Made by a program: the position numbers and the translations under genes. Source: Sutcliffiella horikoshii (lineage in GTDB: Bacteria > Bacillota > Bacilli > Bacillales > Bacillaceae_I). Taken from it: a stretch of DNA of 64,000 nt. This document shows positions 1 through 64,000 of the stretch, one piece after another (position 1 is the first letter of the stretch; every line of letters starts with the position of its first letter). Under the pieces are notes generated by a model. That model was not told the DNA's origin. It made no database searches and saw only the letters and a program-made list of their open reading frames with translations. Location of the stretch: contig NZ_CP082918.1 in assembly GCF_019931755.1 (NCBI RefSeq), positions 1,158,001 to 1,222,000 of the forward strand. The letters are read 5' to 3'.

Positions 1-25
1 TGCTTGCCGAAAAGGAGGAGATTGG

Positions 26-1156
26 ATGAAAAAAAGCTATGACGTAATTATTATCGGTGGTGGTGTTAACGCCTGTTCCATTGCGTACTATCTTGCCGGT
101 GAAGGAAGAAGTGTATTGCTTTTGGAAAGGGAAAAGTTGGCGGGCAAGGCATCGAGTGCAGCTGCAGGCATGCTTGGAGCCCAGGTAGAAGTGAGTGAAG
201 AAGGAGCACTTTTTGATATTGCCAAGGAAAGCAGGGCGATGTTTCCCTCTCTTCAGTACGAATTGAAGGAGCACTCGGGAATCGACATAGAACTTGTGCA
301 GAAAGGGATGCTGAAGCTTGCCATGAATGAGGAAGAGGAACGGCACCTAAAAAGCACGATTGCCTTCCAACAAAAGCTAGGGGAACGGGCAGAATGGCTT
401 GCGCCTGAACAAGTAGCAGCAAGGGAGGGGCAACTATCGGATGCTCTGTTGGGGGCGATGGACATTCCGATGGATGGCCATGTCAACCCTGAACGACTTA
501 CCCATGCATTTGCGAAATCGGCCGTCAACCTTGGAGCGGAAGTGAAAGAGTATGTAGAGGTGTACTCGCTACTGATGGATGGGAGTACCGTTAAAGGTGT
601 TGAAACAAGCAACGGTACGTTTCATGGGGGAAATGTAGTCGTTGCAGCAGGCGCTTGGAGTAAAAGGCTGCTTGGTGAGTGCGGCGTGACCGTTTCCGCA
701 TATCCGGTAAAAGGGGAGTGCTTCTCTGTCATCACAGAGCGACCATTGCTCGCAAGTACTATTTTTACAGAAAGCTGTTACATTGTTCCGAAAAGCGGAA
801 ACAGGCTAGTTATCGGGGCCACGATGATCCCTGACACTTTTTCTGAGAATGTTACGGTAGGTGGGCTTTTTCAGTTAATGGAGGAAGCTGCCAGAGTGCT
901 TCCGGCTTTGAAGAGCGCCACTTTTGAGAAAGCTTGGTCAGGGATACGCCCGCAAACGGGGGATGGTCTTCCATATCTGGGGCAGCATCCGAAATATAAG
1001 AATCTTGTCATCGCTACCGGACATTATCGGAATGGAATCCTACTATCCCCCATCACAGGAAAACTTGTAACAAAAATGATTCAAGGTGAGCCTTTGCCTG
1101 TTTATATGGAAGCTTTTAAGTTAGATAGAGTAAAAGAATATGCAAGGGGTGAGTAG
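26..1156 (+). CDS. thiO: Glycine oxidase ThiO
   Basis: FAD-dependent amine oxidase that converts glycine to the imine glyoxylate used to build the thiamin thiazole. Residues 11-16 carry the GGGVNA dinucleotide-binding turn after a beta strand, and the C-terminal part has the GIRPQTGDGLPYLG region typical of the DAO/ThiO fold. At 376 residues it is close to the roughly 370 of Bacillus ThiO. The ATG is preceded by a strong RBS (AAAGGAGGAG, 11-20). It is the first complete gene of the thiO-S-G-F-D-E operon; the operon start, where a THI-box riboswitch would be expected, lies outside the window. Confidence 0.93.
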   Translation: MKKSYDVIIIGGGVNACSIAYYLAGEGRSVLLLEREKLAGKASSAAAGMLGAQVEVSEEGALFDIAKESRAMFPSLQYELKEHSGIDIELVQKGMLKLAMNEEEERHLKSTIAFQQKLGERAEWLAPEQVAAREGQLSDALLGAMDIPMDGHVNPERLTHAFAKSAVNLGAEVKEYVEVYSLLMDGSTVKGVETSNGTFHGGNVVVAAGAWSKRLLGECGVTVSAYPVKGECFSVITERPLLASTIFTESCYIVPKSGNRLVIGATMIPDTFSENVTVGGLFQLMEEAARVLPALKSATFEKAWSGIRPQTGDGLPYLGQHPKYKNLVIATGHYRNGILLSPITGKLVTKMIQGEPLPVYMEAFKLDRVKEYARGE

Positions 1157-1157
1157 T

Positions 1158-1361
1158 TTGAAACTAATTATTAATGGTGACGCTATCGAAATTCCGGATT
1201 CAGTGAAGACCGTATCGGAACTGTTAGTGCATTTTCAACTGGACCAGAAAGTGGTCATAGTGGAAAAGAATAAAGAGATTCTGCAAAAGGAAGATCATGT
1301 GGCAGAGAACGTGCAAGATGGAGATCAATTCGAATTAGTACATTTCGTAGGAGGCGGTTAA
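1158..1361 (+). CDS. thiS: Sulfur carrier protein ThiS
   Basis: Ubiquitin-like sulfur carrier of 67 residues ending in Gly-Gly-Gly. The C-terminal glycine is adenylated by ThiF and thiocarboxylated to donate sulfur to ThiG. I choose the TTG at 1158, two bases after the thiO stop, because AAGGGGTGAG lies just upstream and the protein then begins MKLIINGD as ThiS proteins do. The longer reading from ATG 1140 would overlap thiO and lacks a proper RBS. Confidence 0.9.
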
Positions 1362-1362
1362 T

Positions 1363-2130
1363 ATGTTGAAAATTGGTTCATATTCCTTTAATTCCAGGTT
1401 GTTGTTAGGAACAGGGAAGTACCCAGACTTTGATATCCAAAAGCAGGCGGTGGATGTTTCAGAATCGGAAATACTGACATTCGCGGTTAGAAGAATGAAC
1501 ATCTTTGAAGCAAGTCAGCCAAACTTTCTGGAAAAGTTAGATTTGGAGAAATACACGCTATTACCGAACACAGCAGGTGCCAAAACGGCGGAAGAAGCTG
1601 TAAGAATTGCCAAGCTTGCGAAGGCTTCCGGGCTTTGCGACATGATTAAGGTGGAAGTAATCGGTTGTTGGAAAACACTATTGCCAGATCCGGTCGAAAC
1701 GTTGAAGGCAACGGAAGAACTTTTAAAAGAAGGCTTTACGGTGCTTCCTTATACTTCAGATGATGTAGTGCTTGCTAGAAAACTAGAAGAACTTGGGGCC
1801 CACGCCATCATGCCAGGTGCTTCTCCAATCGGTTCCGGACAAGGAATTATCAACGAATTGAACTTAGGATTTATCATTGAACAGTCCAATGTACCGGTTA
1901 TCGTGGATGCAGGAATCGGTTCACCAGCAGATGCTGCAAAGGCGATGGAGTTGGGAGCCGATGGTGTGCTATTGAATACGGCTGTTTCCGCAGCAAAAAA
2001 TCCCGTGAAAATGGCAGAGGCTATGAAACTTGCAATTGAAGCTGGGCGTCTGGGGTATGAGGCTGGAAGAATGGAGAAGAAACGTTACGCGACAGCCAGC
2101 AGTCCAAGTGAAGGAATGAGTGTGGGGTAA
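1363..2130 (+). CDS. thiG: Thiazole synthase ThiG
   Basis: TIM-barrel enzyme condensing 1-deoxy-xylulose-5-phosphate, ThiS thiocarboxylate and dehydroglycine into the thiazole moiety. Lys96 (in DMIKVEVIG) is the Schiff-base lysine of the family, and the phosphate-binding segments PGASPIGSG and DAGIGSP are present. Length (255) is normal. It starts one base after the thiS stop region, with GGAGGCGG just before the ATG. The TAA overlaps the ATG of thiF by one base. Confidence 0.95.
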
Positions 2131-3158
2131 TGGATCGATATTCACGTCAGACTCTGTTCGCACCGATTGGAGCGGCTGGTCAAAAAAGCATCGGTGCGAA
2201 ACACGTGTTGCTCATCGGTGCTGGGGCATTGGGCACGGGAAATGCGGAGGCACTGGTGAGAGCTGGAGTCGGAAAAATCACCATCATAGACAGGGATTAT
2301 GTGGAGTGGAGCAACCTTCAACGTCAACAGCTTTATTGCGAAAAGGATGCTCGTGAAAAAATGCCAAAAGCGGTGGCAGCAAAGGAACGGCTACAGCTGA
2401 TCAATTCAGAAGTGGAAATAAATGCGTACATTGCGGATGTAACGGTAGATATGTTGGATGCACTGGTGAAAAAAGAGGGGTTTGACCTATTGCTTGATGC
2501 AACCGATAACTTTGATATCCGCATGATTATGAATGATATTAGTCAAAAGCATGGTGTTCCTTGGATATATGGTGCGTGTGTGGGAAGTTACGGTATCTCT
2601 TTTACGATTTTTCCAGGCGAAAGCCCCTGCTTGCAGTGTTTGCTGAAAACCGTTCCACTGGGAGGGGCAACCTGCGATACAGTCGGAATTATTGCCCCGG
2701 CTGTGGGGATGGTGGTCGCGCATCAAGTTGCAGATGCGTTGAAAATTCTTTCTGGGAACGGAAGGGACTGCAATCGTAAGCTCGTTTCCTTCGATCTATG
2801 GAAAGGACAGTATGTCTCCTTGAATGTAGAAAAATTGAAGGACCCTGAGTGCTTAAGTTGTGGAGAAAATCAGACGTATCCTCATCTATCTTTTGAAAAC
2901 CAGACGAAAACGGCTGTCCTCTGCGGAAGGGATTCTGTGCAGATAAGGCCGGCGGAAACAATGCCAGAAGGAAGAAATCTGGGGGTTCTTAAAGAACTTT
3001 TAATAACTCAGGGAATAAGCGTAGAATCAAATCCTTACTTGATGTCCTTTCATGTTGAAGGCCATCGTTTGGTAGCTTTCCAAGACGGTAGAGTGCTAGT
3101 TCATGGAACAAAAGATATTGCTAGAGCGAAAACTTTGTATCACCGATATTTAGGATAA
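2130..3158 (+). CDS. thiF: ThiS adenylyltransferase ThiF (E1-like)
   Basis: MoeB/ThiF/HesA E1-like enzyme that adenylates the ThiS C terminus. The nucleotide-binding loop GAGALGTG is at about 30-37, followed by DRDYVEWSNLQRQ (53-66) with the ATP-contacting Arg. Zinc ligands appear as two CxxC pairs, Cys167/Cys170 and Cys241/Cys244; the TCDTVG segment holds Cys182. The C-terminal roughly 100 residues are variable in the family. Position inside the thi operon, overlapping thiG by one base, argues for ThiF rather than MoeB. Confidence 0.92.
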   Translation: MDRYSRQTLFAPIGAAGQKSIGAKHVLLIGAGALGTGNAEALVRAGVGKITIIDRDYVEWSNLQRQQLYCEKDAREKMPKAVAAKERLQLINSEVEINAYIADVTVDMLDALVKKEGFDLLLDATDNFDIRMIMNDISQKHGVPWIYGACVGSYGISFTIFPGESPCLQCLLKTVPLGGATCDTVGIIAPAVGMVVAHQVADALKILSGNGRDCNRKLVSFDLWKGQYVSLNVEKLKDPECLSCGENQTYPHLSFENQTKTAVLCGRDSVQIRPAETMPEGRNLGVLKELLITQGISVESNPYLMSFHVEGHRLVAFQDGRVLVHGTKDIARAKTLYHRYLG

Positions 3159-3173
3159 GGGACTGAGAAACCT

Positions 3174-3977
3174 ATGGTAGCAAAAGTATTAACAATTGCA
3201 GGTTCCGATAGTGGCGGAGGGGCCGGCATCCAGGCAGATATCAAAACGTTCCAGGAGCTGGATGTGTATGGGATGTCGGCCATCACCGCCTTGACCGCTC
3301 AAAACACATTAGGGGTCCAAAGCGTCTATCCGATTCCTGTGGACATGGTGTTGGAGCAATTGCATTCCATTGCAGAGGATTTACGTCCGGATGCTTTAAA
3401 GACCGGCATGCTTTTCAGCAGCGTCATCATAGAGGCTGTAGCCGGAAAAATTGCAGAACATGGCTGGGGGAATGTCGTGGTGGATCCCGTCATGATAGCC
3501 AAAGGCGGGGCAAGACTTTTACAGGAGGATGCCATTAGGGCCATCCGGGAAAAACTTTTACCGCTAGCAACCGTTACAACGCCAAATATCCCTGAAGCAG
3601 AAGTGCTGACGGAAATGACGCTGGATACAATAGACAGGAGAAAGGAAGCGGCCCGAATGCTTCACCGACTCGGATCTTCCTATGTTGTCATCAAAGGCGG
3701 GCATGGGGAAGAAGATGAGCTGATTGACCTTGTTTATGATGGCAGTAGCTTTTTGGAGTTGAAAAGTATGCGCATAGATACAAGGCATACTCATGGAACA
3801 GGGTGTACGTTCGCGGCGGCTATTGCGGCTGGACTTGCTAAAGGTTGTAAAGCAGAGGATGCCATCGTGACGGCTAAACGATTTATTCATCTTGCCATTG
3901 AGATAGAGCTTGGTATTGGAAGTGGTCATGGCCCGACTAATCATTGGGCATACCGAAAAGCAGGTGTAGGGGTATGA
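3174..3977 (+). CDS. thiD: Hydroxymethylpyrimidine/phosphomethylpyrimidine kinase ThiD
   Basis: Ribokinase-fold kinase phosphorylating HMP and HMP-P in the pyrimidine branch of thiamin synthesis. Visible motifs: N-terminal AGSDSGGGAGIQADIKTF, VVDPVMIAKGG, VIKGGHG, and the C-terminal anion hole/catalytic HGTGCTFAAAIAAGLA. Length 267 is standard. It follows thiF by 15 bp, and its TGA overlaps the ATG of thiE in ATGA. Confidence 0.93.
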   Translation: MVAKVLTIAGSDSGGGAGIQADIKTFQELDVYGMSAITALTAQNTLGVQSVYPIPVDMVLEQLHSIAEDLRPDALKTGMLFSSVIIEAVAGKIAEHGWGNVVVDPVMIAKGGARLLQEDAIRAIREKLLPLATVTTPNIPEAEVLTEMTLDTIDRRKEAARMLHRLGSSYVVIKGGHGEEDELIDLVYDGSSFLELKSMRIDTRHTHGTGCTFAAAIAAGLAKGCKAEDAIVTAKRFIHLAIEIELGIGSGHGPTNHWAYRKAGVGV

Positions 3978-4621
3978 AGAGGGAGTGGCTGAACCTATAT
4001 TTTGTGATGGGGAGTACTGATTGTGATGGTCGCGATCCTAGGGTTGTGCTGCAGGAAGCAATCAACGGAGGTGTAAGTTTTTTTCAGTTTCGTGAAAAAG
4101 GGAATGGTGCCAAGGTAGGGATGGAAAAAAGGAAGCTTGCACGGGAGCTTAAGGAAATCTGTAAGAGGCATGACGTCCCGTTTATTGTGAATGATGACAT
4201 TGATTTAGCTTTGGAGGTTGAAGCGGATGGCGTGCATATTGGGCAAGAAGATACACCTTTTTCAGTGGTGGAGGAACGTCTAGCACCTGGGATGATTATC
4301 GGTGTTTCTTGTCACACAGTGGAAGAGGCTGCAGCGGCTGTGGATGATGGTGCAGATTATATCGGAGTCGGACCTATGTACTTTACTGCCACAAAAAAGG
4401 ACATCAGGGAAGTGAAGGGGCCGGAGGTAATCAGGGAGATTAGGAACGCTGGTTTGAAGGTTCCCATTGTGGGAATCGGCGGCATCAATGCGGGAAACGC
4501 GTTGGATGTGTTAGAGGCTGGGGCCGATGGAGTTGCGGTGATTTCTGCCATCTCAAAAGCGGAATCGGCTTTGGAAGCAGCAAAAGAGTTTAGTCGTATT
4601 CACAACATTGTCACAAAATAA
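3974..4621 (+). CDS. thiE: Thiamine-phosphate synthase ThiE
   Basis: TIM-barrel enzyme coupling HMP-PP and thiazole phosphate. Diagnostic segments are QFREKG, PFIVNDDIDLA, ADGVHIGQED, GADYIGVGPMYFTATKKD and VGIGGIN. The start at ATG 3974 overlaps the thiD stop by four bases and gives 215 residues; an upstream ATG at 3944 would extend deep into thiD. The related TenI (thiazole tautomerase) is an alternative, but the complete VNDD and TxTK motifs favour ThiE. An intrinsic terminator follows directly. Confidence 0.88.
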   Translation: MKREWLNLYFVMGSTDCDGRDPRVVLQEAINGGVSFFQFREKGNGAKVGMEKRKLARELKEICKRHDVPFIVNDDIDLALEVEADGVHIGQEDTPFSVVEERLAPGMIIGVSCHTVEEAAAAVDDGADYIGVGPMYFTATKKDIREVKGPEVIREIRNAGLKVPIVGIGGINAGNALDVLEAGADGVAVISAISKAESALEAAKEFSRIHNIVTK

Positions 4622-4688
4622 TCACTAATTCTTCCAATCAATGATATAATAAAATTACCATTTACTTTATAACATGTTTGCATGTATT

Positions 4689-4721
4689 CCCCTGCTCTTA
4701 AATTAGAGTAGGGGTTTTTTT
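4689..4721 (+). terminator. Intrinsic terminator of the thi operon
   Basis: CCCCTGCTCT pairs with AGAGTAGGGG around a TAAATT loop, followed by seven T. Confidence 0.85.
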
Positions 4722-4741
4722 GATCAAAAAGCAGGGCCATC

Positions 4742-4773
4742 AAAAAAGAGCCTGCCGCACAAAAGCAGCAAGC
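4742..4773 (-). terminator. Intrinsic terminator of hmp
   Basis: On the minus strand GCTTGCTGC pairs (with G-U pairs) with GCGGCAGGC around TTTTGT and is followed by a T6 tract. It lies just downstream of the hmp stop. Confidence 0.7.
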
Positions 4774-4785
4774 CCCCGACAATTA

Positions 4786-6018
4786 TTATTTTACTACTAC
4801 TTCTTCTTCCTTCATCATATCAATGGAAGGTCCGAAAAACTCGTATCTGATATTATCCTCAGCGACTCCAAGTTTACCAAGCATGGAGATGACAAACTTC
4901 ATGAATGGAACTGGTCCACACACATAATACTGAGCATCTTTATCGATGTTTAATGCTTTTAACATGTTTTCCGTGATGTAACCTTGTTCATGGAAAGCTC
5001 CTAATCTTACATCCTCATCTGAAGGGTTTTCATAAACAAATAACTTTTTCCCGTTTTCCATTATATCAATGGTTTCTCTGACTTCATCTTTAAATGCATG
5101 TACAGAGCCATTTCTCGCAGCATGAATGAAAGTGGTTGGTCTTGCCGGTTGTTCTTTGGCAATGGTCTTCAACATACTTAGCATTGGGGTGATACCAACA
5201 CCACCGCTTATTAAGTAAACAGGTGAGTCTTGGTTTGTTTCAAGGACGAAGTCACCTGCTGGTGCAGTCACTTCCACTGTATTTCCTGTTTCCACATGGT
5301 CATGAAGATAATTGGAAACGGCCCCACTCGGATCGCTATTTTCTTTTTTGACAGATATTCTAAAATATTCGCCATTAGATGCATCTGACAAGCTATATTG
5401 GCGGTTGAATAAATTCTTTTCTCCAGGGATGGAAAGTCTGATTGTAATGTATTGGCCAGGAGTGAAGGACGGAACAGCAGAACCGTCGGACGGCTTCAAA
5501 TAGAAGGAAGTAATCAGTTCGCTTTCCTCGACCTTTTCCACCACTTCAAAGTTTTTGAAATCTTCCCAGCCGGCATTCTGTTGAGCGGCTGCTTCATACA
5601 TTTCCTTCTCAACTGAAATGAATACGTCAGCGATAACTCCATAAGCTTCTCCCCATGCTTCAATAATTTCATCTGTCGCTGCATCACCTAGAACAGCCTT
5701 GATTGCTTCAAGTAAATGTTCACCGACTATAGGATAATGTTCAGGTTTAACTGCTAAACTTCTATGTTTGTGGGCAATCTGTTTTACAGCTGGCAAAAGG
5801 ACTTCCAACTGATCGATGTAAGTAGCTGCTGCGTAAATCGTGTTGGCTAAAGCGGTTTGCTGACGGCCTTTCTTTTGATTGGCGTGATTAAAAATATTTA
5901 ATAACTCTGGATGGTTGGTGAATAGTGTTTTATAGAAATGAGTAGTAATCTCCTCACCTTTTACGGCTAAGACTGGAGCAGTTGATTTTACAATTTGTAT
6001 AGTATTTGAGCTAAGCAT
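4786..6018 (-). CDS. hmp: Flavohaemoglobin / nitric oxide dioxygenase Hmp
   Basis: Detoxifies nitric oxide to nitrate with O2 and NAD(P)H. The N-terminal globin domain (about 1-140) contains the proximal-His segment around AHKHRSLAVKPEHYPIV. The FNR-like reductase half has RQYSLSD (FAD), SGGVGITPMLS (NAD) and the C-terminal YYVCGPVPFM. Length 410 matches Hmp. The ATG at 6018 has GGAGG upstream. Two NsrR-type dyads flank the putative -10, so nitrosative-stress induction is likely. Confidence 0.95.
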   Translation of the reverse strand: MLSSNTIQIVKSTAPVLAVKGEEITTHFYKTLFTNHPELLNIFNHANQKKGRQQTALANTIYAAATYIDQLEVLLPAVKQIAHKHRSLAVKPEHYPIVGEHLLEAIKAVLGDAATDEIIEAWGEAYGVIADVFISVEKEMYEAAAQQNAGWEDFKNFEVVEKVEESELITSFYLKPSDGSAVPSFTPGQYITIRLSIPGEKNLFNRQYSLSDASNGEYFRISVKKENSDPSGAVSNYLHDHVETGNTVEVTAPAGDFVLETNQDSPVYLISGGVGITPMLSMLKTIAKEQPARPTTFIHAARNGSVHAFKDEVRETIDIMENGKKLFVYENPSDEDVRLGAFHEQGYITENMLKALNIDKDAQYYVCGPVPFMKFVISMLGKLGVAEDNIRYEFFGPSIDMMKEEEVVVK

Positions 6019-6038
6019 CGAGATGCCTCCCTGTTTAA

Positions 6039-6061
6039 AAGATATATTTTAAATACATCTT
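6039..6061 (-). promoter_or_regulatory. NsrR-type operator, proximal
   Basis: Minus strand AAGATGTATTT-A-AAATATATCTT, an 11-1-11 dyad with 10 of 11 symmetric pairs, matching the known NsrR half-site AAGATGYATTT. It sits between the -10-like TATAAT (6068-6063) and the hmp RBS. Confidence 0.75.
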
Positions 6062-6084
6062 TATTATAAAGGAAAGTTGAACTA

Positions 6085-6107
6085 AAGTAATATATAAAAT
6101 ACATCTT
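6085..6107 (-). promoter_or_regulatory. NsrR-type operator, distal, over the -35 region
   Basis: A second copy of the same half-site, AAGATGTATTT, with a degenerate partner (7 of 11 symmetric positions). It overlaps the putative -35 (TTACTT, 6090-6085), 16 bases from TATAAT. Confidence 0.55.
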
Positions 6108-6183
6108 TAACAAATTGGTCACAAGTTAGGCAAATAGTCGGATTTGGGTTTCATTTCCTCATTAATAGAATAAAAAACAAAAC

Positions 6184-6213
6184 AAAAAGGCTCCCATTGC
6201 TGGGAGCCTTTTA
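6184..6213 (-). terminator. Terminator of the cold-shock gene
   Basis: GGCTCCCA/TGGGAGCC perfect stem with TTGC loop, flanked by A5 and T4, so it can work on the minus strand for cspB and perhaps in both directions. Confidence 0.8.
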
Positions 6214-6229
6214 TATGCTGTGCTATAAA

Positions 6230-6430
6230 TTATGCTTTGTTAACGTTAGCAGCTTGGTCGCCACGGTTACCTTGAACGATTTCAAATGTAACAGATTGAC
6301 CTTCTTCTAAAGATTTGAAACCTTCGCCTTGGATTGCTGAGAAGTGAACGAATACGTCGTCTCCGTCTTGGCGCTCGATGAATCCGAAACCTTTTTCTGC
6401 GTTAAACCATTTTACTGTACCTTGTAACAT
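6230..6430 (-). CDS. cspB: Cold-shock protein (CspB family)
   Basis: A 66-residue single OB-fold RNA chaperone. RNP1 (KGFGFI) and RNP2 (VFVHF) are intact, with the usual [10 protein letters not shown] start. The ATG at 6430 is preceded by TAGGAGGTAACAAC; upstream in-frame codons to 6493 lack an RBS. The long 5' region and a small GTGTG/CACAC hairpin directly 5' of the RBS (6445-6459) are consistent with post-transcriptional control. The exact paralogue (B, C or D) cannot be told. Confidence 0.92.
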
Positions 6431-6810
6431 GTTGTTACCTCCTAGTGTGCTTGCCACACAATGTATTACTATTCTTGCTCTTAGAAATATCAAGGCGAAA
6501 GTTAAATCTTAACTTTGAATCCTTACATACCGAACAAAAATAATTCTTCTTTAGAATAACAGTAAAAACCAAAAATAGCAACCCAAGAGCACAAAACCCC
6601 AATTAAGCGTGAGGCTTATATAGAGGTGGGAATTCTCCTGTGCGGGTCTGACCCCTTTATTTAATTTAATAAACGTAACACGATTGAAATATTTCAATTA
6701 TTGTAATTTTGGTGAAATTGGTGATTGACAAGTGGTTGTCCGCGGTGGTAAGTTTAAAAAGTGGAAATTATATGAAACTAATTCAAATTATGAAGGAAAG
6801 GGAGGGTTCG
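6431..6810. other. Intergenic region between the csp promoter and the bmr leader
   Basis: Holds the csp 5' region, a copy of the TGCGGGTCTGACCCC repeat (6640-6655), a perfect 16-bp palindrome ATTGAAATATTTCAAT (6683-6698) that could be an operator, and a TTGACA -35-like hexamer at 6725-6730 with only a weak -10 candidate about 18 bases downstream. No gene with an RBS was seen before 6811. Confidence 0.5.
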
Positions 6811-6912
6811 ATGATGATTAAATTAATGACAACTGACATTGTAGATCGTAAATCCATCAATTTAATAAATCTCGTGACCTGTCCTGAAAGAAATTCGGTT
6901 ATTGTCTACTAA
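6811..6912 (+). CDS. Leader peptide of the bmrCD attenuator (33 aa)
   Basis: Short ORF with strong RBS (AAGGAAAGGGAGGG) 5-8 bases before tandem ATGs at 6811/6814; the product ends in SVIVY. I do not recognise it by sequence. In B. subtilis bmrCD is preceded by bmrB, a translated leader that controls attenuation, and this ORF occupies that place. Codons for Val22-Thr23-Cys24 (6874-6882) are exactly complementary to the 5' arm of the first downstream terminator. Ribosome position on this ORF should therefore decide terminator formation. In-frame ATGs upstream (6769, 6790) are possible but have weaker RBSs. Confidence 0.6.
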   Translation: MMIKLMTTDIVDRKSINLINLVTCPERNSVIVY

Positions 6913-6966
6913 TCGAATTATCTATTCCTTTAAACGTATAGACGTATAAGGATTTCTTTGTGGAGA

Positions 6967-7004
6967 ACACAGGTCACCATCAGGGCGTGACGTGTGCTTT
7001 TTTT
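6967..7004 (+). terminator. Leader terminator T1 (attenuator)
   Basis: CACAGGTCAC (6968-6977) pairs with GTGACGTGTG (6987-6996) with one internal mismatch, followed by seven T. The segment ACAGGTCAC (6969-6977) can instead pair with GTGACCTGT at 6874-6882 inside the leader ORF. Confidence 0.75.
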
Positions 7005-7013
7005 ATGGAGAAA

Positions 7014-7057
7014 AAAGGTGGCATACCGAGGATCGTTCGGTATGCCACCTTTTTGTT
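7014..7057 (+). terminator. Leader terminator T2
   Basis: A perfect 16-bp stem (7014-7029 with 7037-7052, core GGTGGCATACCGA) and 7-base loop followed by a T-rich tail. It lies between the leader ORF and bmrC, with no ordinary gene end immediately before it. Confidence 0.85.
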
Positions 7058-7134
7058 TTAATTAGTTTCTATAATTTTCCAAAACTACACCAATGGAAGC
7101 ATCAACGCTTCCATATAAACAGGAGGAATACAAA

Positions 7135-7191
7135 ATGGGAAATGTTTATGTTCGTTTAATGATGTACAAAGTGGCTTCAGATGGGGGGTAG
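7135..7191 (+). CDS. Second mini-ORF in the bmrC leader (18 aa)
   Basis: ATG at 7135 with an excellent RBS (AGGAGGA, 7121-7127) encodes MGNVYVRLMMYKVASDGG and stops 41 bases before bmrC. A perfect 8-bp hairpin ATGGAAGC/GCTTCCAT (7093-7114) sits just before the RBS. Product not recognised. It may be a second leader peptide or the true counterpart of B. subtilis bmrB. Confidence 0.5.
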   Translation: MGNVYVRLMMYKVASDGG

Positions 7192-7232
7192 CAAGAAACT
7201 TGAAATCAGCATAGAAGGGAGAGTTTTTCATT

Positions 7233-8990
7233 ATGTTTTCAGTACTAGGAAAATTGGGTTGGTTTTTTAAAGAACATTGGAAGAGATATACAGTAGCAAT
7301 CGCACTACTTATTTTTGCAGGATTCTTAGAGGTTATTCCGCCGAAGATGATTGGAATGGCCATTGATGATATACAAGTAGGTGCCTTCACGCCTGAAAAA
7401 TTAATGCAATACGTAATTTTTCTGACCATACTTGCGATTGTCATTTATGGGATCACCTATACTTGGATGTATCAGCTTTTTGGGAGCTCCTTCTTGGTGG
7501 AAAGATCACTAAGATCGAAATTGATGGGCCATCTGCTAAAGATGACACCTACTTTTTATGAGAAAAATCGTACAGGGGATTTAATGGCCAGGGCAACGAA
7601 TGACTTAAAAGCCATATCCACTACAGCGGGTTTCGGAGTTTTAACACTCATTGATTCAAGTGTGTTCATGCTGATCATCTTGGGGACGATGGGTTTTATG
7701 ATAAGTTGGAAGCTGACGTTAGCAGCTATCATTCCACTACCACTTATGGCAATTGCCATGAATATATATGGAAAGAAAATTCATCAGCGCTTTACAGAGG
7801 CACAAGATGCTTTTGGAGATATGAATGACAAAGTACTTGAATCCATTGCCGGGGTCAGAGTAATTCGCGCCTATGTACAGGAAAGAGCGGATCAGGGCAG
7901 GTTTCATCAGATGACAGATGATGTGTATAAGAAAAATGTAAAGGTTGCCATCATTGATTCTCTCTTTGAGCCGACCATTAAATTGCTTGTCGGGGCAAGT
8001 TACCTGATTGGCCTCGGATACGGTGCTTACTTGGTCTTCCATAAATCAATTACATTAGGCGAACTTGTGGCGTTCAATGTTTATTTAGGAATGTTAATTT
8101 GGCCGATGTTTGCAATAGGTGAACTGATCAACGTCATGCAAAGGGGAAATGCATCGCTCGATCGTGTTAACGAGACACTGGCTTACAAAGAGGATGTCCG
8201 GGATCACCATGAACCGATAGATGTTTCTACTCCTTCCCAAATTGAATTCAATCAAGTTTCTTTTAAGTACCCTTCCTCTACAGTGGATAATTTAAAGAAT
8301 GTTTCTTTCCATTTGAAAGCAGGGCAAACACTTGGGATTGTCGGGAAAACAGGAAGCGGGAAAACAACACTAATTAAGCAACTTTTAAGAGAGTATCCAC
8401 TTGGTACGGGTACCATCAATATAAATGAGGTGGATCTGAAAAGAATTCCGTTGCATACCATTCAAGCTTGGATTGGCTATGTGCCACAGGATCATATCCT
8501 ATTTTCGAGGTCTGTCAAAGAAAACATCTTATTTGGAAAAGAAGATGCGACGGATGAGGAAATTGCGCAAGCGATCAGATCATCTGCTTTTGAAAAAGAT
8601 CTTGAATTGCTTCCGGAAGGATTGCAGACCTTGGTTGGAGAAAAAGGTGTATCGTTATCGGGAGGACAAAAACAACGTATTTCTATTGCACGGGCCCTTA
8701 TTGCTGATCCTGAAATTTTGATACTTGATGATTCTTTATCAGCAGTAGATGCGAAAACAGAAGCAACAATCATTGAAAATATTAGAAATGAACGCGCTGA
8801 AAAAACAACATTAATTACCACACACCGATTGTCTGGTGTGCAACATGCGGACTGGATTATTGTGTTGGAGGATGGAGAAATAGTAGAATCCGGAATGCAT
8901 GACCAGCTCATGGCCATTGGAGGCTGGTACAAAGAACAGTTTGAAAGGCAGCAAGTTCAATCGCCAAAAGGAGGCGAGGTTTTAACATGA
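7233..8990 (+). CDS. bmrC: Multidrug ABC exporter half-transporter BmrC (YheI-like)
   Basis: Type IV (ABC exporter) half-transporter: six-helix membrane domain (about 15-305), then an ATPase domain with Walker A GKTGSGKT (371-378), signature LSGGQ (475-479), Walker B ending Asp499-Asp500, and an H-loop His. The catalytic Glu position is Asp500. This is the degenerate-site pattern of the BmrC subunit in the BmrC/BmrD heterodimer, and 585 residues equals B. subtilis BmrC. RBS AAGGGAGAG at 7215-7223. Its TGA overlaps the ATG of bmrD (ATGA). Confidence 0.9.
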   Translation: MFSVLGKLGWFFKEHWKRYTVAIALLIFAGFLEVIPPKMIGMAIDDIQVGAFTPEKLMQYVIFLTILAIVIYGITYTWMYQLFGSSFLVERSLRSKLMGHLLKMTPTFYEKNRTGDLMARATNDLKAISTTAGFGVLTLIDSSVFMLIILGTMGFMISWKLTLAAIIPLPLMAIAMNIYGKKIHQRFTEAQDAFGDMNDKVLESIAGVRVIRAYVQERADQGRFHQMTDDVYKKNVKVAIIDSLFEPTIKLLVGASYLIGLGYGAYLVFHKSITLGELVAFNVYLGMLIWPMFAIGELINVMQRGNASLDRVNETLAYKEDVRDHHEPIDVSTPSQIEFNQVSFKYPSSTVDNLKNVSFHLKAGQTLGIVGKTGSGKTTLIKQLLREYPLGTGTININEVDLKRIPLHTIQAWIGYVPQDHILFSRSVKENILFGKEDATDEEIAQAIRSSAFEKDLELLPEGLQTLVGEKGVSLSGGQKQRISIARALIADPEILILDDSLSAVDAKTEATIIENIRNERAEKTTLITTHRLSGVQHADWIIVLEDGEIVESGMHDQLMAIGGWYKEQFERQQVQSPKGGEVLT

Positions 8991-11023
8991 AAGACATCAA
9001 AGAAATAAAATCAGGCAAACGCCTATTTCAATATGCACTAACACAAAAGAGAATCATCATTATTGCATTGTTGATGCTGTCCGTTGCAGTTGCAGCAGAA
9101 CTGACTGGTCCTTTTATCGCTAAAAGGATGATTGACAATCATATCCTTGGAATTGAAAAAGCTTGGATTGAAACAGAGCAAGATGGTGAAAATCGAGTAT
9201 ATTTCGAAGGGAAATATTATGGCAGGGAAGACCGGGAAGCTGGGAATACCACCCCAGAGAATACGGTAAGGATTCTTCAGGTCGGCAGAGAGTATTATTT
9301 CTTGCCTTCTGACATCCGCTTTGATGGGGAAAGGTCTGCTGAAAATGGTGAGGTCACCATTAGAAGGGGAGAAGAGGAACAAAGCTATCCTGCACAAAGG
9401 TTGACTAATAGTGAACTGGTCAACTTTTATCAGCCGGAGGTAAAATATATCATCTATCTTGTAGGTTTATATTTTGGCTTGCTTGTATTGGCATCATTTT
9501 TTCAATATGGCCAAAGTTATTACCTTCAGACATCTGCCAACCGCATCATTCAGAAAATGAGAGAAGATGTGTTTGGGCAGATACAGAAATTACCGATACA
9601 ATACTTTGATCATCTTCCTGCAGGGAAAGTAGTATCAAGGATTACCAATGACACGGAAACGATCAAGGAGTTATATGTGACAGTCCTAGCAACATTCTTT
9701 TCGGGACTGATTTATATAACTGGAATTTATATCGCTTTATTTTTACTAGATATGAGGTTGGCGTTAATCTGCTTAACCTTGATACCGATTTTGATTGTCT
9801 GGTTTATCTTTTACCGTAAGTATGCCTCCGTATATAATCATAAAATCCGGGCGCTTCTTAGTGATATAAACGGGAATATTAATGAGTCTATTCAAGGGAT
9901 GACCATCATCCAAGCGTTTAGGCGTCAAAAGAAGGCAACAGAAGAGTTTGAAGGGTGGAATGAACAGCATTTCACTTACCAAAATAAACTGTTAAGTCTA
10001 AATGCGTTAACATCCCATAACCTTGTAGGCGTACTTAGAAACATTTCATTTGTCGTCGTGATTTGGTATTTCGGAGGTGCTTCCTTAGGGATTGGAACCA
10101 TTGTTTCATTAGGTGTTTTATATGCATTTGTTGACTATCTAGGTAGAATGTTCGGCCCAATTACCGGAATGGTCAATCAGTTGGCAAACCTGGAACAGGC
10201 ACGTGTGTCTGCGGTCCGCGTGTTTGAATTGATGGATGAGGCTGGAGTTCAGGTTTCCGATGTAAAACATCCGCGCTATGAAGGGAATGTCTCCTTCGAG
10301 TCTGTCTGGTTTGGTTACAAGGAAAACGAATATGTGTTAAAGGATATTTCTTTTACAGCTTCAAAGGGGGAGACAGTAGCCCTGGTCGGACATACTGGTT
10401 CAGGAAAGAGCTCCATAATGAATCTCTTATTCCGTTTTTATGATATTGAAAAGGGAAAAATCGTCATTGATGGGCAAAACATTCAGGAACTGCCCAAACA
10501 GGCAATCAGGCAGCACATGGGAATCGTACTTCAGGATCCGTTCTTGTTCACCGGGACCATTTCCTCCAATGTAAGCCTGGATGATCCAACTATCTCCACC
10601 GATCGTGTGAAAAAGGCGCTAGAGGATGTAGGTGCAATGGAATTTATCAATGCTTTGCCAAAAGGATTGGAGGAACCAGTTATTGAGAAAGGGAGTACAT
10701 TATCTTCCGGACAACGTCAACTGATTTCCTTCGCACGTGCGCTTGCGTTTGATCCGGCTATCTTAATTCTTGACGAAGCGACAGCCAGTATTGATACAGA
10801 AACAGAAGCCGTCATTCAGCAGGCGTTGGAGGTATTGAAGAAAGGAAGAACCACTTTCATCATTGCTCACCGCCTTTCTACTATTAAAAACGCAGACCAG
10901 ATTCTTGTACTTGACCGTGGGGAAATAGTCGAGCGAGGCAATCATTCAGAATTAATGGAGAGAAAAGGAAAGTATTATCAGATGTACGAATTACAGCAGG
11001 GTAGCAAGGATCTTGCTGTCTAA
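8987..11023 (+). CDS. bmrD: Multidrug ABC exporter half-transporter BmrD (YheH-like)
   Basis: Partner subunit of the heterodimeric drug exporter. After the first membrane helix it carries a large extracytoplasmic insert (about 55-150) that explains the length of 678. Walker A GHTGSGKS (468-475), LSSGQ signature (572-576) and Walker B with canonical Glu597 are present; the two subunits thus form one consensus and one degenerate ATP site. Translationally coupled to bmrC and closed by a terminator. Confidence 0.9.
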   Translation: MKDIKEIKSGKRLFQYALTQKRIIIIALLMLSVAVAAELTGPFIAKRMIDNHILGIEKAWIETEQDGENRVYFEGKYYGREDREAGNTTPENTVRILQVGREYYFLPSDIRFDGERSAENGEVTIRRGEEEQSYPAQRLTNSELVNFYQPEVKYIIYLVGLYFGLLVLASFFQYGQSYYLQTSANRIIQKMREDVFGQIQKLPIQYFDHLPAGKVVSRITNDTETIKELYVTVLATFFSGLIYITGIYIALFLLDMRLALICLTLIPILIVWFIFYRKYASVYNHKIRALLSDINGNINESIQGMTIIQAFRRQKKATEEFEGWNEQHFTYQNKLLSLNALTSHNLVGVLRNISFVVVIWYFGGASLGIGTIVSLGVLYAFVDYLGRMFGPITGMVNQLANLEQARVSAVRVFELMDEAGVQVSDVKHPRYEGNVSFESVWFGYKENEYVLKDISFTASKGETVALVGHTGSGKSSIMNLLFRFYDIEKGKIVIDGQNIQELPKQAIRQHMGIVLQDPFLFTGTISSNVSLDDPTISTDRVKKALEDVGAMEFINALPKGLEEPVIEKGSTLSSGQRQLISFARALAFDPAILILDEATASIDTETEAVIQQALEVLKKGRTTFIIAHRLSTIKNADQILVLDRGEIVERGNHSELMERKGKYYQMYELQQGSKDLAV

Positions 11024-11030
11024 AAACAGG

Positions 11031-11065
11031 AGGCTATGGGGAGGAAGACACCCCATAGCCTTTTT
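11031..11065 (+). terminator. Terminator of bmrCD
   Basis: Perfect 11-bp stem AGGCTATGGGG/CCCCATAGCCT followed by T5. Confidence 0.85.
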
Positions 11066-11106
11066 GTTATTTTTACGCATATTGGGAGAAAATAAAAAAG
11101 TAAACA

Positions 11107-11139
11107 AAGTCTTTGACAAGCTTAAAGACTTCTTATACT
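11107..11139 (+). promoter_or_regulatory. Promoter with inverted repeat upstream of tcyA
   Basis: TTGACA (11113-11118) with TATACT (11134-11139, 15-bp spacer) or an overlapping TACTAT (18-bp spacer). Inverted repeat AAGTCTTT (11107-11114) / AAAGACTT (11124-11131) covers the -35 element and could be an operator; I cannot name the regulator. Confidence 0.5.
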
Positions 11140-11195
11140 ATACAGTATGTTGCGTTAAAAAATAATTCATATAAGAATACTGGGGGTTTAACAAG

Positions 11196-12014
11196 ATGAA
11201 GAAAATTTTATCTATATTCACATTACTTTTACTATCTGCAGTAGTGTTAACTGCATGTGGTACAACTAATAATAACGGTGCTACAGGAGATGCTCCGAAA
11301 GAAGAAACGGATAGTCTTCTTAGCAAGGTGGAAGAAGAAGGGGAACTTCTAGTTGGAACAGAAGGTACATACCCTCCATTTACATTCCATGATGAGTCTG
11401 GAAAGTTGACAGGTTTTGATGTGGAAATAGCAGAAGCGATTGCTGAAAAGATGGGTGTAGAAGTAAAGTTCATGGAAACACAATGGGATGCTATGTTTGC
11501 AGGTCTTGACTCTAAGCGTTTTGATATGATTGCGAACCAAGTGGGAATCCGTGAAGACCGTTTAGAAAAATATGATTTCTCTGACCACTATATTACTTCA
11601 GCTGCGGTCCTAGTAGCAAAAGAAGGTAATAATGAAATAAAAAGTTTTGAAGATATTGAAGGCAAGAAGTCTGCGCAATCTTTGACAAGTAATTATGCAG
11701 ATATCGCGCGTGAGTATAAAGCTGAAATTGAAGGCGTTGAAGGATTTAACCAAGCAGTAGAATTAATTAACTCCAATCGTGTTGATGTAACAATCAATGA
11801 TAAATTATCTGTTCTTGATTTCCAAAAGAACCGTCCGAATGCTCAAATTAAAATTGTTGATGAAGCAGGAGATGCAGCACAAAGTGGTATGATGTTCCGC
11901 AAAGGCAGTGATGAATTAGTAGAAGCGGTAAATAAAGCTCTTGCTGAAATTATTGAAGACGGAACATACGAAGAAATCTCAGAGAAATGGTTTGGTGAAA
12001 ATGTACTTAACTAA
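11196..12014 (+). CDS. tcyA: Polar amino-acid (probably L-cystine) ABC transporter, substrate-binding lipoprotein
   Basis: Signal peptide with lipobox LTAC (Cys21), then a family-3 solute-binding domain: GTEGTYPPFTFHDESGKLTGFDVE and FDMIANQVGIREDR are classic. Length 272 and the SBP-permease-ATPase order with sizes 272/233/247 resemble B. subtilis TcyA-TcyB-TcyC. The substrate assignment is inferred from that similarity; glutamine or arginine transport is possible. RBS is CTGGGGG, 9 bases upstream. Confidence 0.8.
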   Translation: MKKILSIFTLLLLSAVVLTACGTTNNNGATGDAPKEETDSLLSKVEEEGELLVGTEGTYPPFTFHDESGKLTGFDVEIAEAIAEKMGVEVKFMETQWDAMFAGLDSKRFDMIANQVGIREDRLEKYDFSDHYITSAAVLVAKEGNNEIKSFEDIEGKKSAQSLTSNYADIAREYKAEIEGVEGFNQAVELINSNRVDVTINDKLSVLDFQKNRPNAQIKIVDEAGDAAQSGMMFRKGSDELVEAVNKALAEIIEDGTYEEISEKWFGENVLN

Positions 12015-12702
12015 TATCCTGACAGATCCGGAACGTTTAGATAGATGGATGACCATCGCACAAAGCTCCCTTCTTCCTTTGTTGAAGGGGGCTTTGTCTA
12101 ATACAATCCCGTTGACACTGCTTTCATTCAGTTTTGGATTAATGATAGCCATTTTAACGGCATTGGCACGAATATCGCCGATTAAACCATTACAGATTGT
12201 AGCAAGAATTTATGTCTCGATTATTCGTGGAACCCCACTTTTAGTGCAATTATTTATTATTTTCTATGGATTGCCTTCCATCGGGGTTACCATCGATTCT
12301 TTTCCAGCAGCAGTAATTGCATTTTCCTTAAATGTAGGAGCATATGCATCGGAAATAATTCGGGCTGCGATTCTTTCCACACCAAAAGGACAATGGGAAG
12401 CGGCATATTCTATGGGGATGAGTTATCCTCAAGCGCTTAGACGGATCATATTGCCACAGGCAGCAAGAGTTTCTATACCACCATTGTCTAATTCATTTAT
12501 TAGTTTGGTAAAGGATACATCGCTTGCTTCCTTGATTCTAGTAACAGAGATGTTCAGGGTGGCGCAACAGATTGCTGCAACCAACTATGAATTCCTATTA
12601 CTTTATGCGCAAGCAGGGGCCATCTATTGGGTAATCTGTTTTTGCTTGTCCCTTGTACAAGGAAGAGTAGAACGTAGATTGGACAGATACGTTGCCAAAT
12701 AA
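12001..12702 (+). CDS. tcyB: Amino-acid ABC transporter permease
   Basis: HisM/ArtQ-type permease with about five membrane helices; the EAA-loop (EAAYSMGMSYPQALRRIILPQAARVSIPP) and RGTPLLVQL are visible. The start at ATG 12001 overlaps the tcyA end by 14 bases and gives 233 residues, near the 234 of TcyB. A longer reading from 11941 would lie inside tcyA. Cystine specificity is inferred from context. Confidence 0.8.
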   Translation: MYLTNILTDPERLDRWMTIAQSSLLPLLKGALSNTIPLTLLSFSFGLMIAILTALARISPIKPLQIVARIYVSIIRGTPLLVQLFIIFYGLPSIGVTIDSFPAAVIAFSLNVGAYASEIIRAAILSTPKGQWEAAYSMGMSYPQALRRIILPQAARVSIPPLSNSFISLVKDTSLASLILVTEMFRVAQQIAATNYEFLLLYAQAGAIYWVICFCLSLVQGRVERRLDRYVAK

Positions 12703-12741
12703 TTATTTTGAAAAAACAGCCATAAAAAAGGAGCTCAAGAT

Positions 12742-13485
12742 ATGATTTCAGTACAGAGCTTATACAAGCAGTTTGGAGAGTTAGAAGTTTTAAAAGGCAT
12801 TGATTTAAACGTGGAGCAAGGCAAGGTTGTAGTGGTAATCGGGCCATCTGGATCTGGTAAAACCACACTTTTGCGCTGCTTGAATATATTAGAAACTCCT
12901 ACTTCCGGTAAAGTGGAAATTGATCAGCAGGCACTTGATTTTTCTGAAAAGGTGTCTTCCAACAAGATTGCCAGCTTTAGAAGACTAACAGGTATGGTAT
13001 TTCAAAGTTATAATCTATTCCCTCACAAAACGGCCCTTCAGAATGTAATGGAAGGTCCGATCACAGTGAAAAAAGAGGCAAAGGCAAAGGTGGAAGAAAG
13101 AGCTAAGAGGCTGCTTGAAAAGGTAGGGCTTGGAGATAAACTGGACTTTTATCCTTTTCAGCTTTCAGGTGGGCAGCAGCAACGTGTAGGAATTGCGCGT
13201 GCCCTTGCGATGGAACCTAAAGTGATGCTGTTTGATGAACCTACCTCTGCACTAGACCCCGAACTTGTCGGAGAAGTGCTAAGAGTCATGAAGGAATTGG
13301 CACAGGAAGGGATGACAATGGTGGTTGTTACCCACGAAATGAAGTTCGCCAAGGAAGTGGCAGATGAAGTTATTTTCATGGATGATGGCAAGATTGTGGA
13401 GAAGGGGAAACCTGCTGAGATATTTGAAGACCCCAAAGCAGATAGAACGAAGCAATTCCTACGTATGATTGAAAGTGGAGTTTGA
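12742..13485 (+). CDS. tcyC: Amino-acid ABC transporter ATP-binding protein
   Basis: Walker [10 protein letters not shown] near residue 34, Q-loop in [11 protein letters not shown], signature [15 protein letters not shown], Walker [15 protein letters not shown] and H-loop VVTHEM. The 247-residue length and HisP/GlnQ-type sequence fit the polar amino-acid family. RBS AAAAAAGGAGC. Last gene of the three-gene operon. Confidence 0.85.
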
Positions 13486-13495
13486 TTTAACAAAG

Positions 13496-13532
13496 AATCC
13501 CCGTCACTGTTAAAAGTCGCGGGGATTTATTT
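13496..13532. terminator. Bidirectional terminator between tcyC and the FAD oxidoreductase gene
   Basis: AATCCCCG (13496-13503) pairs with CGGGGATT (13520-13527) across a 16-base loop, T-rich 3' side. It overlaps the end of the converging gene. Confidence 0.65.
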
Positions 13533-14606
13533 TTGGAAATTTTTCATATAATCTGTATCAATTTTATTCTTAAGCTTCCAAGAAAGCTGGTTGTGAGCAG
13601 TAAAGCGTCCATATTGCAGTAAGGCTTCTTTATTACCTGTTGAGAGTATTGATAAAAAATGATGTTGGGGACGGAACGTAGAACACTCATCTCCGTTTAA
13701 GTAGCTTGTAATGTTATTCCAAAGTAACTCTGCCTGTCTTACTGCATATACCCCGTTTTTAGGAAGGTCTGGAAACGCTTCTAGTGTCATACAATCACCT
13801 GCTCCAAAAATAAACGGCAGCCCTTTAGCTTGAAGCGTCTTCTCAGTCAGGAGAAAGCCATTTTGATCACAAGGAAGCGAACTTTTCTTAAAGATTCCAC
13901 TAGGGCTTGGGCCAGTCAACCACAGAACTTGAGAATGAGGGAGGCTTGTTCCGTTTTGGGTTATAACATGACTCTCATTCATTTCCCCTACACTATCATC
14001 CTCGATTACTGTAAGGCCTTTTCGCACAGTAATTTCTTTTATCAATGTGGAGGCTTTGCTAGAAGAAGAGGGCAACAGCTTTGAGGAAGTAATCAGCGTG
14101 ACATTAGTGGGATAGCCGTTTTTCTCCCTCCAAGCAGTAATAGCTAAAGCAATCTCTACCCCTGAAGCGCCGCCCCCGACCACTACTGGGAATTCAACAT
14201 TGCGATATTCCTTAATCTTGTTCGCAAAAAGGTAATTTGGTTTAATTTGAACAAGATAATCCTTAAAAGAGGATGGTCCCTCTATGAATGAGCCTGTATC
14301 AAATGAGACCACACTGAAAGAAATACTGGTCCCTGCCTTTGTTAAGAGTGTTTTTTCAGTTACAGAAACCTCCGTAACTTTATCTTCTATAAATGTTACG
14401 CCTGCTTTTTCAGACATGTCTTTTAAATCGATTCTTATTTCATCTATTGAATACAAGCCCTCGGTATAGCCTGAGAACATTCCTGAGTAGTATTGATACC
14501 GGTTAGGAGAGATTAAATAAATGTTTTGATTGGGAAGGGGCTTCTTTCTTATATCTAATAAACACTTCAAGTGAGCGTGGCCTCCACCAACTAATACAAT
14601 ACTCAA
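13527..14606 (-). CDS. FAD-dependent pyridine nucleotide-disulfide oxidoreductase family protein
   Basis: The start MSIVLVGGGHAHLKCL matches the NDH-2-like flavoproteins whose domain is elsewhere fused to SelD (GGGHAHL signature). A second dinucleotide-binding fold VVVGGGASGVEIALAI is at about 141-156, and the FGAGDCMT segment near residue 270 is the C-terminal FAD motif. No redox-active CxxxxC pair is visible, so an NADH:quinone type electron transfer is more likely than disulfide reduction. Translation starts at TTG 14606 with GAAGGTGTGG upstream. Physiological role unknown. Confidence 0.7.
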   Translation of the reverse strand: MSIVLVGGGHAHLKCLLDIRKKPLPNQNIYLISPNRYQYYSGMFSGYTEGLYSIDEIRIDLKDMSEKAGVTFIEDKVTEVSVTEKTLLTKAGTSISFSVVSFDTGSFIEGPSSFKDYLVQIKPNYLFANKIKEYRNVEFPVVVGGGASGVEIALAITAWREKNGYPTNVTLITSSKLLPSSSSKASTLIKEITVRKGLTVIEDDSVGEMNESHVITQNGTSLPHSQVLWLTGPSPSGIFKKSSLPCDQNGFLLTEKTLQAKGLPFIFGAGDCMTLEAFPDLPKNGVYAVRQAELLWNNITSYLNGDECSTFRPQHHFLSILSTGNKEALLQYGRFTAHNQLSWKLKNKIDTDYMKNFQK

Positions 14607-14670
14607 AACCTATCCACACCTTCATTTACATATTTAGATACATTTTAACTTAGGATAGTTATAATAGCGA

Positions 14671-14704
14671 AAAATAAGCAAGGCACCCCAAAACTGAGGT
14701 GCCT
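14671..14704 (-). terminator. Terminator of the SASP gene
   Basis: AGGCACC/GGTGCCT stem, on the minus strand followed by TGCTTATTTTT. Confidence 0.7.
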
Positions 14705-14748
14705 CAAGCCATACATATAAAATTATGTTGCTACATAAAAACTAAAAC

Positions 14749-14949
14749 TTATCTTCCGCCTAGGGATTGCTCAGCCATTTGAACTAGACGCTTAGTGATT
14801 TCTCCACCAACAGATCCGTTAGAGCGAGAAGTTGTGTCTGCACCAAGATTTACACCAAATTCAGTTGCGATTTCGTACTTCATTTGGTCGATAGCTGCTT
14901 GAGCTCCAGGTGCTACTAATTGATTTGACGAATTGTTTCTGCTTGCCAT
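14749..14949 (-). CDS. Small acid-soluble spore protein, alpha/beta type
   Basis: 66 residues with the SASP signatures: [26 protein letters not shown] (the GPR protease cleavage region) and [17 protein letters not shown]. It binds and protects spore DNA and is degraded on germination. The ATG at 14949 is preceded by GAGGAGATGA; an upstream GTG (15003) lacks an RBS. It corresponds in position to B. subtilis sspB. Confidence 0.95.
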
Positions 14950-14979
14950 GATGTGATTCATCTCCTCGTAATATAGTTT

Positions 14980-15045
14980 TGGCTGGACCAACTGGGATTG
15001 CACCAGTAAGTGCAGAGGTCTCTGCTGCCGTCTAGGCTTGGTCCA
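14980..15045 (-). ncRNA. tRNA-like element upstream of the SASP gene
   Basis: Reading the minus strand from 15045, TGGACCA and TGGTCCA form a perfect 7-bp acceptor-like stem. ACTGG/CCAGT with loop TGCAATC is a 5+7+5 T-arm (canonical loop would be TTCAATC). The element ends with discriminator G and an encoded CCA (14980-14982). Between them are a 3-bp D-like arm (GCC/GGC) and a 5-bp arm GCAGA/TCTGC with only a 4-base loop, so it has no normal anticodon loop and is about ten bases too short for a tRNA. A TATAAT (15074-15069) lies upstream. It could be a degenerate tRNA, a tRNA-mimic RNA, or chance. Confidence 0.4.
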
Positions 15046-15209
15046 TTGGGTGATAAGTTGTTACTTGTATTATAGGAATTTCCTAATATCTTTATCCAAA
15101 TATTTTTAGGTAATTTATGGATATTATCTATTTCAGTAATACGCATATTTGAAGGTAAGATGTAAAAATTAATGGAAAGTAGAAGATGTAAGGAACTGGA
15201 GGAGCTTTT

Positions 15210-15452
15210 ATGGAGATATGTCCGCTATGTAATGGGTTGGAAGATTATCATGGTACTTGCGCATCCTGTGGTAGCATGCTTATTGATACAGGGAAGGTGA
15301 CGGACTACTTGGATGATTATAGTGCATATATGGAGATAAACCTTTTGAAGATGGTGGATGGAGATTTAAATAGTGTGGAAAATCATGTTTGCCTACATTT
15401 GTTCAATTGTGCAGTTTGTCAAAAAGATCAGATCATTACTATACAAGAATAA
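15210..15452 (+). CDS. Small Cys-rich (zinc-ribbon-like) protein, unknown function
   Basis: 80 residues beginning MEICPLCNG; CPLC (Cys4/Cys7) and CASC (17-20) form two CxxC knuckles, and a later H-x-C-x2-H...C-x2-C cluster (HVCLHLFNCAVC) adds more metal-ligand candidates. The start has a strong RBS (GGAGGAGC). The middle is acidic and Tyr-rich. I do not recognise a named family. It converges on msmX with a shared terminator. Confidence 0.7.
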   Translation: MEICPLCNGLEDYHGTCASCGSMLIDTGKVTDYLDDYSAYMEINLLKMVDGDLNSVENHVCLHLFNCAVCQKDQIITIQE

Positions 15453-15454
15453 AA

Positions 15455-15480
15455 AAACAGGCCGGTTAGGACCTGTTTTC
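15455..15480. terminator. Bidirectional terminator between the Cys-rich gene and msmX
   Basis: AAACAGG (15455-15461) pairs with CCTGTTT (15472-15478), with A-tract on the left and T-tract on the right. Confidence 0.65.
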
Positions 15481-15491
15481 GATAAAATATA

Positions 15492-16595
15492 TTATTTAGA
15501 GCGAACGCGAGATTCTGTTTCGATGTCAAAGAAGTGGCATTTGTTCATATCCAATGCAAGTTGAAGCGACTGTTGAGGCTTCACGTCTGTACGGGAATCA
15601 ACACGTGCTACGAAATCTTGGCCATGGATTTGAGAATAAAGCATAGATTCAGCACCAAGAAGTTCAGATACTTCGATTACTGCAGTGATAGTCGATCCAA
15701 CAGAAGATTCAATGAAAACAGGCTCATCGTGGATATCTTCTGGACGAATTCCAAGGATGATTTCTTTTCCAACATAACCTTGGTCTCGAAGTACTTTCAT
15801 TTTTCCTTCTGGAACCGTAATTTTCTGTTCGCCGATTAGGAATGATCCATCTTCCAGCTTACCATTGAAGAAGTTCATGGCAGGAGATCCAATGAATCCG
15901 CCTACGAATACATTTTCAGGGTTTTCGTAAACTTCTTTAGGTGAACCAAGTTGTTGGATGATACCGTCCTTCATAACAACAAGGCGTGTTGCCATCGTCA
16001 TTGCTTCTGTTTGGTCATGCGTTACGTAGATTGTTGTCGTTTGCAGACGTTGGTGAAGCTTAGAAATCTCAGCACGCATCGCTACACGTAGCTTTGCATC
16101 AAGGTTGGACAAAGGCTCATCCATTAAGAATACTTTTGCATCACGAACGATTGCACGCCCTAGTGCTACACGTTGACGCTGACCACCGGATAATGCTTTT
16201 GGTTTACGATCAAGGTATTGTTCCAAGCCAAGGATTGCTGCAGCTTCTTTTACCCGGCGGTCAATCTCTTCTTTAGGGAACTTACGTAATTTTAATCCGA
16301 ATGCCATGTTGTCATATACATTCATGTGAGGATATAGTGCATAGTTTTGGAATACCATTGCGATGTCGCGGTCTTTTGGTGCAACGTCGTTCATTCTTTT
16401 GCCATCAATCTCAAAATCACCTTTGGATATTTCCTCAAGTCCTGCAATCATACGTAGAGTTGTGGATTTACCGCAACCTGATGGACCTACGAATACGATA
16501 AATTCTTTGTCTTTAATGTGTAGGTTGAAATCTTTAACTGCTGTTACGTCACCTTCGTAGACTTTGTAGATATGATCTAATTTTAACTCTGCCAT
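15492..16595 (-). CDS. msmX: Multi-sugar ABC transporter ATPase MsmX/UgpC type
   Basis: Energises several carbohydrate importers. Walker A GPSGCGKST (37-45), Q-loop MVFQNYALYPH, signature LSGGQRQRVALGRA (near 134), Walker B FLMDEPLSNLDA, H-loop VTHDQTEAMT, then the C-terminal OB/TOBE regulatory domain with GIRPEDI. Length 367 and the stand-alone position without permeases fit MsmX. RBS AGGGGGAAAC. A cre-like site lies just upstream. Confidence 0.9.
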   Translation of the reverse strand: MAELKLDHIYKVYEGDVTAVKDFNLHIKDKEFIVFVGPSGCGKSTTLRMIAGLEEISKGDFEIDGKRMNDVAPKDRDIAMVFQNYALYPHMNVYDNMAFGLKLRKFPKEEIDRRVKEAAAILGLEQYLDRKPKALSGGQRQRVALGRAIVRDAKVFLMDEPLSNLDAKLRVAMRAEISKLHQRLQTTTIYVTHDQTEAMTMATRLVVMKDGIIQQLGSPKEVYENPENVFVGGFIGSPAMNFFNGKLEDGSFLIGEQKITVPEGKMKVLRDQGYVGKEIILGIRPEDIHDEPVFIESSVGSTITAVIEVSELLGAESMLYSQIHGQDFVARVDSRTDVKPQQSLQLALDMNKCHFFDIETESRVRSK

Positions 16596-16609
16596 GTGTG
16601 TTTCCCCCT

Positions 16610-16625
16610 ATGAAATCGTTTTCTT
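16610..16625. promoter_or_regulatory. cre-like CcpA site upstream of msmX
   Basis: ATGAAATCGTTTTCTT matches the cre consensus WTGNAANCGNWWNCAW at all specified positions but one. It lies 15 bases before the msmX start, between promoter and RBS, where CcpA would act as a roadblock. Confidence 0.6.
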
Positions 16626-16673
16626 AATCTGTTATTAGTGTACCGAAAACGCATACATTTCGTAAATGTACAA

Positions 16674-16706
16674 GTTGCACAAAAAAGAGCAACGTCTTTG
16701 TGCAAC
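16674..16706. repeat. Inverted repeat upstream of msmX
   Basis: Perfect 10-bp arms GTTGCACAAA (16674-16683) and TTTGTGCAAC (16697-16706) with a 13-base centre and no T-tract. Possible operator or RNA hairpin; no terminator assigned. Confidence 0.5.
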
Positions 16707-16728
16707 GTTACTTTGTTTCATGAAAACG

Positions 16729-17075
16729 GTTGATTTCCGTTCCTGGCGCTTCGCTTGCCTGCGGGCGGTCCGTGAGCCTTCTCACTCCGTTGGAAGCCCT
16801 GAAAAAGGCTATGATTTATGGTGTTGTTTTAGACACCGCTGTGGATTTCCGCAAATGGCTTCGCTTTCCTAGGGGCGGTGCTTGAGCCTCCTCGCTTCGC
16901 TGCGGGGTCTCAAGCTACCGCTATCTCCCTCAGGAGTCTTCGCCTTTTGCTCCAATCCACAGCTAGTAATCACTAATTACTTGATATTGCAGCTTTTCTG
17001 TTGCCCCTTCAAGTTGCGGGGGCTCACCTGTCCCTTTCTCCTGCGGGCGTCTGCGCGCCTTCCACTCCAATCTAC
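16729..17075. repeat. Composite: palindromic intergenic element split by a second copy
   Basis: Outer copy starts GTTGATTTCCGTTCC (16729) and ends CACTCCAATCTAC (17075). Its centre is replaced by unrelated bases plus a complete second copy (16838-16963). The region 16596-17097 holds no gene other than these elements, the cre-like site and the 16674 inverted repeat. Confidence 0.75.
16838..16963. repeat. Palindromic intergenic element, nested copy
   Basis: 126 bp bounded by a perfect 10-bp terminal inverted repeat GCTGTGGATT/AATCCACAGC, with inner pairing GCAAATGGC near one end and a partially complementary GCCTTTTGC near the other. Confidence 0.8.
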
Positions 17076-17097
17076 TTGGTTATTACATTACATCACG

Positions 17098-17994
17098 TTA
17101 CTTTTCGATGATGATTATTGCTAGGTAGGCGGCCATTGCGCCTTGGAAGTTTTTGATGTCTATGCCTGTTCGTTCAATGAATTTATCGATACGGTATTGA
17201 AGGCTGTTACGGTGCATAAAGAGTTTTTTGGCTGTCAGTGATACATTCATATTATTTTCTATATACACTTTTACGCTTTGCAGAAGTTCTTTTTCATCAT
17301 CTGGCATCGTGCCAAACATCTTTTTGATATAGGTGATGTGTTCGGCATCTATGTTTTCTGTCAGCATGAAAGGGAGGGCATGTTGGAATGTATGTATATT
17401 TGCCTGCTTCCTTGCTTGTAACGATCGTTCAAAACATGTTTGCTCCCAGTGAAATAAGTCTGTTAAGTTTTCCTCTAAATGGGTGTATGTTCCGATATAC
17501 AACTTTACATTTGTATAAAAGTCGGAGGCGGTGATGTCGATGATGTCATGAAGGGGAACGATTTCTTCCGCCTTCACTTCGGGCAAAAAGTCCACCATTA
17601 CGCCGCTAGTAAAGTTTTTCCATATAATTTCCAAGTCGCTGTCGAAAAACGCAATCAATGCTTCTTTCCATTCTTCCTTGTTCAACAAGGGGTCTGAGAA
17701 TTCAAAGTGGATGAAGCGGAAAGGCCTTGGTTGGGTGTATGGACTCTTTTGAGGAGTACGGCCAAATAATAACTCATGCCACCACTGTTCCTTTTCACTC
17801 ATGGATAGTTGATGCTCTTCTACCTTTTGTAAAAAAGTTTCTAATAGCAGAATATCTTTTGTAGTCAATGCTTCTTTTTCTATTCCATAATAATCATTGT
17901 CTTGCAAAGTGAACCAAAGATAACGTGAAAAACTATGTGGGGAGGATGTCTGGATGAGAGCATCCTTAAATATTTTTTTTAGTTGGTTGTACAT
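17098..17994 (-). CDS. PucR/CdaR-type transcriptional regulator
   Basis: The C-terminal about 65 residues form the PucR-type helix-turn-helix (NVSLTAKKLFMHRNSLQYRI, followed by a KFIERTGIDI helix); the N-terminal about 230 residues resemble the variable GGDEF-like/ligand part of sugar-diacid regulators. Start chosen at ATG 17994, which has GGAAAGGGATTAAAC in front; an ATG 30 bases upstream lacks an RBS. 298 residues. Target genes are not evident; the neighbour msmX hints at carbohydrate control, but that is inference. Confidence 0.75.
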   Translation of the reverse strand: MYNQLKKIFKDALIQTSSPHSFSRYLWFTLQDNDYYGIEKEALTTKDILLLETFLQKVEEHQLSMSEKEQWWHELLFGRTPQKSPYTQPRPFRFIHFEFSDPLLNKEEWKEALIAFFDSDLEIIWKNFTSGVMVDFLPEVKAEEIVPLHDIIDITASDFYTNVKLYIGTYTHLEENLTDLFHWEQTCFERSLQARKQANIHTFQHALPFMLTENIDAEHITYIKKMFGTMPDDEKELLQSVKVYIENNMNVSLTAKKLFMHRNSLQYRIDKFIERTGIDIKNFQGAMAAYLAIIIIEK

Positions 17995-18063
17995 GTTTAA
18001 TCCCTTTCCTTCTGAGCTATTCATTTTATTATATCGAAGAGAACGCGGTATACAAAGGAATTA

Positions 18064-18095
18064 AAAAAACTCCTCCGTAAAGGGAAGAGTTTTAT
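18064..18095 (-). terminator. Terminator after the 61-aa gene
   Basis: AAAACTC/GAGTTTT stem with additional internal pairs, overlapping the stop codon region of the next minus-strand gene. Confidence 0.5.
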
Positions 18096-18277
18096 TGTTG
18101 TTCTGTTGGAGGTTCTTCTTTGACAAGATCTCGTGCTTCTTCTATGTTCGTGTAGCGGTCTCTTTCAAAGACGCTTCCGCCTGCAAGTCCTTCATTGATA
18201 TACCTGTCAATATCCATGAAATACTCATCTCTGCCTTCATACTGTGGGCCTTTATCGGTCTTTTTCTTATCTGACAT
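18092..18277 (-). CDS. Small conserved-looking hydrophilic protein (61 aa)
   Basis: Highly charged, with a core DEYFMDIDRYINEGLAGGSV and a C-terminal EEARDLVKEE helix; no membrane segment or cysteine. ATG with AAAAAGGAGGGAT upstream, an excellent RBS, followed by a terminator. I do not recognise the family. The low complexity and context near spore genes would suit a sporulation or stress protein, but nothing proves it. Confidence 0.6.
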   Translation of the reverse strand: MSDKKKTDKGPQYEGRDEYFMDIDRYINEGLAGGSVFERDRYTNIEEARDLVKEEPPTEQQ

Positions 18278-18330
18278 GAAAAAAATCCCTCCTTTTTAGT
18301 TAGTTTATCTAAAGGAGGGGAAATGATTCT

Positions 18331-18543
18331 TCAATCGTATACGTGGAATAGCATGAGTTCATGAATCTGTGCTTCCACCGCTTGTTTTTCTTCTTCGGAA
18401 AAGGTTTGTGATTCGGGCCATTCAATGGAACCGTTTTTGTGATAGACGGCTTTTACGGAGTGCCCTTTGTAAAAAAAGGAAAGATGCCAGCCAGGTAGTT
18501 GGTTATTTTGATAGAAAGGTTTTAATTGAAAGTGTGAAATCAT
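18331..18543 (-). CDS. yheE: YheE-like protein (DUF5342)
   Basis: 70 residues starting MISHFQLKPFYQNNQLPGWH and ending LMLFHVYD, matching the short YheE family of Bacillus in length and layout; in B. subtilis yheE likewise follows yheD. RBS AGGAGGAAAAGGC. Function unknown. Confidence 0.8.
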   Translation of the reverse strand: MISHFQLKPFYQNNQLPGWHLSFFYKGHSVKAVYHKNGSIEWPESQTFSEEEKQAVEAQIHELMLFHVYD

Positions 18544-18591
18544 GCCTTTTCCTCCTCATGGTGTAATGGCGACTTGTAACATTATTCGACA

Positions 18592-19785
18592 TTACGTGAA
18601 GGATTCCTGCATGGAAAAGCCAGATCGCTCATAGAAAACCTTGGTAATACTTTCAGTTGCCCGCTGCTTGATTAGTGCCTCATCGAAATCCATCGGCTTG
18701 GCGTTCAATTCAAAAATGTAATGTTTTCCTTCCGCTGTAATTCCAATGTCTGCGGAAAATTCCCCAATTTCATCGTAAAAAGAAGAGAGCTGTATTCCAC
18801 ATTGGTTAATTAGCTGTTCGATTGTTTCATGATCTGTTTTAACCGGAAGTTCTTCTGTTGTTACTACTACTCCGCCAGAAGGAACGTGGGTGGTTACTTG
18901 CTGTTTCTTAGCCATTCGAACGCCTACTCCAGTAATAGCAAAGCGATTTCCGCTTGAGTGAGCCAATACTCTATAATCGAATTTTTTGCCTTTCATCGGC
19001 AAAGTGGTAATGGCTTCTTGTATGATATAAGAATTTAATGATCCTTCTTTTTCAAAGTAACTTGCTAGTTTACTTATTGACGGAAATAAAACGGTGGTAG
19101 TGGACGTTGATTTCATCAAAAATGTGTTTCCGTTTCGTATGATCAGGAATACTCCTTTTCCTTTCTTGCTTTTTCTTTTTTTAATGTACACTTCAGGATA
19201 TGTTGTTAAGTACTCGGTTAAGGTTTCTTCAGATAGAAGGTCCGTTTTTGGTAAATGGTGTTTCAATAAATCATTATCTCTCAGTTGTAAATATAACTCC
19301 CATTTTTCAAAAAAATGAGGATTGAAAACGGGAATATGATAAAGAGAGGTCAGTTTATCTGTTTGCTCTAAGAAAAGTTTTTCGTCCTCATATCGTGATA
19401 AACGGTTATACAAAAGGTCTGGAAGTGGGGTTTGTATTTTTACCCAATGGTCGTGCGTCGGCAGATAACAAAAACCATTTATCCCATCTTCGGTAAGTTG
19501 CTGCGGAGTAACGATAACTGATAAACCACCGGATTGTTGGAGATTTCGTTGTATTCTTTTAAAAAGACCGATATTTCCTACAAATCCGTCCTGCTTTGGA
19601 CTGGCCAGAATACCGATGAGCGGTCCGGCTTTCATGTCCTTTAGCAAAAAAGGGAAGCTAAGAGATTTGCTGGTATGCTCTTTTTTATATGGGACAGAAA
19701 AGTACTTTCCCATTGTTACTTTCTTATCATCGTCAAAACGCTGGTACCAAGACTGGGAGGCAATCTCATAAAATAGTTCAATCAT
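18592..19785 (-). CDS. YheC/D-type ATP-grasp protein (copy 4)
   Basis: ATP-grasp family with the YheC/YheD architecture. The nucleotide-binding region KKRKSKKGKGVFLI (about 212-225) replaces the usual NGSxGxG, and the metal/ATP segment IFELNAKPMDF is near the C terminus. At 397 residues it is shorter than copies 1 and 3. B. subtilis YheC/D are spore-associated; a ligase role (peptide or amino-acid addition) is predicted only from fold. It overlaps copy 3 by four bases and ends the operon. Confidence 0.85.
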   Translation of the reverse strand: MIELFYEIASQSWYQRFDDDKKVTMGKYFSVPYKKEHTSKSLSFPFLLKDMKAGPLIGILASPKQDGFVGNIGLFKRIQRNLQQSGGLSVIVTPQQLTEDGINGFCYLPTHDHWVKIQTPLPDLLYNRLSRYEDEKLFLEQTDKLTSLYHIPVFNPHFFEKWELYLQLRDNDLLKHHLPKTDLLSEETLTEYLTTYPEVYIKKRKSKKGKGVFLIIRNGNTFLMKSTSTTTVLFPSISKLASYFEKEGSLNSYIIQEAITTLPMKGKKFDYRVLAHSSGNRFAITGVGVRMAKKQQVTTHVPSGGVVVTTEELPVKTDHETIEQLINQCGIQLSSFYDEIGEFSADIGITAEGKHYIFELNAKPMDFDEALIKQRATESITKVFYERSGFSMQESFT

Positions 19786-21164
19786 GAAAAAACACCTTCC
19801 GGATTTTTTATTGTATGTTCTGTCAAATACACCGCATATTCAATGGACAGCTTGCGGGTTAGTATATCTTCGTTTCTCAATTTCGGATGATAGAAGATGG
19901 AACGGCCAGGTTTGGAATTTGCTTCAAACATCCAAAGCTTGTGCTCTTTATCAAGTCCAAAATCAAAACCGATTTCCCCGATAAATCCCGGCATATGTGT
20001 ATCAATGGCATTGCTTATTAAGAGAGAAGCTTGAGACAACTTATGGATCACTGCCTCTTTTTCTTCTTTATCTGTAAAGATTTCGGATACCGTCTTAATC
20101 ACTCCGCCGCTGTTGGCGTGGGTGGTGATGCTTCCTTTGCCACTAAGCTTAGCGGCCATCGCACTTACCACCCAATTTCCCTGCTCATCTTTATTTGTAT
20201 GAACGCGAAAATCGACTAAGGAATCATCCACTTTTAATAACGGTATGCCTTGTTGAATGAGATAACAGGACAAGTCCTTGTTTTTCAAGACATGGCCCAA
20301 CAAGGCTTCAAGGGAAGAAGAACGCTGCAGTTTATTGACAAAATCCTCATTTTTATAGCGAGCATAATAGGTTTCTTCTTCACGGTTATAAATGATTTTG
20401 TAAACGCCAAGTCCTAGACTGCCATTGGTAGGTTTCAGATAAATGAACGGATACTTAGATAATAATTTTTCCATTTTCGCAATGGACACATTATTATGCG
20501 TTTCTGGTAGATATGGGACGATATTTTCCTCAATCATAAGCTTTTGATGAATATCCCATTTGTTGAAAAAGCCAGGATTGAACCAGGGAATGGCATAATC
20601 TGTTTGCATCTTTTCTCTCGTCTGTGCAAGCAACCTATGTTTTTCTGTTCGCCTGTTGGGAAGGCGGTCGTAAACGACATGTGGAAATGGGAGGGTCTTT
20701 TTTTTCCAACCCTGTTCTGTAAACATGAAACCTTCCATTGTCCCCTCTTCCCAATCAATATGATTGGCACCGAAAAGAAACATATAAGCACCAACTTTTC
20801 TCTCTGTTGCTAGCAGTTTGGAGAAAAATAAAGAGCGTTCTCCTATAGGCCGAATCATGGAGCTTGTGAAGCCTGCTGTGAAAATTCCAATCAGAGGTCC
20901 AAGGTGAAGGGTGCCTTCATGAACGAATACATGGATGTTCCCTTCATAAGGAAGAAGCAACTTTTTAAATAATGATTCGGAAAGATAAAGAGAATGACCG
21001 CCGTGTAAAATCCCATGGCAGGAATACTGGTGTGTTCCAAAAGCTATCGATTCTATGTGGACGTTGCTGATCTGTTCTGGTACAAGAATTTGGTGTTCTT
21101 TCAAGTCATCTCTGCATTTAACAGGTATGAGTGCTTTCATCATCATCAACTCCCGTTTGCTCAC
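19782..21164 (-). CDS. YheC/D-type ATP-grasp protein (copy 3)
   Basis: 460 residues, the long YheD type: N-terminal beta-rich domain (about 1-110), then an ATP-grasp domain with YLKPTNGSLGLGVYKI (about 245-260) and GEIGFDFGLDKE...FEANSKPGRS (about 410-435), containing the metal-binding Glu-x-Asn. The overlap with copy 4 and with copy 2 (four bases each) shows one transcriptional unit. Likely spore coat or mother-cell function by analogy with B. subtilis YheD. Confidence 0.87.
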   Translation of the reverse strand: MSKRELMMMKALIPVKCRDDLKEHQILVPEQISNVHIESIAFGTHQYSCHGILHGGHSLYLSESLFKKLLLPYEGNIHVFVHEGTLHLGPLIGIFTAGFTSSMIRPIGERSLFFSKLLATERKVGAYMFLFGANHIDWEEGTMEGFMFTEQGWKKKTLPFPHVVYDRLPNRRTEKHRLLAQTREKMQTDYAIPWFNPGFFNKWDIHQKLMIEENIVPYLPETHNNVSIAKMEKLLSKYPFIYLKPTNGSLGLGVYKIIYNREEETYYARYKNEDFVNKLQRSSSLEALLGHVLKNKDLSCYLIQQGIPLLKVDDSLVDFRVHTNKDEQGNWVVSAMAAKLSGKGSITTHANSGGVIKTVSEIFTDKEEKEAVIHKLSQASLLISNAIDTHMPGFIGEIGFDFGLDKEHKLWMFEANSKPGRSIFYHPKLRNEDILTRKLSIEYAVYLTEHTIKNPEGVFS

Positions 21165-22219
21165 CTTTTGATAGACGACAAGTACATGCAGTACTTGCTT
21201 GGGGCTTCATAAATTTCTGCCTGTACAGAAGGAGAAGCCATTGTTACTATCTTATGACCGGGCTTTGAATTAATATCTAAAATCCACAAATTATAGTCAG
21301 GATCGATCCCAATGTCTATCCCCAATTCAAAAAGAGGAGAAATCGTCTCGTCAATGGCAGCAGGGAGATGTTCCACAATGACTTGCAACTTCCTTTCTAA
21401 TTCTTCTCTTTTCGAACGTTTTAAGCCCTGAGTAATGACAGAGAAAGGAAGCATTTCCCCGCCGCCTGCAAGGTTGGATGTAATATGATTCTTTGGGCCT
21501 GTCCGGATACACCGTACTCTTTCTTTCCAGTTTCCATCTTCGTTTTTTTGGAGAAGTAGCCTTAAATCAAATGGAACATCCTTTTTATTTTGCAATGGAA
21601 GAAATGGTTGGAAAATATATTCTGTCACCTTCATGCGGCTATGCAGCCACTTTTTCAGGTGATTATCTGTCCTGAATACATAGAGTGATTCTCCTGGCTG
21701 GACCACCTCTTTTACGATATATTGCCCTTCGATTCGCTCTACCTTAATCAATCCCCTTCCTTGGGAGCCGTTGATGGGCTTGATAAGCCATCTGTCTCTT
21801 AGGCGGAAGTGAGATAAGAAAAATGTGACGCTGGTTAGTTTCTTTGTTAGTGGAAAGAAGGCTTGAATTTCCTGTATGGATGATAGCTTGTTATAGACTT
21901 CCCATTTATTCGGAAGGCCGTATCCGAGGAACTGTATATTTTCCTGCAACTTCAATGAGTCCGTTACTGCCTTGAAGAGTTGCGCTTTTTTGGTTCCATA
22001 ATAACAGCGGTCATAAATAAAGGAAGGAATGGGAAATGTGGAATTCTTCCATTCCTTCTTTTCTGAAGTGTACATGAGTCCTGATACGTTAGAAGTGCCT
22101 TCAGTCAATTGAGTTGGTGAAATGAGGCATATCATGACACCATTTTCAACAGCATGTTCGGCCATTTTTGTAAGATAAGAAGTCGGTTGTGAAAATGAGA
22201 GGACACCTAGGGTGATCAT
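21161..22219 (-). CDS. YheC/D-type ATP-grasp protein (copy 2)
   Basis: 352 residues, the short YheC type lacking the N-terminal domain. ATP-grasp motifs: LIKPINGSQGRGLIKV, SNLAGGGEMLPF and ELGIDIGIDPDYNLWILDINSKPGH. The usual Glu of the ExN metal motif is Asp (DIN). Probable counterpart of B. subtilis yheC (about 363 aa). It begins one base after copy 1 and overlaps copy 3 by four bases. Confidence 0.87.
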   Translation of the reverse strand: MITLGVLSFSQPTSYLTKMAEHAVENGVMICLISPTQLTEGTSNVSGLMYTSEKKEWKNSTFPIPSFIYDRCYYGTKKAQLFKAVTDSLKLQENIQFLGYGLPNKWEVYNKLSSIQEIQAFFPLTKKLTSVTFFLSHFRLRDRWLIKPINGSQGRGLIKVERIEGQYIVKEVVQPGESLYVFRTDNHLKKWLHSRMKVTEYIFQPFLPLQNKKDVPFDLRLLLQKNEDGNWKERVRCIRTGPKNHITSNLAGGGEMLPFSVITQGLKRSKREELERKLQVIVEHLPAAIDETISPLFELGIDIGIDPDYNLWILDINSKPGHKIVTMASPSVQAEIYEAPSKYCMYLSSIKR

Positions 22220-22220
22220 G

Positions 22221-23597
22221 TTATCTCTCCTTTACGTGTTCGTGTATCAGGTATAAACAGTAGATGATGACAGCCTTGGCAGAAGGTCGGATGCTCCTTG
22301 TGTTTACAGGTTGATCTAAATTCTTGGATGGTTTTGTATTTACCTCAATGATCCAAGGATGGCCAGAGGTATCAATAGCAAGGTCAATGCCCAATTCTCC
22401 AAAAACCCCTTCTGAGGCAGCACCGATTTCGTTTGCCACTTCAAGAGCCAATTCCTTCAACAGTTTACGGATTTGAGGAAGTTCTCTAGTGTCAAATTTC
22501 GTTCGAAGTACATGTTGGACAGAGAGCATTTCTCCTCCCTGGGCAAGATTCGAGACGAACGACCCGCTTTTGGAAGCTCTCGCGGTAGAGGAGGTGACCT
22601 GCCAACGATTATTTTCGGTACGATGACACAAATAGCGGAAATCCACCGGCCTCCCGTCCAGGTGAAGAAGATCTAGCCCTTGCTGAAGAATATATTGCCT
22701 TTTTTTTATTTCAGGAGAAAGTCGCTTGTACAAATCAGTAATACTGCTGTATGTTTGGGATACTTGTTGTTGAAGGGAAGAGTAAGCCAGTGAGTATCCT
22801 TCTTCTGTTTTGCACACTTTAAATATCTGTTTTCCCTGACTGCCATTGATAGGTTTCAAAAAAAGCGTAGAGTGAGTTTCTAACCATGATTCCAGTCGTT
22901 TGGCAGAAAAGAGCGCTGTCTCCGGCAAATAAGGGGTCAAGTGGCCAGCATTCACAAGTTGTTCATGCACGGTCCATTTATTAAGAAAATGATCATTAAA
23001 GTAAGGAATCTCCCATTCTTGCAATTGTTCGGTGAATTCACGAAACATTTCACTCTTCTCGTTCGTACGTTTATGGAGACGGTTATGCACAACTTGAGGA
23101 TAAGGAAGCAATGCTTTGTTCCAGTTATTGTTCTCCAGGTAGTATCCTTCGATATGTTTTTCTTTCCAATGATCGTGAAGCAAGAAAACATAGAAAATAA
23201 TGCCGATATCGTCAGAATAGTTGGCGAGCTCCATGCAATACTCTTCAATAGACTTAAGGTCGATACATTCTTCATCCTTCATTCCAATTTCAGTGAGGAG
23301 TGCAATCACAGGTCCAATATGGAGTGTGTTGGAGTCCCTGTTGTACGTAATGAGGTATGTTCGTTCGTCTTCAAAAAGTAACAAGGATTTCTGGATGGTT
23401 CGGTCCATTTTTAACAGGTTTTCTTCTATATTGATAGTTACGATATTACAAGTCATTGTATTCCGGCTGCATTGAATGGTAATTAAAGATATATGTTCTG
23501 GAAGCTTTAATTTTTTTGCTAAAGCTTCACTTATTTGTATAATTGGTACAGGTGTATTATTTTCAATAGGTATTACTCTTGCTGCTAGAAAATTCAT
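22221..23597 (-). CDS. yheD: YheC/D-type ATP-grasp protein (copy 1)
   Basis: 458 residues, first gene of the four-gene unit. N-terminal domain about 1-115; ATP-grasp core LFLKPINGSQGKQIF (near 220-235), SNLAQGGEMLS and GELGIDLAIDTSGHPWIIEVNTKPS. Long type like B. subtilis YheD (about 453). ATG 23597 has GAGGG upstream and is divergent from yheB. The gene symbol is by position and length; orthology among four copies is uncertain. Confidence 0.82.
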   Translation of the reverse strand: MNFLAARVIPIENNTPVPIIQISEALAKKLKLPEHISLITIQCSRNTMTCNIVTINIEENLLKMDRTIQKSLLLFEDERTYLITYNRDSNTLHIGPVIALLTEIGMKDEECIDLKSIEEYCMELANYSDDIGIIFYVFLLHDHWKEKHIEGYYLENNNWNKALLPYPQVVHNRLHKRTNEKSEMFREFTEQLQEWEIPYFNDHFLNKWTVHEQLVNAGHLTPYLPETALFSAKRLESWLETHSTLFLKPINGSQGKQIFKVCKTEEGYSLAYSSLQQQVSQTYSSITDLYKRLSPEIKKRQYILQQGLDLLHLDGRPVDFRYLCHRTENNRWQVTSSTARASKSGSFVSNLAQGGEMLSVQHVLRTKFDTRELPQIRKLLKELALEVANEIGAASEGVFGELGIDLAIDTSGHPWIIEVNTKPSKNLDQPVNTRSIRPSAKAVIIYCLYLIHEHVKER

Positions 23598-23714
23598 GTT
23601 TTTCCCTCATTTTTGTCTAAGGTTAGGCAGTTTAGGAGAAACAGGGGATTTCGCCCCACAATTTATAGTATTGAAATGCAGATAAATCGGTGATTAGAAA
23701 GAGGTTGACAATAG

Positions 23715-24848
23715 ATGGATATCTTGTTTGTTATTGTTGTGATGATGGCGATTGGCGCCTTGATTGGAGGGGTTACCAATTCCCTTGCCATTCGAATGCT
23801 GTTCAGACCATATAACCCTATTTATATCTTTGGAAAACGTGTTCCTTTTACACCTGGATTGATACCAAAAAGAAGGTCTGAACTTGCAGACCAACTCGGA
23901 AAATTGGTGATGGAGCATCTATTGACTGCAGAAAGCATGAAAAGAAGATTAATGAACAGCTCTTTTAAGGAAAAGTCCGAACAATGGATAAAGGAAGAAG
24001 TGGACCGATACCTTGATAAAGGAATCAGTGTCCAAGAAGTACTTATGAAGTTTGGGATAGAGGACGCAGAAACCCTTTTTCAAGAAAATTTGCATCAAAT
24101 CGTGGAGAGTAAATATGAAGAGGTAATGACACAATTGCGCTCAAAACCTATTCAACAGGTCTTGCCGATGAATTTGCTGCATTCTGTAGAGAGCAATATT
24201 CCTGCAGTTTCGGAATTCATCCTGAATAAAGCAATCAACCATTTTGAAAATGTGGAAGGGAAAAGGCAGTTATCCAAAATGATCAACGACTTTATCGCAA
24301 CACGAGGCAAACTGGGAAGTGCTGTGCAAATGTTTATGGGCAACTATCCTTTAGTCGATAAAGTGCAGCCGGAAATTATTAAATTTCTCAAACATGATGG
24401 TACAAAAGATGTGTTAATTAATGTTCTGTACCGCGAATGGAATAAACTGAAGGAGATGGAGGTACAGGATCTGGAAAATAAAATCTCCAGAGAAGCAATT
24501 CTTACCTCTCTTCATACAGTAGTAGAACGCACAGTGAACGTTCCAAAATGGATGAACAAAACGGTGAAGGAAGCGATAGAACCTATCTATCCATGGATGA
24601 TGGATAAATTAATTCCTTCCGCATTCTCCACAGGCAGCGAACTCTTGCTGGAGAAATTGGAGGAACTGCTTGTTAGATTAAAGCTCGAGGAAGTGGTGCG
24701 AGATCAGGTCGAATCCTTCTCCCTGCAAGAAGTGGAAGAAATGGTCCTCTCCGTCTCCCGTCGCGAACTAAAACTAATCACCTACCTCGGAGCCCTCCTC
24801 GGAGGCCTAATAGGACTACTACAAGGATTACTAGTGCTGATACTTTAA
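23715..24848 (+). CDS. yheB: DUF445 membrane protein YheB
   Basis: 377 residues with a hydrophobic N-terminal helix (about 2-24) and C-terminal helix (about 355-376) enclosing a long charged, helical domain; [33 protein letters not shown] is the typical DUF445 start. Divergent from yheD, as in B. subtilis. Function unknown. Confidence 0.92.
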
Positions 24849-24860
24849 GAGAGAGTTTTC

Positions 24861-25047
24861 CCTGTAGATTGAAGTGGAAGGTATGAGACTCCTTGAAAAT
24901 GCTAACGCATTTTCTTCGTGCGATGTATCGCTGTCGAAGCATTCCTAGTCCTGCGGGGGATAACGGTAGCTTGAGACCCCACAACGAAGTGAGGAGGCTC
25001 AAGCACCGTCCCGCGGAAAGCGAATACCTGAAACGGAAATCTACAGG
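24861..25047. repeat. Palindromic intergenic element (enlarged copy)
   Basis: Terminal inverted repeat CCTGTAGATT (24861-24870) / AATCTACAGG (25038-25047) and inner AGGTAT/ATACCT. The core GAGACCCC...GAGGAGGCTCAAGCACCGTCC is shared with the other copies. An extra about 50 bp contains its own hairpin GAAAATGC/GCATTTTC. The gap 24849-25152 holds nothing else visible apart from the yheA promoter region. Confidence 0.8.
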
Positions 25048-25152
25048 AGTAATATAGAATCCCCCATATGGTTTGAATGACTCTGGCATGTTTGTTATAC
25101 TGGTCACTAGCATGCCTGAAAGATGGGCAAAAAAGGAAGGAATGACGTACAA

Positions 25153-25512
25153 ATGGCAAACAACGTATACGATGTAGCGTACAACCTAGAAACAGCAGTA
25201 AAAGAAAGTGATGAGTTCAAAAACTTACAAACTTTATATAAAGAGGTATTCGCTGACGAAACAACAAAAAATATGTTCGAAAACTTCCGCAACATTCAAC
25301 TGGAACTTCAACAAAAACAAATGAGCGGACAAGAAATCACACAAGAAGAAGTAGAACAAGCTCAACAAACAGTTGCAGTTGTTCAACAAAATGAATCCAT
25401 CGCAAAACTTATGGAAGCAGAACAACGCATGAGCATGATGGTAAGCGAACTAAATAAAATCATCATGAAACCTCTGGAAGAATTATATAGCAACGTAGAT
25501 TCCGCTAACTAA
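25153..25512 (+). CDS. yheA: YheA (YlbF/YmcA family)
   Basis: 119-residue all-helical, Gln-rich protein of the Com_YlbF (DUF964) family: YDVAYNLETAVKESDEFKNL start and EAEQRMSMMVSELNKIIMKPLEELY end. Paralogues YlbF/YmcA form a complex with YaaT that affects RNA turnover; the role of YheA is not established. ATG 25153 is preceded by GGAAGG at 7-12 bases; the upstream ATG at 25123 is less likely. Confidence 0.9.
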   Translation: MANNVYDVAYNLETAVKESDEFKNLQTLYKEVFADETTKNMFENFRNIQLELQQKQMSGQEITQEEVEQAQQTVAVVQQNESIAKLMEAEQRMSMMVSELNKIIMKPLEELYSNVDSAN

Positions 25513-25539
25513 TAATTGGTGGAAAGACGCTTGTCAGGA

Positions 25540-25571
25540 AAAACGTATCTGAATGAAGATGCGTTTTTTTC
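25540..25571 (+). terminator. Terminator of yheA
   Basis: AAAACGTATCT/AGATGCGTTTT stem (one G-U) with 6-base loop and T7. Confidence 0.8.
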
Positions 25572-25674
25572 TTTCTCATTTTTTCTCTACCTGAAGCTCC
25601 CTATGTTCTAATTCCCTTAATTTCCTCATACTCATATCAATAAGTACAAACATCTTAGATAAGGAGGTCTCTCC

Positions 25675-26535
25675 ATGATATACCGCCTGCTCGCCATCAA
25701 TATAGATGGAACGCTATTGAAATCAAATGGAAGATTGGCAAAGGAAACGAAAGAAGCGATAGAGTATGTGAAAAACAAGGGAGTCTATGTAACACTTGTG
25801 ACCGGCCGAAACTTCGCTTTTGCTAAGAAAGTGGCTAAATCTTTGAAACTTGATACGTTTTTAGTAACGCATGGAGGTTCATTTATTGCCTCTAAACTGG
25901 AGCAACCTCTTCATGTAAAGCGTCTGTCAGAGGATAAGACATTCAATCTTGTGCAAGTGCTTGAAAATTATGATTGTACAGTTAGGATTTTGCATGAAAG
26001 ATATTCAATCGGAAACAGACTGCGAGGCGCTAACAACTTGATGGCTAGAGCAGTACTTGGTTCTAGTGATCCATTAATCTACCCGATGCAATTTGTAGAA
26101 TCTTTAGGGGATACGTTAATTGACAATCCAATCGCACCACCGAAGATAGAGGTTTATTTTACAGAGCCAGAAGAGAGAGAAAGAGTATTGAAAACCTTGA
26201 AATCCGCGTTTGAAGGGATAGAAATCCTTGTTCATGCTGACGGGAAAGTGGATATATTACCTGACGGTGGAACAAAGATGGACGGTTTGTTAACTCTTGG
26301 TGAAGTACTGAAAATTCCTCCGCAAGAAATGGTGGTTATTGGTGATACGATGGAAGACCTGCCAATCATTGAAGTGGCCGGACTCGGCGTAGCAATGGGG
26401 AATGCCCCAAAAGAAGTGAAGCTTGCTGCCGACTGGATTACTCGGACAAATGATGAAAACGGAGTAGCCTATATGATTAAAGAACACTTCCGTAAACAGC
26501 AACGCATTGCGTTTTTAAATAAAATGAAAATATAG
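25675..26535 (+). CDS. yhaX: HAD superfamily (Cof-type) protein YhaX
   Basis: 286 residues, Cof/IIB-type HAD fold. Motif I reads AINIDGTLL: the usual nucleophile Asp is Asn9, while Asp11 is kept. Motif II (TLVTGR), the motif III Lys region and motif IV GDTMEDL are recognisable. Without Asp9 ordinary phosphatase chemistry is doubtful. Strong RBS (AAGGAGGTC) before ATG. Collinear with B. subtilis yhaX, a sporulation-associated gene. Confidence 0.85.
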   Translation: MIYRLLAINIDGTLLKSNGRLAKETKEAIEYVKNKGVYVTLVTGRNFAFAKKVAKSLKLDTFLVTHGGSFIASKLEQPLHVKRLSEDKTFNLVQVLENYDCTVRILHERYSIGNRLRGANNLMARAVLGSSDPLIYPMQFVESLGDTLIDNPIAPPKIEVYFTEPEERERVLKTLKSAFEGIEILVHADGKVDILPDGGTKMDGLLTLGEVLKIPPQEMVVIGDTMEDLPIIEVAGLGVAMGNAPKEVKLAADWITRTNDENGVAYMIKEHFRKQQRIAFLNKMKI

Positions 26536-26545
26536 TAGGGAAGAG

Positions 26546-26577
26546 GCAGACTCTGTAAGTGGAGTTTGTCTTTTTTT
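26546..26577 (+). terminator. Terminator of yhaX
   Basis: CAGACTC/GAGTTTG stem (one G-U) with 8-base loop followed by T7. Confidence 0.75.
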
Positions 26578-26644
26578 GTTTACCAGGAAGTTATAAAATA
26601 ATGGAATGCTGGAATCGACTTCAGGATCATTCTTGTTCGTTTGG

Positions 26645-26812
26645 ATGAAGACCTCAGTGACGAGTAAAAAGGAGGAAAGAGGTCCTCATTGCCGTTATGA
26701 AGACCTTGCTGACGAAGAAAAAGGAAGAGAGAGGTCTTCATCGCCGTTATGAAGACCTTGCTGGCGAAGAAAAAGGAGTATAGAGGTCCTCATCGTCAAT
26801 ATGAAGACTTTG
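26645..26812. repeat. Tandem 52-bp hairpin repeats (3 units plus part of a fourth)
   Basis: Units begin at 26645, 26697, 26749 and 26801, each with ATGAAGACYT. Every unit carries inverted arms, ATGAAGACCT and AGGTCTTCAT (perfect in unit 2, one mismatch in units 1 and 3), separated by about 25 purine-rich bases. 52 is not a multiple of three and no frame stays open, so this is not coding. It fills most of the 420-bp gap before hemZ. Confidence 0.85.
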
Positions 26813-26957
26813 GTAAAAATGAAATTTCATTAAAATAGTCAAAGGTGTCTCCCTATTTTCCAACGGTATTATCTTGATATGCATCGGCTACATCCGTTAC
26901 ACTAGTGGGAGTGAAAAATCTTGCTGAACAACAAGGCAAGTGTGAAAGGTGATTAAC

Positions 26958-28445
26958 TTGAAGATTGCTATAAAAGGATTACATGATGATAGATATCAGC
27001 GTCCGTTATCATTGATTGCGGATTTATTTTTTGAAGAAACAGAAGTGGTGCTTGGGGAAGATGGCTCCTCTGAGTTAAATGTAACGTTCGAGGTGGAAGA
27101 GAAAAACTCCACGTTTATTGTAAGTGGACAACTCGGCGAACTGTTTTGTTCCCATGAGAAAGAATTGGGCGATTCAGATGAAAAAGAAAGTTTTCGTCGT
27201 AAAAAACAAGCCGTGTCCTATGTTTATTTGACTCTCTTGCAAGACCATACGGGAATTATTCAGAAGTGGGGGATTTTAACGGGAATTCGTCCAACGAAAC
27301 TTCTTCACTCTAAGCTTCAAAATGGGGAACCGAAAGAAAAGGTCCACCAACAGCTGCGAGAAGATTATTTAATTACAGACGAAAAGATAGCGTTGATGCA
27401 GCAGATTGTAGATCGTCAGCTAGATGTTGTGCCTGATCTTCATGATTTAGGCAATGAAGTCAGCATTTACATAGGGATTCCGTTTTGCCCGACTAAATGT
27501 GCGTATTGTACATTCCCTGCCTATGCGATCAATGGAAAGCAGGGGAAGGTGGACTCCTTCCTTGGCGGTCTGCACCATGAAATCGATGCTATCGGTGCCT
27601 GGTTGAAGGAAAAAGGAATTAAGATTACTACTGTTTATTATGGTGGGGGCACCCCGACAAGTATCACGGCAGAAGAAATGGACATGCTTTACGAGCAGAT
27701 GTATGCCTCCTTCCCTGACATGGAAAAAGTTCGCGAAGTAACAGTGGAAGCTGGTCGTCCGGATACGATTACGCCTGAAAAGCTTGAAGTGTTGAAAAAG
27801 TGGAATATTGACCGCATCAGTATTAACCCGCAATCATATACACAAGAAACGTTGAAAGCGATCGGCCGTCATCATACTGTGGAGGAAACCATTGATAAGT
27901 TCCACCTTGCGCGTGAAATGGGTATGAATAATATTAATATGGACCTGATCATTGGCTTGCCTGGTGAAGGAGTGGGAGAGTTCACCCATACACTAGAAGA
28001 GACGGAAAAGCTGATGCCGGAATCATTGACGGTTCATACATTGTCCTTCAAACGAGCTTCGGAAATGACACAGAATAAGAATCGCTACAAGGTGGCAGAT
28101 CGCTACGAGATTGGCAAGATGATGGATATGGCGACGGAGTGGACCACTAACCACAACTATGTACCGTATTATCTATATCGCCAGAAAAATATCTTAGGCA
28201 ATCTGGAGAATGTAGGATATGCATTGCCAGGCCAGGACAGCATCTATAACATCATGATCATGGAAGAGAAACAGACAATCATTGGACTTGGATGTGGGGC
28301 ATCAAGTAAGTTTGTTCACCCTGAAACAGGGAAGATTACTCGCTTTGCCAATCCAAAAGATCCTAAGTCTTACAATGATGGTTTTGAACATTATACGGAT
28401 GAAAAGATTAGGATTTTGGAAGAACTCTTTTCATCTAGAAACTAA
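26958..28445 (+). CDS. hemZ: Oxygen-independent coproporphyrinogen III oxidase-like HemZ
   Basis: Radical-SAM enzyme of haem synthesis. The 4Fe-4S motif CPTKCAYC (Cys177, Cys181, Cys184) is followed by YYGGGTPTS and the HemN-like SINPQSYTQETLKAIGR and NMDLIIGLPGE segments. I start at TTG 26958 (MKIAIKGLHDDR), with AAAGGTG 6 bases away; the in-frame GTG at 26949 overlaps that RBS. 495 residues against 501 in B. subtilis. Confidence 0.92.
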   Translation: MKIAIKGLHDDRYQRPLSLIADLFFEETEVVLGEDGSSELNVTFEVEEKNSTFIVSGQLGELFCSHEKELGDSDEKESFRRKKQAVSYVYLTLLQDHTGIIQKWGILTGIRPTKLLHSKLQNGEPKEKVHQQLREDYLITDEKIALMQQIVDRQLDVVPDLHDLGNEVSIYIGIPFCPTKCAYCTFPAYAINGKQGKVDSFLGGLHHEIDAIGAWLKEKGIKITTVYYGGGTPTSITAEEMDMLYEQMYASFPDMEKVREVTVEAGRPDTITPEKLEVLKKWNIDRISINPQSYTQETLKAIGRHHTVEETIDKFHLAREMGMNNINMDLIIGLPGEGVGEFTHTLEETEKLMPESLTVHTLSFKRASEMTQNKNRYKVADRYEIGKMMDMATEWTTNHNYVPYYLYRQKNILGNLENVGYALPGQDSIYNIMIMEEKQTIIGLGCGASSKFVHPETGKITRFANPKDPKSYNDGFEHYTDEKIRILEELFSSRN

Positions 28446-28453
28446 CAAAATGG

Positions 28454-28480
28454 CGGGGATAAAAAATCCTCGTTTTTTAT
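28454..28480 (+). terminator. Terminator of hemZ
   Basis: CGGGGAT/ATCCTCG stem with A-rich loop and T6. Confidence 0.75.
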
Positions 28481-28490
28481 TTTTATTAAA

Positions 28491-28508
28491 TGAGTGAATA
28501 ATCATTCA
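28491..28508. promoter_or_regulatory. FadR-type operator
   Basis: TGAGTGAATAATCATTCA matches the B. subtilis FadR box TGAATGAMTAWTCATTCA at all but one position and overlaps the candidate -35 TTCATT (28505-28510; -10 TATACT 28528-28533, 17-bp spacer). Confidence 0.7.
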
Positions 28509-28510
28509 TT

Positions 28511-28525
28511 TATAAGCGCTTTCAT
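28511..28525. promoter_or_regulatory. cre-like CcpA site in the promoter spacer
   Basis: On the minus strand ATGAAAGCGCTTATA fits TGWAANCGNTNWCA with one mismatch and lies between the -35 and -10 of the 28563 gene. Confidence 0.6.
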
Positions 28526-28562
28526 ATTATACTAGATATATATCTTATAGGGGGGAAATGGG

Positions 28563-28940
28563 ATGAAGCTTGAAACAGGTGAAGTACTGACTTATTCCAG
28601 AACATTTACTGTGGAAGAAATCCTTCAATTTGGAGAGGTTTCAGGTGATCAAGGCAGGCATCATGTGGAAAAAGATGAACACGGCAGGCTAATGGTACAT
28701 GGCCTGTTGACTGCAAGTATTGGCACCAAAATAGGAGGAGACATGAATTATATCGCAAGAGAAATGAACATGGAATTCCTTCGTCCCGTCTTTACAGGCG
28801 ACACCATCACCTGTGAAGCTACCCTCACCGATGTCCAACAACAAGAAGGCTACAAACAAGTCCAAGTCACCTCCATCTACACCAACCAAAAAGGCAAACA
28901 AGTCCTCCTAGGCAGCAGTAAAGGTATTATTCGAGATTAA
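28563..28940 (+). CDS. MaoC-like hot-dog (enoyl-thioester) hydratase
   Basis: 125 residues with the hot-dog fold layout of R-specific enoyl-CoA hydratases: FTVEEILQFGEVSGDQGRHHV corresponds to the active-site Asp...His loop, and VHGLLTASIGTK to the conserved HG helix. FRPVFxGDTI-like FLRPVFTGDTITCEATL is the MaoC beta segment. RBS GGGGGGAAA. Control by FadR- and CcpA-like boxes supports a role in fatty-acid metabolism; the exact substrate is unknown. Confidence 0.75.
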   Translation: MKLETGEVLTYSRTFTVEEILQFGEVSGDQGRHHVEKDEHGRLMVHGLLTASIGTKIGGDMNYIAREMNMEFLRPVFTGDTITCEATLTDVQQQEGYKQVQVTSIYTNQKGKQVLLGSSKGIIRD

Positions 28941-28952
28941 GAGAGAAATTCC

Positions 28953-28972
28953 TGCGGGGGTCTGACCCCGCA
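28953..28972. repeat. GGGGTCTGACCCC palindromic repeat
   Basis: Perfect hairpin TGCGGGG/CCCCGCA. A shorter relative (GTGCGGGTCTGACCCC) is at 6640-6655. Confidence 0.6.
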
Positions 28973-29031
28973 CAGAACTTTAATATTTCTGAAAACTCAA
29001 ACTAATTAAAGACAAGAAAGGGTGTGCTTGT

Positions 29032-29805
29032 ATGAGTACGGTTAAGGTGTTGAATCAGGGGCCGGTTGTGGTTTTGGAGCTTAATAGACCTGAGGCGTTA
29101 AATGCTATGAACGTGGAGATGTTGGTGGAATTAGAACGTGTTTTGGATGAAGTATCAAAAAATGAGGATGTCAAAGTGCTTGTTGTCAAAGGAAGCGGGA
29201 ATGCGTTCAGTGCCGGTGGAGACATTAAGATGATGCTCCAAGAAAATGTAGGCGGAGACTTCGACCAGGTGATGGATACGATTGGTTCGATTGTCACTAA
29301 ATTTTACACGATGCCAAAAGTGACTATCAGTGCTCTTCATGGTGCAGCTGCCGGTCTGGGCTTAAGTTTTGCACTTGCCAGCGATTTTGTTGTTGCTCAC
29401 ACTTCTACAAAACTTGCTATGAATTTCATCAAGATCGGTCTAATCCCAGATGGTGGTGGCCACTTCTTCATGGAAAAACGTCTTGGAGAAGCGAAAGCTA
29501 AACAGATGATTTGGGAAGGTAAAACGATTTCTACAGAAGAAGCCCATGGATTAGGTCTAATTGATAGTTTGGCTGGAGATCAGTTGGAAGAGGAAATTTC
29601 CAAAAGGGTTGCAGCTCTTCTTCATGCTCCTTTGCAAGCGATGTTGGAAACGAAGTTGATCTACACGAAGCAATCCTTGCCACGCCTGGAACAAATTCTA
29701 GAGTTGGAAAAGAATGCACAGCGTAGAATGAGGGTGTCTCAAGACCATAGAGAAGGAATTCGTGCATTTGTTGAGAAAAGAAAACCGCAATTTAATGGAA
29801 TGTGA
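29032..29805 (+). CDS. yhaR: Enoyl-CoA hydratase/isomerase family protein YhaR
   Basis: Crotonase fold, 257 residues: NRPEALNAMN, oxyanion-hole segments FSAGGDIKMM and HGAAAGLGLSFALASD, and GLIPDGGGHFFMEKRLG with one candidate acid. Hydrates or isomerises acyl-CoA; the exact reaction is unclear. RBS AAAGGGTG. Collinear with B. subtilis yhaR. Confidence 0.9.
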   Translation: MSTVKVLNQGPVVVLELNRPEALNAMNVEMLVELERVLDEVSKNEDVKVLVVKGSGNAFSAGGDIKMMLQENVGGDFDQVMDTIGSIVTKFYTMPKVTISALHGAAAGLGLSFALASDFVVAHTSTKLAMNFIKIGLIPDGGGHFFMEKRLGEAKAKQMIWEGKTISTEEAHGLGLIDSLAGDQLEEEISKRVAALLHAPLQAMLETKLIYTKQSLPRLEQILELEKNAQRRMRVSQDHREGIRAFVEKRKPQFNGM

Positions 29806-29810
29806 ACATG

Positions 29811-29845
29811 AAAAGCTGCTCCTATAATGGGGCAGCTTTTGTATT
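29811..29845 (+). terminator. Terminator of yhaR
   Basis: AAAAGCTGCTCC/GGGGCAGCTTTT stem (one G-U) with 6-base loop. Confidence 0.8.
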
Positions 29846-29976
29846 TTAACGACAACTCCCTACAACAACGTCTTCTAAGCCTACAGTCGTACATTCAGAT
29901 AATCCTCCGGCACATTACCAATAAGAAGAAATCCACTTATACTAAATATCAACAAAGAAAAGACGGAGTGGTAAGT

Positions 29977-30651
29977 GTGCATATAATGAAAACGAGCAAA
30001 AAAACGATCACGGTAACAGCACTCTTACTATTCGTACTACTGGTTTATTATATAAGTAAATTCATGATGATTGTAGAGTACAAAGGACTGGAAAATTTAC
30101 TATTAGAATATGGTTCTATTGCTCAATTACTCTTTTTCTTGCTGTGTTTGTCTCAACCAATCTTTTTACCACTTCCGGAGGCGGTGACCATTCCGGCCGG
30201 GAGCGTGGCTTTTGGGGCATCCGCTTCGTTCTATCTTGGTTTTTCGGGAACATTGACAGGCATAATCATTATGTTCTTCATTGCAAGGTATGGCGGTATG
30301 AAAGTGGCTTCTAAACTGGTAAAAGAAAAACATTTAAAAAGATATCAAGAATATGTTAGGAAAAATGAGACGGTCATTCTTGCACTCTTATTTATAATTC
30401 CTGTTCTACCTGATGAAATCATTTGTGTCGGGGCGGGCATTGGAGCTGTCTCGTTTAAAAGGTTCTTTGTAATAGCGACCTTGTCTAAACTTTTGACTTC
30501 TTTTGTGCTTGCGTATTCGGTTTCTTTGGCAAAATTTCTGGACTTAACGTCTACACAGTTGCTATTATGTTGCTCTGTGATAATGGGAATTGTTTTCTTT
30601 ATCACATTTGCTTTCCATAGATATTGGAACAGAAAACGCATGGAGATGTAA
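29977..30651 (+). CDS. VTT/DedA-like (SNARE-associated, TVP38/TMEM64) membrane protein
   Basis: About five hydrophobic segments with the VTT-domain pattern: FLPLPEAVTIPAGSVAFG, YLGFSGTLTGIIIMFFIARYGG and the re-entrant-type LLFIIPVLPDEIICVGAGIG. Such proteins include flippase-like undecaprenyl-phosphate or lipid transporters; the substrate here is unknown. GGAG at 29965-29968 favours GTG 29977; ATG 29986 is the alternative. 224 residues. Confidence 0.75.
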   Translation: MHIMKTSKKTITVTALLLFVLLVYYISKFMMIVEYKGLENLLLEYGSIAQLLFFLLCLSQPIFLPLPEAVTIPAGSVAFGASASFYLGFSGTLTGIIIMFFIARYGGMKVASKLVKEKHLKRYQEYVRKNETVILALLFIIPVLPDEIICVGAGIGAVSFKRFFVIATLSKLLTSFVLAYSVSLAKFLDLTSTQLLLCCSVIMGIVFFITFAFHRYWNRKRMEM

Positions 30652-30669
30652 CCCTTTATCTCCATGCGT
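30636..30669. terminator. Bidirectional terminator between the VTT gene and yhzD
   Basis: Perfect 12-bp stem ACGCATGGAGAT/ATCTCCATGCGT with 10-base loop that contains the stop codon of the VTT gene. Confidence 0.75.
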
Positions 30670-30676
30670 TTATTCG

Positions 30677-30862
30677 TTATCTGTGGAATAAAACTAGTTT
30701 CCCGCTTGCGTTAGTGCAACGGTGTGTAGTGTCAAGGTAATTTAGTTCTTCTAATCTCTTTTCTCCCAATGTTTTTGCTTCTTTTTCGGTTGCGGCTTCA
30801 AAACTTTCATCAAGTAATGTTTCTCCGCTTTTACTAAAGACTGTTAACGTATATTTCCCCAT
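30677..30862 (-). CDS. yhzD: YhzD-like small protein
   Basis: 61 residues, MGKYTLTVFSKSGETLLDESFEA... ending in THRCTNASGKLVLFHR, matching the YhzD family in size and ends. The ATG at 30862 has GGAGGGGACACTG upstream; the in-frame extension to 30898 has no RBS. Function unknown. Located between yhaR and yhaQ, as in B. subtilis relatives. Confidence 0.8.
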   Translation of the reverse strand: MGKYTLTVFSKSGETLLDESFEAATEKEAKTLGEKRLEELNYLDTTHRCTNASGKLVLFHR

Positions 30863-31004
30863 CAGTGTCCCCTCCGTGTCTGTAAAATGAATATCCATTC
30901 ATTGTTTCTATTTTACTAAAAGTTTCTTGAAATGTAAAAGTACTATGAAACTATTTAGATTTTCAATCGTATAGGTTACTGTAAAACATAGGAGGGATAA
31001 CGTC

Positions 31005-31907
31005 ATGGCATTACAGATAGATGGTGTAACCAAAAGGTTTGGCAAGCATGTGGCAGTCAATAATTTGACCCTTGAAATACCTGAAAGTGAAATGTTTGGG
31101 TTTTTAGGAGCAAATGGAGCAGGAAAAACAACTACTTTCAGAATGGTCCTTGGATTATTGGAACCTACAGAAGGGAAGGTTTCTTGGGCAGGAAAACCAA
31201 TTACATATAGAGAAAGTCACCTGGTGGGATATTTGCCGGAAGAAAGAGGGCTTTATCCGAAATTGACGGTTAAGGACCAGATGATTTATTTGGGCAGATT
31301 ACGAGGAATGGAGAAGACGGAAATTTTAAAGCAATTGGACTATTGGTTGGAGCGCTTCAAGGTACCACAGTATCTCAACAAAAAAGTAGAAGAGCTCTCA
31401 AAAGGAAATCAACAAAAAATCCAGTTTATCGCATCAACCATTCACAACCCGAAATTGCTCATCCTAGATGAACCTTTCAGCGGCTTGGATCCGCTAAATG
31501 TAGAACTTTTAAAAGAAGCGGTAGTGGATTTGAAAAAGCAAGGAACATCCATCGTTTTTTCCAGTCATCGGATGGAGCATGTAGAAGAACTTTGTGAGCA
31601 TTTATGCATAATGCATCATGGTCAACCTGTTGTGCATGGGTCGCTTAGGGACATTAAGCGTTCGTTTGGGAAAAAGAATGTCATCATCCATGCTGATTTT
31701 GATTTAGGGTATTTATCCAATGTAGCAGGAGTTACCAAAACAAAGCAGACAGCGGAAGGTATGATTCTTCAAGTGGAAGATGAAGATGTATCCCAGACAT
31801 TACTGCAACAAATCACTGGTAAAGGCTATATCCGGAAGTTTATCTTGGAAGAGCCATCCTTAAATGATATCTTCATAGAAAAGGTAGGTGCTTCTTACCA
31901 TGAATAA
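31005..31907 (+). CDS. yhaQ: ABC transporter ATP-binding protein YhaQ (NatA-like)
   Basis: 300 residues. Walker A GANGAGKTT (38-46), LSKGNQQK signature, Walker B LLILDEPFSGLDPL and H-loop SSHRMEH; the C-terminal about 80 residues form the NatA/DrrA-type extension. Exports Na+ or another solute together with YhaP; the substrate is inferred. Its stop overlaps the start of yhaP. Confidence 0.88.
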   Translation: MALQIDGVTKRFGKHVAVNNLTLEIPESEMFGFLGANGAGKTTTFRMVLGLLEPTEGKVSWAGKPITYRESHLVGYLPEERGLYPKLTVKDQMIYLGRLRGMEKTEILKQLDYWLERFKVPQYLNKKVEELSKGNQQKIQFIASTIHNPKLLILDEPFSGLDPLNVELLKEAVVDLKKQGTSIVFSSHRMEHVEELCEHLCIMHHGQPVVHGSLRDIKRSFGKKNVIIHADFDLGYLSNVAGVTKTKQTAEGMILQVEDEDVSQTLLQQITGKGYIRKFILEEPSLNDIFIEKVGASYHE

Positions 31908-33156
31908 ATTTTTGATTATCTTAATGCATACCTATATGAGCAAGCTGAAATCTAAATCCTTCATTATTTCCACTCTGATAACAACATTACTCATTGTCGG
32001 TGTTACAAACATTCAATCCATTATTGATGTTTTTGACAAAGAGGAAGACAAAGTCGTGGCAGTTTTAGATGAAGAAGGGGCTATTGTTCCACTGTTAGAA
32101 CAGCAACTGGCAACGAATCTTAACAGCAACTTGAACCTTGAGATAGTATCAAATGAGTCAGAAGCTGAAAGTAAAGTAACAGAAGGAGATTATGACGGGC
32201 TTCTCGTCTTATCAACAGATCAAAACGGTCTGCCATCAGGCGTGTACAAAGCTGCCTCCATCACTGATTCAGAAACGATGACACAAGTGGAAGTGATGCT
32301 TCAGCAGGTTAAAAATGAGCTGGCAACAAGTCAACTTGGATTATCTCAAGAAGAAATCGCTCAACTTTATACGCCTATTAATTTTGATGTGGTAGCATTA
32401 GAAGAATCTGCAAAATCTGCAGAAGAATTGAACCAGGCACGTGGATTGGTATACGTTTTACTGTTTGTTATCTATTTTTCCGTCATTCTATATGCTAGTA
32501 TGATTGCGACTGAAGTGGCAGTAGAGAAATCTTCTCGTGTTATGGAAATACTGATTTCGTCTGCCTCCCCAATCATGCATATGTTCGGTAAAATCCTTGG
32601 AATAGCGCTATTAAGTTTAACCCAACTGGCATTCTGGATCATTGTCGGGTATTCATCATTGAGCAGAAATCTTGAAGGCATGACAGAAGCTGGGGGAGTA
32701 TTTGAATTTTTCGGTGTAGGCGATCTGCCTGTAGCAACATTTGTGTACGCCATCGTCTTCTTCTTGCTAGGCTACTTCCTTTATGCAACGTTTGCCGCAT
32801 TCTTAGGGTCCCTTGTTAGTAGGATAGAAGAAATCCAGCAAATGATCATGCCAATGACTCTATTAATAGTGGCAGGATTTATGATTTCTATGTTCGGACT
32901 AGGTAACCCAGATAATTCTTTCATTCAAGTAACGTCATTTATTCCGTTCTTTGCACCTATGATCATGTTCTTACGTGTGGGAATGTTGAATGTACCGATC
33001 TGGGAAATCAGTCTTTCCATTGGCCTTTTGGTAGCAACCATTGTGTTACTGGCCATGTTTGGAGCAAAAGTGTACCGTGGAGGAGTCTTGATGTACGGTA
33101 AATCATCTTCTTTAAAAGATATAAAGAAAGCTTTGCAATTGACTAAAGACAAGTAA
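31900..33156 (+). CDS. yhaP: ABC-2 type transporter permease YhaP (NatB-like)
   Basis: 418 residues: one N-terminal helix, a large extracytoplasmic domain (about 35-175), then five or six helices from about residue 180, typical of NatB/ABC-2 permeases. TEVAVEKSSRVMEILISSASP is the family EKxxRxxE-type segment. ATG 31900, with RBS AAGGTAGGTG, overlaps the yhaQ stop. Confidence 0.88.
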   Translation: MNKFLIILMHTYMSKLKSKSFIISTLITTLLIVGVTNIQSIIDVFDKEEDKVVAVLDEEGAIVPLLEQQLATNLNSNLNLEIVSNESEAESKVTEGDYDGLLVLSTDQNGLPSGVYKAASITDSETMTQVEVMLQQVKNELATSQLGLSQEEIAQLYTPINFDVVALEESAKSAEELNQARGLVYVLLFVIYFSVILYASMIATEVAVEKSSRVMEILISSASPIMHMFGKILGIALLSLTQLAFWIIVGYSSLSRNLEGMTEAGGVFEFFGVGDLPVATFVYAIVFFLLGYFLYATFAAFLGSLVSRIEEIQQMIMPMTLLIVAGFMISMFGLGNPDNSFIQVTSFIPFFAPMIMFLRVGMLNVPIWEISLSIGLLVATIVLLAMFGAKVYRGGVLMYGKSSSLKDIKKALQLTKDK

Positions 33157-33161
33157 AGTAG

Positions 33162-33198
33162 CATGTGGGACTTTTCCAAAAGTCCCGCATGTTTTTTT
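33162..33198 (+). terminator. Terminator of yhaQP
   Basis: 14-bp stem CATGTGGGACTTTT/AAAAGTCCCGCATG with CC loop and T7. Confidence 0.85.
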
Positions 33199-33286
33199 AT
33201 TGTTATACACCCATACCGAACGTGCATTCGTATTTCATTCGTGATAAAATAAGGAAAAGACGATGAGAGAAGAGGGTGAATCCAGA

Positions 33287-34519
33287 TTGAAAAAAATTCG
33301 TTTCCTGCATGCTGCAGATCTACATTTAGACAGTCCATTTAAAGGACTTAGCCATCTTCCCCAACAGATATTTAACATGGTTAGAAAAAGCACATTCCAA
33401 TCTCTAACAACACTAATAAACACTGCTATCCATTATCAAGTGAATTTTATTTTATTGGCAGGAGATCTCTTTGATCTAGAACAAAGAAGCCTAATTGCCC
33501 AAGCGACACTAAGAAAAGAATTCATGCGATTGAACGAAGCCGGAATCCAAGTGTATATCATCCATGGAAATCATGATTACCTTACAGATGACCACACACT
33601 TTTTACATACCCGGATAATGTACATATATTTACGGAAGAAGTGGATTGTAAGATATATTTAAAAGACGAAGAAGAGTTAGCCTGCATATACGGTTTCAGT
33701 TATAAGCGAAGGCATATAACAGCAAACATGACAGGTTATTATCAAAAAGAAAATGCTAAGGTACCTTTTCACATCGGGATGCTGCATGGCAATCTCTCTG
33801 GACGGGAAGAGCATGATCCGTATGCACCATTTTCCATACCTGATCTTCTTGACAAAGAATTTCATTATTGGGCGCTTGGCCATATACATAAACGTGAAAT
33901 CCTACACCATTATCCTCCAATCGTCTATCCGGGAAATATCCAAGGACGTCACAAAAAGGAACAAGGCGACAAAGGCTGTTATCTGGTTGAACTCTCGGAA
34001 GATGGTATGCCTGAGCTTAAATATATAGAAACATCCATCATACATTGGCAAGAACTTGAGATTTCTATCAACGAAATACAAACGGTGGACCACCTTATGG
34101 AGGAAACAAAACATTCATTGGAGGCCATAAGGTTAGAAGGGAAGGGGAAACTACTTCGACTTACTTTTACAGGTAACGGAGATCTGCATGGTTTTCTCCA
34201 AGATGAAAGTCATCAGGAAGAACTTCGACTTATTCTAAATGAGGGAGAAGAGAATAAGTTTTCATTTGTTTACGTATATTCGCTGCGTGTGCAAACCGCT
34301 CTATCTTATTCAAAACAAGACTTGCAAGATAAAACTTTTTATAAAGACTTTTTCTCCATGGTTGAGCAAATCGACGTGAAAGAAGCATTGACTCCTTTAT
34401 TACGTCATTCTGAAGCAAGCCGCTATTTGGACACCTGGGATGAGGAAGAACAGAAAGCGATAGTGGAAGAAGCGGAACAATGGCTAGTCACTAAATTCTT
34501 GGAAAGCGAGAAGAGGTGA
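33287..34519 (+). CDS. yhaO: SbcD/Mre11-like nuclease YhaO
   Basis: Metallophosphoesterase of the Mre11 type: DLHLDSPF, GDLFD, HGNHDYL, and HxH GHIH motifs in order over the first about 200 residues; the remainder is a capping/accessory domain. TTG 33287 (MKKIRFLHAAD) is chosen because GAGGGTGA precedes it. 410 residues, as in B. subtilis (about 408). Overlaps yhaN, its likely SbcC-like partner. Confidence 0.9.
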   Translation: MKKIRFLHAADLHLDSPFKGLSHLPQQIFNMVRKSTFQSLTTLINTAIHYQVNFILLAGDLFDLEQRSLIAQATLRKEFMRLNEAGIQVYIIHGNHDYLTDDHTLFTYPDNVHIFTEEVDCKIYLKDEEELACIYGFSYKRRHITANMTGYYQKENAKVPFHIGMLHGNLSGREEHDPYAPFSIPDLLDKEFHYWALGHIHKREILHHYPPIVYPGNIQGRHKKEQGDKGCYLVELSEDGMPELKYIETSIIHWQELEISINEIQTVDHLMEETKHSLEAIRLEGKGKLLRLTFTGNGDLHGFLQDESHQEELRLILNEGEENKFSFVYVYSLRVQTALSYSKQDLQDKTFYKDFFSMVEQIDVKEALTPLLRHSEASRYLDTWDEEEQKAIVEEAEQWLVTKFLESEKR

Positions 34520-34524
34520 ATAGG

Positions 34525-37500
34525 TTGAAAATTACGAGCTTACATATCTATGGATTTGGAAAACTAGAGAACGTGGTAATGGAAAATCTATCACCAAGCA
34601 TCCAAGTGATTTACGGAGAAAATGAAGCAGGAAAATCTACTATTATGGCCTTCATTCAAGCCATTCTTTTTGGATTTCCTGCAAAAAATCAACAAGATCT
34701 GCGCTATGTTCCTAAAAAAGGCTTTAAATACGGTGGGAAGCTGGTAATAGAAACGGATGATCAAAGAAAAATAACCATTGAACGAGTGGCAGGGAGATCC
34801 TCTGGTGATGTTACTGTTCAAGATGAGCGTGGCAATCCCTGCGATTTGAACGATGTATTAGGCGGCCTTGATAAGACGATGTATAAGGGTATCTTCTCCT
34901 TTAATATTATGGACATCCAAAATCTGCAGCTGATAGATTCTGAGCAACTTGGCAGTTATTTGTTCTCTTCAGGACTTATGGGGAGTGAACAACTGCATAA
35001 ATTATCACGAGAGTTAACAAAAGAACAGGAAGAGCGCTTTAAGCCAAACGGCAGGAAGCCAGTCATCAATCAATTGTTAACATCCTTAAAAGAGGAAGAA
35101 CGAAATGTTCTGCAATGGAAAGAAAAAATGGGGCAATATGACCGCTTGCAGAAGGATTTAGATCAATATGATAAAGCATTAGAGGAAACACAATTTACTA
35201 AAGAAGATATAGAGAAAAGTATAAAAGAAACAGAAGCAATGCTCACCATTCAACCATTAGTAAATAGATTAGAGATGCTTCAATTACAAATAGCGGACTT
35301 TGGAAACATCGAATCGTTTCCCCATGATGGTTTGTCAAGATTGGAAAAATGGCAGACAGAAGCAGTATTCTATCAATCAAAACTTGAAAAAGTGGAAAAA
35401 GATTTACATGAAAAAGAGTGGGAAATAGGGAAAATAAGGGTAAATGAAGAGATTCTTGAAAAAGAGGAATCAATAAAAGGTCTAGTAAAGTTAATGCCGA
35501 CCTATCAACAGACAAAAGATCAATTGTCCCTGCTAACTACTGAAATAGCGCAGTTGGAAAAGCGCATGGAAGGGTGGAAGCAAGATCTTGAATGGCATGA
35601 CAAAACAGATCAGGAGTTAGAAGCACTACATACCAGCTTGGCATCAAAAGGATCTTTGCGGGGACTTTTAAAAGACCATCATGAACTTCACATCCAGAAA
35701 CAGCGATTAGATGAACAGTTCCAACTGGCAAAAGAGGAACTTGAGGCTCAAGAAGAACGGGTGAAAGATCTTGAACAAGATCAGCTTCCAAACCATGAAG
35801 TAATAAAAATGAAGGAACTGGTTGAAGTAGAAAGTAAGGACACGTTACATAAAGAAGTCCATCTCACTGAGCAACTTCTAAAACAGTTGGAAAAGCAGTT
35901 GGATGCTCAGAAAAAGAATAACCAAAATGAGATGAAAAAAAGTAAACAAATCGCAGTTACCAGTCTTTTTATTGGAATTGCCGGTGCCACTTATTTTTAT
36001 GTGCAAAGCCAGCTTATAGCTTCTCTGCTATGTATAATCTTTTTTTCAATCCTTTCTTTTATGTTTAGTAGGAAAACTAAACATACTAGTAGTAGCAATG
36101 AGCTATTGATGGAAAAAGAAGAGATGGAAAGCAAGATGGAATTATTAAGAGGAAAACTATATTCCACTGATACTTTCGGGAAAGTGGAAGAGTATCAAAA
36201 AGCTCTGGCGAAGAACGAACAAGTAGTGCAGCTTCTGCAGAAAGAACAACTTCTCCTTTCCCAATGCGATCGAACATACAATAGAATTATTCAGCAATTT
36301 GAAGAGTGGGAAGGAAAGAATTTTGCCTTTCAAGATAATTGGCATAATTGGACCTCATCCCTTTCACTTGAACAAATCTCGCCTCCCTTTATGGAGGAAG
36401 CCTATGACAAAGTGGTTCAATTAAAAGGTGCTATTTCAGATAAAAAAGAACTAGTGGAAAGACAAAAACACTTTCAAAAAGTAGTGGAAACGTTTAAGAA
36501 TAAGTTAGATCCTCTTATAGAAGGAAATATTGAAATTGATACGAGTTTATCCCTTGAAGAAGTGATCACACAATTACGTGTCGGTGTGGAAGAAAACATG
36601 GAAAAAAAGAAAAGGAAACAACGGATCCAAGAACTAATAGACGAATTGAAAGAAGAAATAATTGGATTGTCCCAACATGAACATAATGCCCAAAAGCAGA
36701 TTCAGCGTCTGTATGAACAAGCTGAAGTGGAGGATGAGGAATCTTTTCGTCAAAAGAACCAAGAGAATATAGAAAAATCTGAGCTTGAGAAGGAGATATC
36801 CCTCCTTAAAAGTCAGTTGGCTCAAATGGAGAATTCCTATCAGCTGAGTTTTACAAAAAGCAAGCCGATGGATACGTGGCATTCAGAGAAGGCTGAGCTG
36901 GAAGAAGCCCTTAAGTCCATTAAAGAAAAACAGAGTCAGCTCGTTGAAAATAGGACGGCAACAAAAGAAACCATTCGTCTCTTGGAGGAAGCCGGAACAT
37001 ACTCTGAGGCTGTGCAACAATTCGAATTATCTAAAAGCAAGTTACAGGACCATGCAAGAAAATGGGCTATCCATGCCACTGCATCCCATCTACTAGGAAA
37101 AACGATGGATTATTACCGGACAGTGAAGCTCCCAAAAGTACTTAAATATGCTTCTGACAACTTTCGTTTTCTTACAAAAGGTAATTATGTAAGGTTACTA
37201 GATGCGCACAATGAAAGAACGCTTATGGTCCAGCATGCAGACGGAACTAAATTTGAACCTAAGGAATTAAGTCAGGCAACGGTTGAGCAGCTGTATATAT
37301 CCATTCGTGTTGCAGTTGCTCAAGTATGGAGTGACGAACAAAAACTACCATTCTTGATGGATGACAGTTTTGTCAATTTCGATCACCATAGAACAAATTT
37401 AGCTACTAAGTTGATAAACAAACTTGCACTCCAAGGTTATCAATTCCTTTTCTTCACTTGTCATCAACATATTAAAGATAAATTGGCGAGTGAACCAAAC

Positions 37501-37557
37501 AACCAGATTTTCTCTTTTGACACAATGAAGGTAGGAGAAGCAACCATCAAGCGATGA
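34525..37557 (+). CDS. yhaN: Rad50/SbcC-like ATPase YhaN
   Basis: 1010 residues. Walker A GENEAGKST (31-39) at the N terminus and the LSQATVEQLYISIRVA signature with Walker B FLMDDSFVNFD at the C terminus enclose long coiled coils. Two adjacent hydrophobic helices at about 475-513 interrupt the coiled coil, as in B. subtilis YhaN, suggesting membrane attachment. TTG 34525 (MKITSLHIYGFG) follows GAGGTGA; GTG 34516 overlapping the yhaO stop is the alternative. Probable DNA-processing complex with YhaO. Confidence 0.9.
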   Translation: MKITSLHIYGFGKLENVVMENLSPSIQVIYGENEAGKSTIMAFIQAILFGFPAKNQQDLRYVPKKGFKYGGKLVIETDDQRKITIERVAGRSSGDVTVQDERGNPCDLNDVLGGLDKTMYKGIFSFNIMDIQNLQLIDSEQLGSYLFSSGLMGSEQLHKLSRELTKEQEERFKPNGRKPVINQLLTSLKEEERNVLQWKEKMGQYDRLQKDLDQYDKALEETQFTKEDIEKSIKETEAMLTIQPLVNRLEMLQLQIADFGNIESFPHDGLSRLEKWQTEAVFYQSKLEKVEKDLHEKEWEIGKIRVNEEILEKEESIKGLVKLMPTYQQTKDQLSLLTTEIAQLEKRMEGWKQDLEWHDKTDQELEALHTSLASKGSLRGLLKDHHELHIQKQRLDEQFQLAKEELEAQEERVKDLEQDQLPNHEVIKMKELVEVESKDTLHKEVHLTEQLLKQLEKQLDAQKKNNQNEMKKSKQIAVTSLFIGIAGATYFYVQSQLIASLLCIIFFSILSFMFSRKTKHTSSSNELLMEKEEMESKMELLRGKLYSTDTFGKVEEYQKALAKNEQVVQLLQKEQLLLSQCDRTYNRIIQQFEEWEGKNFAFQDNWHNWTSSLSLEQISPPFMEEAYDKVVQLKGAISDKKELVERQKHFQKVVETFKNKLDPLIEGNIEIDTSLSLEEVITQLRVGVEENMEKKKRKQRIQELIDELKEEIIGLSQHEHNAQKQIQRLYEQAEVEDEESFRQKNQENIEKSELEKEISLLKSQLAQMENSYQLSFTKSKPMDTWHSEKAELEEALKSIKEKQSQLVENRTATKETIRLLEEAGTYSEAVQQFELSKSKLQDHARKWAIHATASHLLGKTMDYYRTVKLPKVLKYASDNFRFLTKGNYVRLLDAHNERTLMVQHADGTKFEPKELSQATVEQLYISIRVAVAQVWSDEQKLPFLMDDSFVNFDHHRTNLATKLINKLALQGYQFLFFTCHQHIKDKLASEPNNQIFSFDTMKVGEATIKR

Positions 37558-37640
37558 ATTTGGTTCATCCATTGCCGAAAGGAATAGACAAGTGCTATGC
37601 TTAGAGAGATATAGAGAAGCATGTTGAAAGGATAAAGAAA

Positions 37641-38858
37641 ATGAGTGAAAGTGTGATAAAAAATAATAGAGCACCATTGATACTATTGAGCTTTAATCTA
37701 TTTATCGTCATGGTAGGAATTGGGTTGGTTATTCCAATTCTACCGTTTTATATCGATAAGTTTGGAGCGGACGCAAGAACATTAGGTTTGCTTGTTGCCG
37801 TGTTTGCATTTATGCAATTCCTTTTTGCCCCTTTATGGGGGAGGCTCTCCGATAAAATTGGAAGAAAGCCTCTGATAACAATCGGGCTTTTCGGTTTTGC
37901 TATCGCCGAGTTTATTTTTGCATACGCAAGCGGCCTATGGATGCTCTTTCTTTCTCGGATATTGGCGGGTACCTTTGGCTCAGCACTTATGCCGACTGCA
38001 ATGGCTTATGTTTCTGATGTCACTTCTTCCGAAAAAAGAGGTCAAGGCATGGGGATAATGGGTGCTGCGATGGGCCTTGGTATCGTTGTAGGTCCTGGAC
38101 TTGGTGGCTGGCTTGCCGAATATGACCTGTCTCTGCCATTTTTAGTGGCAGGTGTGGCAGCAACCATAGCGGGAATACTTTCCGTATTTATATTGCCGGA
38201 ATCATATCCAAAGCATAAAAGAGAAATGGATGCTCAAGCTTCAGTAGGAGAAAAAAGGGACAATCAATTTGTAACGATGTATAAGGCTCTCAAAAGTCCA
38301 GTAGGTTTTTTGCTGATTCTTGTATTCATCATGAGTTTCGGATTGGCTAATTTCCAATCCATTTTTGGCTACTACACGATGGAACGATACAACTATAACC
38401 CAAGTGAAGTAGGATCAATCATCTTGATTGTCGGCTTGGTGGGAACTGTTGTCCAAGGCGTTCTGGTTGGCAGGATGACTAAACGGTTTGGGGAAGAAAG
38501 AGTGGTTACAAGTGCCCTCTTAATCAGTTCATTCGGTTTCGTTCTAATGACACTGGCTACAAGCTTTACAACCGTACTATTAACTACCTGCATATTCTTC
38601 TTAGGTAATTCTTTGTTAAGACCATCTTTAAATTCGTTCATATCTAAACTTGCAGGGAACAGACAGGGCCTTGTCATGGGGCTCAATAATTCATTCTTAA
38701 GCTTGGGGAATGTGGCAGGTCCAATATTGGCAGGTATCTTCTTCGAGATAAACATACATATTCCATATCTATTCGGAGCATGTATCATGCTATTTGGACT
38801 AATCGTCACCAAACTTTGGATCTCCAAAAGAGCCCATAAAATAGAAGTATCTTCATAG
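37641..38858 (+). CDS. MFS drug efflux transporter (TetA/DHA1-like)
   Basis: 405 residues with twelve predicted helices. Motif A GRLSDKIGRKPL lies between helices 2 and 3, and GIVVGPGLGGWL is antiporter motif C. Closest in style to tetracycline/multidrug H+ antiporters of the DHA1 group; substrate unknown. It is inserted between yhaN and yhaM relative to B. subtilis gene order and is followed by a palindromic intergenic element. Confidence 0.8.
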   Translation: MSESVIKNNRAPLILLSFNLFIVMVGIGLVIPILPFYIDKFGADARTLGLLVAVFAFMQFLFAPLWGRLSDKIGRKPLITIGLFGFAIAEFIFAYASGLWMLFLSRILAGTFGSALMPTAMAYVSDVTSSEKRGQGMGIMGAAMGLGIVVGPGLGGWLAEYDLSLPFLVAGVAATIAGILSVFILPESYPKHKREMDAQASVGEKRDNQFVTMYKALKSPVGFLLILVFIMSFGLANFQSIFGYYTMERYNYNPSEVGSIILIVGLVGTVVQGVLVGRMTKRFGEERVVTSALLISSFGFVLMTLATSFTTVLLTTCIFFLGNSLLRPSLNSFISKLAGNRQGLVMGLNNSFLSLGNVAGPILAGIFFEINIHIPYLFGACIMLFGLIVTKLWISKRAHKIEVSS

Positions 38859-38886
38859 AAAAAACATTTAGTTATTGTTGTTCATA

Positions 38887-39014
38887 GCAGTTGATTGGAG
38901 CAAAAGGCGAAGACTCCTGAGGGAGATAGCGCTAGGTGGAGACCCCGCAGGCGAAGCCGAGGAGGCTCCAGCAGCGCCCCTAGGAAAGCGAAGCCTTTTG
39001 CGGAAATCAACTGC
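38887..39014. repeat. Palindromic intergenic element
   Basis: Terminal inverted repeat GCAGTTGATT/AATCAACTGC, inner GCAAAAGGC/GCCTTTTGC and central GCGCTAGGTGGAG paired with CTCCAGCAGCGC. It lies between the MFS gene and yhaM. Confidence 0.85.
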
Positions 39015-39065
39015 GTCGTCCAAGAAAAGCGATAAAAGGATCAAAACGACAGGGGGAAGGAACAG

Positions 39066-40010
39066 ATGAAAAAAGGTATCCTCCACTTTGAAGTGGGAGA
39101 ACAAGTAGACGTTCACTTATTAATCAAAACAGCAACAAAAGGAATAGCCAGCAACGGTAAACCTTTCCTGACTTTAATATTTCAAGACAAAAGCGGTGAA
39201 ATAGAAGCAAAACTGTGGGACGCTTCTACAGACGATGAAGAGCTCTACACACCACAAAGCATTGTAAGAGTACTAGGAGACATCCACCATTATCGTGGCC
39301 GTAATCAATTGAAAATCCGCAAAATAAAGCCAAAGGAAGACCATGAGAACGTCAATGTCTCTGATCTGATTGAAACGGCGCCATTAAGCCAAGAACAGAT
39401 GATGGATAAAATAACACAGGCTATCTTTGAAATGAAGAATCCCAATATACAGAGAATCACAAGACACCTGCTGAAAAAGCATCAAAATGAATTTTTACAA
39501 TATCCAGCAGCAACAAAGAATCACCACGAATTTGTATCTGGTTTGGCCTATCATGTCGTCTGCATGCTAGACCTTGCTAAAGCCATTGCCAACTTATATC
39601 CTTCACTGGATAAAGACCTTCTCTATGCAGGAGTCATCCTTCATGACTTAGGTAAGGTAACTGAACTGTCCGGACCTGTATCTACTAGTTATACGATTGA
39701 AGGAAACTTAATTGGCCATATTTCCATTATGGTAAATGAAATTGGAAAAGCGGCAGAGGAGCTTGGTATTGAAGGGGAAGAAATCATGGTTCTTCAACAC
39801 TTGGTTCTAAGTCATCATGGTAAACTGGAATGGGGCAGCCCGAAACTGCCACTTATCAAGGAAGCGGAAATTCTCCATTATATTGATAATATCGATGCGA
39901 AAATGAATATGCTAGACCGTGCACTAGAACGTGTTAAACCTGGAGAGTACACGGAAAGAATATTTGCGATGGACAACAGAAACTTCTATAAACCTACTTT
40001 TCATAATTAA
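39066..40010 (+). CDS. yhaM: 3'-5' exoribonuclease YhaM
   Basis: 314 residues: N-terminal OB-fold nucleic-acid-binding domain (about 10-90) and an HD phosphohydrolase domain with His163 and His193-Asp194 (HDLGK) as metal ligands, HIS..VNEI and [12 protein letters not shown] following. Trims RNA 3' ends in Firmicutes. RBS GGGGGAAGGAACAG. Confidence 0.92.
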
Positions 40011-40016
40011 GTAATA

Positions 40017-40074
40017 GCCCCCCATACTCTATCATAAGTATAAATTAGTAGCACATATGTAAGAGAAGGGGGGC
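40017..40074 (+). promoter_or_regulatory. Possible RBS-sequestering inverted repeat upstream of yhaL
   Basis: GCCCCCC (40017-40023) can pair with GGGGGGC (40068-40074), which is the yhaL Shine-Dalgarno. Only relevant for transcripts that start upstream, for example read-through from yhaM. Confidence 0.35.
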
Positions 40075-40080
40075 TTATTT

Positions 40081-40254
40081 ATGCCATGGTGGATGCTGTT
40101 AATCGTTATCGGAATTGTTTTCAGTGCATATATGACGTTAAGGTCTGCAAAGGAAGAAAAAGAGGTAGAAGAAGCAATCATTGAAAAAGAAGGACAAGTT
40201 TATATGGATAGGATTCAAGAGGAAAGAGAGAAGAAACAGGTTGTAAACGTATAG
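40081..40254 (+). CDS. yhaL: Sporulation protein YhaL
   Basis: 57 residues: one N-terminal membrane helix (MPWWMLLIVIGIVFSAYMTL) then a charged tail with AKEEKEVEEA..EKEGQVYM, the spore_YhaL pattern. Strong RBS AAGGGGGGC. It lies between yhaM and prsA as in B. subtilis. Molecular role unknown. Confidence 0.85.
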   Translation: MPWWMLLIVIGIVFSAYMTLRSAKEEKEVEEAIIEKEGQVYMDRIQEEREKKQVVNV

Positions 40255-40284
40255 AAAAAGGAAGCGGGGATCCGCTTCCTTTTT
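40255..40284. terminator. Bidirectional terminator between yhaL and prsA
   Basis: AAAAAGGAAGCGG/CCGCTTCCTTTTT perfect 13-bp stem with GGAT loop. Confidence 0.85.
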
Positions 40285-41170
40285 AGCTTTGTTCTTCAGT
40301 TTCATCTTCTGTTTCTTTTTCAAATGTATTTTTGAGGTTGGAATCCTTCACTTTTATATTGGCGTTGTCCAACTCTTTTTGTACAGCTGTGTCAACGGCG
40401 GCTTCCTCGTTCACCTTGGATAAGCGAACTTCTTCTTTTAATTCCGCTTTCATGTCTTCAAAAGGTTCTTTATCCTTCTTATCTGTTACTTTGATAATAT
40501 GGAAGCCGTACATGCTTTCTACAGGCTCGCTGATCTCGTTTACTTCCAGGCTGTAAGCTGCCTCTTCGAATTCTGGCAGCATGGCACCAGCTCCGAACCA
40601 GTCAAGATCTCCGCCATTTTGGGCTGAACCTGGGTCTGTTGAATATTCTGTTGCAAGTTCCGCAAAATCAGCACCCTCATCAAGCTTCTTCTTCACTTCA
40701 TCCGCTGTTTCTTCGTCTGCTACAAGAATGTGGCTTGCACGTATCTCAGGTTTCATCTCATCATAATATTCCTGAATTTCCTCGTCTGTAACTTCCACAC
40801 TTTCCATTGCTGCTTTTTCTTGCAGCATGGAGATGCGCAAAGTTTGGCTTAGCTGTTCTTCATTTTTGAAACCGCTCTGAGCCATTGCAGAATCAAATTG
40901 AGGTCCAAGTTGTTGTTTCAATTCGTCTAATCGTTCTTGTACTTCTTCATCTGTAACCTCGTATTTTTCACTTAAGACTTTTTCATATACCAACTCCCGA
41001 AGAACCTCTTCGCCAAAACGGTCCTTCATGGCTTCATATAGCTCGTCCTGTGTAATGTTACCAGCAGAGGTTTCAGCAATCACCTCAGAATTATCGGCTT
41101 TGTCATTGTTACAGGCAGACAGTGCAAGAATTGAAGCGGTTGCACCTAAGGCAATCATCCATTTTTTCAT
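40283..41170 (-). CDS. prsA: Foldase PrsA (lipoprotein, parvulin-type PPIase)
   Basis: Extracytoplasmic peptidyl-prolyl isomerase needed for folding of secreted proteins. Lipobox LSAC (Cys20), then an N-terminal chaperone part and a parvulin domain (about 134-225) with RASHILVADEETA, DWFGAGAMLPEFEEAAY and YGFHIIKVTDK. The C terminus is acidic and Glu/Lys-rich. 295 residues. RBS GGGAGTGAC. Confidence 0.95.
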   Translation of the reverse strand: MKKWMIALGATASILALSACNNDKADNSEVIAETSAGNITQDELYEAMKDRFGEEVLRELVYEKVLSEKYEVTDEEVQERLDELKQQLGPQFDSAMAQSGFKNEEQLSQTLRISMLQEKAAMESVEVTDEEIQEYYDEMKPEIRASHILVADEETADEVKKKLDEGADFAELATEYSTDPGSAQNGGDLDWFGAGAMLPEFEEAAYSLEVNEISEPVESMYGFHIIKVTDKKDKEPFEDMKAELKEEVRLSKVNEEAAVDTAVQKELDNANIKVKDSNLKNTFEKETEDETEEQS

Positions 41171-41314
41171 TTAAGTCACTCCCATATGTAGTAAAACGTT
41201 CCAATCAATACTATAGCATATTCTCCAAATTTAATGAAATTATTTGACAATACTTTAAGGGAGGCATTTACGTGTTATAAGAATACTTAAAAAGATAAGA
41301 AATTATAAAATACG

Positions 41315-41440
41315 GTTGATTTCCGTTCCAGGCGCTTCGCTTGCCTGCGGGCGGTCCGTGAGCCTCCTCAGGCTTCGCCTTCCGGGGTCTCACTGTCCCT
41401 TCCTCCCGCGGGCGTCTGCGCGCCTTCCACTCCAATCAAC
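41315..41440. repeat. Palindromic intergenic element
   Basis: Reverse-oriented subtype bounded by GTTGATT (41315) and AATCAAC (41440), with GGCGCTTCGCTTGCCTGCGG core. First of two copies in the gene-free stretch 41171-41897. Confidence 0.85.
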
Positions 41441-41527
41441 AAGGTGACTTCATTCATTGAAGGGTTTTAAAATAATACCTACCGAGTTAACTGAATAAGC
41501 ATTAACGTATCATTTATGTGATTTTTA

Positions 41528-41654
41528 GCTGTGAATTGGAGTAAATGGCGTAGACTCCAGCGGGGGAGTAACGGTAGGTTGAGACCCCACAGCGCAGCGA
41601 GGAGGCTCAAGCACCGTCCGGCGGAAAGCGAAGCTATTTGCGGAAAGGAACAGC
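41528..41654. repeat. Palindromic intergenic element
   Basis: Starts GCTGTGAATTGGAG and ends GGAACAGC; inner GTAAATGGC pairs with GCTATTTGC (wobbles), central GGTAGGTTGAG with CTCAAGCACC. Second copy in the gap between prsA and the sscA-like genes; the rest of 41171-41897 shows nothing I can name. Confidence 0.85.
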
Positions 41655-41897
41655 GGCTATTAACCACTAACTACTATTTTATACTTTTTCTTAAGGTAGC
41701 TTTTTTAAAAAAATGGGTAATCGTCCATTCCAATTTTTAACCTTTTACATATGATAAATGGAATCATGAAAACATCAACACACTTTGTTGTCCCAGGATT
41801 TCATGTAAAAAACCTTAGAGGCAGGATAAACGCCTATGCCTCCTAAGAAATTGTTGCATAAGATATCGTAACAACTCATAAAGGAGGTGTTACTAAG

Positions 41898-41984
41898 ATG
41901 GGTAATGCGTATGCAGGTGGCTTCGCGTTAATCGTAGTATTGTTTATCTTGTTGGTAATCGTAGGTGCAGCTTGGTTGTACTAA
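41898..41984 (+). CDS. SscA/YjcZ-type tiny sporulation protein (28 aa)
   Basis: MGNAYAGG followed by a hydrophobic helix FALIVVLFILLVIVG and AAWLY, the tiny-TM family of Bacillus spore peptides (SscA, YjcZ). RBS AAGGAGGTG. Its last 21 residues are identical to the next gene. Confidence 0.85.
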   Translation: MGNAYAGGFALIVVLFILLVIVGAAWLY

Positions 41985-42015
41985 ATACATTTTTAATTAA
42001 AAAGGAGGAACTAAA

Positions 42016-42105
42016 ATGTCAGGTGGACATTCCGGCGGCGGATTTGCGTTAATCGTAGTATTATTTATCCTGTTAGTAATCGTAGGTGCAGCTTGGTTAT
42101 ACTAA
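42016..42105 (+). CDS. SscA/YjcZ-type tiny sporulation protein (29 aa)
   Basis: MSGGHSGGG plus the same hydrophobic helix; differs from its upstream twin only synonymously after residue 9. RBS AAAGGAGGAA. Followed by a terminator, so the pair is one transcript. SscA of B. subtilis affects spore-coat assembly. Confidence 0.85.
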   Translation: MSGGHSGGGFALIVVLFILLVIVGAAWLY

Positions 42106-42144
42106 GCTAGACCTTGGAGTTTAGGCAATGCCCTTGCTCCACAA

Positions 42145-42179
42145 AAACACCTTCCATGTTTACATGGAAGGTGTTTTTT
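42145..42179 (+). terminator. Terminator of the sscA-like pair
   Basis: 14-bp stem AAACACCTTCCATG/CATGGAAGGTGTTT with TTTA loop and T-tract; also A-rich on its left side. Confidence 0.85.
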
Positions 42180-42193
42180 GTGGTGCTGATTTA

Positions 42194-42385
42194 TTATTTG
42201 GAGCTTAGCAAGATATCTACATAAGAAGAAATTAATAGAATGGTAATAAGTACATTTATGGTTCGGAAAACTTTCGGTTGACGATCCTCCGGTATTTCCT
42301 TCTGAACGCATAAAGCATTCGTTAATTTGTTTATGTAGAAGAGTATAAATACAGCCACCCAAACAAATAGAAATGCGATAGCCAT
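42194..42385 (-). CDS. Small membrane protein (63 aa)
   Basis: Two predicted helices (about 3-20 and 42-60) joined by a charged loop with KEIPEDRQPK. Excellent RBS (AAAGGAGGGATCTT) supports expression. No recognised family. Confidence 0.6.
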   Translation of the reverse strand: MAIAFLFVWVAVFILFYINKLTNALCVQKEIPEDRQPKVFRTINVLITILLISSYVDILLSSK

Positions 42386-42534
42386 AAGATCCCTCCTTTG
42401 TGGCTTGCTTTAAACTAACTGCGGAATATATACTTATGCCTTCTACCTTACCAAAGTTTATGAGAAAAAGATACTGTGATAGTCCGAATCTTTTACAAAA
42501 AAATGAAAAAGCATCCTGAAATTATGAAAATTTT

Positions 42535-43089
42535 CTAGGACGCTATTTCTTTCTCATTAACTATTAAGATATCATAACCGTTTTCCAATTCTTCAATTTG
42601 GCATTTGCTTGGAGCACGTTGGATAAGTTTAATATATAGGAAATCTGGCATGCATAGACCAAGATTTACCGCCGCAAGCATGGAAAAGTAATGATAGTAG
42701 CTTGGGAAAATATGTGCAAGTAAGATGCATGCTGTAGTAATAATGGCAAAAGGAGCCAGTAAAACAGCATAAGATTGGATTTTTGTAAAAGGCTTCTTTG
42801 TTTTTATTTTCATATAAGGCATATAGCACTTAAGTTTCCATTTAAGTTTTACTTGGTTTTTTGTGGCGATTAGCGGAAGAACATGACATAGTTTGTGCAT
42901 AGTGAACATTCCCAGAAGGCCAAGGATGAACCATCCGAAATTGGCAGATGAGACAGCTGTGTCATGGTACATAAGGCTAAAAGACAGAAAGAATACAATA
43001 AACGAAAGTAAAGTGATGATAAACGAAATAAGTGTTATGCGATGGAGTCCATATTGTCTCGAAATATCAATGGATTTCCAACAGTTCAT
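42535..43089 (-). CDS. yhaJ: DUF3267 putative zinc-metalloprotease-like membrane protein
   Basis: 184 residues with about four helices. HKLCH (His-x3-His, about 65-69) near the second helix corresponds to the HELxH-type site of DUF3267 zincin-like proteins, although the catalytic Glu is Lys here. Position between prsA and hpr matches B. subtilis yhaJ. RBS GGTAGGTGA. Confidence 0.65.
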   Translation of the reverse strand: MNCWKSIDISRQYGLHRITLISFIITLLSFIVFFLSFSLMYHDTAVSSANFGWFILGLLGMFTMHKLCHVLPLIATKNQVKLKWKLKCYMPYMKIKTKKPFTKIQSYAVLLAPFAIITTACILLAHIFPSYYHYFSMLAAVNLGLCMPDFLYIKLIQRAPSKCQIEELENGYDILIVNEKEIAS

Positions 43090-43304
43090 AGTTGCGTCAC
43101 CTACCGTAATTGCTAGTCGTAATCAAAATTACTAAATTAATGTAAGCTTTTTTAATGGAAAAATCAATAGGTGAATGTAATTTATTTTTCTATGTATCCA
43201 TCTAAATATTGGTAAGTGTAAGGAATTGTTGTAAAATAAGTAGAAAAGTGAGGAAATCCTTTGAGACTTGCTATAAGAATTTGCAACAGTGAGGACTGAG
43301 TAAA

Positions 43305-43634
43305 GTGGAAGAAAGACTTGCAAACTTGGAGTTCTACATGGAACTATTATTAAAACAAATGGACCGTTCAAAATATCCTTGGGATTACTTGATCATGAGA
43401 GGTAAATTGAGCAGGAGAGATGTTGAGGCACTATATCATTTATGTGAAGAGTTGAGCAAGGAGATGGAAAAACAAAAAGCGGAAGGATTTGTTACATTCT
43501 CTCCGCTTCTTATACAGTTCAGACAAGCACTACCTCCAGACCTTCCTTTGGAGGAGACAATTGCCGCCTTACGGACACAAGGGCATTATGTCCCGTTGAT
43601 GGATGCATTCCAAAAGCTTATCAAGAAGAAGTAA
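43305..43634 (+). CDS. yhaI: YhaI (DUF1878)
   Basis: 109 residues, soluble and helical, starting [16 protein letters not shown] (coiled-coil-like) with a C-terminal [13 protein letters not shown] start with GAGGACTGAG upstream. It converges on hpr, and the two 3' ends overlap by 14 bases. Function unknown. Confidence 0.82.
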
Positions 43635-44220
43635 CGCTTTCATTTTTTTCTTCAAGCACTTCATCCTTTTTGGAAAGCTTCCCGTCTACCTCAACAAAAT
43701 CCTCTTCAATATTATTAAAGGAACGCTCAAATATTTGCATAAAATCTTCCCCGTAAACATTACGTATCACGCACATGATGTCCAACAGCTCGGGGAACTT
43801 TCCATATAAGTCATGCATCGGCAAAGCCCCGTTAAATACGGAGTTTTTACTAGGATCATAGGTTTCCATCAATTCTAAAAGAATCTGTTCGCCTTTTTCT
43901 GTTAGTTCAATATACGTGTTTCGCTTATCATTTTCCTTTTTAGAAAAACGAAGAAGTTCTCTTTCTTCCAATTTCTTAGAAAAGTTGAACGCAGTGGATA
44001 CATGCATAACTCCAAACTTGGCAATCTCTGAAATACTGGCACCTTTTAAATGATAAGCAATCCATAGAATATGGTGCTCGTTGATATTTAGGTCATATGG
44101 TTTTATCCATTGTTGCCAATCTTTCTCGATGGTCTTCCAAAGTGCTTTACTCAGCTGGGCAACACGTTGGCTGAAGAGCATAGCTTCTTTTAATGAATAC
44201 TGTCCATTCTGTGTATTCAC
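43621..44220 (-). CDS. hpr: Transition-state regulator Hpr/ScoC (MarR family)
   Basis: 199 residues; winged-helix region (about 60-115) with [31 protein letters not shown] and wing [17 protein letters not shown]. Represses extracellular protease, sporulation and peptide-transport genes in B. subtilis. GTG start with GTAGGTGAG upstream. Confidence 0.93.
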
Positions 44221-44313
44221 AAACTCACCTACTTTTTTCTAATATATTACTATCTATTATGACAATAAAATAAAAATTAATAAAGGTCTAAATTTACAAA
44301 AAATTAAAATTTT

Positions 44314-44679
44314 TTATTCAGCGGTGTTTTTTGCTAACTTTTTTTCTAGATTTTCTAATTCTTCCTGTAGGTTTGCAATGTTTTGTTGAATGGATTCTTG
44401 ATGAGGTTTGATCGAATTTTGCCAAAGATCCACTGAATCCTTAATCTCTTCTGCAATATTTCCGACTGTTGCTTTTCCCTCTTCCATAGCTTGTGTTACT
44501 TGATCCTTAATATGAATAGCCTCTTGTTTCAAATCTTCAATCGTCAGCTGAATAGATTGAGCCGTTGACTTTATTTTCGCTCTTCTGGATGCTCCAGATT
44601 CTGCAGTTGTAAGCAGTGCGGAGACACCGGCAATTGTTCCGCCTATTAAAACTCCGTAAATGAATGATTTCCCATTCAT
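44314..44679 (-). CDS. yhaH: YtxH-domain protein YhaH
   Basis: 121 residues: N-terminal Gly-rich membrane helix (FIYGVLIGGTIAGVSALL) then a long coiled-coil region (about 35-120). ATG 44679 is placed 8 bases after GAGGAG; a GTG three codons upstream is inside the RBS. Family linked to stress and sporulation. Same position as B. subtilis yhaH. Confidence 0.85.
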   Translation of the reverse strand: MNGKSFIYGVLIGGTIAGVSALLTTAESGASRRAKIKSTAQSIQLTIEDLKQEAIHIKDQVTQAMEEGKATVGNIAEEIKDSVDLWQNSIKPHQESIQQNIANLQEELENLEKKLAKNTAE

Positions 44680-44928
44680 AGTAATCACTCCTCTATAAAG
44701 TTATGTGAATATAGTTCAATACCCTAAGATTATTATATAATTCAACATTTATTAAAAAAATCCTTTTTTTGCTGAATACTTTTCTGGACGAACCGTTGAG
44801 AAGTTACTGTCTTATGCTTTATTGTTTCCAAATAACACGTTTATATTTAATCGAAACTTTAGCTAAGTATACTTGTTTCATAAGAAAAGAGAGAGCGGCA
44901 TATTTATGGTACAAAGGGGGCGGGCTTA

Positions 44929-45120
44929 GTGGCAGGTATAACATCTTTGTTATTCATCATAAGTATCGTAATGTTGTTTGGTGGCGGAAATTACTTTTTG
45001 GCCGCGCAACGGGCAGGGGTATATCCGCCGAGGAGAGTGTTGCAGCAGAGGGCTGTAGCTGTTGGAGGTGCTGGTGGGGTCATGTTTTTACTAGCGATAA
45101 TAGTGACTTGGGCTTTATAA
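44929..45120 (+). CDS. Small membrane protein (63 aa)
   Basis: Two helices (about 4-24 and 43-62) around a basic loop AQRAGVYPPRRVLQQRA. GTG start with AAAGGGGG at good spacing. Unrecognised; the gap before it (44680-44928) contains no other candidate gene. Confidence 0.55.
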   Translation: MAGITSLLFIISIVMLFGGGNYFLAAQRAGVYPPRRVLQQRAVAVGGAGGVMFLLAIIVTWAL

Positions 45121-45140
45121 TTTCATTTTTATAATAGGAA

Positions 45141-45172
45141 GAGGGCAAATTCCTAACTTGGAATTTGCCCTC
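45141..45172. terminator. Hairpin between converging genes (end of trpP)
   Basis: Perfect 13-bp stem GAGGGCAAATTCC/GGAATTTGCCCTC with TAACTT loop; no clear T-tract on either side, so termination is less certain. Confidence 0.5.
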
Positions 45173-45176
45173 TGGA

Positions 45177-45701
45177 TTATGTTGCAGGTATTAGATTTGA
45201 GCGTTTGGCAATGCTCGTTACAATCGGATAGATAATAATCATTACTATTGCATTCAATACGACAGCCGGTAGAACGGCGGTTGCGAAAAAGAATGCAAAG
45301 GATTCTCCGCCTGGCAATCCTACAAGTGTCAGGGCGCTTGTAAGGAAAATCGCTCCTGAAATAAGGGTGCCGATAACGGTTAAGATTCCTGCTTTAACAA
45401 GTGGTTTGTCCAGTTTCTTCAATGCAAGAAGCAGGAAGAAGAACAAAAATGCTGTAATCGGCTTATCAATGATGTTCGGAATCTGACCGGCTGGAAAAGT
45501 GGTTGTCATGGCGGAGATTAATCCTGTTACGACACCTAATAGTAATACATTTTTCTTTTCTGGAAACAGCATGATACCTAAAAACATCATCGTTAAAGCT
45601 AAGTCTGGCTTCATACCGAGAATTACCCCCGGTACAACAGTGTGCAGAACAGCACCTATTCCTACTAATAAAGCTAGTGATACTAAAGTCTTTGTATTCA
45701 T
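45177..45701 (-). CDS. trpP: Tryptophan transporter TrpP
   Basis: 174 residues, five or six helices, TrpP/YhaG family: VPGVILGMKPDLALTMMFLGIMLFP and GLISAMTTTFPAGQIPNIIDKP are typical. ECF-S-like integral protein importing tryptophan. In B. subtilis translation is blocked by TRAP, and matching NAG triplets cover the RBS here. RBS GAGGAGAGATGAG. Confidence 0.9.
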   Translation of the reverse strand: MNTKTLVSLALLVGIGAVLHTVVPGVILGMKPDLALTMMFLGIMLFPEKKNVLLLGVVTGLISAMTTTFPAGQIPNIIDKPITAFLFFFLLLALKKLDKPLVKAGILTVIGTLISGAIFLTSALTLVGLPGGESFAFFFATAVLPAVVLNAIVMIIIYPIVTSIAKRSNLIPAT

Positions 45702-45731
45702 TTCTCATCTCTCCTCAACTAATCTGGTCTT
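45690..45731 (-). promoter_or_regulatory. TRAP-binding-like triplet array over the trpP RBS
   Basis: In the mRNA sense: AAG-AC-CAG-AT-UAG-UU-GAG-GA-GAG-AU-GAG-AA-AUG, six NAG triplets with exact 2-base spacers ending at the start codon. Further UAGs follow in the coding region. Confidence 0.65.
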
Positions 45732-45791
45732 TTTTAACTCCATTAGTACACTCGTTGTCTAATGCGAATTAATAGATACTAGTATATAAAA

Positions 45792-45820
45792 CTTTCCCCC
45801 TTTTGAAAAGAGGAAAGCTT
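45792..45820 (-). terminator. Probable terminator of serC
   Basis: CTTTCC..CTTTT/AAAAG..GGAAAG stem, on the minus strand followed by TTTTAT. It lies in the short gap between serC and trpP. Confidence 0.45.
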
Positions 45821-45824
45821 GTCT

Positions 45825-46907
45825 TTACCTATATTTGGCTTGGAAGCTTTTCATGAATTCCGCTAATGCCTGACAGGATTCCAAAGGTACGGCATTATAA
45901 ATAGAAGCTCTGCAGCCTCCAACCATTCTGTGACCTCCAAGGCCGACAAAACCTTTCTCTTTCGCCTGAGTTAGAAAAATAGATGTAAGCTCGTCAGAAG
46001 GAAGATTGAATGTGACATTCATGTGCGACCTGGCATCTTTTTCGGCATGACCAATATAAAACCCTTCACTTCGATCAATGGTTTCATACAGGAGTTCTGC
46101 TTTCTCCCGGTTTATCCTTTCTATAGCTTCAACGCCCCCTTGTTCTGCTACCCACTCTAATACAAGAGCAAGCATATAAATCGAAAAGGTAGGTGGGGTA
46201 TTGTATAGGGATCTGTTTTTAGCATGTGTTTGGTAATTCAGCATCGTCGGGATAGTACTAGGACATTGTTCCAGCAGTTCCTTTTTAATAATCACGACGG
46301 TTACACCAGAAGGACCAAGGTTTTTCTGGGCGCCTGCATAGATAAGGGAGAAGTCTTCTATATTTATTGATCTGCTTAAGATATCACTCGACATATCTGC
46401 AATTAATGGTATGTACGAAGGAGTGGATGGGAATTCCCACCATTGCGTTCCAAAAATGGTGTTGTTGCTCGTAATATGCAAATAAGCTGCGTCTGATGAG
46501 AGTGACAATTGAGAAGGAATCTGAGAGTAACCTGATTCCTTGCTTGTTGAAGCAATATGGGTCGAGCCAATTTTTTGTGCTTCCTTTAATGCTTTTTCGG
46601 ACCATGAGCCGGACAAGCTATAATTAGCTGTCTTACCTGAGGGGAGAAAGTTCAAAGGGATGGCTGAGAATTGCAGGCTTGCACCACCTTGCATGAAGAG
46701 AATGTCATATTCATCTGGGATCTGCAAAAGCTCTTGTAAAAGTGTAGCTGCTTTCTGATGGACCTTTTCGTATTCTTTGCTCCGATGACTTAACTCCATG
46801 ACAGACATACCAGTATCTTGGAAATCCAATAATTCCTCTTGTGCACGTTGTAGCACTTGTTTAGGAAGTGCTGCCGGCCCTGCATTAAAATTATATATAC
46901 GCTTCAT
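45825..46907 (-). CDS. serC: Phosphoserine aminotransferase SerC
   Basis: PLP enzyme converting 3-phosphohydroxypyruvate to phosphoserine (also used in B6 synthesis). NFNAGPAALP start, HRSKE substrate segment, QGGASLQF, and PLP Lys195 in AGAQKNLGPSG; C-terminal HRMVGGCRASIYNA. 360 residues. RBS TAGGAGGGTAATAGG. Confidence 0.95.
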   Translation of the reverse strand: MKRIYNFNAGPAALPKQVLQRAQEELLDFQDTGMSVMELSHRSKEYEKVHQKAATLLQELLQIPDEYDILFMQGGASLQFSAIPLNFLPSGKTANYSLSGSWSEKALKEAQKIGSTHIASTSKESGYSQIPSQLSLSSDAAYLHITSNNTIFGTQWWEFPSTPSYIPLIADMSSDILSRSINIEDFSLIYAGAQKNLGPSGVTVVIIKKELLEQCPSTIPTMLNYQTHAKNRSLYNTPPTFSIYMLALVLEWVAEQGGVEAIERINREKAELLYETIDRSEGFYIGHAEKDARSHMNVTFNLPSDELTSIFLTQAKEKGFVGLGGHRMVGGCRASIYNAVPLESCQALAEFMKSFQAKYR

Positions 46908-47011
46908 CCTATTACCCTCCTAAAGTAATCTGAAAATATTAATATATATCCTATCACGGATTGTGTTAGAATACATGAAAGATTTCGAAAAAAAGTTAGG
47001 AGTAATGTAAT

Positions 47012-47890
47012 ATGTATCAAGAAAATAAGCCTTTTGATGTTAGTCCATATGATCATCCGGATATTTATCCCGGCCCGAGACCTGCGTCATCTTTTTTATT
47101 TTGGAAAGGGAGGGCTCATCGAATCGAGGCGGAAAAAGGGATGCCGGTTGAGCAGCAATCCATTCACTTTACTAATGTTGACCATATGCTTGGCAGTCTG
47201 GCGTTTCAAAGTACGCAGGTGAAAAAAGTGGAGGAGTTTTTTAAGGAAGGAAGGTTCCATTCAAAGGTACCAGTCGTCGCTTATGGTTCGAATGTTTGTT
47301 TAGCACAGCTACAATACAAATTCCGTTTGCGGCCGGAAGAAGATGATTTTATGCTTTGCTTGAAAGGTAATGTGACGGATTCCGATATTGTTTACGCGCC
47401 ATTTTTGGCACCATATGGTTCACTGCCTGCAGTCATTGCACCAGTTAAGGGGGCTGTATGTGAGGTGTGGTTGACGTTTATGGATAAAAAACAGTTGGAA
47501 TTGATCAATTCGACTGAAAAAGGATATGAGCTTAGAGTTCATGAGGGTAAAAAAGTACGTTTGGACACTGGTGAAGTCTTTGAGAATGTTTATGCCTACT
47601 ATGAGCCGCGGGCCCTGTTATGGAACGGTGAGATGCGAAGATTCAAGGACATTTCAGGTCACAGTCCACTTCAGTCCGTATGGCAAAGCGAGATGCTAAA
47701 CGAGTTAAAGCTGGCAGTTGATCATAAAGGAACCCGTGAAGAGTTTATTCACTTGCTAAGATGGGACAGAAGTTATCGCGATTTTGTAGAAGGCTTTTTA
47801 AAGGACGAATGCACCTATGCTTTTGATCATCCTGATTGGAAAGCTGCGGAAACCATCCTGTCCATTGGTGAGATGCAACGATCGTTTTAA
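47012..47890 (+). CDS. Unrecognised protein with a gamma-glutamylcyclotransferase-like core
   Basis: 292 residues, no signal or membrane segment. VPVVAYGSNVCLAQL (about 86-100) resembles the YGSN substrate loop of GGCT/AIG2 folds, and GAVCEVWLTFMDKKQLELINSTEKGYELR (about 148-176) the following G-x-V...LxxxE strand-helix block with a possible catalytic Glu. The N-terminal about 80 residues (Pro-rich start PYDHPDIYPGPRPAS) and C-terminal about 90 residues are unplaced. RBS TTAGGAG. Divergent from serC. The fold suggestion is inference from motif only. Confidence 0.6.
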   Translation: MYQENKPFDVSPYDHPDIYPGPRPASSFLFWKGRAHRIEAEKGMPVEQQSIHFTNVDHMLGSLAFQSTQVKKVEEFFKEGRFHSKVPVVAYGSNVCLAQLQYKFRLRPEEDDFMLCLKGNVTDSDIVYAPFLAPYGSLPAVIAPVKGAVCEVWLTFMDKKQLELINSTEKGYELRVHEGKKVRLDTGEVFENVYAYYEPRALLWNGEMRRFKDISGHSPLQSVWQSEMLNELKLAVDHKGTREEFIHLLRWDRSYRDFVEGFLKDECTYAFDHPDWKAAETILSIGEMQRSF

Positions 47891-47900
47891 ACATGAAATA

Positions 47901-47937
47901 AAATGACGTGGACCCTTAAAAGGAAGCCACGTCATTT
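47901..47937. terminator. Bidirectional terminator before hit
   Basis: Perfect 11-bp stem AAATGACGTGG/CCACGTCATTT with a 15-base loop. Confidence 0.7.
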
Positions 47938-47942
47938 GAGTA

Positions 47943-48365
47943 TTACTTGATACCGTGATTAATTTTAGTTGCGATTTCTTGCAGATCTTGTGTTGTGTAA
48001 TCGCTCTGGTTCGATTTCCATACTGCACCAAACCCGTCACCTTTGCCGTAGCGAGGGAGGATGTGAAGGTGATAATGAAAAACCGATTGACCGGCAGCTT
48101 CTCCATTATTATTTAAAAGGTTAAGCCCAATCGGTTCAAATTGCTCTTTTATGGAGTTAGCGATTTTAGGAACCACTTTAAAGAGATTCTCCGCGATCTC
48201 AGGTGTAAGCTCGTAAATGTTTTCTTTATGTACTTTCGGAATAACTAATGTATGTCCTTTTGTCACCTGGCTGATGTCAAGAAAAGCCAGAACATGTTCG
48301 TCTTCGTAAACCTTGGCAGCAGGGATGTCCCCATCAATAATTTTGCAGAAAATGCAATCACTCAT
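47943..48365 (-). CDS. hit: HIT family protein Hit
   Basis: 140-residue histidine-triad nucleotide hydrolase/transferase. Two N-terminal Cys (CIFC), GHTLVIPKVH, LNLLNNNGEAAGQSVFH and the triad HYHLHILPR. ATG 48365 has AGAGGTGA upstream. Lies next to ecsA in divergent orientation as in B. subtilis. Confidence 0.93.
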   Translation of the reverse strand: MSDCIFCKIIDGDIPAAKVYEDEHVLAFLDISQVTKGHTLVIPKVHKENIYELTPEIAENLFKVVPKIANSIKEQFEPIGLNLLNNNGEAAGQSVFHYHLHILPRYGKGDGFGAVWKSNQSDYTTQDLQEIATKINHGIK

Positions 48366-48436
48366 CTGTTTCACCTCTGAACTTTAGTTTCATCTATTTT
48401 ACCATGTTTTGGACAAGTATCCTAATAGGATGAGCA

Positions 48437-48474
48437 GGCAAAATAAACAAGCAAGAGCAAAAGCTCCTGCTTGT
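48437..48474 (-). terminator. Terminator of the putative ncRNA
   Basis: On the minus strand ACAAGCAGGAGC/GCTCTTGCTTGT (11 of 12 paired) with TTTT loop, then TTTATTTTG. It precedes hit and follows no coding gene. Confidence 0.7.
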
Positions 48475-48950
48475 GAAGAAAGGGACGAGAGGCAACAAGC
48501 TTCTCTATCTGAATAAGGAGAAGCCTACAAACATCATTTTAGCGTTCAAATAACTGTGTTTGATAAACACCTCATCTGATTTATAAAATGTGTCTAATTG
48601 TCAGCTTTCCTGTTCAAAACAACCATCCCCTTGTTACTGAGTTTTACAACTTTAGTAACGCGGCTATCGACGTAAAGTCTCTTTAACGAACACCTCATTT
48701 TCAGAATGAATCAATCACAGGTTACGACTTTAGAGTAAAGTGTCGCCCGTAAGCACCTCATTTCTTTATCAATCGGAGTTGCGTTACAGATGATCGTGTG
48801 GTTGCAGTCGGTTAAGTCCCACAACGACGAGAGAAAAAGTTTAACCTAATCTAGAACAAAGCAACACTGTCTTTGACAGTCACCTCATCTACAAAGAAGT
48901 AAACCAAAGGCTTGTCTAAGTGCCCCTCTGTCCCCTTCCTTACTTATGAT
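48447..48950 (-). ncRNA. Putative structured ncRNA with four AUGAGGUG motifs
   Basis: About 0.5 kb between ecsA and hit without a plausible gene. The minus strand has AUGAGGUG four times (complement at 48881-48888, 48754-48761, 48691-48698, 48568-48575), each followed by a hairpin, e.g. ACUGUC-AAA-GACAGU after the first and UGUUU-AUC-AAACA after the fourth. Other pairings include GGTTAA/TTAACC and the nested GUUACU/AGUAAC stem. It ends in a strong terminator. The 5' end is not defined (about 48930-48960). No similarity recognised to a named Rfam class. Confidence 0.5.
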
Positions 48951-49029
48951 GCGCACTTTCGTTTAAATTATGTTATGGTAAAATTTAATAATAATAAAGT
49001 TTTATTTCAGGCAGAAAGGGTAGGTTGAT

Positions 49030-49770
49030 GTGAGTTTATTGGAGATTAGTGGATTGACTGGCGGTTATACGAATCAGGCTGTGTTGAAGGATGTCTCATT
49101 TGGTGTCAAGGCTGGCGAGTTGGTGGGGTTGATTGGCCTTAATGGTGCCGGTAAAAGTACGACAATCAAACATGTAATCGGAACGATGGAGCCGAAGAAA
49201 GGATCCATCAAGATTAATGGAATTTCCATTCAAGAGGATACGACAAAGTATCGTTCGACTTTTACATTTATTCCTGAAACACCGATTCTATATGATGAAT
49301 TGACGTTGTATGAACACCTAGAACTAACTGCGATGGCGTATGGGTTATCAAAAGAAACTTTTGAAGAACGATTGCACCCGCTACTAAAAGAGTTCCGTAT
49401 GGAAAAGCGTCTTAAATGGTTTCCTGCCCATTTTTCAAAAGGTATGAAACAGAAGGTCATGATCTTAGCTGCTTTTCTGATCGAACCGAAGCTCTATATC
49501 GTCGATGAACCTTTTGTCGGTTTAGATCCGCTTGCCATTCATTCTTTGCTTGAAATGATGGATAAAGTGAAAAAGAGTGGAGCAGGCATCCTTATGTCCA
49601 CGCATATCCTTGCGACAGCGGAAAGATACTGCGATTCATTCGTTATCTTGCATGAAGGGGAAGTGCGGGCAAAAGGAACGTTGGAAGAACTTAGGATGCA
49701 GTTCAAGATGCCGATGGCTTCGCTTGATGACCTCTATATTCAACTGACAAAGGAAGAGAGCAATGTTTAA
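49030..49770 (+). CDS. ecsA: ABC transporter ATP-binding protein EcsA
   Basis: 246 residues: Walker A GLNGAGKST (36-44), FSKGMKQKV signature, Walker B LYIVDEPFVGLDP, H-loop MSTHI. Ecs affects secretion, competence and intramembrane proteolysis by RasP in B. subtilis. GTG start with AAAGGGTAGG upstream; overlaps ecsB by eight bases. Confidence 0.93.
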   Translation: MSLLEISGLTGGYTNQAVLKDVSFGVKAGELVGLIGLNGAGKSTTIKHVIGTMEPKKGSIKINGISIQEDTTKYRSTFTFIPETPILYDELTLYEHLELTAMAYGLSKETFEERLHPLLKEFRMEKRLKWFPAHFSKGMKQKVMILAAFLIEPKLYIVDEPFVGLDPLAIHSLLEMMDKVKKSGAGILMSTHILATAERYCDSFVILHEGEVRAKGTLEELRMQFKMPMASLDDLYIQLTKEESNV

Positions 49771-50977
49771 TGTCGATCAGCTCTGGCAAGCCAGATTCAG
49801 TCAATATTTAAAGGATACGAGAAGATATTTACGCTATATGTTTAATGACCATCTTGTGATCGTGATGATCTTTTTGTTAAGCGGCCTTGCTCTAGCTTAT
49901 CAAAACTGGTTAGAGGTGGTACCGCCAGATTTTCCGTATGCGTTGCTAATGGGAATAATTTTAGCCCTTCTAATGACAAGAGGAAGCATACATACTTTTC
50001 TTAAGGACCCGGACCTTGTCTTTCTGCTTCCACTTGAAGAGAAGTTAAAACCATATATTAAAAAATCATTCCTTTATTCCATCGTATTGGAGAGTTATTT
50101 TCTTTTACTCGTATTTGGCGTTTCCGTGCCACTTTTCTTTACCTTGACAGATGCAACGCTCCAAACGTTGATATCCGTCCTTCTCTTATTGCTGGGAATG
50201 AAATCCTGGAACCTATGGATGACATGGCTCATCAATTTTTATACGGATAAAAAGGTAAGGCTTGTGGATGGGTGGGTCAGGCTTGCATTGAATTTCGGCC
50301 TGCTTTATCTCGTGTTTTCCGAAGCGAGTCTGCTGTTTATCGGTGTAGTTGTAGTTATTATGCTGCTTTTGCTTGCCTATTTCCAAAATGCGACCAAGAA
50401 AATGAACTGGAAATGGGACTTATTAATAGAAAACGAAACCAAACGGATGCAGTTATTTTACCGGGTAGCCAATCTTTTCGTTGATGTACCAGGACTTAAA
50501 GAAAAAGTAACAAGAAGAAAATGGTTGGATGTTTTCCTTTCCTGGACTCCTTATGCGAAAGACAAAGCGTTTGATTATCTATACCTGCGCACATTTTTGC
50601 GTTCGGGCGATTATTTTGGGCTTTATCTGCGGTTATTGATTATTGGAGCGGTTTTGCTTGTAACACTTCCAGTCGGGTATGCGACATATCTAGTGCCTGT
50701 ATTGGTGCTGTATTTGACAGGGTTTCAGCTTATCCCGATGTGGCGGCACCACTACAATAAACTCTGGTTGTCGATATATCCTGTTCAAGAAAAGCACCGT
50801 ATCCTTGCTTTTACGAAAATGATTACGGTTATCCTAATTTCACAAACCATTGTCCTTGCTGCTTTATTAGTTTTTGTAGCGACTTGGATGGAAGTAGTGG
50901 TTGTGTTGGTTGGCGGGATCATTTTTGCCTTCTTATATGTACAAGGTGTGGTAAAACGCAAAATTGCTTCGCTATAA
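49763..50977 (+). CDS. ecsB: ABC transporter permease EcsB
   Basis: 404 residues with about nine or ten hydrophobic segments (clusters near 30-75, 105-210 and 285-395), matching EcsB (about 408). N-terminal LWQARFSQYLKDTRRYLRYMFNDH is characteristic. Translationally coupled to ecsA and followed by a terminator. Confidence 0.92.
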   Translation: MFNVDQLWQARFSQYLKDTRRYLRYMFNDHLVIVMIFLLSGLALAYQNWLEVVPPDFPYALLMGIILALLMTRGSIHTFLKDPDLVFLLPLEEKLKPYIKKSFLYSIVLESYFLLLVFGVSVPLFFTLTDATLQTLISVLLLLLGMKSWNLWMTWLINFYTDKKVRLVDGWVRLALNFGLLYLVFSEASLLFIGVVVVIMLLLLAYFQNATKKMNWKWDLLIENETKRMQLFYRVANLFVDVPGLKEKVTRRKWLDVFLSWTPYAKDKAFDYLYLRTFLRSGDYFGLYLRLLIIGAVLLVTLPVGYATYLVPVLVLYLTGFQLIPMWRHHYNKLWLSIYPVQEKHRILAFTKMITVILISQTIVLAALLVFVATWMEVVVVLVGGIIFAFLYVQGVVKRKIASL

Positions 50978-50984
50978 TCTCTAG

Positions 50985-51014
50985 AAAACACTCAAGGCTG
51001 CTTGGGTGTTTTTT
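50985..51014 (+). terminator. Terminator after ecsB
   Basis: AAAACACTCAAG/CTTGGGTGTTTT stem with GCTG loop and T-tract. Confidence 0.8.
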
Positions 51015-51035
51015 AGATAAGAAAGTATATAATCG

Positions 51036-51163
51036 GTTGGATTTCCGTTTCAGGTGCTTCGCTTGCCTGCGGGCGGTCCGTGAGCCTCCTCAGGCTTCGC
51101 CTTCCGGGGTCTCACCTGTCCCTTCCTCCCGCGGGCGTCTGCGCGCCTTCCACTCCAATCAAC
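51036..51163. repeat. Palindromic intergenic element
   Basis: Reverse-oriented subtype, GTTGGATTTCCG to CACTCCAATCAAC; nearly identical in its core to the copy at 41315-41440. Confidence 0.85.
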
Positions 51164-51257
51164 ATGGGACTACTTTTCACCTAATGGGTTATAGGATTTA
51201 GGAGTCTTAAGCTTTAGTTTTCGGTTTAACGCAACAACTTTAGTCATGTATTTTCCA

Positions 51258-51384
51258 GCTGTGGATTGGAGCAAATGGCGGAGACTCCAGCGGGGGAGTA
51301 ACGGTAGGTTGAGACCCCGCAACGAAGTGAGGAGGCTCAAGCACCGTCCCGCGGAAAGCGAAGCCATTTGCGGAAAGGAACAGC
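51258..51384. repeat. Palindromic intergenic element
   Basis: GCTGTGGATTGG to GGAACAGC; inner GCAAATGGC/GCCATTTGC perfect, central ACGGTAGGTTGAG paired with CTCAAGCACCGT. With 51036-51163 it fills the 520-bp gap between ecsB and ecsC. Confidence 0.85.
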
Positions 51385-51499
51385 GACGGTAACACAGTAA
51401 CTGAAATCGTTTCGCCCGTTTTTTCTTATTTTGTGAAACATATTTAACATATATCCCGTATATGAAGTTAAGGATAGATAAAGGTGAGGAGTGTTTCCT

Positions 51500-52222
51500 T
51501 TGTATGAAGAAAAGGTAATGGATGAAACTAGAAGGTGGAAGATGCAGGTTGCGAAGAAATCCACAATGTTTCAGCGATTTTCTAAGGGTGCCCAAAATAA
51601 GGTGAATGCCGTCATACCAGAGAAAGTCCATACCATCATTACAGAGAGCATTAAAAAGATGGTTCAAGGGACACTTGTTGGGAGTAATATGACAACAAAG
51701 ATGAACGAAGGACATGTTGTCATGACATTAGAAGAAAAGGAAAAATGGATAGAAGAGAAACTAAATGTATATAAAAAGACAGCCGCAGTGGAGGGGGCTG
51801 GGACAGGTGCTGGAGGAATCCTCCTTGGTCTTGCGGATTTTCCTTTGCTCTTGTCGATTAAAATGAAATTTCTTTTTGAAGTGGCTGCCATCTACGGTTT
51901 TAATACGAAGAATTATGAAGAGAGAGTTTTTGTTTTATACATTTTTCAGTTGGCCTTCTCAAGTGATTCGAGGCGAAAAGAAGTGTTGAGGTATATAGAA
52001 AATTGGGAAGAGCACAAAGAGGAAGCGAAGGAACTTGATTGGAAGGCATTTCAACAAGAATACAGAGACCACATCGATTTAATCAAAATGCTGCAAATGA
52101 TTCCTGGGTTTGGAGCGGTAGTTGGGGCATATGCAAACTACAACTTTCTGGATCAGTTGGGGACGACTGCGAAAAACTGCTATCGGTTAAGAATGTTTAA
52201 AGAAAAAGGCATCAACATATGA
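51500..52222 (+). CDS. ecsC: EcsC family protein
   Basis: 240 residues. The EcsC family has a central Gly-rich amphipathic segment: GAGTGAGGILLGLADFPLLLSIKMKFLFEVAAIYG, then QMIPGFGAVVGAYANYNFLDQLG. TTG 51500 is 8 bases after GAGGAG; GTG 51491 is too close to the RBS. Unlike B. subtilis, it is separated from ecsAB by a terminator and two palindromic elements. Confidence 0.85.
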   Translation: MYEEKVMDETRRWKMQVAKKSTMFQRFSKGAQNKVNAVIPEKVHTIITESIKKMVQGTLVGSNMTTKMNEGHVVMTLEEKEKWIEEKLNVYKKTAAVEGAGTGAGGILLGLADFPLLLSIKMKFLFEVAAIYGFNTKNYEERVFVLYIFQLAFSSDSRRKEVLRYIENWEEHKEEAKELDWKAFQQEYRDHIDLIKMLQMIPGFGAVVGAYANYNFLDQLGTTAKNCYRLRMFKEKGINI

Positions 52223-52258
52223 AAACCGTCAGGCTCTAACTTGAGCCTGACGGTTTTT
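52222..52258. terminator. Bidirectional terminator between ecsC and yhaA
   Basis: Perfect 15-bp stem AAAACCGTCAGGCTC/GAGCCTGACGGTTTT with TAACTT loop. Confidence 0.88.
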
Positions 52259-52274
52259 AGGGTTTCTCAACCAC

Positions 52275-53480
52275 TTATTGATGAGTAGGGACGAGCTTTT
52301 CTTTCTCATGTTGATGATACAGTACAGTGGCAGCACCGAGTGTTTTAGCGGCAATGAGTAGTGACTTTTCGTTAATATCAAATTTAGGATGGTGGTGAGG
52401 ATATGCCACTTCCAAGCCTTCTGGTTTTGCGCCTGTAAAGAAGAAAGTCCCCTTCACATGTCTTAGATAATACGAATAGTCTTCTCCGCCCATATGTGGT
52501 GGTGTTTCTTCCAACGTTTCCACCTCTTTTACACCAGAAGCGACGTTAACAAGATATTCTGTCTCGTCTTTATGGTTGACAACGGCAGGGTACCCTCTGT
52601 GGAAATTATATTCGTAGGTAGATCCGTTCAGTGCACATGTAGAAGATGCGACAACGTCTATTTCGGCTTCAATCATATCGCGTACATCATCATTGAATGT
52701 TCGCACAGTTCCTTCTAAATAAGCGGAATCGGCAATGATATTGAAAGCATTTTCTGCAACAAACGTTCCGACCGAGATCACTGCAGGGTCAACAGGGTTT
52801 ACACGTCTGCTTACTATCTGTTGAAGATTGAGGACCAATTGAGAAGCGGTGACCACGGCATCTTTTGTTTTGTGCGGTTGTGCACCGTGGCCGCCGGATC
52901 CTTGGACTTTGATCGAGAAGCGGTCGGCTGCAGCCATCACAGGGCCTACCCGGTATTGAATTTTACCAACTTCCGTACCAGCCCATAAGTGGGTGCCGAA
53001 TATGACATCGACTCCTTCTAAGCAACCGTCGTTGATCATGGCGACTGCTCCACCTGGTGCATATTCCTCTGCATGTTGATGAATCAGGACAACATTTCCT
53101 TCAAGGTCCTCTTTTAGTTCGTTTAAACATTTTGCGAGTACTAGTAATGTTGCGGTGTGACCGTCATGTCCACAAGCATGCATAACTCCCGGAACTTTTG
53201 ATTTATATGCCACTTCTTTTTCATCCTGAATTGGAAGTGCGTCGAAATCGGCACGCAGGGCAACTGTTTTTCCTGGTTTCGCTCCGGCAATTTTGGCAAC
53301 AATGCCATTTCCGCCAACGTTTGTTTGGTGAGCGATTCCTAGATTTTCATAAAATTCGGCTATGTAAGCGGCCGTATGGAATTCTTTAAAAGATAATTCA
53401 GGGAATTGGTGCAAATAGCGTCTAATCTCAACCATTTCATCGTAACGACTTTCTAGAAGTTCATTCAGCTTATCTAACAA
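52275..53480 (-). CDS. yhaA: M20 family amidohydrolase YhaA
   Basis: 401 residues, aminoacylase/IAA-hydrolase type. Metal ligands in VMHACGHDGHTA, HQHAEEYAPGGA and the C-terminal MGGEDYSYYL; RADFDALPI before them. Hydrolyses an N-acyl amino acid or similar; substrate unknown. Start at TTG 53480 with GGGGAGAGG upstream; an earlier TTG (53513) has no RBS. Confidence 0.9.
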   Translation of the reverse strand: MLDKLNELLESRYDEMVEIRRYLHQFPELSFKEFHTAAYIAEFYENLGIAHQTNVGGNGIVAKIAGAKPGKTVALRADFDALPIQDEKEVAYKSKVPGVMHACGHDGHTATLLVLAKCLNELKEDLEGNVVLIHQHAEEYAPGGAVAMINDGCLEGVDVIFGTHLWAGTEVGKIQYRVGPVMAAADRFSIKVQGSGGHGAQPHKTKDAVVTASQLVLNLQQIVSRRVNPVDPAVISVGTFVAENAFNIIADSAYLEGTVRTFNDDVRDMIEAEIDVVASSTCALNGSTYEYNFHRGYPAVVNHKDETEYLVNVASGVKEVETLEETPPHMGGEDYSYYLRHVKGTFFFTGAKPEGLEVAYPHHHPKFDINEKSLLIAAKTLGAATVLYHQHEKEKLVPTHQ

Positions 53481-53625
53481 GTGCCTCTCCCCATTTCTGA
53501 AATTAATTATCAATGCTTTTATTTAATATAGTATTCTATATGACTATTCGAAAAATTAATAGTCATAACTTTCATAAATTTAGTAAAATAGTAATTGGAA
53601 GTTGTTATAAGAGGAGACGTGAAAT

Positions 53626-54303
53626 ATGGAAGCAGAATTAGGAAAGAAGCTGGTCAAAGAAAAACAAAGTAGTAAATGGAGAAGGTTGATCCTATTTATA
53701 TTATGTGGTGCCTTTTTTATATGGTCCTTTCAACAAATAATGAATGAACATGCAATTGGTTTTGATGAATCCATTCGCAGCATGGTAAATGGATGGGAAG
53801 CAGAGGCACTGATTAGTTTTTTTCACTTGTTTACGATGCTTGGGGATAAAACCGGAGTCATTATCATCATGTTACTATCCATCATGCTGATTTGGTGGAA
53901 ACAAAGGGATTACGCAGCGATGGGAGTAATCGTTGGAGGCGTGATAATCGTCAATGAACTTAACAAATGGCTGAAAGGCTTCACAGGGCGCGAAAGACCG
54001 ATGACAGGTCCAGGAGCGGAAAGTCTCAGTTTTCCAAGTGGACATGCGATGGTTGGGTTGTTTTTCTATGGCTTATTATTATATTTTGCATTAGCATATA
54101 CAAAACAAAGTGGAATGCGTTTCTTTATTGCGATATTTGGGGTAATCTTTATCGCGCTTCTCGGTACAAGCCGAGTGTTTTTAAATTACCATTATCCTTC
54201 TGATGTTTTTGCAGGATATGCAGCAGGCTACATATGTTTGATTTTAGGAGTATTATTATATGAATGGATTCAATCGTTACGTCAAAGGAAGAAAGCAATG
54301 TAG
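53626..54303 (+). CDS. PAP2 family phosphatase (PgpB/UppP-like)
   Basis: 225 residues with six helices. PAP2 motifs KWLKGFTGRERP, SFPSGHA and SRVFLNYHYPSD hold the catalytic Lys/Arg, His and Arg-His-Asp. Acts on lipid phosphates such as phosphatidylglycerol-phosphate or undecaprenyl pyrophosphate at the membrane. RBS AGAGGAGACG. Not part of this cluster in B. subtilis. Confidence 0.88.
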   Translation: MEAELGKKLVKEKQSSKWRRLILFILCGAFFIWSFQQIMNEHAIGFDESIRSMVNGWEAEALISFFHLFTMLGDKTGVIIIMLLSIMLIWWKQRDYAAMGVIVGGVIIVNELNKWLKGFTGRERPMTGPGAESLSFPSGHAMVGLFFYGLLLYFALAYTKQSGMRFFIAIFGVIFIALLGTSRVFLNYHYPSDVFAGYAAGYICLILGVLLYEWIQSLRQRKKAM

Positions 54304-54323
54304 CTGTGGCTCATTGCTTTTTT
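54292..54323 (+). terminator. Terminator of the PAP2 gene
   Basis: AAAGCAATG/CATTGCTTT stem with 11-base loop and T-run; the 5' arm overlaps the last codons. Confidence 0.8.
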
Positions 54324-54467
54324 ATCTTCATTTCAGTCTTCAGACGGACAAAGAAACTGGCTGTGGATAGGGGATTTTCAATAAGTGAAAACGTAAAATA
54401 GAAATATATTAGAGGGTTTAATCTAAACTGTGTCAAATATACAAGAAGGGGGGCTTTCGGAAATCAG

Positions 54468-55265
54468 ATGAAAACATTTAATCAAAAAATCATGGCAATT
54501 GTCTTTGTTTTTATAGGAATAATGTTGTTGCTTGTCAATATTGGTGTCATTTCCTTGGAAATAAAAGAGTATTTTGTCACCTATTATCCAGTGCTAATTG
54601 TACTTTTCGGGTTGAAATTATTAGTAGATACTTTATTTTTTCATAAACGAGCGCTTTTCATAAGTTTATTTCTATTAGCTTTTGGAGGGTTGTTGTTAGT
54701 TGACCGTGTCGGCTATATCGATTTTCAGTTTCATATGTTCTGGAAATTGTGGCCGCTTTTAATTGTTTATTTTGGTATGAAATTGTTCGTAAATAAGCGT
54801 CCGGTCAAAATTCGGTTTACAAAGGAAAATGAGGAGTTTAATGATGTATTCGACACCTATGACGAGTCCGATGAAGATGGTAATTGGAAAGGAAATAGTA
54901 CAAAACGTGTAATAACAATCGGCGATATGAAAATGAATAAGCAAAATTGGGCAGTAGAGCCATTGTCTGTTTGGAATGTAGTAGGCGATTATTATTTTGA
55001 CTTTAGTAAGGCTTATATACCAGACAAAGAAACATGTATCCAAATCAAGGGAGTTGTCGCGGATTTAAAAATGCTTGTTCCGGAAGATCTGCCAATTAAA
55101 GTGTCCGCTAAAGTAAAGATCGGGCACTTGAATATATTGGGAAACACCTCAGAAGGAAAAGGGAACAAACTTTACTATGAATCCGAAAATTACAATGAAG
55201 CTTCTAGAAAGCTCAATATTGTGCTGGATATGAAAATAGGGGATGTTAGAATTGATCGGGTCTAA
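54468..55265 (+). CDS. liaF: LiaF-like inhibitor of the LiaRS system
   Basis: 265 residues. Four N-terminal helices (about 8-105) and a soluble C-terminal beta-rich domain with IGDMKMNKQNWAVEPLSVWNVVGDYYFDFSKAYIP and MKIGDVRIDRV, as in LiaF, which keeps LiaS inactive until cell-wall stress. The RBS is weak (G-rich stretch 17 bases before ATG). It overlaps the next gene, forming liaFSR. Confidence 0.88.
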   Translation: MKTFNQKIMAIVFVFIGIMLLLVNIGVISLEIKEYFVTYYPVLIVLFGLKLLVDTLFFHKRALFISLFLLAFGGLLLVDRVGYIDFQFHMFWKLWPLLIVYFGMKLFVNKRPVKIRFTKENEEFNDVFDTYDESDEDGNWKGNSTKRVITIGDMKMNKQNWAVEPLSVWNVVGDYYFDFSKAYIPDKETCIQIKGVVADLKMLVPEDLPIKVSAKVKIGHLNILGNTSEGKGNKLYYESENYNEASRKLNIVLDMKIGDVRIDRV

Positions 55266-56319
55266 TAAGGGGAGAAAAATTGAGAGTTTACGATTTTGGT
55301 ATATCCGTTCTTTTATGGTTGTATCGGTTGTATCTGCGTTCCTTTTTTTCCTGTTTCTCCAGGTTGTTCTGCTTTTCTACCCGGATGGCTTAATCGTCAA
55401 TGTTCAATGGAGTATGTTGTTGACGGTTGTGGCGTTCGTAATTTTAGCCATCACAAGTTTATATTTTGGCTATAAGCAAAGCGGATATATGAAAAAAAGA
55501 GTGGAGGATATTTCCACATACATTGCGACGTTGGGTAGAGGGAAATTTTCTGAAAGAATAGCAGTTGGTCAAAAAGATGAATTGGGTAGATTAGCAGAGG
55601 ATATCAATCAGCTTGCCATTAAAATTCAAAACCAAGTGAGATCACTGCAAAAGCTGGCTGAAGAAAAGAATGAATTGGCAATCAAAGCCCATAATGCCGC
55701 AACAATTGAAGAGAGGCAACGTCTGGCAAGGGAGCTTCACGACTCGGTAAGTCAGCAGCTGTTCGCTTTAAGCATTATGTCTTCGGCTTCTATTCGAATG
55801 TTTGACTCCTATCCGCAAGAGGCCAAAAAGCAATTAACAGATATCGCAACCATCGCTGCCCAAGCTCAAGGAGAAATGAGAGCCTTGCTTCTTCATTTAA
55901 GGCCGGTCTCTTTGACAAATGATACGCTGTGCGTGGGGATTAACAAATTATTGGAAGAGTTAGAAGATCGAACTCCCATTACGTTTCAAAAAGATATTCA
56001 AGAAATTACAGTTCTTTCTAGTGCGACAGAAGATCATCTTTTCCGAATTATCCAAGAGGCGATATCCAATATTTTGAGACATGCTGATGCCACAATCGTT
56101 AAGTTGGACATGCATCAAAAGGGAAATCAGTATGTATACATATTTATTAGTGACAACGGTAAAGGATTTGAAATAAATCACCAAAAACAAGCTTCCTTTG
56201 GTCTTCATACGATGCGGGAGCGTTGTGAAGAAATAGGGGGACAGTTCCATATCCGATCTAAAGAAGGGGAAGGAACACATATTGAAATCAATATCCCGAT
56301 ACGAGAGGGGGAAAACTAG
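55243..56319 (+). CDS. liaS: Sensor histidine kinase LiaS
   Basis: NarX-type kinase. Two helices (about 25-46 and 57-76), HAMP (about 78-135), HisKA_3 with LARELHDSVSQQLFAL (His166) and HATPase motifs DNGKGFEI, GLHTMRERCEEIGG. The start is uncertain: ATG 55243 lies in liaF, while the best RBS (AAGGGGAG, 55266-55274) precedes no standard in-frame start codon. 358 residues as listed. Confidence 0.87.
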   Translation: MLELIGSNKGRKIESLRFWYIRSFMVVSVVSAFLFFLFLQVVLLFYPDGLIVNVQWSMLLTVVAFVILAITSLYFGYKQSGYMKKRVEDISTYIATLGRGKFSERIAVGQKDELGRLAEDINQLAIKIQNQVRSLQKLAEEKNELAIKAHNAATIEERQRLARELHDSVSQQLFALSIMSSASIRMFDSYPQEAKKQLTDIATIAAQAQGEMRALLLHLRPVSLTNDTLCVGINKLLEELEDRTPITFQKDIQEITVLSSATEDHLFRIIQEAISNILRHADATIVKLDMHQKGNQYVYIFISDNGKGFEINHQKQASFGLHTMRERCEEIGGQFHIRSKEGEGTHIEINIPIREGEN

Positions 56320-56964
56320 ATGGATAGAATTAGAGTAGGGGTAGTCGATGATCATGATATGGTGCGAAAAGGATTATTGGCCTACTTAATAACGGAACCC
56401 GGGATAGAAATCGTCGGGGAGGGTTCTAGCGGACAGGCAGCCATCGAACTTGCTAGAAAAGAAAAGCCTGATGTTATCTTGATGGACTTATTGATGGAAA
56501 ATGGTACAGGGATTGAAGCTACCAGGGAAATCATCAAATTTCATCCTTCCTGTAAAATCATTATTATCACTAGCTACTTTGATGATGAACAAGTCTTTCC
56601 AGCCATTGAAGCTGGAGCGTATAGTTATCTGTTGAAGACGGCAAGGGCGGAAGATATTATTAAAGCGATTGAGAAAGCTGTACAAAATGAGCCTGTCATT
56701 GAACCAAAGGTTGCAAGTAAGATGATGAATAGATTCCGGTCGCCATCCAAATTGCCACATGATGATTTAACAGACCGGGAACTAGAAGTTCTTATGTGCC
56801 TTGGGGACGGTTTGACAAATCAGGAAATCAGTGAGGAACTATTTATTGGAATCAAGACGGTGAAAACACATGTTAGCAATATATTAAGTAAGCTGCAGGT
56901 TGCTGACAGAACGCAAGCGGCAATCTATGCAAATAGACATGGAGTGCTCCGTGAGAAAAAATGA
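56320..56964 (+). CDS. liaR: Response regulator LiaR
   Basis: 214 residues, NarL/FixJ family: receiver with DD (10-11), phospho-acceptor Asp56 and Lys in YLLKTA; LuxR-type HTH LTDRELEVLMCLGDGLTNQEISEELFIGIKTVKTHVSNILSKL. ATG follows the liaS stop directly; RBS GAGGGGGAAAA. Confidence 0.92.
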   Translation: MDRIRVGVVDDHDMVRKGLLAYLITEPGIEIVGEGSSGQAAIELARKEKPDVILMDLLMENGTGIEATREIIKFHPSCKIIIITSYFDDEQVFPAIEAGAYSYLLKTARAEDIIKAIEKAVQNEPVIEPKVASKMMNRFRSPSKLPHDDLTDRELEVLMCLGDGLTNQEISEELFIGIKTVKTHVSNILSKLQVADRTQAAIYANRHGVLREKK

Positions 56965-56972
56965 AGCAAACG

Positions 56973-57002
56973 AAAACCCGCTCTTCGTGAAGGGCGGGTT
57001 TT
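56973..57002. terminator. Bidirectional terminator between liaR and hmoB
   Basis: AAAACCCGC/GCGGGTTTT with additional CTTC/GAAG pairing inside. Confidence 0.8.
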
Positions 57003-57021
57003 GTTGTGCTATAGTTTTAGC

Positions 57022-57537
57022 TTAGTCCTGTTCCGTTTTCTCTGCATAGTAAGTTGTTACATAGGAAGGGCGGGGGAAAATCTGTTGTTTCTGATCGACG
57101 CCTTCTGAAGTGCCGCGCTTTTCATGTGCTTTATCGTAAGCTTTGGATTCTTGCCATTGCTTGAAGTATTTCACGTCTTCCCATAACGTTAAAATAACAT
57201 AAGTATCAGAATCTACTGGCCTAAGTACGCGGATTGCTGCAAATCCAGGTTCCTTTTCAATCAATCCTGCTCTTTGGCTGAAACGATATTCAAAAACAGG
57301 ACGACCTTCATCTGTTACTGGAATGTTATTCAAAACGGCAAACTTCCCTTGTGACAGATCCCCATTGGAATCAAGTACTTCAAAATTCTTCCCTGATTTG
57401 AAGCTGGACTGCTCAAGCGTTTCGTGCATAAGAACCGCATTATCCTCCCCAAACATCAACAGACTTTCTCCATTTTCCAAATTGTTTCTTAGATCGGTTA
57501 AATAATCGGTGGTACCGAATGTCATATAAAAATTCAT
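57022..57537 (-). CDS. hmoB: Haem-degrading monooxygenase HmoB
   Basis: 171 residues. The C-terminal ABM domain (about 93-160) has NNIPVTDEGRPVFEYRF...LTLWEDVKYFKQWQESKAYDKAH; the N-terminal half is the extra domain of HmoB (YhgC). Releases iron from haem. Divergent from pbpF and near hemEHY, as in B. subtilis. RBS AGGAGAGATAG. Confidence 0.9.
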   Translation of the reverse strand: MNFYMTFGTTDYLTDLRNNLENGESLLMFGEDNAVLMHETLEQSSFKSGKNFEVLDSNGDLSQGKFAVLNNIPVTDEGRPVFEYRFSQRAGLIEKEPGFAAIRVLRPVDSDTYVILTLWEDVKYFKQWQESKAYDKAHEKRGTSEGVDQKQQIFPRPSYVTTYYAEKTEQD

Positions 57538-57696
57538 CTTCTATCTCTCCTTTATGTTTAATATCGACATAATAATTACAAAATAAGGGAAACCCGAGAA
57601 AAAATATGTAGAATAAGGTAGAATATAGGGTGGATAACCTTTCAATTTCACCTTACTAGATGATTATTCCCGGTACATAGGAGGAGGTAAACCACT

Positions 57697-59895
57697 TTGG
57701 AAAGATTTAAGAGAAATAAATTATCCCAAATGAAGCTACCAAACATCAAAGCAATCTTGTCAAAAAAGTACTTCCTTTTTCCATTTATTTTAGCATGTAT
57801 TGCTTCTATAGGACTAATAGGTTATATCTTTATCATTTTATTAGGAGACTATGTCATTGATGAAAAGAAATTGATTATGGATTCTACGACAACCATGGTG
57901 GATGAAAACGGAAATGAGATAGCCTCGCTTTTTTTTGAAAACAGGGAAATTGTAGAGATAAACAAAATCCCAACCCATGTCAGAGAGGCATTTGTGGCAG
58001 TGGAGGACAACCGCTTTTATGAACATAGAGGTATTGATGTTCGAGCCATTGGAAGAGCGGTCTACCGTGATATTCTGGCAAGAAGCAAGGTGGAGGGGGG
58101 AAGCACCCTCACTCAGCAGCTGGCTAAAAACATTTTCTTGACCAATGAAAAATCTTGGCTTCGAAAAACGAAAGAAGCTGTAATAGCCATAAACCTTGAA
58201 CGTAGGTACACAAAGAATGAAATCTTGGAAATGTATTTGAATCAAATATATTTTGGGCATGGTGCATATGGCGTCCAAGCGGCATCACAGCTTTATTTTA
58301 ATAAGAATGTTGAAGACTTGACGGTAGAGCAAGGGGCTTTGTTGGCGGCTCTTCCAAAGGCACCTAACGGATACTCTCCCATTAACCATCCAGAGGAAGC
58401 GAAAAAAAGAAGAGATCTTGTCTTGCACCTTATGGAAGACCAAGGCTATATAGAGGCGGAAGAAGCTGTCGGGTTAATGGGGAAAACATTGGGCCTGGAT
58501 ATTGTAGAATCGCCAGAAAAACAGGCTTATTTAACGTATATCGATATGGTGATGGAAGAAGCAGAGGAGAAATATGGCTTTACTCCGGAGGAATTGCATA
58601 GAGGTGGGTATAAAATATTGGTTCCGATGAATGTTGCTGCTCAGGATGCTGCATTTCAACGTTTTCAGGACAATCAATATTTCCCTGGCACCAATGAAAA
58701 CGTAGAAGGTGCGTTTGTCATGATGGATCAGCATAACGGTGGCGTAATGGCTGTTATCGGGGGCCGAAACTATGTGACCAAGGGGATCAACCGGGTCAAT
58801 ATTAGAAGACAACCTGGTTCTACCTTTAAACCTCTGGCTGTCTATGCTCCAGCATTAGAAGAAGGCAAATATGAGCCGTACAGCCTTCTGAAAGATGAGT
58901 TGCTATCCTATAAAGATGGACAGGAAGTTTATAAACCAAGAAACTACCATCATCAATATAAAAATGAAGTTACCATGTATGAAGCTATTAAAGATTCTTT
59001 GAATGCTCCAGCTGTTTGGGCATTAAATGAATTAGGAATCAAAAAAAGCAAAAGCTATCTGGAAAAATTAGACCTTGCTATACCTGATAACGGGCTGGCT
59101 ATTGCACTTGGAGGGTTGAAAGAAGGGGTTACCCCTTTAGAGCTAACAAAAGCTTATCGATCCTTTGGCAATAACGGGAAGATTGTGGAACCTTATTTTA
59201 TTCAGGAAATCAGGACAAGAAAAGGCGAAGTTATCGCCAAGGCCAAGAAAGCCGAAAAGAAAGTATTCAGTCCTCAAACAGCGTGGAATATGACACGTAT
59301 GCTTGAAGGAGTGGTTCAGGACGGTTCGGCACAAGCAGGAGAGCTTCAAGGGGAGCTTGCCGGCAAGACTGGCACTACAAACTATCCCGGGGTAGATAAT
59401 GCCATCAAGGATACTTGGTTTGTCGGATACACTCAAGATGTGATCGGAACCGTGTGGATGGGCTATGATACCACCACTCCAGAGCAGCATCTAACAGCAG
59501 GAGGGGCTTATCCTACAAGATTGTTGAAAGATATATTACGAGATGCCGGGCTTGATAATGGAGCGTTTTCCGTTCCTGTCGGAGTAACGGACTTGGAGAA
59601 CCCAATCACTATGCCGGAAAGCATCCAACTGAAGGGGTCGATGACATTTCATCCTTTGAGCTTGTTTACGGTCGACTTGGAATGGAGTGAAGCGGAAGAT
59701 GACCGGATAGTCTATAGGATCTATTCCGTTTCCGGTGACAAAGAGAGCCTGATTGGAGAAGTATCAGGAGACCATCAATACTCCGTTAAGAATATCAACA
59801 TATTTAACGTGCCGGAATATTACGTCATTCCATACAACACCCAAACCAAAAAAGAAGGAAACCCATCCAAAACCCTAAAACCGACCTTTAGATAA
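57697..59895 (+). CDS. pbpF: Class A penicillin-binding protein PbpF
   Basis: 732 residues: N-terminal anchor helix (about 27-50), GT51 glycosyltransferase with EDNRFYEHRGID (Glu103) and GGSTLTQQLAKN, then a transpeptidase with Ser375-x-x-Lys378, SLN (434-436) and KTG (557-559). Polymerises and crosslinks peptidoglycan; B. subtilis PbpF is linked to spore wall synthesis. TTG start with GGAGGAGG. A palindromic element follows at once. Confidence 0.93.
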   Translation: MERFKRNKLSQMKLPNIKAILSKKYFLFPFILACIASIGLIGYIFIILLGDYVIDEKKLIMDSTTTMVDENGNEIASLFFENREIVEINKIPTHVREAFVAVEDNRFYEHRGIDVRAIGRAVYRDILARSKVEGGSTLTQQLAKNIFLTNEKSWLRKTKEAVIAINLERRYTKNEILEMYLNQIYFGHGAYGVQAASQLYFNKNVEDLTVEQGALLAALPKAPNGYSPINHPEEAKKRRDLVLHLMEDQGYIEAEEAVGLMGKTLGLDIVESPEKQAYLTYIDMVMEEAEEKYGFTPEELHRGGYKILVPMNVAAQDAAFQRFQDNQYFPGTNENVEGAFVMMDQHNGGVMAVIGGRNYVTKGINRVNIRRQPGSTFKPLAVYAPALEEGKYEPYSLLKDELLSYKDGQEVYKPRNYHHQYKNEVTMYEAIKDSLNAPAVWALNELGIKKSKSYLEKLDLAIPDNGLAIALGGLKEGVTPLELTKAYRSFGNNGKIVEPYFIQEIRTRKGEVIAKAKKAEKKVFSPQTAWNMTRMLEGVVQDGSAQAGELQGELAGKTGTTNYPGVDNAIKDTWFVGYTQDVIGTVWMGYDTTTPEQHLTAGGAYPTRLLKDILRDAGLDNGAFSVPVGVTDLENPITMPESIQLKGSMTFHPLSLFTVDLEWSEAEDDRIVYRIYSVSGDKESLIGEVSGDHQYSVKNINIFNVPEYYVIPYNTQTKKEGNPSKTLKPTFR

Positions 59896-59909
59896 GGTGG
59901 ATATTTATA

Positions 59910-60037
59910 GCTGTTGATTGGAGCAAAAGGCGAAGACTCCTGAGGGAGATAGCGCTAGGTGGAGACACAACAGGCGAAGCCGAGGAGGCTCCAGCAGCGC
60001 CCCTAGGAAAGCGAAGCCTTTTGCGGAAATCAACAGC
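59910..60037. repeat. Palindromic intergenic element
   Basis: Terminal inverted repeat GCTGTTGATT/AATCAACAGC, inner GCAAAAGGC/GCCTTTTGC; near-identical to 38887-39014 except that ACAACA replaces CCCGCA in the core and one terminal pair is swapped (T-A for A-T). It may also terminate pbpF. Confidence 0.85.
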
Positions 60038-60101
60038 GGTGTATTACACAAACATATAGATAGAAAATAATTGAAATGTACTGTTTGAGGAGAAGCGGGA
60101 G

Positions 60102-61754
60102 ATGAATGTACAAGTAGGAGCAACATTAGCACGATATGCAACAAACATTAAAGAAGCCTGGATAAATGAAAGAAGGTTAAACCTTGAGCAGACACATATC
60201 ATTCATCAGAAAAACAAGCTGATGCTGGTCGTCTTTGTTACACTGCTCATCCTAGACCTTTTAACAAACCTTTTTATTTTCCCGGAGATACTTCCAGCCA
60301 TCTTGCTTACTGCAGGCTTGGGATGTGCCCTGGTAGCTTTCTTTGTTCTGCGTCCTAAGCTTGCCAAGGTAGGGATGTATGTCATTGTATGTACATCTTT
60401 TATTCCCTTTTGGGTGGTTGCCTATCTCGATAAAGACGTGATCAATTTTTATTTTTTATCAATGCCTTTAATTATGTCTTCTTTATATAATCGTATTTTG
60501 CCCATATTAATTGCTAGTTTCTTGACCTGTATTACTCTGTCATTTTTTTATATCGACTATAGCAAAATTGTATTTTCCAATCATTTAAAAGTGGATGTAT
60601 TATATTTCATTCTGTTTTCCATTTTCGTCACGATCTTCCTCCTCTTTTCAAGCAGGCTCACAGGAAGCCTTTTAGAAAGGGCAGAGAAAAAAGAGAAGCA
60701 AACCTCTCTAGAACTTTTGTCTACGAAAGAATATCTAGAAGCTTACTTCAATAATACGACGGACTCGATTGGAGTATATGACCTTAACGGTACAATATTA
60801 AAGGTAAATGCTTCTTTTGAAAAAATGTTTAAGGTGGATGGAAAAGACATCCTTGGTATGGAAACAAGCTTTCTTTCCTTCACATCTGCAAATTCATTAC
60901 GGGTTTTTCTCAGTAAGTTAAAAAAGCAAAAGCAACTTTCCTTTGAATTACTAACGGCTACAAAGGAAGGAAATCATGTAGACCTCAACATCACGGTTAC
61001 TCCTGTAAAGAACAGCGAGGGAGTCATCATAGCGCTTGTGTTTCTCATGAAGGATATTACCGACAAAAAGAGAACGGAAGAGGCACTCATGCAGTCAGAA
61101 AAGCTTTCTGTCATAGGAGAGCTTGCAGCGGGAGTAGCCCATGAAATCAGAAATCCAGTCACCGTCTTAAAAGGATTCGTTCATCTTCTTTCACAGGAAA
61201 GTAGAGAGAAAGAATTCTTCACCATCATGGATAAGGAATTAGAACGAATCAATCAAATTACAAATGAATTTATGGCGCTTGCAAAACCACAAGCTATCAA
61301 AATTAAAAGGCAGAATTTAAAAGAGCTCATACAAGAGGTCTGTGTCTTTCTTGAAAGTGAAGCTTTTATCCATCAAGTTGTCATAGAGGTTGTTCACTTT
61401 GAAGATTACATATGGTTGGAATGTGAACCAAACCAAATCAAGCAAGTGCTAATTAACTTAATAAAAAATGGCATGGAAGCAATGCCAGACGGCGGGAAGA
61501 TAACCATTCATACTCAAGTGGTGGACGGTTGTGTGAACCTTGTGATAAAGGACGAAGGGTATGGAATTCCAGAAGAGGTGATCAATAAGGTGGGACAACC
61601 TTTCTTTACAACGAAAGAACAGGGCACAGGTCTCGGTCTCATGGTTTCCATGAAGATTATTGAAAACCACGGTGGTCAGTTAACGATACAGAGTGAGGAG
61701 AAGATAGGATCGACAGTGGAGATCTTGCTACCACATTTGGAGGTGGGGGAATAA
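60102..61754 (+). CDS. PAS-domain sensor histidine kinase (Kin-like)
   Basis: 550 residues: five or six membrane helices (about 39-185), a PAS domain (about 205-322), HisKA with GELAAGVAHEIRNPVTVLKGF (His347) and HATPase_c with NLIKNGMEAMP, DEGYGIPEE and GTGLGLM. The layout is that of the sporulation phosphorelay kinases KinC/KinD/KinE group; no response regulator is adjacent, which fits a phosphorelay input. RBS GAGGAGAAGCGGGAG. Confidence 0.82.
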   Translation: MNVQVGATLARYATNIKEAWINERRLNLEQTHIIHQKNKLMLVVFVTLLILDLLTNLFIFPEILPAILLTAGLGCALVAFFVLRPKLAKVGMYVIVCTSFIPFWVVAYLDKDVINFYFLSMPLIMSSLYNRILPILIASFLTCITLSFFYIDYSKIVFSNHLKVDVLYFILFSIFVTIFLLFSSRLTGSLLERAEKKEKQTSLELLSTKEYLEAYFNNTTDSIGVYDLNGTILKVNASFEKMFKVDGKDILGMETSFLSFTSANSLRVFLSKLKKQKQLSFELLTATKEGNHVDLNITVTPVKNSEGVIIALVFLMKDITDKKRTEEALMQSEKLSVIGELAAGVAHEIRNPVTVLKGFVHLLSQESREKEFFTIMDKELERINQITNEFMALAKPQAIKIKRQNLKELIQEVCVFLESEAFIHQVVIEVVHFEDYIWLECEPNQIKQVLINLIKNGMEAMPDGGKITIHTQVVDGCVNLVIKDEGYGIPEEVINKVGQPFFTTKEQGTGLGLMVSMKIIENHGGQLTIQSEEKIGSTVEILLPHLEVGE

Positions 61755-61878
61755 TCGTCTATTTTATGAACAATAAGCCCTCATTCTATACTTTCCTTAC
61801 ATTTATAGGTATAGTGTAACATGACAGAAGTGTAACGAAATAAAAGTAGAAAAAAGTCATTCGGAAGGGGTCATCATT

Positions 61879-62919
61879 TTGAGTCAAACAACATTTAACG
61901 ATACATTTTTACGAGCATGTAGAGGAGAGAAGACAGAACATGTCCCATTATGGTATATGAGACAGGCTGGACGTTCTCAACCGGAATACAGAAAAATTAA
62001 AGAAAAGTATTCTCTATTTGAAATTACCCATCAACCTGAGCTCTGTGCATATGTGACAAAGCTTCCTGTTGATCAGTATAACGTGGATGCAGCCATTCTT
62101 TATAAGGACATCATGAGTCCCCTTCCTGCAATTGGTGTAGATGTGGAGATAAAATCCGGAATTGGACCTGTCATAGATAACCCGATCCGTTCTATGCAAG
62201 ATGTTGAAAAGCTAGGGGAAATTCACCCTGAACAGGACGTTCCATATGTACTGGATACAATCAAACTATTAACAAAAGAACAATTGAATGTTCCGTTAAT
62301 CGGTTTTGCAGGGGCACCTTTTACACTTGCTTCCTACATGATCGAAGGCGGCCCATCTAAAAACTATAATAAAACAAAAGCATTCATGTATGCAGAACCG
62401 AAAGCTTGGTTTGCATTAATGGATAAACTAGCTGATATGACCATCACTTATGTGCGCTCTCAAATCCATGCCGGTGCAAAAGCAATTCAAATTTTTGATA
62501 GCTGGGTAGGAGCATTGAATGTAGAAGACTACCGTTATTTCATTAAACCGGTAATGAATCGCATCTTCTCTTCTTTAAAAGAAGAAAATGTACCTTTGAT
62601 TATGTTTGGTGTTGGTGCAAGCCACTTAGCAAACGAATGGCACGACCTTCCGCTTGACGTTGTCGGCCTTGACTGGCGCTTGCCAATCTCAGAAGCAAGA
62701 GAACGTGGAATCACAAAACCTGTTCAAGGTAACTTAGATCCTGCTATTCTTTTAGCACCATGGGAAGTTATCGAAGAGAAAGCAAAAGCAATACTTGACC
62801 AAGGAATGCAACAACCGGGCTACATCTTCAACCTTGGCCACGGAGTATTCCCGCAAGTAAACCCAGACACACTAAAACGTTTAGCAACATTCGTACATGA
62901 CTATTCTTCTAATAAATAG
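61879..62919 (+). CDS. hemE: Uroporphyrinogen decarboxylase HemE
   Basis: 346 residues. [16 protein letters not shown] (substrate-binding Arg), [17 protein letters not shown] and the [14 protein letters not shown]-terminal signature are intact. Makes coproporphyrinogen III. TTG start with GGAAGGGG. First gene of hemE-hemH-hemY. Confidence 0.96.
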
Positions 62920-62958
62920 AAATATAAAAAGAAAATAGACCAGAAAAGAGGTAACTAT

Positions 62959-63900
62959 ATGTCCAAAAAAACAATGGGCTTGTTGGTAATGGCATACGGT
63001 ACACCATATAAAGAAGAAGACCTAGAAAGATACTACACACACATCCGTCGCGGCAGAAAGCCATCTGACGAAATGCTGCAGGACCTGCGCGACAGATATG
63101 ACGCAATTGGAGGAATCTCTCCACTGGCACGCATCACAGAACAACAAGCAAACGCCTTAGGCGATCACCTGAACAATATTCAAGACGACATCGAGTTTAA
63201 AGTGTACCATGGCTTAAAACATATCGAACCATTCGTAGAAGATGCAGTTCAGCAAATGAAAGCAGATGGAATTAAAGAAGCGGTAAGTATCGTACTTGCT
63301 CCTCACTTCTCGACTTTCAGCGTTAAATCATACAACGGACGAGCACAAGAAGAAGCAGAAAAAATCGGTGGCCCATCCATCGTTTCTGTTGAAAGCTGGT
63401 ATGACGAGCCGAAATTTATCCAGTACTGGGTAGATAGAGTGCAAGAAACGTTTGGATCAATGGATGAAAGTGAACGTGAAAAAGCAGTACTGATTGTTTC
63501 AGCACACAGTCTTCCAGAAAAGATCATTCAAATGGGAGACCCATATCCAAACCAACTTCAAGAAACTGCAGACCTGATTGCAAAGGGTGCAGGAATCAAT
63601 AACTACGAAATTGCATGGCAAAGTGAAGGGAACACACCAGACCCATGGTTAGGGCCGGATGTTCAAGATATCACCCGTGACCTTCATAAAGACAAAGGAT
63701 ATACGTCCTTCGTTTACACTCCGGTAGGTTTTGTATCTGATCACTTGGAAGTTTTATATGACAATGACTACGAGTGTAAGATTGTAACAGATGAAATCGG
63801 TGCAAAATACTACCGCCCGGAAATGCCGAATACACAACCAGAATTTATTGATGCGATGGCTACCGTCGTATTGGAAGAATTAAAGAAAGTATCTCAGTAA
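62959..63900 (+). CDS. hemH: Ferrochelatase/coproporphyrin ferrochelatase HemH (CpfC)
   Basis: 313 residues. [27 protein letters not shown] start, [28 protein letters not shown] with the metal-site His, [11 protein letters not shown] and a Glu in the [15 protein letters not shown] segment. In Gram-positives it inserts iron into coproporphyrin III. RBS AAGAGGTAAC. Confidence 0.95.
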
Positions 63901-63925
63901 ATCTAGAAAAGAAGGCGATGAAACC

Positions 63926-64000
63926 ATGAACGAGGAGAAAAAAAGGGTTGTCATCATCGGTGGAGGCATTACTGGCCTAGCTGCCGCCTATTATCTTCAA
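63926..64000 (+). CDS. hemY: Coproporphyrinogen III oxidase HemY (CgoX), partial
   Basis: First 25 codons only: after a charged start comes VVIIGGGITGLAAAYYLQ, the FAD-binding turn of HemY. RBS AGAAGGCGATG, 25 bases after hemH. The rest runs beyond the window. Confidence 0.9.
   Translation, partial: MNEEKKRVVIIGGGITGLAAAYYLQ

Follow-up and report, generated by a model that had tools for sequence, protein, structure and literature searches.

Within the window, i.e., the whole 64,000-nt stretch of Sutcliffiella horikoshii DNA that was analyzed, a minus strand gene at positions 47943-48374 and a plus strand gene that starts at 49030 border a gap from which an RNA is predicted to be transcribed. 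The two genes are presumed to be hit and ecsA, respectively, on the basis of an initial annotation of this DNA and of the usual gene order, and the hit product matches histidine-triad proteins in the PDB. According to the ORF list of the window, the gap contains no open reading frame of at least 40 aa. The statement of the initial annotation that no credible gene is present is correct for frames of this size, but each of the repeated motifs described below heads a closed mini-frame.

Features of the minus strand are listed in Table 1. They include a putative promoter, a transcript of approximately 500 nt, a helix (P1) that is predicted to close the ends of the RNA, and an intrinsic terminator, which is the strong Rho-independent terminator already noted on this strand. 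The minus strand gap sequence displays a fold z of -5.5, and 0 of 100 shuffles were equally stable. Four copies of the 8-mer ATGAGGTG, spaced 127, 63 and 123 nt apart, had been reported and are all present. The 8-mer AUGAGGUG is the core of a linear motif of ~22 nt, AAAUGRGGUGUYURUYAAAGAC, termed here module M. A second module, B, and a stretch complementary to 16S rRNA are also found.

The Rfam scan proposed in the initial annotation gave no family: with the Rfam 15 covariance models there was no match at gathering score in the window gap and in the loci of 8 relatives, and at E up to 5 the window gap showed two weak matches, both to unrelated eukaryotic families. In a separate part of the window (6182-6561, minus strand) the Rfam cspA thermoregulator is found, with 82.8 bits and a gathering score of 78.

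Table 1. Positions (in the window) of features predicted in the hit-ecsA gap
Feature	Positions	Strand	Description and basis
-35-like element ACATA	48969..48973	-	putative sigmaG/sigmaF-type promoter, 17 nt before -10; layout seen family-wide
-10-like element CATCATA	48945..48951	-	sequence and family-wide layout
RNA transcript, ~500 nt	48440..48940	-	predicted from promoter and terminator; 5′ end inferred, uncertain by a few nt
P1 end-closing helix, 5′ arm	48922..48939	-	fold and end pairing
Module M1	48851..48888	-	AUGAGGUG 48881-48888; mini-frame GUG..UAG 48851-48883 (VTVKDSVALF if read as written)
16S-complementary stretch TCGUUGUGGGACUUAACC	48810..48827	-	18 nt, one G-U; 16S of own genome; apparently lineage-specific
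Module M2	48730..48761	-	8-mer 48754-48761; mini-frame 48730-48756 (VLTGDTLL)
Module M3	48664..48698	-	8-mer 48691-48698; mini-frame 48664-48693 (VFVKETLRR)
Module B	48594..48632	-	AAGGGGATGGTTGTTTTG 48615-48632; mini-ORF 48594-48617, UUG start, LNRKADN, UAG
Module M4	48505..48575	-	8-mer 48568-48575; mini-frame 48505-48570 (21 codons)
P1 end-closing helix, 3′ arm	48478..48493	-	fold and end pairing
Intrinsic terminator, 12 stem pairs	48440..48474	-	terminator prediction

Conservation of the RNA and of its promoter

The whole RNA was used as a DNA query against 101 genomes, of which 20 match at E<=0.001. These are all 16 genomes of the genus (the own genome included), the two further genomes of the family and 2 of the remaining 83, the last two with weak matches. 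A tblastn search places all 20 matched loci between ecsA and hit, and the RNA of the same-genus genome G006 displays 97% identity. A second-motif pattern is found in 90 of 397 genomes of the order, and the reversed control pattern in 3 genomes. Among 30 loci fetched by this pattern, 27 lie between ecsA and hit; the 3 that lie elsewhere (L024, L025 and L039) were left out.

In total 157 loci were collected, 146 with an ecsA-hit gap and 11 without an adjacent ecsA. Ten of these 11 have no M within ~1.5 kb upstream of hit; the other, L156, is near a contig end and shows three M upstream of hit. The tables of frequency, B, promoter, rRNA and frame exclude nine almost identical Sutcliffiella loci (L002-L008, L010, L011). 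RNA ends were set in 101 of 137 gaps, with 68 RNAs retained after removal of similar ones; it should be noted that in some RNAs, that of the window included, the 5′ end was placed too far inward by a few nt.

M sites were defined as GRGGTG plus at least 15 of the 22 letters of AATGAGGTGTYTGTYAAAGACA. The 146 ecsA-hit gaps contain 371 such sites in the forward orientation and 0 in reverse, and 50 mononucleotide shuffles give a mean of 0.34 and a maximum of 2. At least one NNGRGGTG is present in 140 of the 146 gaps. The count of the 8-mer in the window as a whole is unremarkable alone, with 5 found, 1.9 expected, and 8 of 100 shuffles that reach 5. In a set made of the best 80 of 576 Hit-protein relatives, which favors Bacillaceae, 74 of the 80 have an ecsA-hit gap; M is found in 73 of these 74 (the exception is L105) and at least two M in 72. 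Thirty genomes were also drawn from other families, and the gap is present in 25, with a strict-pattern M in 18 of those 25.

A promoter candidate with the layout seen in the window is present in 117 of 137 gaps, and none is found in the other 20. Candidates that score at least 10 number 102 of the 117, as opposed to 23 of 2340 shuffled segments. The family-wide columns read GNATA-like, then a spacer of mostly 17 or 18 nt, then CATNATAAT, a layout that corresponds to the sigmaG/sigmaF type. This assignment agrees with the published sigma dependence of the Bacillus velezensis sRNA Bvs196, which is discussed below. Comparison between loci shows the transcript, as predicted, to be a real and conserved RNA that ends in a terminator and has a putative sigmaG-type promoter. 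That the repeats represent a simple duplicated promoter region is without support, as they are situated inside the transcribed part and do not resemble the single promoter.

SigG searches placed 368 of the 397 genomes of the order above the SigG cut-off. Strong M matches were seen in 0 of 15 SigG-less genomes, 0 of 27 SigG-positive genomes of the same families and 3 of 3 positive controls, so that families with SigG-less genomes are wholly without strong M. Three loci (L075, L083 and L084, from G055, G023 and G068) have an ecsA-hit gap of just 132-139 nt without such an RNA, despite strong SigG matches in their genomes; the RNA is thus missing from some of the presumed spore formers of the order.

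Some loci depart from the usual arrangement. L044 (G242) and L085 (G038) display two complete tandem RNA copies per gap, and every copy includes a promoter, modules and a terminator. In L078 (G062) ecsA is separated from a reduced version of the RNA by an additional gene, which by eye looks like that of a cysteine-rich lipoprotein. L155 and L129, recorded as Chryseobacterium sp. ISL-80 and Paenibacillus sp. BSR1-1, have a Bacillaceae-type hit-ecsA locus and are perhaps mislabelled or contaminated.

Modules M and B and their reading frames

Module B (AAGGGGAUGGUNNNNUUG) has a likeness to a ribosome-binding site with a UUG start. With RGGRGATGRT as the site pattern, 174 B sites are found in 111 of 137 gaps and 0 on the opposite strand. 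The start position is occupied by UUG in 156 sites, AUG in 6 and AAA in 12, with no other triplet, and the energy of pairing with the anti-SD peaks 8-12 nt upstream of this position. B has the form of a complete tiny cistron, with an SD, a UUG, a median of 10 codons and a stop. In the AAA-type sites the remaining letters are those of M, and in related species M with GUG is found at the same place as an AAA-type site (AAGGGGATGGTTGTTAAAGACC beside AACGGGGTGGTTGTTAAAGACC). As the AAA-type B sites are otherwise M, the two modules are considered to be related, with the AAA of M at the start codon position of B.

The GAGGUG of M is complementary to the 16S tail of the own genome, and the match to the anti-Shine-Dalgarno pointed out in the initial annotation is correct; the modules are SD-like and may bind 30S subunits, as was also suggested there. 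The SD-like hexamer of M is in the same register as in B, but AAA, GCA or GGC is present where B starts. The anti-SD energy in M peaks on GUG(5-7) itself, inside the hexamer, and this GUG is therefore misplaced for normal initiation. At codon 4 of M, which is at the normal start distance, NUG is found in 0 of 422 cases. AAA occupies codon 4 in 139 cases vs 3 for AAG (six window genes use the two 85 to 36), which means that the motif is constrained as RNA beyond its codon meaning. Position 1 of M, in 276 distinct instances, is U in 96%, C in 4%, A in ~1% and never G. A G there would extend the pairing with the 16S tail, so its absence counts against the SD reading. Peptides read from M start with M-F/S/L-V/I/T-K/A-D/E, and their sequences vary widely.

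Closure of the module frames was assayed in the 68 non-redundant RNAs, with start-to-start distances of 36-150 nt only. The frame set by an M module is closed ahead of the following start in 137 of 140 cases, and that set by a B module in 78 of 79. The other two frames close in 114 and 106 of 140 (M) and in 63 and 61 of 79 (B), and the null fractions are 0.72 for M (sd 0.035, max 0.81) and 0.69 for B (sd 0.049, max 0.82). An in-frame stop at 4-18 codons is present in 76 of 80 non-redundant B sites, with a mean of 57% and a maximum of 74% in 500 runs of a Markov null. The frame of M is the same whether counted from GUG(5-7) or from AAA(14-16), and in 74% of 181 sites it shows a stop 3-15 codons downstream of the motif, vs 47% expected (sd 3.6); the other two frames show 44% and 43%, with nulls of 47% and 42%. 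For the first M of each RNA (n=67) a stop in 3-15 codons is found in 82%, vs 39% and 39%, and for the last M in 76%, vs 42% and 46%. NUG triplets elsewhere in the RNAs close within 3-15 codons in 50% (n=852). The closure agrees across the Hit-relative set, the remaining loci and the B-less loci, each taken singly. The starts show no mutual phase lock (58, 83 and 82 by remainder), and in B. inaquosorum and B. tequilensis the third M has no stop before the terminator.

Comparison of the loci thus shows an array of related RBS-like modules together with frame closure. The closure is taken as evidence of ribosomes that read from the M and B modules. The bodies of the mini-frames differ between the two. 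M bodies display no codon-position bias in substitutions (67/78/72), 762 of 1154 ortholog-like pairs are of unequal length, and peptide conservation was looked for in these pairs and not found. B bodies display a third-position excess (26/32/53, p 0.004, from pairs that are not independent), and their lengths are equal in 243 of 342 ortholog-like pairs; P values of these substitution and length tests are rough, as related loci were treated as independent. B has what a dual-function sRNA would display, i.e., an SD, a start and an in-frame stop under selection, and M has a frame under selection without a normally placed start codon.

Secondary structure and 16S rRNA complementarity

The initial annotation described a short hairpin immediately after each 8-mer, with pairing kept while the sequence differs. 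In the first copy a local hairpin that begins at the next base has -5.8 kcal/mol. The hairpin energies of copies 2-4 are 0 to -0.2, or 0 to -1.8 with two bases of the 8-mer included. No column pair of M stands out as a base pair in the covariation analysis of 276 distinct instances, where the strongest coupling is between the neighboring columns 14-15 (AA, GC, GG), and no conserved helix around M was found in 183 instances. A variable hairpin with kept pairing after AUGAGGUG is rejected, as a firm hairpin is limited to the first copy and there is no covariation; the motif is linear instead. Thus the expected conservation in relatives is found for the motif but not for the hairpins that follow it. 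The proposal of a structured modular RNA of ~0.5 kb stands in that the RNA is modular and conserved and has its own terminator, but its modules are better described as RBS-like heads of mini-frames than as structured units.

Pairing of at least 7 complementary bases between the two ends is found in 41 of 68 RNAs vs 299 of 1360 shuffles, and the base pairs differ between genera. GAGGUG is predicted to be more paired than other GC-rich hexamers (0.23 vs 0.33 unpaired), although accessible sites had been expected. This argues against a permanently open decoy, and opening by ribosomes or during folding would be required.

The 16S-complementary stretch of the window RNA gives a match score of 44, and one of 60 mononucleotide shuffles reached 40. 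All Sutcliffiella loci examined have preserved the stretch, and in the sister genus locus L017 it is 17 nt long; L018 is mismatched. The closing pair around it changes in some species with pairing kept. Elsewhere, rRNA-match scores are up to 41, vs 40 on the control strand, and the 16S match of Sutcliffiella is the only one to stand out. rRNA pairing as a family-wide property was rejected, as 88 stretches score at least 31 vs 126 on the control strand (maximum 3 per gap and rRNA). The match, limited to Sutcliffiella and a single sister genus, is read as a lineage-specific addition and is no more than suggestive.

Relation to S357/ncr1670/Bvs196 and possible roles

The initial annotation could not match the RNA to a known class. 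Its place is that of a forespore sRNA known from Bacillus as S357, ncr1670 and Bvs196. Bvs196 of B. velezensis is a 294-nt RNA of the hinT-ecsA gap whose forespore expression depends on sigmaF and, above all, on sigmaG, and its loss lowers spore resistance to heat and UV (PMC9147052). A Northern blot showed an independent RNA of ~300 nt, and the B. subtilis homolog is named in that article as S357 once and as S547 elsewhere (PMC9147052). The RNA ncr1670, 256 nt long and from the same gap, is 2.77-fold enriched with Hfq (PMC3574147), and ncr1670 and S357 are written together in PMC4410918.

The window RNA likewise has its place between hit (hinT) and ecsA and is encoded on the strand of hit; it has its own terminator and, 5′ of it and as read from sequence alone, the promoter ACATA-17-CATCATA, of the forespore kind. 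Three GAGGUG modules are present in each of five loci from the B. subtilis group (B. inaquosorum, B. tequilensis, B. atrophaeus, B. siamensis and Bacillus sp. ISL-51), and the RNA length predicted from promoter and terminator is 294 nt in B. siamensis and 292 nt in B. inaquosorum. Shared sequence is found through the M modules. Outside of these the similarity is judged weak, because at E<=1e-3 the full-length window RNA finds no more than 20 of 101 relatives. The window RNA differs from the Bacillus RNAs in its length of ~500 nt and in its content of four M, a single B and a stretch complementary to 16S. Locus identity is shown by this comparison, and the feature is the Sutcliffiella counterpart of S357/ncr1670/Bvs196. 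Forespore expression and the effect on spore resistance are published for B. velezensis and may hold for Sutcliffiella as well.

What appears to be new here is the module array with its frame closure, the S357/Bvs196 locus being already known as that of a forespore sRNA. A term search of the main text of PMC9147052 found no mention of a module array or mini-frames, and none was described in those parts of the open-access literature that were searched. CsfG is also a sigmaF/sigmaG forespore sRNA, named as a separate one in PMC9147052. SR1 is a dual-function sRNA, with SR1P as its short ORF (PMC8501984), and differs from the present RNA, in which several frames of ~10 codons are found in a row and M peptides are little conserved. 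In both the present RNA and the CsrB/RsmZ decoy RNAs a short purine-rich motif is repeated within one molecule. In the decoys, however, the motif is GGA in hairpin loops, and here it is GRGGUG, part of a linear motif around which no hairpin is conserved, so that the RNA lacks this mark of a CsrA/RsmA decoy.

The role proposed here, tentatively and with rather less than even confidence, is that of a string of RBS-like mini-cistrons that would engage ribosomes on dead-end mini-ORFs in the forespore. The RNA would be made from the sigmaG/sigmaF-type promoter and stopped at the intrinsic terminator, with its two ends paired. Each module would then engage a ribosome, through docking of a 30S subunit and, at least in the case of B, through brief translation. 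The ribosome would be released before the next module, so that a single RNA could occupy ribosomes repeatedly in the late forespore. Ribosome binding, translation and the forespore effect of the modules are all inferred. The mechanism is weakened by the predicted pairing of the SD-like hexamers, the lack of codon bias in M bodies, the misplaced start of M, and the published antisense function. More doubtful is a wider form of the proposal, in which the RNA would represent a new architectural class of repeated ribosome-engaging modules, each with a dead-end frame of about ten codons, that occupy or park ribosomes as the forespore falls silent. M would then be a binding site without a usable start in exact register, and the Sutcliffiella branch would have added an antisense contact to 16S.

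A conventional base-pairing forespore sRNA that acts on spo0A and sspN-tlp mRNAs, with repeats that aid folding or Hfq binding, is considered less likely, but it has experimental support. Bvs196 binds the two mRNAs in vitro, with Kd of 3.57 uM and 74 nM, and the binding is abolished by site mutation (PMC9147052); the Hfq enrichment of ncr1670 (PMC3574147) points the same way. However, in the 294-nt RNA of B. siamensis the modules begin at nt 28, 145 and 204, and the published pairing regions, nt 74-131 and nt 109-124 (PMC9147052), fall between them. The conserved parts are thereby left unexplained, and frame closure has no role. Because the antisense regions lie between modules, the module and antisense models are separable by experiment.

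Less probable is M as the site of an RNA-binding protein, with the SD likeness incidental or there for release by ribosomes. The strict 22-nt linear motif exceeds codon or SD needs (AAA and not AAG, position 1 never G) and would suit such a site. Against it, B resembles an RBS that is followed by a UUG or AUG start, hybrids between M and B occur, and a protein site does not need frame closure. It is still more improbable that the RNA is a messenger for several functional micropeptides of the MFVKD... and MNRKADN... types. Frame closure, the third-position excess and equal lengths of B, and the shared M peptide starts would be expected of one, but M bodies have no codon-position bias, differ in length and vary widely in sequence. 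A 5′ leader that attenuates the downstream hit, whose strand it shares with a terminator ~65 nt upstream of the gene, is very improbable given the independent ~300-nt RNA on the B. velezensis Northern (PMC9147052), a TGGTAAAAT box 3′ of the terminator here and in most aligned relatives, and the two complete tandem copies in L044 and L085.

The S357/Bvs196 family would give Rfam a family that it now lacks. A 2024 ribosome profiling study of B. subtilis sporulation described the mechanisms of adaptation to translation silencing as poorly understood, and the silencing events that it names are those of the mother cell (PMC11339384). The RNA of the hit-ecsA gap, which affects spore resistance in B. 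velezensis, has so far been regarded as acting by antisense pairing. Should the part of it that is conserved instead consist of ribosome-engaging mini-cistrons, it would be a testable candidate for the handling of translation in the forespore, and selection would act on reading frames of about ten codons within an RNA annotated as non-coding.
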